The position numbers and the translations under genes are program-made. From Calditrichota bacterium (GTDB lineage: Bacteria; Calditrichota; Calditrichia; RBG-13-44-9; J042), in assembly GCA_013150955.1 (NCBI GenBank), contig JAADJD010000050.1, forward strand, positions 1-35,879: a DNA stretch of 35,879 nucleotides. The letters are read 5' to 3'. The notes beneath the pieces are model-generated. The model was not told the DNA's origin. It searched no databases and was given only the letters and a program-made list of their open reading frames with translations. This document shows, piece after piece, positions 1 to 35,879 of the stretch. Positions within the stretch are counted from its first letter, which is position 1, and every line of letters begins with the position of its first letter.

Positions 1-25
1 GTTCGGTGGAGAGAACATTTAATGA

Positions 26-538
26 ATGACTATGCGTCTTCGGTATCGCGTCGAAAGTCGGCTTGCGTACCTGTGGAGATTGGAGTTGATAGGTGTACTT
101 GTGTGGTCGCTGATTGTGGGGTTATGGTGGGAACGGGCGAGATTGGGTGTGGCCACGCTGATTGGACTTGCCTTGGTCGTTTTACTGCTCATTCAAGGGA
201 GCTTCTACTGGTACGTGAAGCTTCGAGCACTCCGACGGCGTGCTCTGCTGTCAGACCGAACGTTCGTCCGATTGTTCAGGTTTCTACGGACTGCTGATAG
301 GATTATTTTGGTAACCTCAGGACTCGGTGGCCTGTTGTGGATAGCGGGAACTTCAAGGACGATCAGTTCTGACTTAATAGTTGGTATATGCCTGTGGGCC
401 GTGGCCGTACTTGAGTATATTAATTACTTCCATTGGCAGTTATTGTATGACTCTCGGGCTGAGATTCGTTATGTGTTACGCAGCCGCAGACTTAAAGTCG
501 CTTCATTGGCGCGAGACTTGGCAATGGGGCGGTTGTAG
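26..538 (+). CDS. small integral membrane protein, unknown function
   Basis: A 170-residue protein that I do not recognise. It has hydrophobic stretches at about residues 20-36, 40-62, 90-110 and 117-137, separated by arginine-rich loops, so a four-helix inner-membrane protein with basic cytoplasmic segments is likely. The end (RSRRLKVASLARDLAMGRL) is charged and soluble. ATG at 26 is preceded by GGAGAG about a dozen bases upstream; the ATG two codons later is an equally possible start. It is the first of three small plus-strand genes in an AT-rich patch whose composition differs from the core genes to the right. No function is proposed; membrane topology is the only supported statement. Confidence 0.6.
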   Translation: MTMRLRYRVESRLAYLWRLELIGVLVWSLIVGLWWERARLGVATLIGLALVVLLLIQGSFYWYVKLRALRRRALLSDRTFVRLFRFLRTADRIILVTSGLGGLLWIAGTSRTISSDLIVGICLWAVAVLEYINYFHWQLLYDSRAEIRYVLRSRRLKVASLARDLAMGRL

Positions 539-711
539 TCGTTGGTATTGCTTGCGCCTTATTGCCACCCAATACCTGTTGCATTGGACAGGACTTGGTC
601 CCGTAAAAACGCAGCGCTCTTAACCAGAAAAGGTCCTGGTAAGTAACAGTTCTAAGCCAAAGTCGACCGCTGGTGAGATTAGTTGTTAGCTGTAAAAAGT
701 CATTTGATGAG

Positions 712-1063
712 ATGAAACGAATATTCCTGACGTTTGTCTGCTTATTGTCTTTCAGCACTGTGTGCGGCCAAGAAATTAATTTGAAAGAAAATGCTCTCCT
801 CGCTTTCAAAAAAGGATGAGCTAATTATGACAATATAAATTGAAACAATACTACTCGAAATCGACATTGATGGTGAAAAACATCATTTAACAATGCTAGA
901 TGGATCTAAATGGTTCGTAAACCCTGGTGATTTACCAAAAATTGCGATTTGGATACCAACTTCATCAATAAAAATAGAAAATTTGGAAGATAATTCGATG
1001 TTTTCATATAAATTAACCAATCTTAACAAAAACGTATCAATTAGAGTAATGAAAATTGTTTAA
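712..1063 (+). pseudogene. broken small secreted protein (signal peptide plus frame-shifted remainder)
   Basis: ATG at 712 opens a 35-codon frame with a clear signal-peptide-like start (MKRIFLTFVCLLSFSTVCGQ) that stops at 819. A second, protein-like stretch in another frame runs from 839 to 1063. It contains GSKWFVNPGDLP and ends in VRMKIV-like charged/hydrophobic residues, and its first ATG is at 893. Neither half looks complete: the first has an export signal but no domain, and the second has no good start codon or ribosome site at its beginning. The simplest reading is one short exported protein disrupted by a frameshift and a stop. Alternatively, 893-1063 is an independent 56-residue protein. 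The codons are AT-rich, unlike the core genes. Confidence 0.45.
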
Positions 1064-1071
1064 TAAAGCAA

Positions 1072-1161
1072 ACTAACAGATCATTTCATTTGACTACTTT
1101 TCTGCTGGCCTGCCCACTGTAAGCAATCGCTTTATGTGGCAGGTGAGCTTGATCGTTAAAT
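1072..1161 (+). other. attC-like folded site (speculative)
   Basis: ACTAAC (1072-1077) and GTTAAAT (1155-1161) are partly complementary and resemble integron R''/R' boxes; the right one fits GTTRRRY exactly. Inside them, GATCA (1079-1083) pairs with TGATC (1150-1154), leaving A1078 unpaired like the extrahelical base of attC sites. A further inner hairpin pairs 1109-1117 with 1136-1143. The left-hand unpaired stretch is longer than the right, which is atypical. It lies directly between two small AT-rich genes of the same orientation. No integrase is visible in the window. Confidence 0.25.
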
Positions 1162-1217
1162 GCAAAAATCAAAAATACTATTAAATAAAGTGGGATTTTA
1201 GATTAAAGTGTAAAAAA

Positions 1218-1691
1218 ATGCATGATATAAAAATGAAACAATTTTTTACTTTGACTATACTTCTCATCGGGGCCATTTTATTCTTTCTTCTTTCATGTGA
1301 GAAATTTTATGAAGTATTGGATCAAAAATATGATTTAGGAATTTTATTAAATCATTTGTGGAAACTGGAAAAAATAACAGATTTAAAAAATGAAACTATC
1401 TTAACTCCTGATGAAAAATGGGAATATTCTGTTGTATTCTATGATAATGATTCTTTAAAAATTGTAAATGCTTGTAATCAGGGCGAAGGCTTTTTTAAGA
1501 TACAAGACAATAATAACATCGAGATAAGCGTTTCCTGTACAGAAATGGCTTGCGACAGCCACCCGATATATCTTGGATATTGTGATGATATGGGCTTTGC
1601 CTACGAGTATAGGGTATCATCAGATAAACTATATATTTACATTAATAAAGGGGGGCGAAAATATATTTTGATCCACCGGTTAGTCAAATGA
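1218..1691 (+). CDS. META-domain-like lipoprotein
   Basis: A 157-residue predicted lipoprotein. A hydrophobic signal segment (about residues 8-26) ends in the lipobox LLSC with C27 as the lipidation site. The rest resembles META/HslJ-type domains: an early W-K-L strand (about 48-51), then NACNQGEGFF (about 84-93) and a later ISVSCTEMAC segment (about 103-112), in the usual order N..G.. followed by T-x-x-A/M-C. The ATG at 1233 would give a more typical signal peptide start (MKQFF), and neither start has a convincing ribosome site. The gene is very AT-rich and lies in a patch of unrelated small genes, suggesting recent acquisition. Its function in the envelope is unknown; the META assignment rests on motif spacing only. 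Confidence 0.6.
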   Translation: MHDIKMKQFFTLTILLIGAILFFLLSCEKFYEVLDQKYDLGILLNHLWKLEKITDLKNETILTPDEKWEYSVVFYDNDSLKIVNACNQGEGFFKIQDNNNIEISVSCTEMACDSHPIYLGYCDDMGFAYEYRVSSDKLYIYINKGGRKYILIHRLVK

Positions 1692-2243
1692 ATTTGCAGG
1701 GGCATTTAACAAATCGATCAACAGGGAATTTACCATGCCCGTCGATTTTTCTGGAAAGGTGGAATCCTCGGGTTAGAAAGTCATTACCAAATGAAGGTTT
1801 TTGTTGTGTGGAAAATTCGGTTGGTTTGATTGGTGGCCAGTAAGCAAAAGGAGAGATAAACCCAAATTTTGCATTAAACCGAGAATCACGCGAATGAAAC
1901 CAAAAAATGTCGACAAAAACGCGAATAAACTATGGAACACATTTTCATCCGGACACAATCCAATGTATATTTTATTGGTTTTATTCGTCTTAATTCATGT
2001 AATTCGTAGGCTACTGCTTAGTCTGGGATTGAATTAATTTTGTTCAAGATTTTTTTGTTAAATTATTAATTCATCAAAACATCTTTTCAAAGATTTCAGA
2101 TTTTTAATATTTATATTGGATACAAATTCGTAAATTCGGTAAAATCAATTGAAATGGACGTTAGCCTCGTGAAGTAAAAAAGACATTTACCTCGTTCGCT
2201 GATTGTTCTCTGCTGAGAGGCGGTTGGTAGAGAGTGGGCTATA
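1692..2243. other. gene-free AT-rich spacer
   Basis: There is no credible gene. The left part holds a possible second folded site: AAATCGATC near 1712 is complementary to GTCGATTTT near 1740, with one unpaired base. The middle holds a long-palindrome repeat copy (listed separately). The rest (2037-2243) is AT-rich sequence leading to the start of the protease-methyltransferase gene. Confidence 0.5.
1858..2036. repeat. long imperfect palindrome repeat, copy A
   Basis: First copy of a dispersed repeat of about 170 bp. The left end reads AACCCAAATTTTGCATTAAACC, and the right end reads GTAGGCTACTGC.TAGTCTGGG, which is roughly its reverse complement. The inner arms (CGAATCACGCGAATGAAACC and TAATTCATGTAATTCG) also pair. 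The centre carries the family hallmark AACACATTTTCATCC. The same arrangement recurs at 4146, 7989, 15931, 16608, 28290 and 32493. Confidence 0.85.
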
Positions 2244-3728
2244 ATGAGACAAGGAGTTTCAAAAGCGGCAAATCCATGGCGGTTTTTTGCCCTTGCTCTT
2301 GGCATTTCATGGTTTTTCTGGCTATGGGTTCCATTGTTCGGTTGGAATGTTTGGACATTTCCTGCGATACTGCTCGGTGCCTTGGGGCTCTTCGGTCCGG
2401 CACTTGCGGAAATCATACTCATTTTTCGCACTCGCGATAAGGAACAATGGCATGATTACTGGCACCGTGTGTTTGATATCAAACGTATCGGAAAAAAATG
2501 GCATGCAGTCATCTGGCTCACCTTTCCTGCAATAAACACCGTTGCCATTTTGTTGAGTATTCATACCGGATTTCCATCGCCTCAATTTGACACGGCTAAA
2601 AATCTACTGTCCGAACCGTGGAGAATCCCGGTATTCATGCTTTTCGTCTTGATTTTTGGCCCGGTGCCTGAAGAACTCGGTTGGCGTGGTTATGCTCTGG
2701 ATGGCCTGCAAGCCAGGTATAATGCCCTTGTCTCAAGTCTTATCGTGGGGACGATATGGGCATTATGGCATATTCCTCTTTTCTTCATGAAGGGCACTTT
2801 TCAACATGACCAACTGAGATTGGGCACACTAAATTTCTGGACATTTGTCTTTGGCACGATTATTACTTCGATCTTGTTCACCTGGATTTACAACAATACC
2901 AACCGCAGTACTCTATCTGCCATCCTTTTTCATTTTATGATCAATTTTAGTGGCGAGCTTCTTTCGCCAACAGAGCAGGCCCGGCTTTACAGCATGGTGC
3001 TGGTTACTGTTTTATCAATGATCGTGGTGGTTTTCTGGGGACCTGAAACTCTGACTCGTCAACAGGGTAAGGAGAAGCGGAAGACGTGTTTTGCGGGCTG
3101 GAAAGTGATCGTGAGGCGTTTTCTTGGCAAGGGGATTTGTCCATATCAGCTCTCGTTCATCCTGGACTCTCCATTTCGAAGGCTCGTTCTTTCTCCTCAG
3201 AAGCTGGCTGATCGCCTCCATCTTGAAAAAGATTCACGAGTGCTTGAAATAGGTCCGGGGTCGGGTTACTTTAGCGTTGAGGTTGCACGACGCATCCCGC
3301 AAGGACATTTGGAATTACTCGATCTACAACAGGAGATGCTTGAAAAAACCCGTCGGAAACTTGAAGCAGCAAGGATACATAATGTAGGGTGGACTCTTGG
3401 AGATGCTATCCATCTTCCCTTTGGTGAGAATGAGTTCGATGTTGTTTTTCTCGTCGCCGTTTTAGGTGAGGTGTCAGATCCAGAAGCGTGCCTTCAGGGC
3501 ATCTACAAAGTTCTCCGACCATCAGGTCTTCTCTCCATCACCGAACAACCGGGAGATCCCGACTTCCTCCCTCTATCGGCCGTCCGTTCGTTGGCTGAAA
3601 AACAGGGATTTGAATTCGTCGAGAGCTACGGCAGGAAAAAGAATTACACCGCAAACTTCAGAAAGCCGATTTGGATTAGGCAGGACCCTCCTCAGGTTAG
3701 TAATGGATATCCTACTGACCGGGGATAG
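2244..3728 (+). CDS. CPBP intramembrane protease fused to SAM-dependent methyltransferase
   Basis: One 494-residue frame with two complete-looking domains. Residues 1-270 are a multi-pass CPBP (CAAX protease/bacteriocin-processing) protein. Motif 1 is EELGWRG (E143, E144, R148), motif 2 is WALWH (H176), and motif 3 is HFMIN (H230, N234), so the metal/glutamate-type active site looks intact. Residues 290-480 are a class I methyltransferase: SAM loop EIGPGSG (335-341), an acidic LLDLQQ strand, GDAIHLPF and the post-I motif LRPSGLLSITE. GKGICPYQLSF at about 295 resembles the natural N-terminus of stand-alone methyltransferases of this type, so two genes seem to have joined without a stop. Substrates are unknown. 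The ATG at 2244 has only a weak purine-rich region upstream. The fusion itself is what I see; any joint function is inference. Confidence 0.85.
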   Translation: MRQGVSKAANPWRFFALALGISWFFWLWVPLFGWNVWTFPAILLGALGLFGPALAEIILIFRTRDKEQWHDYWHRVFDIKRIGKKWHAVIWLTFPAINTVAILLSIHTGFPSPQFDTAKNLLSEPWRIPVFMLFVLIFGPVPEELGWRGYALDGLQARYNALVSSLIVGTIWALWHIPLFFMKGTFQHDQLRLGTLNFWTFVFGTIITSILFTWIYNNTNRSTLSAILFHFMINFSGELLSPTEQARLYSMVLVTVLSMIVVVFWGPETLTRQQGKEKRKTCFAGWKVIVRRFLGKGICPYQLSFILDSPFRRLVLSPQKLADRLHLEKDSRVLEIGPGSGYFSVEVARRIPQGHLELLDLQQEMLEKTRRKLEAARIHNVGWTLGDAIHLPFGENEFDVVFLVAVLGEVSDPEACLQGIYKVLRPSGLLSITEQPGDPDFLPLSAVRSLAEKQGFEFVESYGRKKNYTANFRKPIWIRQDPPQVSNGYPTDRG

Positions 3729-4336
3729 GGAAAATGTGCGGCTGACATCGCTTGCAGCCGATTCCCCTTCGCTTGGTCGTTACGTCGCCTCGTTTTGCGG
3801 GCAACTGAAACATATGATTAGTCGCAAAATACGATGTGATGATTAATCCCGGTTTATGCTTGAGACCACGAATTACACGAATTAACACAAATAAAAATAA
3901 TAACATTTATTGGGATGTGTCTGGATGAAAATGTGTTCCAGGGCTCATTTGCGTGATTCGCGGTTTCATGTATGATTTGGATTAAACCCGAATTAGGCAC
4001 TATCAACTGGTTCATTCATGATATAAAACGATTATTATCACCTGACTCAAGTAAAATTATTTGTTTGAGAACCCACATGTTTTTTCAACAATAATATCGT
4101 ATTCTAAAAATTTGTTTTTATTTGGGATTATTCGTGTCATTCATCCCAAATAATGTATTAAACCGCGAATCACACGAATGAAACCAAAAAATATCTACAA
4201 AATCGCGAATATATCCTGGAACACATTTTCATCCAGACACAATCCAAAGTATTTTATTGGTTTTATTTGTGTTAATTCGCGTAATTCGTAGGCTAATGCA
4301 TAATCTGGGTTCATGATCAAAAGCATAATTTGGGTT
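3729..4336. other. gene-free spacer with two repeat copies
   Basis: About 600 bp with no credible gene. It contains one inverted, internally shortened palindrome repeat (3845-3986), an AT-rich stretch at 4001-4130 with nothing recognisable, and a full repeat copy (4146-4339). Confidence 0.6.
3845..3986. repeat. long imperfect palindrome repeat, copy B (inverted, deleted)
   Basis: Reverse orientation relative to copy A. It starts AATCCCGGTTTATGC, continues ACCACGAATTACACGAATT and the hallmark GGATGAAAATGTGTTCCAGG, and ends ATTCGCGGTTTCATG. The block of about 30 bp around the sequence that reads CCAAAAAATATC in other copies is missing, so this copy has an internal deletion. Confidence 0.75.
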
Positions 4337-4339
4337 AAA
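4146..4339. repeat. long imperfect palindrome repeat, copy C
   Basis: A full copy starting ATCCCAAATAATGTATTAAACC and running through AACACATTTTCATCCAGAC to GGCTAATGCATAATCTGGG. An extra partial tip (AAAGCATAATTTGGGTTA) follows, as if the last 25-38 bp had started to duplicate. It lies just beyond the trpB2 terminator. Confidence 0.85.
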
Positions 4340-4372
4340 AAAAACCGGGAGAAGGGTGCTTCCTTCTCCCGG
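4337..4372 (-). terminator. Rho-independent terminator of trpB2
   Basis: Read on the minus strand: an 11-bp stem CCGGGAGAAGG / CCTTCTCCCGG (4345-4372) with a six-base loop, followed by a run of eight T (4337-4344). It lies 25 bp after the trpB2 stop codon. Confidence 0.9.
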
Positions 4373-4396
4373 CCAGGATTCGGTTATCCTCAGAAT

Positions 4397-5716
4397 TTAG
4401 GATGCCGCTGCGGCGTTTTCGTCTTTTAAGCGGTTGTTCAGAAAATCATCGTAAGCGCTTAGATCCAGCAGTCCATGTCCGGACAGGTTGAAGACGATCA
4501 CTTTCTCTTTACCCTCTTCTTTGGCTTTCAGGGCTTCGCGGATGGTCATCTGCACGGCATGGGCGGATTCTGGTGCAGGGATGATGCCTTCGGTCTGGGC
4601 AAACAACACCGCTCCCTGAAAAACTTCCAGCTGCGGTAATGCTTCGGCGCGGATCAGGTTGTTTTCCAGCAGCAGACTGACCAGCGGTGCCGCCCCGTGG
4701 TAGCGCAATCCCCCTGCATGGATGGAGGGCGGCATAAATTCATGTCCCAGGGTGTACATGCGGATAAGGGGAGTCATTCCAGCTGTATCGCCGAAATCGT
4801 AATCCAGTTTGCCGCGGGTAAGGGTGGGGCAGGATACCGGTTCTGCCGCGATGATATCGATGTCCGTGCCGTTGATTTTATCCCGGACAAACGGAAATGC
4901 CAGTCCCGCAAAGTTACTTCCACCACCGTGGCAACCAATAACGACATCCGGTTGCTTCTCACCAGCCAGCTTTAGTTGTTCTTTGGTTTCCTGGCCAATA
5001 ACCGTCTGGTGCAACAGCACGTGGTTCAGCACGCTCCCCAGCGAATACTTGGATGCGGGATCATTTGCCGCCACTTCAATGGCTTCGGAGATGGCAATAC
5101 CCAGGCTACCGGGATTGTCCGGATCCTGAGACAGGATTTTCTTTCCGAATTCGGTGGTCTCGCTGGGGGAGGCGTGAATGGTGGCCCCGTAGGTTTGCAT
5201 CATTACCTTGCGGTAAGGTTTCTGGTGGAAACTGACTTTCACCATGTATACCAGGCATTCCAGGCCAAACTTGTGACAGGCAAAGGAAAGGGCCGTTCCC
5301 CACTGTCCCGCACCGGTTTCGGTGACCAATCGTTTGGTACCTTCCATTTTATTGTAATAGGCCTGAGCCAGAGCCGTATTGGCTTTATGGCTTCCCACAG
5401 GGGAAACCCCTTCATACTTGTAATAAATTCGGGCCGGGGTGCCCAGCGCTTTTTCCAGCACGGTAGCCCGAATGAGCGGGGTGGGACGGTACAACAGATA
5501 GGTTTCCATCACCGGTTCCGGGATGGGAATTTCCGCCTGTCCGGACACTTCCTGCTCAATTAAGGCCATTGGAAAAATGGGAGCCAGGTCTTCGGGTTTC
5601 AACGGTTCCCTGGTTGCGGGATGCAAAGGGGGAGACGGAGGAAAAGGCAAATCGGCCACGATATTGTAGTACGACCGGGGAATCTGGGCTTCGGTGAGAA
5701 CGATTTTTTTGCTCAT
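4397..5716 (-). CDS. trpB2: tryptophan synthase beta chain, TrpB2 type
   Basis: A 439-residue PLP enzyme that condenses indole with serine to give tryptophan. The PLP lysine is K111 in [18 protein letters not shown] follows, whose W is characteristic of the TrpB2 branch (TrpB1 has H), then the phosphate-binding GGGSNFAG and the C-terminal [14 protein letters not shown]. The long N-terminal extension before YRPTPL is also typical of TrpB2. There is no trpA or other trp gene beside it, so it is a stand-alone gene, perhaps salvaging indole. Start: ATG with AAAGGAG seven bases upstream. The 5' leader encodes a Trp-rich peptide and an attenuator, which indicates control by charged tRNA-Trp and supports a real tryptophan-synthesis role. 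A strong terminator follows the gene. Confidence 0.95.
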
Positions 5717-5762
5717 AACGACTCCTTTCTGTTTTTGACTTTTGGGTTAAACACCGATCAAT

Positions 5763-5790
5763 AAAAAACCCGCTGGCATCCGGCAGCGGG
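5763..5790 (-). terminator. trp-type attenuator (terminator arm)
   Basis: On the minus strand CCCGCTG ... CAGCGGG forms a 7-bp GC-rich stem (5769-5790) followed by six T (5763-5768). It lies between the leader peptide stop and the trpB2 ribosome site, so it would end transcription before trpB2 when it forms. Confidence 0.85.
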
Positions 5791-5830
5791 CTGGATTTTT
5801 CGGGGACAATATCGCACCTGACCCACTGCC
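5782..5830 (-). promoter_or_regulatory. antiterminator of the trp leader
   Basis: GGCAGTGGG (minus strand, 5822-5830) can pair over nine bases, one of them a G-U wobble, with CCCGCTGCC (5782-5790), which is the first arm of the terminator. The two structures exclude each other. The upstream arm begins eight bases after the leader stop codon. A ribosome finishing the leader would cover it, while one stalled at the Trp codons would leave it free. Confidence 0.75.
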
Positions 5831-5837
5831 ACTGCAG

Positions 5838-5906
5838 TTACGTCCACCACCAGTAAAACCAGTTAAATAGAAAACGTAATGGTACTCGCTTCAATTGAAT
5901 CTTCAT
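5838..5906 (-). CDS. trpL: trp leader peptide
   Basis: A 22-codon frame ending NWFYWWWT-stop, with four Trp codons among the last seven sense codons. Trp is rare in random short peptides. The cluster is followed at the correct distance by mutually exclusive antiterminator and terminator stems and then by trpB2. This is the classical layout of transcription attenuation by ribosome stalling. The start is ATG at 5906; an in-frame ATG at 5924 would add six residues. Neither has an obvious Shine-Dalgarno, so the true start is uncertain. The frame stays open further upstream to 6065 but that part lacks leader character. Confidence 0.8.
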   Translation of the reverse strand: MKIQLKRVPLRFLFNWFYWWWT

Positions 5907-5956
5907 GTTGAATAATTTAACCATTGATTGGGAAAAATCAAGGATTTTTAGAGAAT

Positions 5957-5983
5957 ATTGTATAATTTTGAGGTAGATCACAA
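5957..5983 (-). promoter_or_regulatory. candidate promoter of the trp leader
   Basis: On the minus strand TTGTGA (5978-5983) and TACAAT (5957-5962) are 15 bp apart, giving a transcript start about 45 bases before the leader ATG. The spacing is short, and a second candidate (TTGATT and TAAATT, 16 bp apart) lies closer to the ATG. The evidence is weak. Confidence 0.3.
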
Positions 5984-6068
5984 AGCGTTCGGAAGCACCC
6001 AGACGCGTGTTACCGAATACGGAAATGGGTGGGGTTGAGCGGATGCTGCTCAGCAGGGGGAACATCGC

Positions 6069-6656
6069 TTATTCGGAAAGGAGTTTTTCGATCAGGCCAA
6101 GGATGTCCTGTCGTCCGGTGCGGTTTTTTGCCGAAAAAAAAATCAGGGGATAGTCGGCGGGTAAGTGGAGCTGTTCGCAGATGAGCTGTCGCTGCTTTTG
6201 CCATTTTCCCTGGGATATTTGATCCGCCTTGGTGGCGACAATCTGGAACGGGATGCGGTGATATTGCAGCCATTCAATCAGCTGACGATCCGAATCCTTG
6301 GCGCCCACTTTGGCGTCCACCAGAACAAACAACAGGCGCAGTTTGGGATTTTCCAGTAAATATGGCTCGATGGCTCGCTGCCATTTTTTCTGTTCCGTTT
6401 TAGGGGCCTTTGCGTAACCGTATCCCGGCAGGTCCACAAAATAACATCGGTTGTCGATGTTGAAAAAATTGATGGTGCGGGTTTTGCCGGGTTTTTTACT
6501 CACCCGCGCAAAATTGCGAATATTGACCAGTGTATTAATCAATGAGGATTTTCCCACGTTGGAGCGTCCCACAAAGGCAATTTCGGGGAGCTCCGGAAAT
6601 GGTTTTTCAGCGGGATTTAAGATGCTTTTTACAAATCGGGGCTGCTTAATTTTCAT
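6069..6656 (-). CDS. engB: ribosome biogenesis GTPase EngB/YihA/YsxC
   Basis: A 195-residue TRAFAC GTPase involved in assembly of the large ribosomal subunit. The G motifs are in order: G1 GRSNVGKS (30-37), G2 region KPGKTRTINFF, G3 DLPG (75-78), G4 TKAD (142-145) and G5 FFSAKN (173-178). Length and architecture match the single-domain family. ATG at 6656 is preceded on the minus strand by AGGAAGG. It lies downstream of trxA on the same strand and upstream of the trp leader, which has its own control region, so cotranscription with trpB2 need not occur. Confidence 0.97.
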   Translation of the reverse strand: MKIKQPRFVKSILNPAEKPFPELPEIAFVGRSNVGKSSLINTLVNIRNFARVSKKPGKTRTINFFNIDNRCYFVDLPGYGYAKAPKTEQKKWQRAIEPYLLENPKLRLLFVLVDAKVGAKDSDRQLIEWLQYHRIPFQIVATKADQISQGKWQKQRQLICEQLHLPADYPLIFFSAKNRTGRQDILGLIEKLLSE

Positions 6657-6731
6657 GGCACCAACCTTCCTGTGTGATGTCCGAAACAGAGATCGGGCGG
6701 TGCTGCCCGCGCGGTCTGCTGCATAGGCGAC

Positions 6732-6764
6732 AAAGCCTGGCCGCTACCAACAACCAGGCTTTTT
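6732..6764. terminator. hairpin between trxA and engB
   Basis: A perfect 9-bp inverted repeat, AAAGCCTGG ... CCAGGCTTT, with a 13-base loop. The T-run is better on the plus strand (TTTTT) than on the minus strand (TTT). It may act as a weak terminator for trxA or be an RNA processing structure. Confidence 0.45.
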
Positions 6765-6823
6765 GAAAACGTGTTCCCTTTCGGTGCAACACGATCGAAA
6801 ATTTCTACGGTTCTGGAAAGGGA

Positions 6824-7156
6824 TTACTGATTTTCCAGCACTCGCTGAACCCGTTCCTCCAGGTAATTTTTGGGAACGGCTCCGATGATTTGATCGGCCA
6901 CCTGCCCGTTCTTAAAGATGAGCAAGGTGGGAATGCTGCGGATCCCGTAACGAATCGCCGTATTGGGATTGTGATCCACATCCAGTTTGGCCACTTTGAG
7001 CTTGCCTTCGTATTCCTGGGCCAGTTCTTCAACGATGGGGGCGATCATCCGGCAGGGCCCACACCAGATGGCCCAGAAATCCACCAGCACCGGTACGCTG
7101 GATTGCAGGACTTCCTGATCAAAATTCGCATCCGTTACTTCGATTGGTTTCGCCAT
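6824..7156 (-). CDS. trxA: thioredoxin
   Basis: A 110-residue cytoplasmic disulfide reductase. It has active site WCGPC (C32, C35) preceded by FWAI and the cis-proline segment SIPT (P76), with the usual single-domain length. Start: although the frame is open further, the ATG at 7156 (MAKPIEV) has a perfect AAAGGAGG nine bases upstream, so it is preferred over the ATG at 7180. It lies between rlpA and engB on the same strand, separated by a hairpin from engB. It probably reduces the Bcp peroxiredoxin encoded at 16124 and similar targets; this partner assignment is inference. Confidence 0.97.
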
Positions 7157-7408
7157 AAAAAGCAACCTCCTTTGTTTCACATAAACAATCGGGAAAGCCC
7201 AAATTTACATCAGGATGCCAGAATAATGAAATTATTTTTTCATTCTCGCAGAACGTGGGAAATAGTAAGAGCTGGGAGCATAATTGCCGGATGAATCGCA
7301 TGGGCTTATCTGCAATTCGCCCGGATGAAAAAAGCAAGAGGTTGTCTCCATTCTGGCAGGGCAATCCGAAAAAGGATACCCGAAGAAGGGAAGTGCAGCC
7401 GTGAGATA

Positions 7409-7891
7409 TCAGCGGTGGGAAGATGAATCGGATTCACCGTATTGAAGGATTTCAACCTTCACATCGATGACTCCCTCCTCCAGGGCATCCAGGGCTCTGG
7501 CAGCGCCGTAGGACAGATCGAGGATCCGACCCGGCACAAAGGGGCCCCGATCGTTGATGCGAACAACAACCGTTTTTTGATTTTTGAGATTGGTGATCCG
7601 GCAAATGGTATTGAAGGGCCAGCTTCGGTGGGCGGCCGTCAGGGCGTACATATCGAACGTTTCCCCGCTGGCCGTTTTTTTACCGTGAAATTTTGGCCCA
7701 TAATAAGAGGCCTTTCCGTAAACCACCTTCAGGGCGGCTGTCCGTTCACGAACGTGCTGATCGCGAATGTTGGTTTTGCGCATCCGTTCCCGCGCCGAAT
7801 GACCGGGCGCCGCACAGGACAACGCGGCAATTGCAATCAGCATCAGGAAGATCCATTGCCGGCGATATCGGTGTGTGAATTGCATTTTCAT
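7409..7891 (-). CDS. rlpA: RlpA-family septal/cell-wall lipoprotein
   Basis: A 160-residue lipoprotein: basic N-terminus, hydrophobic segment at about 13-25, and lipobox ALSC with C26. The double-psi beta-barrel (about 57-150) has all RlpA signatures: ASYYG.KFHG, TASGE.FD (E77), LTAAH (H88), RINDRGPF (D114) and DLS.GAA. RlpA proteins are peptidoglycan lytic transglycosylases acting on denuded glycan strands, or septal-ring components. There is no SPOR domain, so it is the short form. GAGGG lies about 12 bases before the ATG; the ATG two codons later is also possible. About 250 bp separate it from trxA, with nothing recognisable between. Confidence 0.93.
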   Translation of the reverse strand: MKMQFTHRYRRQWIFLMLIAIAALSCAAPGHSARERMRKTNIRDQHVRERTAALKVVYGKASYYGPKFHGKKTASGETFDMYALTAAHRSWPFNTICRITNLKNQKTVVVRINDRGPFVPGRILDLSYGAARALDALEEGVIDVKVEILQYGESDSSSHR

Positions 7892-7943
7892 GAGATCATC
7901 TAACCCTCGTTTTTTTCAGAATGTTCAGATGAATTCACCATCT

Positions 7944-7964
7944 CCCCGCCGTTGTATGGCGGGG
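7944..7964. other. GC hairpin upstream of rlpA
   Basis: CCCCGCC GTTGTAT GGCGGGG is a perfect 7-bp stem with a 7-base loop. It has no T-run on either side, so it is not a canonical terminator. It lies between the rlpA start and the repeat copy behind pyrD. Confidence 0.4.
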
Positions 7965-7988
7965 ATTGATGATTCAACCACTTCATTT

Positions 7989-8159
7989 ATCCCAAATAAT
8001 GCATTGAACCGCGAATAACGCGAATGAAGCCAAAAAATATCAATAAAATCGCGAATAAACCCTTGAACACATTTTCATCCAGACATAATCCAATGTATTT
8101 TATTGGTTTTATTTGTGTTCATTCGTGTAATTCGTGGTCTAATGCATAATCAGGGTTTA
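7989..8159. repeat. long imperfect palindrome repeat, copy D
   Basis: The cleanest copy. The left arm ATCCCAAATAATGCATTGAACC pairs with the right arm GGTCTAATGCATAATCAGGG. The inner arms CGCGAATAACGCGAATGAA and TTCATTCGTGTAATTCG pair too. The centre is AACACATTTTCATCCAGAC. It ends about 10 bp from the pyrD stop codon. Confidence 0.9.
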
Positions 8160-8169
8160 TTGGAATGGC

Positions 8170-9093
8170 TTACGACTCCACCCGCATTTTTCCCACAATG
8201 GCATCCAGATTCTGTAACTGGTTTTCTCTGAAATATTGCTCCAGTTGCTGTACGATTCGATTTGCGGCTCTGGGATCCACGAAAGTGGCGGTGCCCACCT
8301 GAATGGCTCGCGCGCCCACCAGCAGAAATTCCAGGGCATCCTCAACGGTCATAATGCCACCGATGCCAATTATGGGAATTTGAACGGCCTGGTAGACCTG
8401 CCAGACCTGAGCCAGGGCCACCGGTTTAATTGCCGGGCCGGATAGACCTCCGGTCACGTTGGCCAGGCGGGGTTTCCAGCTGCGGATGTCCACCGCCAGT
8501 CCCACCAGCGTGTTGATGAGCGAAACCGCATCGGCACCTCCCGATTCCGCCGCCAGGGCAATTTCCTCAATCGCCGTGACGTTGGGAGTCAGTTTCACGA
8601 TCAGCGGCTTGTCTGTGACTCGACGAATTGCGGCTGTCAGATTCTGGCAGGAATGCGGATCGACCCCGATGCAGATGCCCCCTTCCTTGACGTTGGGACA
8701 GGAAAAATTCAGTTCAAATCCGCTGATTTCGGGTTGATCGGCCAGGGCTTCCACTATGGCCAGGTATTCTTCGGGGTGGCTGCCCGCCACGTTGACAATC
8801 ACACGGGTGGGATAATCCCGATACCGCGGAAGTTTCTCCTGAATAAAGCGTTGCAGGCCCACATTGGCCAGACCAATGGCATTCAGCATGCCGCCGGTGG
8901 TTTCCACGATGCGGGGCGGGGGGGTGCCGGGACGGGGATCCAGGGTCAGGGATTTGGTGATGACCGCCCCCAGCTCCCCAACATCCACCACGTCCTGATA
9001 TTCAAACCCGTAGCCGAAGGTACCGCTGGCCACCATCACCGGATTCTTAAACACCACGTTGCGCAGGGTCAGGGAAAGATCGGGTGGGTTCAT
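8170..9093 (-). CDS. pyrD: dihydroorotate dehydrogenase, class 1B catalytic subunit
   Basis: A 307-residue FMN enzyme that oxidises dihydroorotate to orotate in pyrimidine synthesis. The family features are VASGTFGYG near the N-terminus, the catalytic cysteine C132 in NFSCPN, KLTPN, NTLVG and the FMN-phosphate region GIGGI (about 247) with GARAIQVGTA. The start at 9093 has GAGGAG just upstream; the frame is open further, but that stretch is pyrK read in another frame. It follows the pyrK stop by one base, so the two are translationally coupled, as expected for the NAD-linked PyrDB-PyrK heterotetramer. Confidence 0.96.
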   Translation of the reverse strand: MNPPDLSLTLRNVVFKNPVMVASGTFGYGFEYQDVVDVGELGAVITKSLTLDPRPGTPPPRIVETTGGMLNAIGLANVGLQRFIQEKLPRYRDYPTRVIVNVAGSHPEEYLAIVEALADQPEISGFELNFSCPNVKEGGICIGVDPHSCQNLTAAIRRVTDKPLIVKLTPNVTAIEEIALAAESGGADAVSLINTLVGLAVDIRSWKPRLANVTGGLSGPAIKPVALAQVWQVYQAVQIPIIGIGGIMTVEDALEFLLVGARAIQVGTATFVDPRAANRIVQQLEQYFRENQLQNLDAIVGKMRVES

Positions 9094-9094
9094 G

Positions 9095-9883
9095 TTACTC
9101 CTCAAACTGAATTTGGTCTGCATGAAACACCGGGCCATCCACACAGGCGTAATAGTAGGGTCTGTCGGGTGTTCTGGCGGGGACGGGACATCCCATGCAC
9201 ACACCCATCCCACAGGCCATGTAAGTTTCCAGGGATAGCTGGCAGGGGATGCCATGGGTCTCGGCCAGAAACTGCACCTGCTTCAACATCGGATTGGGGC
9301 CACAGGCGTAAATAACCGGGTGATCGGTGGAGTGGAGCAACAGGGGACGCAGGAAATCGGTTACCCGGCCGGTTTTTCCAGCACTCCCATCTTCGGTAAT
9401 GATTTCGGTGTAGGGTTCCAGCTGGCCCATGGGAATCAGCTGCCCGGCAGTTCGGGCACCAAATAAAATGTGCACCGATTGGGCAATCGGTAGCAACCGA
9501 TCGGCCAGGAACAGCAAGGGGGCAATGCCAATGCCACCCCCGACCAGTATGGCCTGGCGGTTGCGGGCCGATTCCACGTCGAAAGGGGTGCCCAGCGGGC
9601 CCAGAACGTTAACCGAATCCCCGGGGCCTAACATTCCCAGTTGCTGGCTACCTTTGCCCACTTTCAGAATCAAAATTTCCAGCTCTGACGTTTCCGGGTA
9701 CACACGGGCAATGCTGAATGCCCGCCGCCAGAGGGGGTAGGGATGGGGAGAGGTACGGATCATCAGAAATTGACCGGGATGGGACTGAGCTGCCATTTCG
9801 GCGTCCCGGAAGCGTAAAGAAAAAATGCCCGGCGTAATATCCCGACGGGCAGTGATCATCAGCTGTTCCCGCAGCAAAATCAA
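9095..9883 (-). CDS. pyrK: dihydroorotate dehydrogenase electron-transfer subunit
   Basis: A 262-residue ferredoxin-reductase-type protein passing electrons from PyrD's FMN to NAD+. The FAD-binding RRAFSI is at 53-58, the nucleotide loop GGGIGIAPL at 115-123, CGPNPM at 194-199, and the [2Fe-2S] ligands are C224, C229, C232 and C247. The start is TTG at 9883, not ATG: AAGGAG lies seven bases upstream on the minus strand, and no closer ATG preserves the N-terminal strand. It lies 18 bp after the TPR lipoprotein gene and one base before pyrD, so the three probably share a transcript. Confidence 0.95.
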   Translation of the reverse strand: MILLREQLMITARRDITPGIFSLRFRDAEMAAQSHPGQFLMIRTSPHPYPLWRRAFSIARVYPETSELEILILKVGKGSQQLGMLGPGDSVNVLGPLGTPFDVESARNRQAILVGGGIGIAPLLFLADRLLPIAQSVHILFGARTAGQLIPMGQLEPYTEIITEDGSAGKTGRVTDFLRPLLLHSTDHPVIYACGPNPMLKQVQFLAETHGIPCQLSLETYMACGMGVCMGCPVPARTPDRPYYYACVDGPVFHADQIQFEE

Positions 9884-9901
9884 ATGCCAGCTCCTTGAAA
9901 T

Positions 9902-12103
9902 TTAAAATCCTCTCCGACGGTTCTTCCGCCATTGTATTTTTTTCTGCAACAGCTCGGAAGAGGTAGCTGTTTCCAGTAAAATCCCCGATCCCGTTTCTTC
10001 CGATACCGCCTTTTCTTCCGGGGTTTCTGTGGTTTGGGTTTCCTCTTCCAGGGTGGGGGATTTCCCCCGATTCAGCACCGGCATGACTTTTCTCCGTGCA
10101 AACTGAACGTAATCCGGCCAGTCCTTGAATTTCTCCATGACCGCCTGATAGGCCAGCAATGCCTGATCGTTTTGCTGGAGATCGTTTTCGTAAATCCAGG
10201 CAATGGAAAGCTGGGCCTTGGCCCCCCATTCCGTTACCGTATCCCGGCTCACAATCTGCCGATACAGCGCCAGTGCGGTATCAATGTCTCCGGCAAAATA
10301 GTGCTGTTCAGCCTGCAGGAATAGCCGATGACTCCATTCTGCCAGGGTGTCGACCTTCTGGGGACGTGCTACCAACCCTCTCTTTTTGCGGATTTCCTGC
10401 GCGAATGGGGAATTCGGGTAGAGATCCATAATGGCCTTCTCCAGGGAATCCACAATGGCTGGATCCTCGTACCCCGGCTGGCGATAAATGTAGCTCAGGG
10501 TGTACATCGCCTTGGGGGTCAGCACCGAATCGTGATACTGTTCCAGGAATTTCCAGTAGTAGTGTGCGGCCGAATCGTAATTTTCCACTTTTAACAGGTA
10601 GAATTCGGCCAGGCCAAATCGGCTGAGCATGAGATCCCGCTGGATTTCCGGCAGTTTGCGTTTTTCCACCCGCTTTTTGCGAGATTTTTTCCGGGATTGT
10701 TCCCCTTTCTGATTTTTCTTCTTTTTCTGTCGTTCTTTTTTCTCCGGCTTTTCGCTGCTATCTGGACGGGGTTCGTTTTTGAGCAGCGAAGGCTCCTCCC
10801 TTTTGCCCGGTTGCTCCTCCTGCTTTCCTGTGTGCCGGGTGAGCAGGGTGTCCGTCCTGCTGGTATCTCCCGGAGCCCCTTTGGTGGCGAAGCTGGTGTC
10901 CATCAGAGTGTCCGCGTTCAGAATGCCCATCTGACGCAGCGAATCTTCGTATTGTGCCTGGTAGAGCGAATCCCGAAAGTAGGGATCTGTGGTAATCTGT
11001 TTTACCAGCCAGGCGTCGTAGCGGATGGCGTCGCGAATGGATTTTAATTCCCCCAGAAAGACCCGTTTTTTCTCCGCTACTTTTACGGAGTCGTAGTTTT
11101 TGGAAAATTGTTTGACCTTACTGTAGTAGGTAACGGCTGAATCGACGTTATTGTAAACGGTTTCGTAAAGTTTGGCCAGACGGAAAGCGGCTTCCGCGGT
11201 TCCCTCGTTCCGGATTTTGCCCCGGATAACTTCCCGGTAAATGTCGATGGCTTCCTCGTAATTTCCCTGGCGTTCGTAAATGCGCGCGATAGCCGATTTA
11301 ATGGACGGTACCAGATTTTTAAATCGCGGCGCGGTGAGCATTTTGCGCAGAATCCCCTCTGCCCGTTCGTATTCGCCAATCTCAATGTACGATTGTGCCA
11401 GGTGATATTTGGAACGGTATTCAATGTCCAGGGTGGGGGAAAATTTTTCGACCTTGCGGTACTGTTTGATGGCATCGCGGTATTTCTTCTGAATGAAGAA
11501 GGTTTCCCCCAAATAGAATTGCAGCAATGCCCGGTATTGTTTATCCGGTTTTTCGTCCATGGCCTTCAGGAAATACTCGCTGGCCGTTTCGTAGTCTTCG
11601 TTCTGATAGGCAAACAATCCCAATTCGAAATTGGCTTCGGAGCGGATTTTGGGATCATCGGTATGGGTGATGGCGTAAAGGAAATGTTCGTTGGCCTTTT
11701 CGTAATCGTTTAGCTTAAGCAGCACTTTCCCCAGCCAGAGGTGAGCTTCCGGAATGAGGTCGCTGTCCCGATACTTCTGGATGAATTGTTCCAGGTGCAA
11801 TTTGGACTGGGTGTAGTTGCCCAGGTAGTACTCGCTTTTGCAGATGTACAGCAGGGCGTCGTCCGCGTACTTGCTTTCATCGCTGTAAATTTCGATAAGC
11901 TTCCAACATTTTTCGATGGTCGCTTCAAAATATTTGCGGGCGCTGCTTGGGGTTTTGGTGGCGTTGGGATTTTTCAGGATAATTTTAATGCCCTGTTCGT
12001 AATTCTTTTTGGCGTTGAACAGGGTGTTGTAGTATGCACAGGAGGTCATCCAGAGGACGATTGCCAGCAGGCCAATGAGGAGTATTTGCGGTTTGAATTT
12101 CAT
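9902..12103 (-). CDS. TPR-repeat lipoprotein
   Basis: A 733-residue predicted lipoprotein (lipobox MTSC, C22) beginning CAYYNTLFNAKKNY, an opening I associate with FCB-group TPR lipoproteins. Residues 60-350 are back-to-back tetratricopeptide helices (A.LYL....Y..A...F.....P patterns). About 405-488 is a low-complexity, strongly basic K/R/E linker. About 489-690 is a second TPR block, followed by an acidic then basic tail (KNRRRGF). Such proteins usually scaffold envelope complexes, comparable to the BamD/YbgF-type TPRs, but the partner is unknown. GGAGGG precedes the ATG. It lies 51 bp after the sirtuin gene and 18 bp before pyrK, in a likely operon. Confidence 0.85.
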   Translation of the reverse strand: MKFKPQILLIGLLAIVLWMTSCAYYNTLFNAKKNYEQGIKIILKNPNATKTPSSARKYFEATIEKCWKLIEIYSDESKYADDALLYICKSEYYLGNYTQSKLHLEQFIQKYRDSDLIPEAHLWLGKVLLKLNDYEKANEHFLYAITHTDDPKIRSEANFELGLFAYQNEDYETASEYFLKAMDEKPDKQYRALLQFYLGETFFIQKKYRDAIKQYRKVEKFSPTLDIEYRSKYHLAQSYIEIGEYERAEGILRKMLTAPRFKNLVPSIKSAIARIYERQGNYEEAIDIYREVIRGKIRNEGTAEAAFRLAKLYETVYNNVDSAVTYYSKVKQFSKNYDSVKVAEKKRVFLGELKSIRDAIRYDAWLVKQITTDPYFRDSLYQAQYEDSLRQMGILNADTLMDTSFATKGAPGDTSRTDTLLTRHTGKQEEQPGKREEPSLLKNEPRPDSSEKPEKKERQKKKKNQKGEQSRKKSRKKRVEKRKLPEIQRDLMLSRFGLAEFYLLKVENYDSAAHYYWKFLEQYHDSVLTPKAMYTLSYIYRQPGYEDPAIVDSLEKAIMDLYPNSPFAQEIRKKRGLVARPQKVDTLAEWSHRLFLQAEQHYFAGDIDTALALYRQIVSRDTVTEWGAKAQLSIAWIYENDLQQNDQALLAYQAVMEKFKDWPDYVQFARRKVMPVLNRGKSPTLEEETQTTETPEEKAVSEETGSGILLETATSSELLQKKIQWRKNRRRGF

Positions 12104-12154
12104 GTCCCTCCGGTTATTTACCCATTCACGTGGTTTAAACGAGGGAACGGTAAA

Positions 12155-12931
12155 TTAGTTCTTTTTTGCGCGTCCCCGGATGCGCTCCAGAGCGATTACC
12201 AGTAGAGGCAGTACCTGATCGGCCGGATAGCGCAGGGTTTCGTCCGCCACACTGGAAAGGGGCGTTTCCTCGGGATTGATTTCCACCAGATAGGCGCCAT
12301 TCCCTTTGGCCAGATAGGGCAGGGAGGCTGCCGGCTCCACCGTGGACGAAGTACCAATGCTGAAGAACACCTCCGCCGCCGTGGAAACTTCCTGCGCTTT
12401 GCGAATGGCTTCCTCCGGCAGGAATTCCCCAAACCAGACCACATCGGGACGAATGAGCCCGCCACACTCCGGGCAGCGGGGAATCTCTTTCTTCTCCAGC
12501 CGAATCTCACCGGCGTACGGTTTACCACAATCGAAGCATTTGTTGCGCATGATATTGCCGTGTAACTCGATCACGTTCCTGGAACCCGCCAGCTGATGGA
12601 GGTTGTCCACATTCTGGGTAATGATGTAAAATTCCGGGAAGTAGGCTTCCATGTCCACCAGGGCGTAATGTCCCAGATTGGGCTGCACATCCCGAATCAG
12701 CTGGCGCCGCCAGTTGTACCATTCCCACACCAGTTCTGGATTGCGCATGAAGGCGTCCACGCTGGCCAGCTCCTGTGGATTGAACTTGTTCCACAATCCA
12801 TCTTTTCCCCGAAAGGTGGGAATCCCGCTGGCTGCGCTGATGCCGGCACCGGTGAGCACCACCACATTGTAGGCTTTGGCCAGGCGCTCAATCAATTTTC
12901 GGGTAAATCGAATGTCCGATTTTGCTTCCAT
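12155..12931 (-). CDS. cobB: NAD-dependent protein deacylase (sirtuin)
   Basis: A 258-residue SIR2 enzyme removing acyl groups from lysines at the cost of NAD+. It has GAGISAASGIPTFRG (28-42), the QNVDNLH loop (106-112), catalytic H124 in ELHGN, a Zn site C132/C135 and C153/C156, and GTSS.VEPAA. Y72 and R75 (WYNWRR) match the Tyr-x-x-Arg pair that marks class III sirtuins preferring succinyl/malonyl lysine, so desuccinylase/demalonylase activity is likely. It heads the run sirtuin, TPR lipoprotein, pyrK, pyrD, and is divergent from the YyaL-like gene. No strong ribosome site is visible. Confidence 0.94.
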   Translation of the reverse strand: MEAKSDIRFTRKLIERLAKAYNVVVLTGAGISAASGIPTFRGKDGLWNKFNPQELASVDAFMRNPELVWEWYNWRRQLIRDVQPNLGHYALVDMEAYFPEFYIITQNVDNLHQLAGSRNVIELHGNIMRNKCFDCGKPYAGEIRLEKKEIPRCPECGGLIRPDVVWFGEFLPEEAIRKAQEVSTAAEVFFSIGTSSTVEPAASLPYLAKGNGAYLVEINPEETPLSSVADETLRYPADQVLPLLVIALERIRGRAKKN

Positions 12932-13181
12932 ATCCAGTCAAACTTAATCACAGAAAGCACTTACCGCAAGTGCTGATCTGGAAAAGGCTGGCCACCTTTT
13001 TACCCGTACTCCCGCTGGCAATCCATCAAAAAAGGTTTTTAATTCCCTTTATCTTTTTCTAATTTGAAACGGGCGGTAAATTTCTGGTGCCTGGATGAAA
13101 TGGAAGAGAATTTTCGGATTCCCGCTGATCGCCTTAATGGGCGCGGGAATCCTTGTGTGGATAAAATTTGGAGAATTCATC
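12932..13181. other. divergent intergenic region with small palindrome
   Basis: Region between the divergent sirtuin and YyaL-like genes. AGCACTT ACCGC AAGTGCT (12956-12974) is a perfect 7-bp inverted repeat near the sirtuin start and could be an operator or an mRNA hairpin. From 13095 the sequence could encode a hydrophobic N-terminal extension of the YyaL-like protein. Confidence 0.35.
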
Positions 13182-15293
13182 ATGTTTACTATAGATGGGA
13201 AAACCCCAAATCGGCTGATCCGGGAGAAAAGTCCCTACCTGCGTCAGCATGCGGACAATCCGGTGGACTGGTACCCCTGGGGAGAGGAGGCTTTCGAGAA
13301 GGCGCGGCGGGAGGATAAACCCATCTTTCTGTCGATCGGCTATTCCACCTGCCACTGGTGTCACGTCATGGAGCACGAGTCGTTTGAAGATCCGCTGGTG
13401 GCGCGCCTGTTGAACGATGCCTTCGTGTGCATCAAGGTCGATCGGGAAGAACGGCCGGACATCGACGCGGTGTACATGACCGTCTGCCAGATGTTGACCG
13501 GTTCCGGTGGCTGGCCATTGACGATCATCATGACCCCGGATAAGCAGCCCTTCTTTGCCGCCACTTACATTCCCAGGGAAGGCCGTTTTGGCCGCATGGG
13601 GCTGCTGGAGCTGATTCCACGCATCAAAGAATTGTGGCAGCATCAGCGGGAGGAATTGTTGCGGGGAGCCCGGGAAATTACCCGATATTTGCAACAAACC
13701 CAGTCGACCGCCGCATCGGACAGTTTGACCCCGGAGGTGCTGGAACAAACCTACCGGCAGCTGGCCCGGGAATACGACGAAACCCACGGTGGATTTGGAC
13801 AGGCACCGAAATTCCCCAGTCCCCACAATCTGCTGTTTTTATTGCGCTATTACGATCGTACAGGCGAACCAAAGGCGCTGGACATGGTTGTGCATACCCT
13901 GCGGCAAATGCGCATGGGTGGCATATTCGATCATCTGGGATTTGGCTTTCATCGGTATGCCACCGATCAGCGGTGGTTGGTACCGCATTTCGAGAAGATG
14001 TTGTATGATCAGGCCATGCTGGTTCTGGCGTATCTGGAGGCATTTCAGGTATCCGGTGAACCGTTATTTCAGCAAACGGTACGCGAAGTGTTGACCTATG
14101 TTTTGCGGGATATGCAGCACCCGGAAGGGGGATTTTACTCGGCTGAAGATGCCGATAGCGAGGGGGAAGAAGGGAAGTTTTACCTCTGGCGGGAGGAGGA
14201 AATCCGGCAGTGGTTGACACCGGAGGAGTTTCGCCTGGTGGTAGATGTGTTTGGCATTCGGGCAGAGGGGAATTTCATTCACGAAACCGGTCAGGCTTCC
14301 CGGGGCGAAAATATCCTGCACCTGCGGGTGGATCCCGACAGGTTACCCGATGTGCTGGGAATGGATCCCGGTGTTTTGGAATCCCGGCTGGAGACCATCC
14401 GGCAGAAGTTGTTTCGGGCACGGGAGAGCCGTGTCCGTCCGTTGAAGGATGACAAGATCCTGACGGACTGGAATGGCCTGATGATCGCCGCTTTTGCCCG
14501 GGCTGGCCGGGTTTTGCAGGAGCCTCAGTACGTACAGGCCGCCCGCAATGCGGTTTGGTTTATACAGGAGCGGCTGTATCGGGATGGTCAGCTGTACCAT
14601 CGTTTTCGCGAGGGAGAGACGGCGATACCGGCCTATCTGGACGATTATGCGTACCTGATCTGGGGTCTGCTGGAACTTTACGAAGCCGATTGCGATCCTC
14701 ATTACCTGGAGTGGGCAATCGATCTGACCCGCATGGTGCAGGAACAGTTTCTGGATGAGGCGCAGGGTGGTTTTTATTTTACCAGCGCCCGGGCGGAGAC
14801 CATCCTGGTGCGCAAAAAAGAAGCTCAGGATGGTGCCATTCCCTCGGGCAATTCAGTGATGGCCTTCAATCTTTTGCGGCTGGCTCGAATGACCGCCGAT
14901 CCGTCGCTGGAACAGGTGGCCGGAGGCATTTTCCGGGCGTTTGCCACTCCGGTGAAAAAATATCCGCAGGCTTACACTTTCTTGCTTCTGGCGTACGACT
15001 TTGCCGTGGGGCCAACCCGTGAGCTGGTGCTGGTCTTTCCCGATGAGGCGAAAGGGCAGCCCATGCTGCGGGCCATTCAGCAGCGGTTTTTGCCGCGAAC
15101 CGTGCTGCTGGTAAAGTCCCCCGGGACGGCAGCGGAATTGGCCCGGCTGGCACCTTTCACAGAAACGCTGACCACCCGGGACGGCCAGCCCACGGCTTAC
15201 CTGTGTCAGAATTTTCAGTGCGACTTGCCCGTCAACCAGCTGGACGCCCTGCTGGCAAAGCTGGATGCGTTTACGGCGAAACAACGCCCGTGA
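13182..15293 (+). CDS. thioredoxin-domain DUF255/YyaL (SPATA20-like) protein
   Basis: A 703-residue protein of the YyaL/SPATA20 family: an N-terminal thioredoxin-like domain (1-165) with [21 protein letters not shown] and the CHWCH motif (C57, C60), then an (alpha/alpha)6-type, glycosidase-like region (about 200-590). Its biochemical role is not established in the family; redox or sugar-related activities are suggested. Start: the ATG at 13182 has GGAGA nine bases upstream and gives the usual family length. An in-frame ATG at 13095 would add a 29-residue hydrophobic, membrane-anchor-like segment but has no ribosome site. The next gene, an AhpD-like protein, lies 169 bp downstream, and a Bcp peroxiredoxin after that, so a redox theme is possible. 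Confidence 0.93.
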
Positions 15294-15462
15294 GCAAAGC
15301 GATTGGGTGGATCCCAGATGGCGAATGGCCAGCGGGTAGACTGGTGTCGGGAGCGCGTGGCTTTGTTACCGATTCCGAACAAATCGATCGTTTTAGCCCC
15401 GGTCAGGGGGCACTGCAAGCATGTTTGGTGGTCTGGAATATGGGTAAATCAGGAGATTTCGT

Positions 15463-15855
15463 ATGAAACGAACGGATGATGTTCAGGTGGAGCAATTGCC
15501 CCCGGAATTAAAAGCTTTCTGGGAGGAACGGGAACGCCTGAATGAAATCGTTTTTGAACAGGCGAATCTCACCATCAAGCGATTTTTCAGTCTGGATGGC
15601 CAGGCTTACCGCGAGGGGGCACTTTCTGCCAGAACCAAAGAAATGCTGGGATTGGTCGCTTCCCTGGTGTTGCGCTGTGATGATTGTATCAAATACCATG
15701 TGATTCGATGTCATCAGGAGGGAATTAGCGATGCGGAATTCGGGGAGGCCCTGTCTGTTGGATTGGTCGTCGGGGGTTCCATTGTGATTCCCCATCTGCG
15801 ACGCGCGTTTCGCTGGTGGAAGGCATTGAAGGAGGCGGCATCGGGAGCGCCCTGA
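15463..15855 (+). CDS. carboxymuconolactone decarboxylase/AhpD-like protein
   Basis: A 130-residue all-helical protein of the CMD/AhpD family. The hallmark CxxC-x3-H motif is CDDCIKYH (C72, C75, H79), preceded by SARTKEMLGLVASL and followed by GISDAEFGEAL and a glycine-rich helix. In AhpD the two cysteines give disulfide reductase/peroxidase activity. Members with this motif are usually redox proteins rather than decarboxylases. ATG at 15463 has AGGAG eight bases before. It lies between YyaL-like and bcp genes on the same strand. Substrate unknown. Confidence 0.9.
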   Translation: MKRTDDVQVEQLPPELKAFWEERERLNEIVFEQANLTIKRFFSLDGQAYREGALSARTKEMLGLVASLVLRCDDCIKYHVIRCHQEGISDAEFGEALSVGLVVGGSIVIPHLRRAFRWWKALKEAASGAP

Positions 15856-15930
15856 AACCCGATTTAACCGCCGCAAGGCTCCCGAAGGTGACAATTGCAA
15901 ATATGTATTTTCCGGGAGTTGCCTCAATTT

Positions 15931-16095
15931 ATCCCAAATGATGCATGAAATTGCGAATCACTTGAATGAATCCAAAAAAATGTCAACAAAATGGCGAACA
16001 AACCCCGGAACCCATTTTCAACCAGACATCGTCAAATGGATTTTTGTTCGTATTTATTCGTGTCATTCGTAGGTGAATACATAATCTGGGTTAAT
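15931..16095. repeat. long imperfect palindrome repeat, copy E
   Basis: A diverged copy between the AhpD-like gene and bcp. It starts ATCCCAAATGATGCATGAAATT, contains AACCCATTTTCAACCAGAC in the middle, and ends TTCGTAGGTGAATACATAATCTGGG. It ends about 28 bp before the bcp start, so it lies in the bcp leader. Confidence 0.8.
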
Positions 16096-16123
16096 CAAAC
16101 GAGAAAAATCAGGAGGTGAAGTA

Positions 16124-16609
16124 GTGGCGAAGCCAGATACCATATCGGTTGGTGATCAGGCACCGGATTTTTGCCTGCCCGATGCCAGTGAGCGGGAGGT
16201 GTGTTTAAAGGATTTTCGTGGGAAATGGGTGATACTCTATTTTTATCCCAAAGACAATACGTCCGGCTGTACCACAGAAGCGGTCGATTTTACCCGTCAC
16301 CTTCCCGATTATCACGCTCTGAATGCGGTTGTGGTGGGGATCAGTCCGGACAGCTGTCAGAGTCATCGAAAATTTATCGACAAGTTTGGGCTGAAAGTGC
16401 AATTGCTGAGTGACCCGGATCAACGGGTGTTGAAGCAGTACGGGGTATGGCAGAAAAAGAAGATGTACGGACGGGAGTACATGGGAGTGGTGCGGTCGAC
16501 CTTTTTAATCGATCCGGAAGGGAAGGTGGCCTACATCTGGCCGAAAGTGAAGGTGGCCGGGCACGCCGATGCGGTACTGAAAAAACTTCAGGAATTACAG
16601 AAGAAATAA
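16124..16609 (+). CDS. bcp: thiol peroxidase, Bcp/PrxQ family
   Basis: A 161-residue peroxiredoxin reducing hydrogen and organic peroxides with thioredoxin as donor. The peroxidatic cysteine is C49 in YPKDNTSGCTTEA; the catalytic Thr/Arg environment (YFYPKDNT, VRSTFLIDPEG) is present. The E. coli-type resolving cysteine five residues later is absent (V54). C78 in ISPDSCQSH could replace it, or the enzyme is 1-Cys. Start is GTG with a strong AGGAGGTG seven bases upstream. The stop codon coincides with the beginning of a repeat copy. Confidence 0.95.
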   Translation: MAKPDTISVGDQAPDFCLPDASEREVCLKDFRGKWVILYFYPKDNTSGCTTEAVDFTRHLPDYHALNAVVVGISPDSCQSHRKFIDKFGLKVQLLSDPDQRVLKQYGVWQKKKMYGREYMGVVRSTFLIDPEGKVAYIWPKVKVAGHADAVLKKLQELQKK

Positions 16610-16781
16610 ACCCAAATAATGCGTTAAACCGCGAAACACGCGAATGAAACCAAAACAAATCTACAAAATCGCGAATAAACTCCGACACATTTTCATCCAG
16701 ATCTAACCCAGGGTATTTTATTAATTTTATTTGTGTTCATTCGTGTAATTCGTTTCGTAGGCTAATGCATAATCTGGGTTA
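16608..16781. repeat. long imperfect palindrome repeat, copy F
   Basis: Begins AAACCCAAATAATGCGTTAAACC immediately at the bcp stop codon and carries CGACACATTTTCATCCAG. It ends GGCTAATGCATAATCTGGG, with a five-base TTCGT duplication in the right arm. The right end continues into a tandem array. Confidence 0.88.
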
Positions 16782-16896
16782 ATTCGTGCAATTCGTGGTC
16801 TAAAGCATAATTTGGGTTAATTCGTGTGATTCGTAGGCCATTGAATAGTCTGGGTTCATTCGTGTCACTCGTAGGCTCATGCATAATCTGGGTTGA
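16740..16896. repeat. tandem array of the repeat's right end (38-bp unit, 4 copies)
   Basis: Four consecutive units start with TTCGTGT/C at 16740, 16783, 16821 and 16859. The last three are exactly 38 bp apart; the first is 43 because of the TTCGT duplication. Each reads TTCGTGnnATTCGT(A/G)G..., then ATGCATAATCTGGGTT or a variant. No unique spacers lie between them, so this is not a CRISPR array. Confidence 0.9.
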
Positions 16897-16925
16897 ATCT
16901 GTGAAAATTCTCGTCCTGCGTGGCA

Positions 16926-16961
16926 CAAAAAGAAAGCCCTGCGGGTTGCCACAGGGCTTTC
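16926..16961 (-). terminator. Rho-independent terminator of the oxidoreductase operon
   Basis: On the minus strand GAAAGCCCTG ... CAGGGCTTTC (16932-16961) forms a long stem followed by TTTTT. It lies about 40 bp after the stop codon of the beta-gamma subunit gene, at the end of the minus-strand metabolic block. Confidence 0.88.
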
Positions 16962-17002
16962 GAAGATTCGATTGCCGGTATTTATCCATCATCGGTATGG
17001 TG

Positions 17003-18433
17003 TCAGGAGCCTTCCACCAGCGTTTTTTTGAGCGATTCCACGCCCGCCCGGAAGGCCTGTTCGTTTAACGGAATCATGTCCTGTTTTTCTTTCAGTGCTT
17101 CGCGTATGGCATAGAGGAACGCCTCTTCCGGGAACATGTCTGTTGCCGCCTGAAGTGCTCCCAATGCCACGATGTTTTTCACCATGCGCTTGCCCAGATC
17201 TACCGCGATTTCGGTGAATGGAATGCCATACAACTTGACCGAGGGATCCACCGAAGGAACGTCCGAGATAACCGAACGGTCGAATATGATGATGCCGTTG
17301 GGTTTTACATGGGGGCCAAATTTGGCCAGACTGGGGGCGTTGAAGGCCACCAGGATGTGAGGATTGGGGGCAGCGGGAGAGAGCACCTCGTCTTCGGCAA
17401 TGTGGACATCCGCGTAAGAGGTTCCCCCACGGGATTCCGGGCCGTAGCTGGGAATGTGGGTGGCATCAAAGCCCTCGTTGATGGCCGCGCGGGTAACCAG
17501 TAGAGCGGCGGTCTGGGCGCCATCGCCACCGGCACCGGCAAACTTCAGCGCAATGTCCCGTTCCGCAATATGGGACGGAAACCCCTTCCCGAAACGGGGA
17601 GCCGTCTTCTCGGGAACGCCAATGGTCTTTAAAACCTGTTCCACATCATACGACGGCTCGTCCAGATGAAACCAGGGTTCGGTGGGCACGTCTTTTTTCA
17701 CCCCCAGCGGAAAGTATTTGGTCATCTCCTCTTTCACCCATTTCTCGGCTTCGGTAACCGACATGTGCCACTGAATGGGGCATTCGGACAGGACTTCCAC
17801 AAAACTAAAACCCCGATTTTCCACCTGAAGCTGTAACGCCTTGCGGATCGCCTTCTTTGCCCGAATGCGCTGCTTGTTGTCGTACAGTGCTACCCGTTCC
17901 ACATATATGGGGCCGTCCAGCTGGGCCATCAGTTCGGCCATGCGGATGGGTTCCCCCAGCAGACGGGAGCGGCCTTCCGGTGTGGTGGTGGTCTTTTGAC
18001 CGGGAAGGGTGGTCGGGGCCATCTGTCCCCCGGTCATGGCATAATTGGCATTATTGATGAAGATTACGGTGATGGGCACCCCAACCTGTGCGGTCTGAAT
18101 GATTTCTGCCAGACCGATGGACGCCAGGTCACCATCTCCCTGATAGCTGATCACAATGGAATCCGGATTGGCCATTTTGTGTCCCACCGCCACCGCCGGG
18201 GCCCGCCCGTGAGCTGCCTGCGAATTGCCCACATCCAGATAGTAATACATGAAGACCGCACATCCCACCGGAGAAATGGCCACGGTACGATCCTGAATGC
18301 CCAGCTCTTCGATGGCTTCGGCAAGGAATTTATGCACAATCCCATGGCCACAGCCCGGACAATAATGGGTGGAATGGCCTTTTAACCCTTCGCCATGGGC
18401 ATGTCGTTCAAAGAATCGATAAAATGCGCTCAT
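17003..18433 (-). CDS. 2-oxoacid:ferredoxin oxidoreductase, fused beta and gamma subunits
   Basis: A 476-residue fusion. Residues 1-280 are the TPP-binding beta subunit: CPGCGHG (C25, C28), SPVGC (C58) and SECP give four cluster cysteines, and TPP/Mg binding is GDGDLASIG with NNANYAMTGGQ (99-137). Residues from about 290 are the gamma subunit (GAGGDGAQTAA, YGPESRGG). The enzyme decarboxylates a 2-oxoacid with CoA to give acyl-CoA, CO2 and reduced ferredoxin. The substrate (2-oxoglutarate, branched-chain or other) is not decided by sequence alone; the partner's RGGPGLGNIAPEQSD is closest in my recollection to VorB/KorA types. Start overlaps the stop of the alpha-delta gene by four bases (ATGA). 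A terminator follows. Confidence 0.92.
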   Translation of the reverse strand: MSAFYRFFERHAHGEGLKGHSTHYCPGCGHGIVHKFLAEAIEELGIQDRTVAISPVGCAVFMYYYLDVGNSQAAHGRAPAVAVGHKMANPDSIVISYQGDGDLASIGLAEIIQTAQVGVPITVIFINNANYAMTGGQMAPTTLPGQKTTTTPEGRSRLLGEPIRMAELMAQLDGPIYVERVALYDNKQRIRAKKAIRKALQLQVENRGFSFVEVLSECPIQWHMSVTEAEKWVKEEMTKYFPLGVKKDVPTEPWFHLDEPSYDVEQVLKTIGVPEKTAPRFGKGFPSHIAERDIALKFAGAGGDGAQTAALLVTRAAINEGFDATHIPSYGPESRGGTSYADVHIAEDEVLSPAAPNPHILVAFNAPSLAKFGPHVKPNGIIIFDRSVISDVPSVDPSVKLYGIPFTEIAVDLGKRMVKNIVALGALQAATDMFPEEAFLYAIREALKEKQDMIPLNEQAFRAGVESLKKTLVEGS

Positions 18434-19827
18434 GATAGCACCCCCTCTAATTCCATGATTTTCTCTTCCACTTCATGTTGTTGTGGCAGCACGCCGCCCA
18501 TGTGCCGGATGTGATCGATGGGCGGGTAGTCCCGGATACCGGCCTTGCTCAGGGCCAGGCGCACTTCGTCTTCCAGCTGGCCGTTACTGGCTTCCACCAC
18601 GATGATATGCTTGGCCCGTTCCAGCAGGGGAACCAGGTGTTTAATGGGGAAGGGCCACAGGGTTAAGGGGCGAAACAGGCCGGCGCGAATGCCTTCCTGA
18701 CGCAGGGCCTGCACCGCACCTTTCACCATCCGGGAGGGCGTGTTGGAAGCGATGAGCAGGTATTCGGCGTCGTCGCAGAAGTAACAATCGGCTCGCTGCT
18801 CGTGGACTTCCATCTCCTGATATTTTTCCACCAGATGCTGGTTATGTTTTTCCAGATCGGCTTCGCTCAGGTAAATGGAATTAATCAGATTGCGCCGATG
18901 TTGCGCATCGCCCGGCACCGCCCATTCAGGAATGCCCGGCTTGATCATGTAGTTGGGCAGCTTCACCTTTCCGGTGATTTGTCCCAGATACCCATCGCCC
19001 AGAATGATGACCGGGTTCCGGTATTTAAACGCCAGGTCAAAGGCCATCATGGTGAAGTCCAGCATCTCCTGAGGCGAATTGGGTGCCAGTACAATGGCGT
19101 GGGTGTTGCCGTGGCCCAGTCCGTGGCAGGCCAGTTTAATGTCCGATTGTTCCGGGGCAATGTTGCCCAGTCCGGGCCCCCCGCGCATAATGTTGATAAA
19201 CACCGCCGGTAACTCGGCACCGATCATGTAGGAAATCCCTTCCAGCATCAGGCTGAATCCGGGAGAGGAGGTGAACGTCATGGAGCGCATGCCCGCCCCT
19301 CCCGCACCGTACAAATGGTTTACTGTGGCCACCTCACTAACGGCCTGCATGAACACGCCATTCAGCTTGGGCAGCACTTTGGCCATGAGTTCGGCACCTT
19401 CGGTCGATGGTGTAATGGGATAACCAAAGAAATGCCGGCAACCGGCCAGAATGGCGCCGATAGCCGCAGCATAAGTGCCTTTTAAAATCATGGGTTCTGT
19501 TTCCGGTAAAGGAATGACCTGATCCGGTTGAGGAACCGGTTCCGGGGCCGGCGGCGCCTCGCCCAGCAAATCCTCCACATCTTTGATCTCCTTCTCTGGC
19601 ATCTCCGCGATGGGTAGCAATGCATACGGTTCCGGACAGGCACTAAAACAAAGCCCGCATCCGGTACAGGCATCCAGCTCGATTTTTACCGGAATCAGGC
19701 CCGTCAGGGGGTGAATTTCATCGCTAAATTCGATGCAATTCTGGGCACAGGCCTCGATGCAGCGCCCACACCCCTTGCAATACTGGGCCAGAAGATATGG
19801 TTTGAGTTTTTCCTTGGCCTTCACCAT
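18430..19827 (-). CDS. 2-oxoacid:ferredoxin oxidoreductase, fused delta (ferredoxin) and alpha subunits
   Basis: A 465-residue fusion. Residues 1-75 are an 8Fe-8S ferredoxin with C17/C20/C23/C27 and C54/C57/C60/C64. After a proline-rich linker (about 90-112) comes the alpha subunit: GYPITPSTE (135-143), AVSEVATVNHLYGAGGAG, RSMTFTSSPGFSLM and RGGPGLGN. It works with the fused beta-gamma protein encoded next, so the usual four subunits are made from two genes. The start is preceded by AAAGGAGTGAGGA. The gene lies 59 bp downstream of the hydrogenase maturation protease gene on the same strand, so one transcript is possible. Confidence 0.93.
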   Translation of the reverse strand: MVKAKEKLKPYLLAQYCKGCGRCIEACAQNCIEFSDEIHPLTGLIPVKIELDACTGCGLCFSACPEPYALLPIAEMPEKEIKDVEDLLGEAPPAPEPVPQPDQVIPLPETEPMILKGTYAAAIGAILAGCRHFFGYPITPSTEGAELMAKVLPKLNGVFMQAVSEVATVNHLYGAGGAGMRSMTFTSSPGFSLMLEGISYMIGAELPAVFINIMRGGPGLGNIAPEQSDIKLACHGLGHGNTHAIVLAPNSPQEMLDFTMMAFDLAFKYRNPVIILGDGYLGQITGKVKLPNYMIKPGIPEWAVPGDAQHRRNLINSIYLSEADLEKHNQHLVEKYQEMEVHEQRADCYFCDDAEYLLIASNTPSRMVKGAVQALRQEGIRAGLFRPLTLWPFPIKHLVPLLERAKHIIVVEASNGQLEDEVRLALSKAGIRDYPPIDHIRHMGGVLPQQHEVEEKIMELEGVLS

Positions 19828-19886
19828 TCCTCACTCCTTTCGCGTTTTAAGCAGTCCATAAAATCCATCTTCCCGGGCATTCGGAT

Positions 19887-20402
19887 TTATCCACACCGTT
19901 CACCAGGGTTTGCAGCATGTGGCACGGATAGCATCTGCTGCTGAATGTCCCGGGAGATCTGACGAACCAGTTCGGGGATCCGCGCCTTTACCTGCGGATG
20001 GATTGGGTCACCCATTTGAAAATTCCTGCCCAGGACGCCGTAAAACACAATGGTCGGAAGCGAACCGTGCAGTTCCAGCGCCAGTTGCAGGATCTGTTTT
20101 AAGGAAAGCGTGTGCGAAGAAACCGTGGGCAGAGAAGAGATCTGACGGATCGGATCGGTCAGTTCCAGACGCAGAATCTCCGGAGCATCTGGCGTGCTCG
20201 ATTGGTAAGCGTCGATCAGGTAAATCCGGTCGTTCTGGTGGAGGTAGGGGATCAGTTCCGTGAGGTCGTCGTTCAAGGGGATGCAGGGAACCGTTGCAGG
20301 TAACAGTGGTTTCAGCTCACGAATCACCAGGTGGCCCACCGCGTCATCCCCACGATAGGCCCGACCCAAACCGATGCATGCAATCGCTGGCTGCCCGGGC
20401 AT
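19887..20402 (-). CDS. [NiFe] hydrogenase maturation protease (HyaD/HycI family)
   Basis: A 171-residue endopeptidase that removes the C-terminal tail of the hydrogenase large subunit after nickel insertion. GLGRAYRGDDAVG holds the first metal/nickel ligand (D19 or D20), D64 is in YLIDAY and H97 in SSHTLSL; these match the Asp/Asp/His set of the family. ATG at 20402 has AAAGGGG seven bases before it; in-frame ATG (20420) and TTG (20444) are possible but less well placed. Its likely substrate is the large subunit encoded at 23263-24564, which has a 9-residue tail. It lies between the CoA-transferase and the oxidoreductase genes. Confidence 0.88.
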   Translation of the reverse strand: MPGQPAIACIGLGRAYRGDDAVGHLVIRELKPLLPATVPCIPLNDDLTELIPYLHQNDRIYLIDAYQSSTPDAPEILRLELTDPIRQISSLPTVSSHTLSLKQILQLALELHGSLPTIVFYGVLGRNFQMGDPIHPQVKARIPELVRQISRDIQQQMLSVPHAANPGERCG

Positions 20403-20587
20403 GGGTAAACCCCTTTTCATCGTCCCGCATTGTCGCCCCTTCAAATGGGGCGATGATTTAATCTATGATAATACGACTTATTATCGGCAGCCGGCAAAAT
20501 GTTTCAGTAAATCCACGTGCACCGGTATCAGGTCCCGGTCATTCGTTGCTGCAAATTTATGCTCCCCATTTTCTTCTTTCTGAAAAT

Positions 20588-20616
20588 AAGATAATGTTGA
20601 CGATATAAAATTTCAA
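20588..20616 (-). promoter_or_regulatory. candidate promoter before the hydrogenase maturation protease
   Basis: On the minus strand TTGAAA (20611-20616) and TATCTT (20588-20593) are separated by 17 bp, in the 227-bp gap between the CoA-transferase and protease genes. It would let the protease and the oxidoreductase be transcribed apart from the hydrogenase operon. Confidence 0.35.
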
Positions 20617-20629
20617 TTCAAAAGGAATT

Positions 20630-21925
20630 TTATAGGTAGTGCAGCTCTTTGGCCTTCCGGATCAATTCATCGCGGAATTGAGGTGCGGCGATGTTAATCA
20701 GCTCCAGTGCCCGTTGCCGGATCGATTTTCCGTATAAATGGGCCACACCGTATTCGGTTACCACGTAGTGCACGTCGTTTCGGGTGGTGGTGACCCCGGC
20801 GCCGTGTTTGAGCAGGGGAACAATCCGGGAGATGGTGCCCTTTTTGGCGGTTGCCGGCAGCGCGATGATGGGTTTGCCCCCCTTGGCACGTGCGGCACCG
20901 CGGACAAAATCCAGCTGACCGCCAACACCGCTGTAAAATTTGGGGCCGATGGAATCGGCACAAATCTGGCCGGTCAGGTCCACTTCCAGCGCACTGTTGA
21001 TGCTGATCATGTTCTCGTGCTGGGCAATAATGAACGGATCGTTCACATAATCCGTGGGGTGCATCTCAATAATGGGATTGTCTTCAATAAACTTGTACAA
21101 TTTTTTGGAGCCGAACAGGAAGCCGGCAACCACTTTTCCGGGGTGCAGGGTTTTCCGGGCGCCGGTGATGACCCCTTCTTCCACCAGGCGAACCACGCCG
21201 TCGGAAAACAGCTCGGTGTGGATGCCCAGATCGCGATGATTGGAAAGGTTCGCCAGTACCGAATCGGGAATGCTGCCAATGCCCATCTGCAGGGTCGCAC
21301 CATCGGGAATCATTTCGGCGATGATTTCTCCGATTCGCCGATGGACTTCCTCGGCGCCGCCCTGAGGAGCCTCGGGCAGGGGATAATCCACTTCGACCAC
21401 AAAATCCAGATCGCGCACGTGGATGAAGCTATCCCCATGAGTGCGCGGCATTTGCCGGTTGATCTCGGCGATCACAATCCGGGCGCTTTCAGCAGCCGGT
21501 TTGGTCGTGCCCACCTCGGCACCAAAGGAACAGAATCCGTGTTCGTCCGGAGGCGATAGTTGCACAAACGCCACATCGATGGGAAGGATGCCCTGTTTAA
21601 ACAGGCGCGGAATTTCGGAGAGGAATACCGGGGTGAAGTCCGCCCGGCCTTCCTGAACCGCCTTACGAACGTTATGTCCGATGAACAGGGCATTGTGGCG
21701 GAAACTGCCCTGGTACTGGGGATCCACATACGGAGCATCGCCAAAGTGGAGGATGTGAATAATTTCCACATTTTTTAACTCGGGAGCACGATTCATCAGG
21801 GATTTGATGAGCAGCTGGGGAACGCCCGCCCCGCCACCAATGTACACGCGGTTACCGGACTCTACCTTGGCCACGGCCGTTTCGGGATCGATGATTTTGG
21901 AGCGGTAGAGATCTATCCAGCTCAT
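20630..21925 (-). CDS. acetyl-CoA hydrolase/CoA-transferase family protein (4-hydroxybutyrate CoA-transferase-like)
   Basis: A 431-residue family I CoA-transferase. E238 in GIHTELFSDG is at the very position of the catalytic glutamate known from clostridial 4-hydroxybutyrate CoA-transferase. QLSPPDEHGFCSFG, MGIGSIPD and the C-terminal VTEYGVAHLYG are further family hallmarks. It moves CoA from an acyl-CoA to acetate or another acid; the preferred acid is not readable from sequence. Start overlaps the stop of the alanine dehydrogenase-like gene by four bases (ATGA), so the two are coupled. Context suggests it conserves the thioester made by the oxidoreductase nearby. Confidence 0.92.
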   Translation of the reverse strand: MSWIDLYRSKIIDPETAVAKVESGNRVYIGGGAGVPQLLIKSLMNRAPELKNVEIIHILHFGDAPYVDPQYQGSFRHNALFIGHNVRKAVQEGRADFTPVFLSEIPRLFKQGILPIDVAFVQLSPPDEHGFCSFGAEVGTTKPAAESARIVIAEINRQMPRTHGDSFIHVRDLDFVVEVDYPLPEAPQGGAEEVHRRIGEIIAEMIPDGATLQMGIGSIPDSVLANLSNHRDLGIHTELFSDGVVRLVEEGVITGARKTLHPGKVVAGFLFGSKKLYKFIEDNPIIEMHPTDYVNDPFIIAQHENMISINSALEVDLTGQICADSIGPKFYSGVGGQLDFVRGAARAKGGKPIIALPATAKKGTISRIVPLLKHGAGVTTTRNDVHYVVTEYGVAHLYGKSIRQRALELINIAAPQFRDELIRKAKELHYL

Positions 21926-23028
21926 AAAGTTACCTCCACTCTTTTATTCAGCGCGGCGGCGACGCCCGGATGCGCCAGTTTCCCTTTTAACAGGTTGACT
22001 CCCCGGGCCAGATCCGGGCTGGTTTTCAGGGCCTCCGGAATGCCCTGTTGACCAATGTGCAGCAGAAAAGGCAGCAGGGCATTGGAAAGGGCATAACTGG
22101 CAGTTCGGGCCACCAGAGCCGGAACATTGGGGGCACAATAATGGATGATGCCTTCTTCGATAAACGACGGGTATTTCAAATTGGTGGGACGACTGGTCTC
22201 CACGCATCCACCGTTGTCGATGGAAAAGTCGATGATAACCGCCCGCTTGCGCATGCTCTTAACCATTTCGCGATTGACCAGGATCGGGGCTCGCTGACCG
22301 GGAATGGCCACCGCACCCACCAGCACATCCGCAAAACTAACCGCCTTGGCAATGTTGAATGGATTGGCCAGCATGGTGGAAACTTTTCCGTTAAACATGT
22401 TGTCGATGCGTTGCAGGGCGTTCATGTTCTTATCCAGCACGGTCACTTCGGCTCCGATGTTGTGAAAAGCACGCGCTGCATTGGTGCCCAGTACCCCGGC
22501 ACCCAGGATGACCACCTGAGCGGGAGGAATGCCCGGAATACCGCTTAACAAAATGCCCCGTCCACCGGCCAGGCTTTCCATTAAGCGACCTGCAATGATG
22601 GGCGCCATGCGACCCGCAACCTCGCTGGTGGGCAGCAGTACCGGTAGCGTGCCATTGTCCGATTGAATGGTCTCGTAGGCAATGGCGGTGATCTGATTGG
22701 CTTTCAGTGCTTCCAGTAAATCCGGAGAAGCAACCGAAAGGTTCAGGAAAGACATGATGGTTTGCCCTTTGATGAAATAGCGGTATTCGTCTTCCGTGGG
22801 CCGGGATACCTTCACCACCACATCCGCCCGTCCATACGCCTCGTGAGCACTGTAAACAATGTGGGCCCCCACATCCAGATAATCCTGATCGTGGAATCCC
22901 GCACCGTCCCCGGCACCTTTTTCGATGTACACCTGGTGCCCGGCACGAATGACCGCATCGGCCGCTGCCGGGGTCATGCCCACCCGGAATTCAAAGGGCC
23001 GAACCTCCTTAGGTACACCAAAATTCAT
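21922..23028 (-). CDS. ald: alanine dehydrogenase-like protein
   Basis: A 368-residue member of the AlaDH/pyridine nucleotide transhydrogenase family: N-terminal GVPKEVRPFEFRVGMTP, the substrate lysine K73 (VVVKVSRP), NAD loop GAGVLGTNAA (177-186) and IDFSIDNGGCVETSRPT with D271. Oddity: the active-site histidine of the mycobacterial enzyme (H96, in FLHLA) is replaced by N96 (SFLNLS), so the natural reaction may differ from alanine to pyruvate or use another proton donor. AAGGGGG lies before the ATG. It is downstream of the hydrogenase large subunit (234-bp gap) and coupled to the CoA-transferase, which suggests a role in amino-acid fermentation. Confidence 0.88.
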   Translation of the reverse strand: MNFGVPKEVRPFEFRVGMTPAAADAVIRAGHQVYIEKGAGDGAGFHDQDYLDVGAHIVYSAHEAYGRADVVVKVSRPTEDEYRYFIKGQTIMSFLNLSVASPDLLEALKANQITAIAYETIQSDNGTLPVLLPTSEVAGRMAPIIAGRLMESLAGGRGILLSGIPGIPPAQVVILGAGVLGTNAARAFHNIGAEVTVLDKNMNALQRIDNMFNGKVSTMLANPFNIAKAVSFADVLVGAVAIPGQRAPILVNREMVKSMRKRAVIIDFSIDNGGCVETSRPTNLKYPSFIEEGIIHYCAPNVPALVARTASYALSNALLPFLLHIGQQGIPEALKTSPDLARGVNLLKGKLAHPGVAAALNKRVEVTL

Positions 23029-23262
23029 TGTTCCCCCTTGTTCGTTTTAAATGTTGTCCACCTGCAATTTAGGCAATGGGCGGCGCTGGTAAAACGCCTT
23101 TAAAAAAATGTGGTGGGGTTGCTGTTTTCCCTTTCCTGTATCTACCCTTGTCCCTTTTCCACGGGGTATTTTAAGCACCTTCATTGGGCATCGCGGCTGA
23201 TGTTCAGTTTAATGAGAATTCACTGCATCCATGCTTTTGTCGTTGGTTGCTTCCTCACCCGG

Positions 23263-24564
23263 TCACTCCCGCTCGATCTCCAGCTTCAAAAAATGGGTGG
23301 CACAGGAAATACAGGGATCATAATTCCGAATGGCCTGTTCGCACTGCCAGGTCAAATCCTCCTTGGGCAAATCCAGATGCCGACTGACGTAGTGGTACAG
23401 ATCATCCTCAATGGTCTTTTGATTTTGCGAGGTGGGTGGAACAATCTTTGCCGTTTGAATGATTCCCGCCTCGTCGATGGTGTAGCGATGGTACAGGATG
23501 CCCCGGGGAGCTTCCGTGCAACCGTGTCCGGTTCCCGCCCGAACGGTGACGTCGACAGCGGGTTGCTCGGGCATGTCGAAGGATTCGATAATGCGAATGG
23601 CTTCATCAATGGCATATAGCGTTTCCACGCTGCGCACGATGATGCTCTTGAACGGATTGCGGATTTCGGGGACCAATCCCACCTCCCGGGCAACTTCCTG
23701 CGCCAGGGGAGACAGGTGATCGAAATTGAGATTGAAGCGTGCCAGCGGCCCCACAAAGTAAGCTCCCCGCTCTTTTAAAACGGAATGCAGGGCGTTGGAA
23801 TGTTCCACATGGATTTCTTCGAAATGGGCGTCATAATCTTCCACCGCAATGTCCAGGCCCTTGTTGGAAACCAGCCGTCCCTCGTTGAATGGGTATTCCT
23901 CGGGATGGGACAGGGCCACAAATTCATAATCGTTTTCGAAATCGGGGAAGTTCAGTCCCGCAGTAAAACGCACCATGCCGATGGCAGCGTCCCGGGCCCA
24001 TTTTAAATCCTCCAGCAACTCCTGAAACGCCTTTCGATCCGGAATTTTGTAGAAACCGCCCACCCTCACGTTGATGGGATGAATTTCCCGGCCGCCCAGG
24101 ATTCGCACAATCTCGTTCCCGATCTTTTTCAAGCGCAAACCGGTTTTGACGACGTCGGGATAGTCCCGGGCCATCTGGATGCTGTCCTGATAGCCCAGAA
24201 AGTCAGGGGCGTGGAGCATGTACACATGCAGCACGTGACTTTCGATCCACTCGCCGCAGTACAACAGCCGGCGCAGTTCCCGTAGCGGGCCATCAATCTG
24301 GATGCCCAGGATTTTTTCCATGGCATGGATGGAGCTCATCTGATAGGCCACCGGGCAGATGCCGCAGATGCGAGCGGTAATGTCCGGTGCCTCTGTAAAG
24401 TGGCGGCCCCGCAAAAAAGCTTCGAAGAAACGGGGCGGTTCAAAAATTTTAAATTTCAAATCGTTGATTCGACCGTCTTTGATGCGAATGTAGAGGGCCC
24501 CTTCGCCCTCCACCCGGGCCAGATAATCCACACGAATCGTCTGAGATTTATGATTTTGCTTCAT
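23263..24564 (-). CDS. hydA: [NiFe] hydrogenase large (alpha) subunit, group 3b-like
   Basis: A 433-residue subunit carrying the Ni-Fe site. Motif L1 is RICGICP (C67, C70) and L2 is DPCISCATH (C418, C421). The nine residues after H424 are a short tail expected to be cut by the maturation protease. Compared with membrane-bound enzymes it is short, as in cytoplasmic NAD(P)-linked groups. Start at 24564 (MKQNHK) is chosen over upstream options because RVEGEGAL then lies at the family's position; the start lies inside the small-subunit gene, a 17-base overlap that indicates tight coupling. Subunit set and order match Pyrococcus-type sulfhydrogenase. Confidence 0.93.
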
Positions 24565-25333
24565 GGGCCTCACTCTCTTTTCTGAATGGTTCTGCATACG
24601 CATTGAAATTCCGAAACGCACGGACAATTTCCTGATCGCTCCAACCCATTGCGGTGAAACGCTCACTCAGTGCCGGGGGATTGGGATTTTCTTTGGGACC
24701 GTAACACCCAAAGCATCCGCGATGGTACGATGGACACAAGGCGTCGCAGCCAGCCTGAGTCACCGGACCCAAGCAGGGCGTGCCGTGGGCCACCATCACG
24801 CATACATTGCCCCTGCGTTTGCATTCCACACAAACGCTGTAATTAGGGATGTTGGGCTTCCGGCCATTTAAAAAGGCATTTAACACTTCCAGCAGCTGGT
24901 ATTTATTAATGGGGCATCCCCGCAATTCAAAATCCACGTACACGTGTTCATCAATGGGGGTGGATTTTTTAAGGGTTTCGATGTACTGGGGAGAGGCGTA
25001 GACCAGTGAAGTAAATTCCCGGACGTCCTGAAAATTGCGCAGTGCCTGAATCCCCCCGGCGGTGGCGCAGGCCCCAATAGTGATCAGCACCCGGGATGCT
25101 CGCCGCACCTGGTGAATGCGCTCCGCATCGTGGGGCGTGGTGATGGAGCCTTCTACCAGGGAGATATCGTAGGGCCCTTTTACAGTGGCGCGACTGGCTT
25201 CCAGAAAATAGGCGATTTCCACCTGCTCGCTGATGGCCAGTAGTTCATCCTCGCAATCCAGTAAACTTAACTGACAGCCATCGCAGGAAGCGAATTTCCA
25301 GACGGCTAATTTGGGTTTTTTCCGTTCGGCCAT
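24548..25333 (-). CDS. hydD: [NiFe] hydrogenase small (delta) subunit
   Basis: A 261-residue iron-sulfur subunit. The proximal cluster motif is CDGCQ (C17, C20), followed by GACATAGG and RGCPI. A cysteine-rich region ([11 protein letters not shown] ... [18 protein letters not shown]) would bind the medial and distal clusters. There is no Tat signal, so the enzyme is cytoplasmic. It relays electrons between the Ni-Fe centre in the alpha subunit and the flavin subunit. Start ATG at 25333, two bases after the gamma-subunit stop; its 3' end overlaps the alpha-subunit start. Similar proteins are sometimes annotated as NADH:ubiquinone oxidoreductase 20-kDa-like. Confidence 0.93.
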
Positions 25334-25335
25334 GA

Positions 25336-26172
25336 TTAAATCTCTCTTTTGTTAAACAAGTGTTCCACCTGATCAAATCGGAAAACCGGCCCGTCTTTGC
25401 AAATGAATGCGGGCCCGTACTGGCAATGGCCACAAAAACCAATGGCACATTTCATGTTGCGTTCCATGGAAATGTAGATGCTTTCTGTGGGGACGCCCTG
25501 ATCCCGTAAGCTGAGTACCGAGTAGTACATCATGATTTCGGGGCCGCAGACCATGGCCACGCAGCTGTAGGGATCAAAAGGTGCGCGTGGGATGAGTTTG
25601 GTCACCACCCCCACATTGCCCCGCCAGTTACCGGTCGCCCGATCGACGGTGATGTACACCTCCATGTCGAAGCGCTGGCGCCATTTCTCCAGTTCCCGCC
25701 GGAAGAGGATGTCCTCCGGTGTGCGCGAACCGTACAACAGCACCACCTTGCCAAATCGCTCCCGATATTTGACCAGCGTGTAAAGAACCGGGCGGAGCGG
25801 TGCCAGCCCGATGCCACCGGCAATGACCACCACGTCGTTGCCGCGGGCTTCTTCCAGTGGCCAGTGGCTGCCAAACGGTCCTCGAATGCCAATCACATTA
25901 CCCGGTTTCAGTTTTTGCATCGCCTGGGTCACCGTCCCCACAGCACGGGTGGTGTGTACCAGCTTCTCAGGCGTCGAGGGATCCCCGCTGATGGAGATCG
26001 GGACCTCTCCCACGCCAAAGATGTAGAGCATGTTGAATTGCCCCGCCTGAAACGGCGCAATCTGTTCCGAAGAAGCTGCCGTCAGGGTCAGGGTGAAGGT
26101 ATCATCGGTTTCCCGCTGAACGGTCTGGATCCGATACGGGATGGGAATCATGGGATCGGGCACGGCCGCCAT
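25336..26172 (-). CDS. hydG: hydrogenase gamma subunit, FAD/NAD(P)-binding
   Basis: A 278-residue ferredoxin-reductase-fold subunit (HydG/AsrB type). It holds an FAD domain, the nucleotide loop [17 protein letters not shown], and four cysteines for a [2Fe-2S] cluster in CAIGFCGHC ... C (C242, C247, C250, C258). It exchanges electrons between NAD(P)H and the iron-sulfur chain. Start at 26172 is preferred because GGAGG lies five bases upstream; the ATG at 26202 has no ribosome site and would overlap the preceding gene. It should not be confused with the unrelated radical-SAM HydG of [FeFe] hydrogenases. Confidence 0.93.
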
Positions 26173-26188
26173 ATTTGCCTCCACGGTT

Positions 26189-26647
26189 TCAGTCCTTGCC
26201 ATAAATATCGATGAGTTGCAGCTGGGTAGCCCGCAACCGTTCCTCGATTAAGCGGGCAATTCGGGACATGAGCTCGTACCCCAGACGGGGATCTTCGGCA
26301 CATTTCTTACGCAAACATTCACCGTCCATGACGATCGCCCGGGTTAATTCCAGTGCCCGCGCATCGAAATGCCAGCGATATGGCGGCACCAGCCAGGACC
26401 ATCCCATCACGTTTCCTTCCTGCACCGTTTCAATCATCACCGCGCCTTTTCCCGGTACAAAGATCTCCAGCGATACCTTCCCGTAGCGAATCAGGAAAAA
26501 CTGGTTGGCCGGCTGTCCATTCCGGAAAATAAAATCGCCGGGATCGTAGCGGGCGTTGGCAGCGCATCCGGCCAGATAGGCCACGTGCTCCGGGGACATG
26601 TCCTTGAAAAATGGGTGCTGTGCCAGAATTTTTTCCAGGTTTTCCAT
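26189..26647 (-). CDS. cyclic nucleotide-binding-domain protein without DNA-binding domain
   Basis: A 152-residue protein made of one CNBD (about 8-125): [16 protein letters not shown], the jelly-roll [25 protein letters not shown], and [23 protein letters not shown], where cyclic nucleotide contacts are expected. A helix follows and the protein ends with no HTH, so it cannot act as a Crp/Fnr regulator by itself. The start at 26647 has AAAGGAG eight bases upstream; the GTG nine bases before overlaps that site. It lies between hydrogenase beta and gamma genes with short gaps. It may be a regulatory or accessory subunit of the hydrogenase; the ligand is unknown. Confidence 0.88.
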
Positions 26648-26683
26648 TTTGGACACTCCTTTATTTGCGTTTATGAAAAGTTG

Positions 26684-27844
26684 TTAAGTTACGGGATTTT
26701 CGCGAATGAACCGCGCTTCTTCGGTAATATCAATGCCTACCGGGCACCAGGTAATGCAGCGGCCGCATCCCACGCAGCCAGAGGTGCCAAACTGATCGTG
26801 CCAGCTGGCCAGCTTGTGGGTCATCCACTGGCGGTAACGGGAATACGTGGATGCCCGAATGCTGCCCCCGTGGATGTAAGAAAAATCACTGGTGAAGCAG
26901 GAGTCCCATTTTCGGATGCGCATGGCCGTTTCCCCGGTTAAATCGGTTACATCTTCCACCGTGGTGCAGAAGCAGGTGGGACAGACCATGGTGCAGTTGG
27001 CACAGCTCAGGCAGCGTTCGGCAATTTTTTGCCAGTGGGGATGTTCCAGGTTGTCATACAGCAGATCCTTCAGGCCTTCGGTTTCCAGCTGCCGGCCCAT
27101 TTTTTTTCCAGCCTGTTCCAGCAACTGATGGGCCTGTTGGATGTCGGCTTCCGTGGCCGGTCGATGGGGCAGCTGTTCCAGGAGTGTTTCACCGGCTGGC
27201 GATCCGGCCTCCACCAGAAATACGTGGCGTTCCGCATCATAAAGTTCGGTAATGGCCAGATCGTATCCAGATTGGGCCCGGGGCCCGGTATCCATGGATG
27301 CACAAAAGCAGGTGCCTCCCGGCTCGGTGCAATTCACCGCGACGATGAAAATGTTTTCTCGCCGGGATCGATAGTGGGGATCCACGAAATCCCCCTGTAA
27401 AAAGATGCGGTCCTGTATGGCAATGGCCTGCAGTTCGCAGGAGCGGACGCCAATGAATGCCATTTTGGGCACCGGTTCGTCATTGGGAATGATCTCGAAA
27501 CTGGGGCCGTCGCGCTGGGCTTCCCACAGTTTTAAGATGGGCAGATGAAGGAATTTTTTCCAGGATTGTGGCCCCACCACGTAACCAAAATAGCGGGCAT
27601 CCTCCCGTTTCCGAAGACGGTAAACGCCAGCGTCCTGTTCATCCGTCCAGCCAACGGGCAGATCCTCCGGCGAGCCGATCTCGTCGTAAATGATGGCCTG
27701 ATCCACCACGCGTGGGCCGATCAATTGGTAACCTTTTTGCTTCAGTGCATCAAAAAGTGCGGATAGTCCCTGTGGTTCAATAATGACCATAGCGTCCTCA
27801 ACTGGCTTTGGTGGTTCAAGGGTTGCCTCCACAATTGTCCCCAT
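26684..27844 (-). CDS. hydB: hydrogenase beta subunit, 4Fe-4S (HydB/AsrA-like)
   Basis: A 386-residue iron-sulfur subunit. The N-terminal half is the HydB/AsrA domain ([31 protein letters not shown]). The C-terminal half has two [4Fe-4S] motifs: C278/C281/C284/C288 and C357/C360/C363/C367. It would link the flavin subunit to other electron carriers. First gene of the operon. The start is problematic: ATG 27844 lacks a ribosome site, ATG 27790 has GAGG five bases before it, and the best ribosome site (27901-27905) serves an ATG at 27894 in another frame. In HydB's own frame the sequence reads protein-like upstream to 27913 without a start, so a base error or frameshift near 27864 is possible. 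Confidence 0.88.
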
Positions 27845-27893
27845 CGGATGGCCCGGGTGGGAAGGGGTCGATTCATCCGATGCGGTAATTTCA

Positions 27894-27905
27894 TTTGAGT
27901 CCTCC
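27894..27905 (-). promoter_or_regulatory. strong ribosome binding site whose ATG is out of frame with hydB
   Basis: GGAGG (27901-27905) six bases before ATG 27894 is the best translation start in the operon leader. The frame it opens runs 50 codons (to 27742), overlapping hydB out of frame. Adding one base in the CCCC run at about 27864 would join it to hydB. Confidence 0.5.
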
Positions 27906-27919
27906 GGGTCATGGCTCTA

Positions 27920-27935
27920 TGAGAAAAATATCACA
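27920..27935 (-). promoter_or_regulatory. candidate CRP/FNR-family operator
   Basis: TGTGA TATTTT TCTCA on the minus strand matches the CRP half-site pair TGTGA-N6-TCACA in nine of ten positions. It overlaps the predicted -10 element, which would favour repression if a regulator binds. Confidence 0.4.
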
Positions 27936-27953
27936 AAGAAAGATTCTTATCAA
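27925..27953 (-). promoter_or_regulatory. promoter of the hydrogenase operon
   Basis: TTGATA (27948-27953) and TATTTT (27925-27930) on the minus strand with a 17-bp spacer. The transcript would start near 27918, shortly before the strong ribosome site at 27901-27905. Confidence 0.5.
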
Positions 27954-28186
27954 GAAAAAAATAATCTCGTTAAACGATGTTTACCTGGTAAAACAGCTTT
28001 AAAATTAAGGCGTTAGCCCTTTTTTTCTTCATGATGGAAATTATAGTCGGTTCCTGTGTGCGTTTCGTTATACCGATTTTAAAATAAATTTCGGGCAGGG
28101 CAATCACAAGGAATTTTTTGAGAATAAAATATTTACAGAGGGTAAAAATTGGGAGGTGTGGGGAAAAGGTGGTCGTGTTGTTTTCG
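27954..28186. other. AT-rich spacer upstream of the hydrogenase operon
   Basis: No gene. AT-rich sequence lies between the hydrogenase promoter and the first repeat fragment. No further site is recognised. Confidence 0.4.
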
Positions 28187-28287
28187 TCCCGGATTATGCA
28201 TCAGATCGCGCATGGACGCGAATGAACCCAAAAATATCCAAAGAATCGCAAATAAACCCCGAAACCCACTTTGATCCGGATATAGTC
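28187..28287. repeat. long palindrome repeat, truncated copy G
   Basis: Left arm and centre only: GGATTATGCATCAGATCGCG, ACGCGAATGAACCCAAAAATA and CGAAACCCACTTTGATCCGG. It breaks off where the right arm should start, and the next copy follows immediately. Confidence 0.75.
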
Positions 28288-28289
28288 AG

Positions 28290-28700
28290 CCTAAATAATG
28301 CATTGAACTCAAATTTTGCATTAAACCGCGAATCACGCGAATGAAACCAAAAATATCAGTAAAACTGCGAATAAACCTCACCCGTTATGCTAATTAGACA
28401 ACCCAAACCGTTGAAACGGTTCTGTAATTTATTGTTACTTTAGGAGTTGTCCACCCAGATAAATCTGGGTGTTAATGAATGATAATTTTGATTAACTCCT
28501 GGCTTCAGCCAGGAGAATAGATGACGTAATCGATTGATTCTTAACCGTTTTAACGGTTTTTCTAAATACCTGCTTTATCCTGAATTAGCACAACGGGTAA
28601 ACCTCGAAACACATTTCCATCCAGAAATAATCCCATGTATTTTATTAATTCTATTCGTGTTAATTCGTGTCATTCGTGGTTTAATGCATAATCTGGGCTA
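28290..28700. repeat. long palindrome repeat, copy H, split by an insertion
   Basis: The left half (28290-28379: CTAAATAATGCATTGAAC, a partial second tip, AACCGCGAATCACGCGAATG) and the right half (28599-28700: CGAAACACATTTCCATCC to GGTTTAATGCATAATCTGGG) form one normal copy if the 219-bp insert and one target copy are removed. The right tip contains the stop codon of the malic enzyme gene. Confidence 0.88.
28380..28598. mobile_element. 219-bp MITE-like element with hairpins
   Basis: Terminal inverted repeats ACCCGTTATGCTAATT and AATTAGCACAACGGGT match at 15 of 16 bases. The element is flanked by AAACCTC at 28373-28379 and again at 28599-28605, a 7-bp target duplication (8 bp if the shared T is counted). 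Inside are four small hairpins: AACCGTTGAAACGGTT, CACCCAGATAAATCTGGGTG, CTCCTGGCTTCAGCCAGGAG and AACCGTTTTAACGGTT. There is no coding capacity, so a transposase elsewhere in the genome would have moved it. Confidence 0.85.
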
Positions 28701-30968
28701 AAACATGACCTCGGCTTCCTGCGCATCCAGCACGGCAATCGCGGTCATGTTGACCACATCCATTTCATTGTAATCCCCAATTTGCAGCAGATGAACCGGT
28801 TTGCGCATGCCCATCAGAATGGGGCCGATGGTTTCGGCATTGCCGAGACGATCCAGCAGTTTGTAGGCGACGTTACCTGCTTCCAGATTGGGGAAGACCA
28901 GGATATTGGCCCCACCTTTACCGGCCAGTTCGCTGAAGGGGTAAATTTCATCCAGAATTTCGGGAACCACGGCCGTGTCCGCCTGCATTTCACCGTCAAT
29001 GATCAGTTCGGGTTCCCGATGTTTCACCATCTCGGTGGCCAGACGCACTTTTTCCGCCAGGGGATGGCGGCTACTCCCAAAATTGGAGAACGAAAGCATG
29101 GCAATGCGGGGCTCGAATCCCAGACGCCGGACCTCTTTCGCGCTTAAAATGGCAATCTCGGCCAGATCCTCTGCGGTGGGCTCAATGTTTACCGTCGCAT
29201 CGGCTAAAAACAGGGTGCGGTCTTTCCACACCAGCATATACAATCCCGCAACTTTGTTGACGTCCGGACGCACGCCGATGATCTGGAGGGCCGGTCGGAT
29301 GGTGTCCGAATAGTGCTGGGTCAGGCCGGATACCAATCCATCGGCATCGCCCATCTTTACCATCATGGGGCCGAAATAATTGGGTTGGCGGATGAGCTGC
29401 CGGGCTTCCCGCAGGATCAGGCCTTTGCGGCGGCGCAACTGGTACAGCATGTGAGCGTAATCGTCCAGGCGGGAAAATTCGGTTGGGTTAACGATTTCGA
29501 TGCCCCGGGCGATGTTCAAATGAAAACGGGACAATTTTTCCTCAATAATCTCTCGCCGACCGATCAGGATGGGATGCGCCATGCCTTCGTCCAGAACCAT
29601 CTCGCAGGCTTTTAAAATGGTGTCGTGTTCGCCTTCGGGATAGACGATGCGCTTGGGGGCTCGCTTGGCTTTGTTGATGAAAACGCGGGTTACCTTTCGG
29701 GACATGCCCAGTCGGGCTTCCAGCTTTTCCCGATATTCCTGCAGGTCAATGTGGATCCGGGCGACCCCGCTTTCCATCGCTGCACGAGCCACCGCGGTGG
29801 CTTCCCACAGCAACACCCGGGGATCGAATGGTTTGGGAATGATGTATTCTGGCCCGAACTCCAGATAGTCCAGACGGTAGGCCTTCAGGACAGAGTAGGG
29901 GACGGGCTGTTTGGCCAAGTCGGCCAGGGCATGGGCAGCCGCCACCTTCATGGCCTCGTTGATCTGCCGGGCCCGCACATCCAGTGCGCCGCGGAAAATG
30001 AACGGGAAACCCAACACGTTATTCACCTGATTGGGGTAGTCGCTGCGTCCGGTGGCCATGATGACATCATCCCGGGCAGCTCTGGCTTCCTCGTAGGTGA
30101 TTTCCGGATCGGGATTGGCCATGGCAAAAATGATGGGCCGGTCGGCCATGGAACGTACCATCTCCCGGGTGAGCAGGTTTGCCACCGAAACCCCAACAAA
30201 CACGTCGGCACCCTGCAACGCCTTCTCCAGTGTCAGATCTCCGTCCTCAATGGCAAAAAATTCTTTATACGGGTTCATGCCCTTTTTGCGTCCTTTGTAA
30301 ATCACCCCTTTGCTATCGAACATCACAATATTTTCCTTGCGAACACCCAGTTCCATGTAAAATCGCGCGCAGGCGATCCCGGCAGCCCCGGCCCCCATGA
30401 AAACCACCTTAATATCGGAAATCTTTTTGCCGACCAGCTCCACGGCATTGAGCAGTCCCGCACCGGAAATAATGGCCGTGCCGTGTTGATCGTCATGAAA
30501 GACGGGAATGTTCATCTCTTTTTGAAGCGTTTCCTCGATGTAAAAACATTCCGGCGCTTTGATGTCTTCCAGATTGATGCCGCCAAACGTGGGTTCCAGC
30601 CGCTTCACCACCTGAATGAATTCATCGGGGTCTTCGGTTGCCACTTCCAGATCAAAGACATCGATATCCGCGAATCGTTTGAAGAGGACGCCCTTTCCTT
30701 CCATGACCGGCTTACCGGCCAGGGCGCCAATATTACCCAGACCAAGCACGGCGGTGCCATTGGAGATAACGGCCACCAGGTTGCCTTTGGCAGTGTACAG
30801 GTATGCGTCATCTGGATTTTTCTGAATGTCCCGACAGGGTTCGGCCACTCCCGGGGTGTAGGCCAGGGAAAGGTCTTTCTGCGTGTAGCATGGTTTGGTG
30901 GTGATGACTTCGATTTTTCCAGGGCGCCCTTTGCGATGATAATCCAGGGCTTCTTCACGGGTGATCAT
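28698..30968 (-). CDS. maeB: NADP-dependent malic enzyme with phosphotransacetylase-like domain
   Basis: A 756-residue, two-domain enzyme converting malate to pyruvate and CO2 with NADP+. The malic domain (1-420) has [33 protein letters not shown], the dinucleotide loop GAGAAGIA and [25 protein letters not shown]. The C-terminal domain (about 430-756) is homologous to phosphotransacetylase and in E. coli MaeB has a regulatory, acyl-CoA-sensing role. The length is close to E. coli's 759. Start ATG at 30968 has AGAAGGAGTG upstream. The stop TAG lies within the tip of repeat copy H. Confidence 0.96.
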
Positions 30969-31466
30969 GACGACACTCCTTCTATTTTTTGATGAAGACG
31001 ATCGCTGTCTGAATGGGTCGGTGGGTGATGCCTTTGCATTTCAGGATCTGGCCCGTACATGGGTCGCGTGCATCCTCTTGATTTTAGCTGCCATCAACTT
31101 ATATCGGTTTTTTGTTCGAATCAATGATTATATGTGAAATATTTATCAAAATGGGCGCGTTGCAGGAAAGATGGTGTTCTACGAACAATTGAAGCCGGCG
31201 GTGCGGAGATTACCCGCAACGGATTGTATCCCTGTTTTTTGGCGGCGGGGGGAGACGATTCCACGGCGTTTTTGGAAGTTGAATCGAAATTCCGAAGTGA
31301 AACGGAAGAAAATCGCCGGAAAATTTTAAATTCAGAAAAAATTCATTATATTTACGGCGGTGTGCGAAAAAATGGAGAAAATATCAGGCCGGGTGAATAT
31401 AACAAGCGAATCGGATGTTTTCGGATAGATGCTGAAGGGCGGGTTTAAGCAGGAGTTTGGAAAACC
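30969..31466. other. divergent intergenic region (malic enzyme / LacI regulator)
   Basis: About 500 bp without a convincing gene. CATATAAT on the minus strand near 31130 could be a -10 for the malic enzyme. TGTGAAATATTTATCA (31135-31150, plus) is a weak CRP-like palindrome. A 104-codon frame at 31134-31448 has no family resemblance, no good ribosome site and biased composition, so I do not call it. Confidence 0.4.
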
Positions 31467-32492
31467 TTGGGTAAGCGTGTAACCTTAAAACAAATCGCAC
31501 AGGAAGTTGGCGTCTCGGTAATGACCGTTTCCCGGGCCCTGAACAATCATTCCAATGTGGATGAGCGTACCCGTCAACGGATTTTAGAAACTGCCCGCCG
31601 TCTGGGATACACTCCCAATCACATCGCCAAAAGTCTGGTACTGAAAAAAACCTTCACCATTGGTGTGGTGGTACCGGAAATTACCCATTCTTTTTTTCCT
31701 GAAGTGATCCGCGGGATTGAAGAGGTGGCCTACGATGCGGGATATCAATTGATATTGACCCATTCGGCAGAGGATTTTGAGCGGGAGCTGAAGGCCATTC
31801 AGACACTGGAGGCAAAGCGGGTGGATGGGATCCTGATTTCCACTGCACAGACGGTAGCAGATTACGAGGGGTATCGTCGGTTGATTGACATGAATTATCC
31901 CATTGTGTTTTACGACCGGTGTGTTGAAGGGATTGGGGCCAGCTGCGTGAGCATCAACGACGAGGAAAGCGCGGAGGCCATTACCCAGCATCTGCTGGCA
32001 CACGGCTATAAGGAAATCGCTCATCTGTGTGGCCCTCAGAAGGTGTCCATCGGGCGGTCGCGACTGGCGGGATTTCGAAAGGCGTTGCAGCGTGCGCAGG
32101 TACCGGTGCGGGAGGAGTGGATTGTGGAATCGGGATTTCACGAAGAAGGAGGCTATCGAGCGATGAAACGGCTGCTGGAACAGTCGGGCAATGGGTATCC
32201 GCGGGCGGTGGTGGCGGTGAACGATCCGGCGGCGTTTGGGGCCATGCAGGCCATCCAGGAAGCAGGATTGCGCATTCCGGAAGATATTGCCATCGTGGGA
32301 TTTTCGGATGACATCCGGGCCGCGTTAATGCCGGCGCCATTGACTACCGTCCGGCAGCCCGCTTATGAGGTGGGTCGTCGGGCTGCTCGAAAATTGATCG
32401 ACATTATCGAAGAGAAAAATACCGCCGTTGAGGAAATCGTCGTCCAAACGGAAATCGTTGTCCGCCGTTCCTGTGGGTGTGGGGAAGAATGA
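31467..32492 (+). CDS. LacI-family transcriptional regulator
   Basis: A 341-residue regulator. The N-terminal HTH is TLKQIAQEVGVSVMTVSRAL (about 6-25) followed by the hinge helix region HIAKSLVLKK. The effector domain (about 60-330) is a periplasmic-binding-protein fold with IGVVVPEITHSFFPEVIRGIE, VDGILIS, AVVAVNDPAAFGAMQAI and IAIVGFSDDI. It ends in CGCGEE. The start is TTG with AGGAG eleven bases before. The effector is not deducible: no sugar genes are adjacent. The neighbouring divergent malic enzyme and the convergent surface-protein gene are candidate targets by position only. Its stop codon abuts a repeat copy. Confidence 0.93.
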   Translation: MGKRVTLKQIAQEVGVSVMTVSRALNNHSNVDERTRQRILETARRLGYTPNHIAKSLVLKKTFTIGVVVPEITHSFFPEVIRGIEEVAYDAGYQLILTHSAEDFERELKAIQTLEAKRVDGILISTAQTVADYEGYRRLIDMNYPIVFYDRCVEGIGASCVSINDEESAEAITQHLLAHGYKEIAHLCGPQKVSIGRSRLAGFRKALQRAQVPVREEWIVESGFHEEGGYRAMKRLLEQSGNGYPRAVVAVNDPAAFGAMQAIQEAGLRIPEDIAIVGFSDDIRAALMPAPLTTVRQPAYEVGRRAARKLIDIIEEKNTAVEEIVVQTEIVVRRSCGCGEE

Positions 32493-32658
32493 TCCCAAAT
32501 AAAGCGTTAAACCACGAATCACGCGAATAAATTCGAAAAAAGTCAACAAAATAGCGAATATTTCCGGGAGAACATTTTTATCCAGATCAAGTGCATTTTA
32601 TCATTTTTATTCGTGTCAATTCGTGAAATTCGTGGTTTAATGCCTAATCTGGGTTTAT
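32493..32658. repeat. long imperfect palindrome repeat, copy I
   Basis: Starts TCCCAAATAAAGCGTTAAACC directly after the regulator's TGA stop. It contains GAACATTTTTATCCAGATC in the centre and ends CGTGGTTTAATGCCTAATCTGGG. It lies between two convergent genes and could serve as a two-way terminator-like structure. Confidence 0.87.
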
Positions 32659-32690
32659 TTACAATTTGTTAGTCATTTGATACTATTTCC

Positions 32691-35600
32691 TTATTTGATC
32701 AAGATCATTTTACGGGTTTTGACATACTGCTCTGTGGTCAGCCGATAAAAATAGATCCCGCTGCCGAGTGGAATCCCGTTTTCATTTCGTCCATCCCACT
32801 GAACGGTATAGTAACCGGGTTTTAATTCCCGATCCATTAATGTTCGTACCCTTTGTCCCAGGAGGTTGTAAATCTCCAGTTTGACATGTAATTGCTGTGG
32901 AATGGAAAATCGAATGGTTGTAATTGGATTAAAGGGATTGGGGAAGTTCTGAAAAAGTTTGTAGGTAAGGGGAAGCTGATCATTGGTCTGGATGCCAATC
33001 CAGCGGGGTGTAAATTCGTAAATCGTCCCAATATCTATGCCGAAAGAGATATAAACGTAAAATTCCGCAGGATATTGGTATAATCTGTAATTGCTGGATC
33101 GTAATCTGGGCCAGAAAAACCACATCACGTCAGATGTTGGCCCAAAGTTGTTGTCATCATAACCACCGTAATTGCTTTCATCGTAATCGCTATGCATAAT
33201 AAATAGATATTCTCGATCACCATTGTCCAACCCTGGATTCCAGATGAGATCGGGTTCTTTGTACCGTGCATCTTCAACAAACACGACGTTTACCCGGCGG
33301 GGGGAATCTGGATTGGAAATATCATATACCGCACCATAAAACTTTCCAATGCCAGCATATGCATATCCCAGGTCGCGGCGGTAAACCGCCCCATAGGTAA
33401 CGATTGTGGTATCGAAAACAATTTTGATGCTATGTACAGCAGAGTCGGGTAATGTGCTGCCAAAGCCATTTTCTCCCTTATCAATACTGCCAAAAAAGAC
33501 CGCTCCACCAAAATTTACCCCACTTAACCAGCGAGGTCCCTCGGATTTCCACTCCCAGGGTCCCACTTGATCCTCAGGAAGTGTTGTTCCTCTGGTAATA
33601 ACGAATCCATCGATGACCTTGCTATTATGGGCATACTCGTCCGGATAGGGTTGATCTTTTAATAATGTATCACCAGTAGTTAGGTCAATTAGCGTGTAGC
33701 CAACGGTTGTCTCGTTTAACTTCCGGTTAAAATGCACCCGGTATTGGTGTCCGGTCAACAATGAAGGATCGAGAAGTCGATAACCCAGTCTACCAGTTGT
33801 TTTTCCGGCAATTTTGGTCATGAGATGTTCCTGAGGCTGGTGGGACAGAGGGACAATTGACAATGAAATTGTGTCCACCCAGGTGTTGTTCAACATGTCA
33901 AAAATATCAAATACCAGTTGAATGGTGGTCGGTTTATCTAAATCGGGAGCGATTTGAATCTGGTAGTAAGCATTTTGAGGAGAATATTCCCATCGAACAG
34001 TCTGCCTGGGCATGATTTGTTTAATGGTGGGAATGTCATTAGGCATGGAATAATCGGTGATATAATCTGGCTGAAGCACATCGGTTAAAGCGATAGAAAC
34101 ATCCTGATAAGGATAAATTCCTCTGTTGTGTAGTTCCAATGTAAAACGCACATTTTCACCAGAATTTGCGATCAAATCATGATTTATGTTGTCTGAACCC
34201 ATCATCAACTTAACAATTTCAACCGGTCCACTTGTGGTGATACCTTCTACCGTTTTTATCCAGTAATACGTGCGTCCGTTTTTGTATTGAATTTTTGTGT
34301 TTGCGTATACCGATTGTTGGATCGGATGGGTTAGCCATACATTTGCAAATAAACCGTCACCAGCCTGGCCATCCTGATGGAGTCCATCATCAAATAGGAG
34401 TAAGGTATCGAGGGCAGATCCATCGTATTGAAACAGATGCAATTCAACGCGTTCTACGTCAGTTTGTTGCATGCTGAAAAAAACCTGAGTTAATGAATCA
34501 TTTTTGAAGTCAATCCTGGTTTGAATGATCGGAGACAGGATGAATTCGTTTTGCTGGATTTCCCAGAAGTTGCGGACTTTCTCGGAAAGTTGAAAGAGTT
34601 TATGAACACTTTCCAGCTGTGTACGTCCTTTGCCTGCAACAACGGCAATGACAATCTCCTGTGTGTCTCCGGGTAGCATGGTAAAAGGCCCCATTGAGGC
34701 ATAGATACGACGATCTCCTGGTGGCATATTGTTCCCCGTCCCGTCAATATCCCCGTCTTGACGGTAGGGATCTCCATCCAGGGGGAACCGGGTTGGCTTA
34801 CCCTGATCTGGTCCAGCTCCATGAACGAAAGGCTCCAGATCATTTATGTCCGAAGTGTGGTTGGGAATAAAACCGTTCATCATTTTATACCAATCAATGG
34901 TTCCAATATAATCTCCCAGAGGGGGATCGCTGATGGGACTCCCGGCTGCGAAATATCCAAAGGCATGAAGTGAAAGATTACGGTAATTGGGTAATTTTTT
35001 AAACATGAAATATCCGGTGTCACCTGGAGAAGATACCAGGGGGCCCTGTAACAATAAATACCCGGTGGCAGGTGGTGCAAGACCATATTGATTGAATTCA
35101 TCATCGATTAATACCCCGTTGTATCCAAACATTAATTGAAGGTCCGGGTTACACCCGACAAGATCGTTGGTGTAATCCCCAATGTCCACGTCACTCCACT
35201 GGGCAATAAACATGGAGTCAATTTTCAACCCGGATTTATTTATAATCAAATATCGTTTGAAAATGGTCTGATCCAGTTCTGGACTGGTGGAACGATAGCT
35301 CCACAACGTTACCTGTATTTCCAATCCTATGGGCCGGGAACCATATAAATAAGTGGTAGTTGTAGAGTCCACATCATTCATTACAAACCAGATGACCTGG
35401 TCTGCGTCAGCAATCCCGGGCTCGTCGATGCCCGGATCCCATTGGCCATTGGCATTGTGATCATAATACGGGGCACCTAAATCCGCGGGCCATTCGGCCC
35501 AGTCCCGGGCATATTGATCCAGAACACTCTGCGCCATGGACTCCGTGACTTCGTTGATGGGAACCTGATAAATATCAGCTGCATCTTCGATAATTTCATC

Positions 35601-35807
35601 GCTGTTTATGGACAACTGTTGCCAGTCACGCCGAATACGATAAATGCGTGAGCGCGGATTGTCCCGGGAAATCGCGCTGGGGGGAACATAAGTCTGGTTG
35701 GATATGTAGCCAGATTGAGTAATCCAGCCGGTTTGCGTCCCTATTCGGTATGTTTGCCCACCCACCCGGAGTGGCTTTTTAAGATATTTTAAACCCAGAT
35801 TACGCAT
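32691..35807 (-). CDS. large secreted protein with T9SS/Por-type C-terminal sorting domain
   Basis: A 1038-residue protein. The last 90 residues are a Por/type-A sorting domain: LFQNFPNPFNPITTIRFSIP, then LEIYNLLGQRV, LKPGYYTVQWDGRNENG, GSGIYFYRL and a basic tail KTRKMILIK. The middle has beta-rich, Asp/Asn/Tyr-rich sequence typical of large surface proteins (WSDVDIGDYTNDLVGCNPDL at about 210, a fibronectin-like strand pattern at about 440-620). The N-terminus is odd: no signal peptide, and the first codons (MRNLGL) come from a fragment of the intergenic repeat. The frame is open upstream to a TGA at the window edge without another start codon. The gene may be N-terminally truncated or altered. 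No ribosome site is seen before the ATG. Confidence 0.8.
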   Translation of the reverse strand: MRNLGLKYLKKPLRVGGQTYRIGTQTGWITQSGYISNQTYVPPSAISRDNPRSRIYRIRRDWQQLSINSDEIIEDAADIYQVPINEVTESMAQSVLDQYARDWAEWPADLGAPYYDHNANGQWDPGIDEPGIADADQVIWFVMNDVDSTTTTYLYGSRPIGLEIQVTLWSYRSTSPELDQTIFKRYLIINKSGLKIDSMFIAQWSDVDIGDYTNDLVGCNPDLQLMFGYNGVLIDDEFNQYGLAPPATGYLLLQGPLVSSPGDTGYFMFKKLPNYRNLSLHAFGYFAAGSPISDPPLGDYIGTIDWYKMMNGFIPNHTSDINDLEPFVHGAGPDQGKPTRFPLDGDPYRQDGDIDGTGNNMPPGDRRIYASMGPFTMLPGDTQEIVIAVVAGKGRTQLESVHKLFQLSEKVRNFWEIQQNEFILSPIIQTRIDFKNDSLTQVFFSMQQTDVERVELHLFQYDGSALDTLLLFDDGLHQDGQAGDGLFANVWLTHPIQQSVYANTKIQYKNGRTYYWIKTVEGITTSGPVEIVKLMMGSDNINHDLIANSGENVRFTLELHNRGIYPYQDVSIALTDVLQPDYITDYSMPNDIPTIKQIMPRQTVRWEYSPQNAYYQIQIAPDLDKPTTIQLVFDIFDMLNNTWVDTISLSIVPLSHQPQEHLMTKIAGKTTGRLGYRLLDPSLLTGHQYRVHFNRKLNETTVGYTLIDLTTGDTLLKDQPYPDEYAHNSKVIDGFVITRGTTLPEDQVGPWEWKSEGPRWLSGVNFGGAVFFGSIDKGENGFGSTLPDSAVHSIKIVFDTTIVTYGAVYRRDLGYAYAGIGKFYGAVYDISNPDSPRRVNVVFVEDARYKEPDLIWNPGLDNGDREYLFIMHSDYDESNYGGYDDNNFGPTSDVMWFFWPRLRSSNYRLYQYPAEFYVYISFGIDIGTIYEFTPRWIGIQTNDQLPLTYKLFQNFPNPFNPITTIRFSIPQQLHVKLEIYNLLGQRVRTLMDRELKPGYYTVQWDGRNENGIPLGSGIYFYRLTTEQYVKTRKMILIK

Positions 35808-35811
35808 TAGA
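35790..35811 (-). repeat. palindrome-repeat tip at the start of the surface-protein frame
   Basis: On the minus strand TCTAATGCGTAATCTGGGTT with TA following matches the right tip of the other copies (TCTAATGCATAATCTGGGTT) at 21 of 22 positions. It contains the ATG and the next five codons of the surface-protein frame. The rest of the repeat is absent. Confidence 0.75.
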
Positions 35812-35879
35812 GAATTGAACTGGCAACTTAAACTGTTTGGATTTTTGCCAAAGTCCCGTAAACCATTCTCTTCTTTTCA

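Follow-up and report, generated by a model that had tools for sequence, protein, structure and literature searches.

In the trp operon of E. coli, attenuation of the Yanofsky type (Rfam family RF00513) combines a short open reading frame carrying tandem Trp codons with mutually exclusive antiterminator and intrinsic terminator helices, and the structural gene lies behind them. A leader of the same layout precedes trpB2 in the genome studied here (the host, G000), which its named relatives place in Calditrichota; this leader differs from the E. coli attenuator in that its target is a single trpB2 gene, its protector hairpin appears to be weak or absent, and it has no significant match to the Rfam model. 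Predicted trp attenuators of Actinobacteria, including the one predicted for trpB2A of C. diphtheriae (PMC1262725), likewise contain double or triple Trp codons and control two trp loci of one genome, but the second trpB of C. diphtheriae is in an operon with trpA, whereas the host trpB2 is of the TIGR01415 family, stands alone and comes from another phylum. The trpRBA salvage operon of Chlamydia trachomatis (PMC7755916) also places an indole-salvaging enzyme under Trp-responsive control, and its trpR-trpB arrangement resembles the trpR-trpB2 pairs of Calditrichota sister families described below. There, however, control runs through TrpR plus YtgR, with TrpBA as the enzyme, and trpL is unproven, whereas the host is predicted to use attenuation in cis, without TrpR. 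The trpB2 of Geobacter belongs to the same enzyme family, and indole scavenging is proposed for it in an excerpt of PMC2700814; unlike the host gene it lies inside the trp operon, and that excerpt mentions no attenuator.

TrpB2 is an orphan beta subunit, usually encoded apart from trpA, and its role has so far rested on enzyme kinetics and gene context. TrpB2 enzymes that have been studied make tryptophan from indole together with O-phosphoserine or serine (Busch 2014, cited by PMC11917138). Leader peptides themselves had been shown only in Proteobacteria and Actinobacteria until a 2010 survey added Firmicutes (PMC2965389). Our search of the open-access literature found no report of attenuation in Calditrichota or of trpR-trpB2 linkage, which does not prove that there is none, and no report of an attenuator on a stand-alone TIGR01415-family TrpB2. 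Vitreschak et al. reportedly predicted some attenuators in Bacteroidetes/Chlorobi in 2004. The mechanism that we propose is thus the classical one of Yanofsky; it is the target that is unusual and informative.

Layout of the trpB2 leader region

All elements of the attenuator, and trpB2 itself, are encoded on the minus strand of the window, by which we mean the whole stretch of 35,879 nucleotides analysed, and the attenuator lies between an engB-like GTPase gene and trpB2 (Table 1). A reading made from the sequence alone had proposed a 22-codon frame ending in Trp codons, an antiterminator arm, a terminator with six T, and a trpB2 with its own ribosome site, and each was found where it had been placed. 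In particular, the arm claimed to follow the leader stop is present and pairs with the first strand of the terminator, from which it is separated by 29 bases. The leader frame ends in NWFYWWWT-stop. Its start is uncertain, because the ATG has no clear Shine-Dalgarno sequence and lies only about 8 nt downstream of the putative -10 element; an in-frame ATG at 5924 offers a possible N-terminal extension of six residues. The promoter-like block is shared by the host and its congener G001, in contrast to the leader codons after it, which diverge. It matches the consensus at only 8 of 12 positions, and a strict sigma-70 scan accordingly reported no promoter.

Table 1. Coordinates of the trpB2 attenuator and adjoining genes within the window
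Feature	Position	Strand	Details
engB-like GTPase gene	6656-6069	-	Upstream gene
Promoter-like block (putative)	5914..5941	-	TTGATT (5941-5936), 16 nt, TAAATT (5919-5914)
Leader peptide ORF	5906-5838	-	22 codons, MKIQLKRVPLRFLFNWFYWWWT; Trp codons 5861-5859 and 5852-5844
Strand 2, antiterminator 5' arm	5830-5821	-	GGCAGUGGGU, 10 nt; 7 nt past leader stop
Strand 3, common to antiterminator and terminator	5791-5782	-	GCCCGCUGCC; pairing and covariation
Intrinsic terminator	5763..5792	-	Stem-loop AGCCCGCUGCCGGAUGCCAGCGGGU (stem 5792-5767), then UUUUUU (T 5768-5763)
Full attenuator, extent of the covariance model R1 match	5763..5861	-	E = 1.3e-12; sequence itself in the model, match expected
trpB2 Shine-Dalgarno	5727-5722	-	AAGGAG; from sequence, kept in G001
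trpB2, stand-alone tryptophan synthase beta chain 2	5716-4397	-	439 aa; TIGR01415, NF009057

The gene itself is a trpB2 by profile score, with 659.8 bits for TIGR01415 (curated cut-off 518.85) and 723.4 bits for NF009057 (cut-off 366); the nearest solved structures in the PDB are 6hul, 4qys and 6hte. The gene downstream (2244-3728, plus strand) points the opposite way, and trpB2 is therefore probably alone in its transcript, as a single-gene transcription unit. This neighbour encodes a CAAX-protease-like (Rce1) domain fused to a methyltransferase domain.

Competing helices and their conservation

To ask how often such an arrangement is found, we counted as Trp-cluster leaders those short ORFs in which eight codons include three Trp or more and behind which a terminator lies. 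Leaders of this kind are present in 13 of 104 distinct trpB2 upstream regions and 8 of 28 trpE upstream regions, and 40 rounds of dinucleotide-preserving shuffling of the trpB2 set produced none, which excludes a chance origin of the arrangement. Clusters of Trp, the rarest residue, were more frequent than those of any other. A density of four Trp in seven codons is reached by just one further short ORF of the window, which is nested out of frame within a longer gene. The folding energy of the whole host leader is unremarkable (z = -0.76), and the case therefore rests on comparison. Rfam gave sub-threshold matches only, with the Trp_leader family RF00513 at 16.2 bits, where its gathering score is 41; the trpB2 attenuator works like this family and is not a member of it by sequence. 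A covariance search for T-boxes (RF00230) had no match in the leader region or anywhere in the host genome.

We next looked for the best helix between the terminator first arm and the spacer that runs from the Trp codons to the terminator. In the host, strands 2 and 3 form 10 pairs, or 11 with the next base, and 1 of 1000 shuffled spacers did as well. All tested trpB2 attenuators of the order, together with those of KSB1 and SulCav, have antiterminators of 8-13 pairs, equalled by at most 28 of 1000 shuffles and mostly by none. The distance from the Trp run to strand 2 is 9-16 nt in the order and SulCav, and 6 nt in KSB1. No antiterminator could be demonstrated in trpB2 leaders from Chlorobiota (L040), Bacteroidales (L101, L106, L108) and the Deltaproteobacteria-labelled L089. 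A 1:2 protector (pause) hairpin of the textbook kind is not supported: shuffled spacers folded equally well in 58 of 500 rounds. By calculated energy, the host antiterminator segment (-20.9 kcal/mol) is more stable than the terminator (-14.7 kcal/mol), so that a ribosome over strand 2 would be needed to favour termination.

Covariation was assessed in 11 anchored sequences, eight from trpB2 and three from trpE. Their arms were aligned manually with GGG/CCC as anchors, which biases the percentage paired toward structure. Changes on both sides are found in 6 of 10 pairs of the antiterminator and 5 of 9 pairs of the terminator, and include U-A to C-G and G-C to A-U. For both helices, the covariation score was reached by no shuffle and was lost when the partner strand was slid. 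Despite the hand anchoring, such double changes would be hard to explain other than by paired structure.

The hairpin could simply be the terminator of the engB-like gene, with the Trp-rich ORF fortuitous: that gene does lie upstream on the same strand, and the hairpin is a good intrinsic terminator. Yet strand 2 covaries with strand 3, the arrangement appears in no shuffle, and in G005, G007 and G012 the Trp run and strand 2 are kept with the terminator despite a different spacing to the upstream gene. These data largely refute the idea, which we now regard as very unlikely.

Attenuation of trpB2, the reading that we prefer, is also borne out by its retention among relatives. The attenuator is kept at 8 of the 9 trpB2 genes of the order with readable upstream DNA (G000, G001, G005, G007, G009, G012, G013 and, in weakened form, G014); G003 and G011 were left out of the count because a contig end lies too near trpB2. 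In G014 (locus L007), the competing hairpins are intact and Trp codons are only scattered in the leader, MQQRSTQITQNWRQPIRNGNGWGAYLRT; the Trp run there may have been lost by decay, or its TGG repeats may have collapsed in the assembly. The trpB2 of G006 has no attenuator, and its product falls in a Bacteroidota lineage of the TrpB2 tree. In G013 (locus L173), a tandem duplication of about 38 nt inside the attenuator repeats strand 2 (TTGGCGGTGGGTAATTTG...). The leaders of relatives had been named beforehand as the place to check the proposal, and in the order the Trp codons are conserved and the competing stems covary.

The comparison with G001 separates what is kept from what is not. The two TrpB2 proteins are 94% identical, while their leader peptides show no relation over the first half: the G001 leader, MKVRGVLPQMPIGFNWLYWWWT, has only its Trp-rich end in common with that of the host. 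The promoter-like block, the W-x-Y-W-W-W-T-stop end, strand 2, the terminator and the Shine-Dalgarno sequence are kept, and the remainder has diverged. Such a remnant would be expected if selection acted on the codons and the RNA and not on the peptide. It also bears on the idea that the leader is a functional small protein, possibly active in trans as well, with attenuation in cis secondary. A trans-acting trp leader peptide is known, the peTrpL of Sinorhizobium (PMC7298713), but a peptide whose first half is unrelated between two species with such similar TrpB2 makes a comparable role here extremely improbable.

In all likelihood, then, trpB2 is governed as a single-gene unit by a classical leader-peptide transcription attenuator. 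Ribosome stalling, which had been proposed from the sequence, gains support from the conserved Trp runs, the near-constant spacing and the covariation of both exclusive helices. When charged tRNA-Trp is scarce, a ribosome would stall at the WWW run, with strand 2, some 13-22 nt farther on, left available for pairing with strand 3; this pairing would block the terminator and let RNA polymerase read into trpB2. With ample tryptophan, the ribosome would get as far as the UAA, which lies seven bases upstream of strand 2, and cover the 5' part of that strand, so that strand 3 would pair with strand 4 and transcription would end at the T run. TrpB2 is thus very probably induced only when tryptophan is short, and would then most likely convert indole to tryptophan alongside the separately attenuated trp operon.

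Other leaders and Trp control in the class

At E <= 0.1, the covariance model has exactly two matches in the host genome, the trpB2 site and the leader of trpEGDCFBA. Both are training rows of the model, and the informative part is the absence of further ones. The trpEGDCFBA attenuator (L112 14296-14160, minus strand; G000:C49) is built from the same module, with the leader MNGFLFKYTPKKSWWWWTLTRSGWRW. Were trpE to begin with the GTG at L112 14198, it would overlap the terminator; its true start should therefore lie downstream. In relatives, the model cross-matches a His-codon leader before hisG (G012) and a Tyr/Phe-codon leader before DAHP synthase (G005). In counts made without a shuffle control, a His leader with terminator is present at 19 of 25 hisG loci of the class, including that of the host (MIRFHQNNLHHHHCHHHTRLRDGTGELRMI; L206, G000:C3), and a Phe/Tyr/Trp leader precedes DAHP synthase in seven genomes of the order, again including the host (MASTERLNHFFGFYFGYYYWTQ; L238, G000:C23). 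Inspection by eye showed perfect antiterminators in both of these host leaders, of 11 pairs at hisG and 17 pairs at the DAHP synthase gene, each with a terminator. Weak model matches (E > 1e-4) are untrustworthy: those read, at G033 and G039, are plain terminators behind other genes, as is a stronger match at G018, which was rejected.

Since the trp operon, hisG and DAHP synthase genes carry leaders of the same design, attenuation is routine in the host, and leader-peptide attenuation is an ordinary mode of control in Calditrichota rather than an isolated event. An attenuator on an isolated trpB2 had been called unexpected; this holds for the target, which is unusual, and does not hold for the genome, where the trpB2 leader is no isolated oddity. 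The shared design also speaks to a TnaC-like arrest, in which the nascent peptide would sense free Trp and trpB2 would be induced by its excess. A short Trp-containing ORF does precede a gene of indole and tryptophan chemistry here, as such a model would have it. However, TnaC-type arrest depends on specific peptide residues, whereas the trpB2 leader peptide is unconserved outside its Trp run, and the same design stands before the biosynthetic trp operon and, coded in His, before hisG. We consider such an arrest highly improbable, and retain attenuation by a stalled ribosome.

Sister families of the host's class link trpB2 to Trp control in another way. There, 19 genomes have trpR, and in every one of them it is the immediate upstream neighbour of trpB2, with a gap of 15-52 nt in the loci read (L013, L014, L017-L024, L026, L028-L031). 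No TrpR was found in the host genome, and trpR was found in none of the 16 genomes of its order (the host and 15 relatives). In the TrpB2 tree, the attenuated lineage (support 100/100) is separate from the trpR-linked lineage (98/85), which is nearer to Desulfobacterales, Spirochaetes and one Bacteroidales sequence. A swap of regulators on one inherited trpB2 was rejected on this ground, and because the trpR-linked TrpB2 is a different lineage, trpB2 must have come under Trp control on at least two occasions. Outside Calditrichota, Trp-cluster leaders were seen upstream of trpB2 in Chlorobiota, in Bacteroidales and in a single Deltaproteobacteria-labelled genome. Seven genomes with a Trp leader on trpB2 were searched for trpE, and all four with a full-length match (G061, which is SulCav, G062, G063 and G065) have a Trp leader before trpE too. 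Leaders at L069, L104, L110 and L111 were set aside as doubtful.

The role of TrpB2

The host itself has a complete trp operon besides TrpB2. In G005, G007 and G012, trpB2 is attenuated, but no TrpB1 or TrpA is detectable and the only TrpE matches are PabB/MenF-like; genes may be missing from drafts, but G005 is a single-contig genome, 92% complete. The KSB1 genome G060 likewise has an attenuated trpB2 and no TrpE match. A trpD-family match of some sort is present in 37 of 39 searched genomes. One trpD paralogue adjoins yceG (mltG), in the host at L259 4069-5118 and in G005 at L258 4720-5736; this yceG-adjacent gene, the second copy of the host and the copy of G005, is probably not an anthranilate phosphoribosyltransferase.

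The relatives without detectable trpE, trpA and trpB1 point to tryptophan made from indole that the cell does not produce itself. Indole salvage would be the simplest reading of trpB2 where TrpA is missing, and in the host, where the operon is complete, TrpB2 would serve to rescue indole or to provide extra capacity. That TrpB2 serves real tryptophan supply, as had been suggested from the attenuator, is strengthened both by these relatives and by the trpR-trpB2 pairs of the sister families. On balance, we favour a joint reading in which separate TrpB2 lineages of Calditrichota came independently under Trp control, one order through attenuation and the sister families through a neighbouring trpR, because the task of TrpB2 is indole salvage, as a dedicated tryptophan synthase and the sole one left in several members; attenuation would be the phylum's general form of amino-acid control.

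Leader-peptide attenuation responding to Trp, His and Phe/Tyr thus appears as routine control in a phylum for which we found no such report. Trp-responsive control in two TrpB2 lineages, kept in genomes without the rest of the pathway, provides genetic evidence for TrpB2 as a source of tryptophan, with indole salvage as the simplest route, and the attenuator gives this orphan subunit a testable role.
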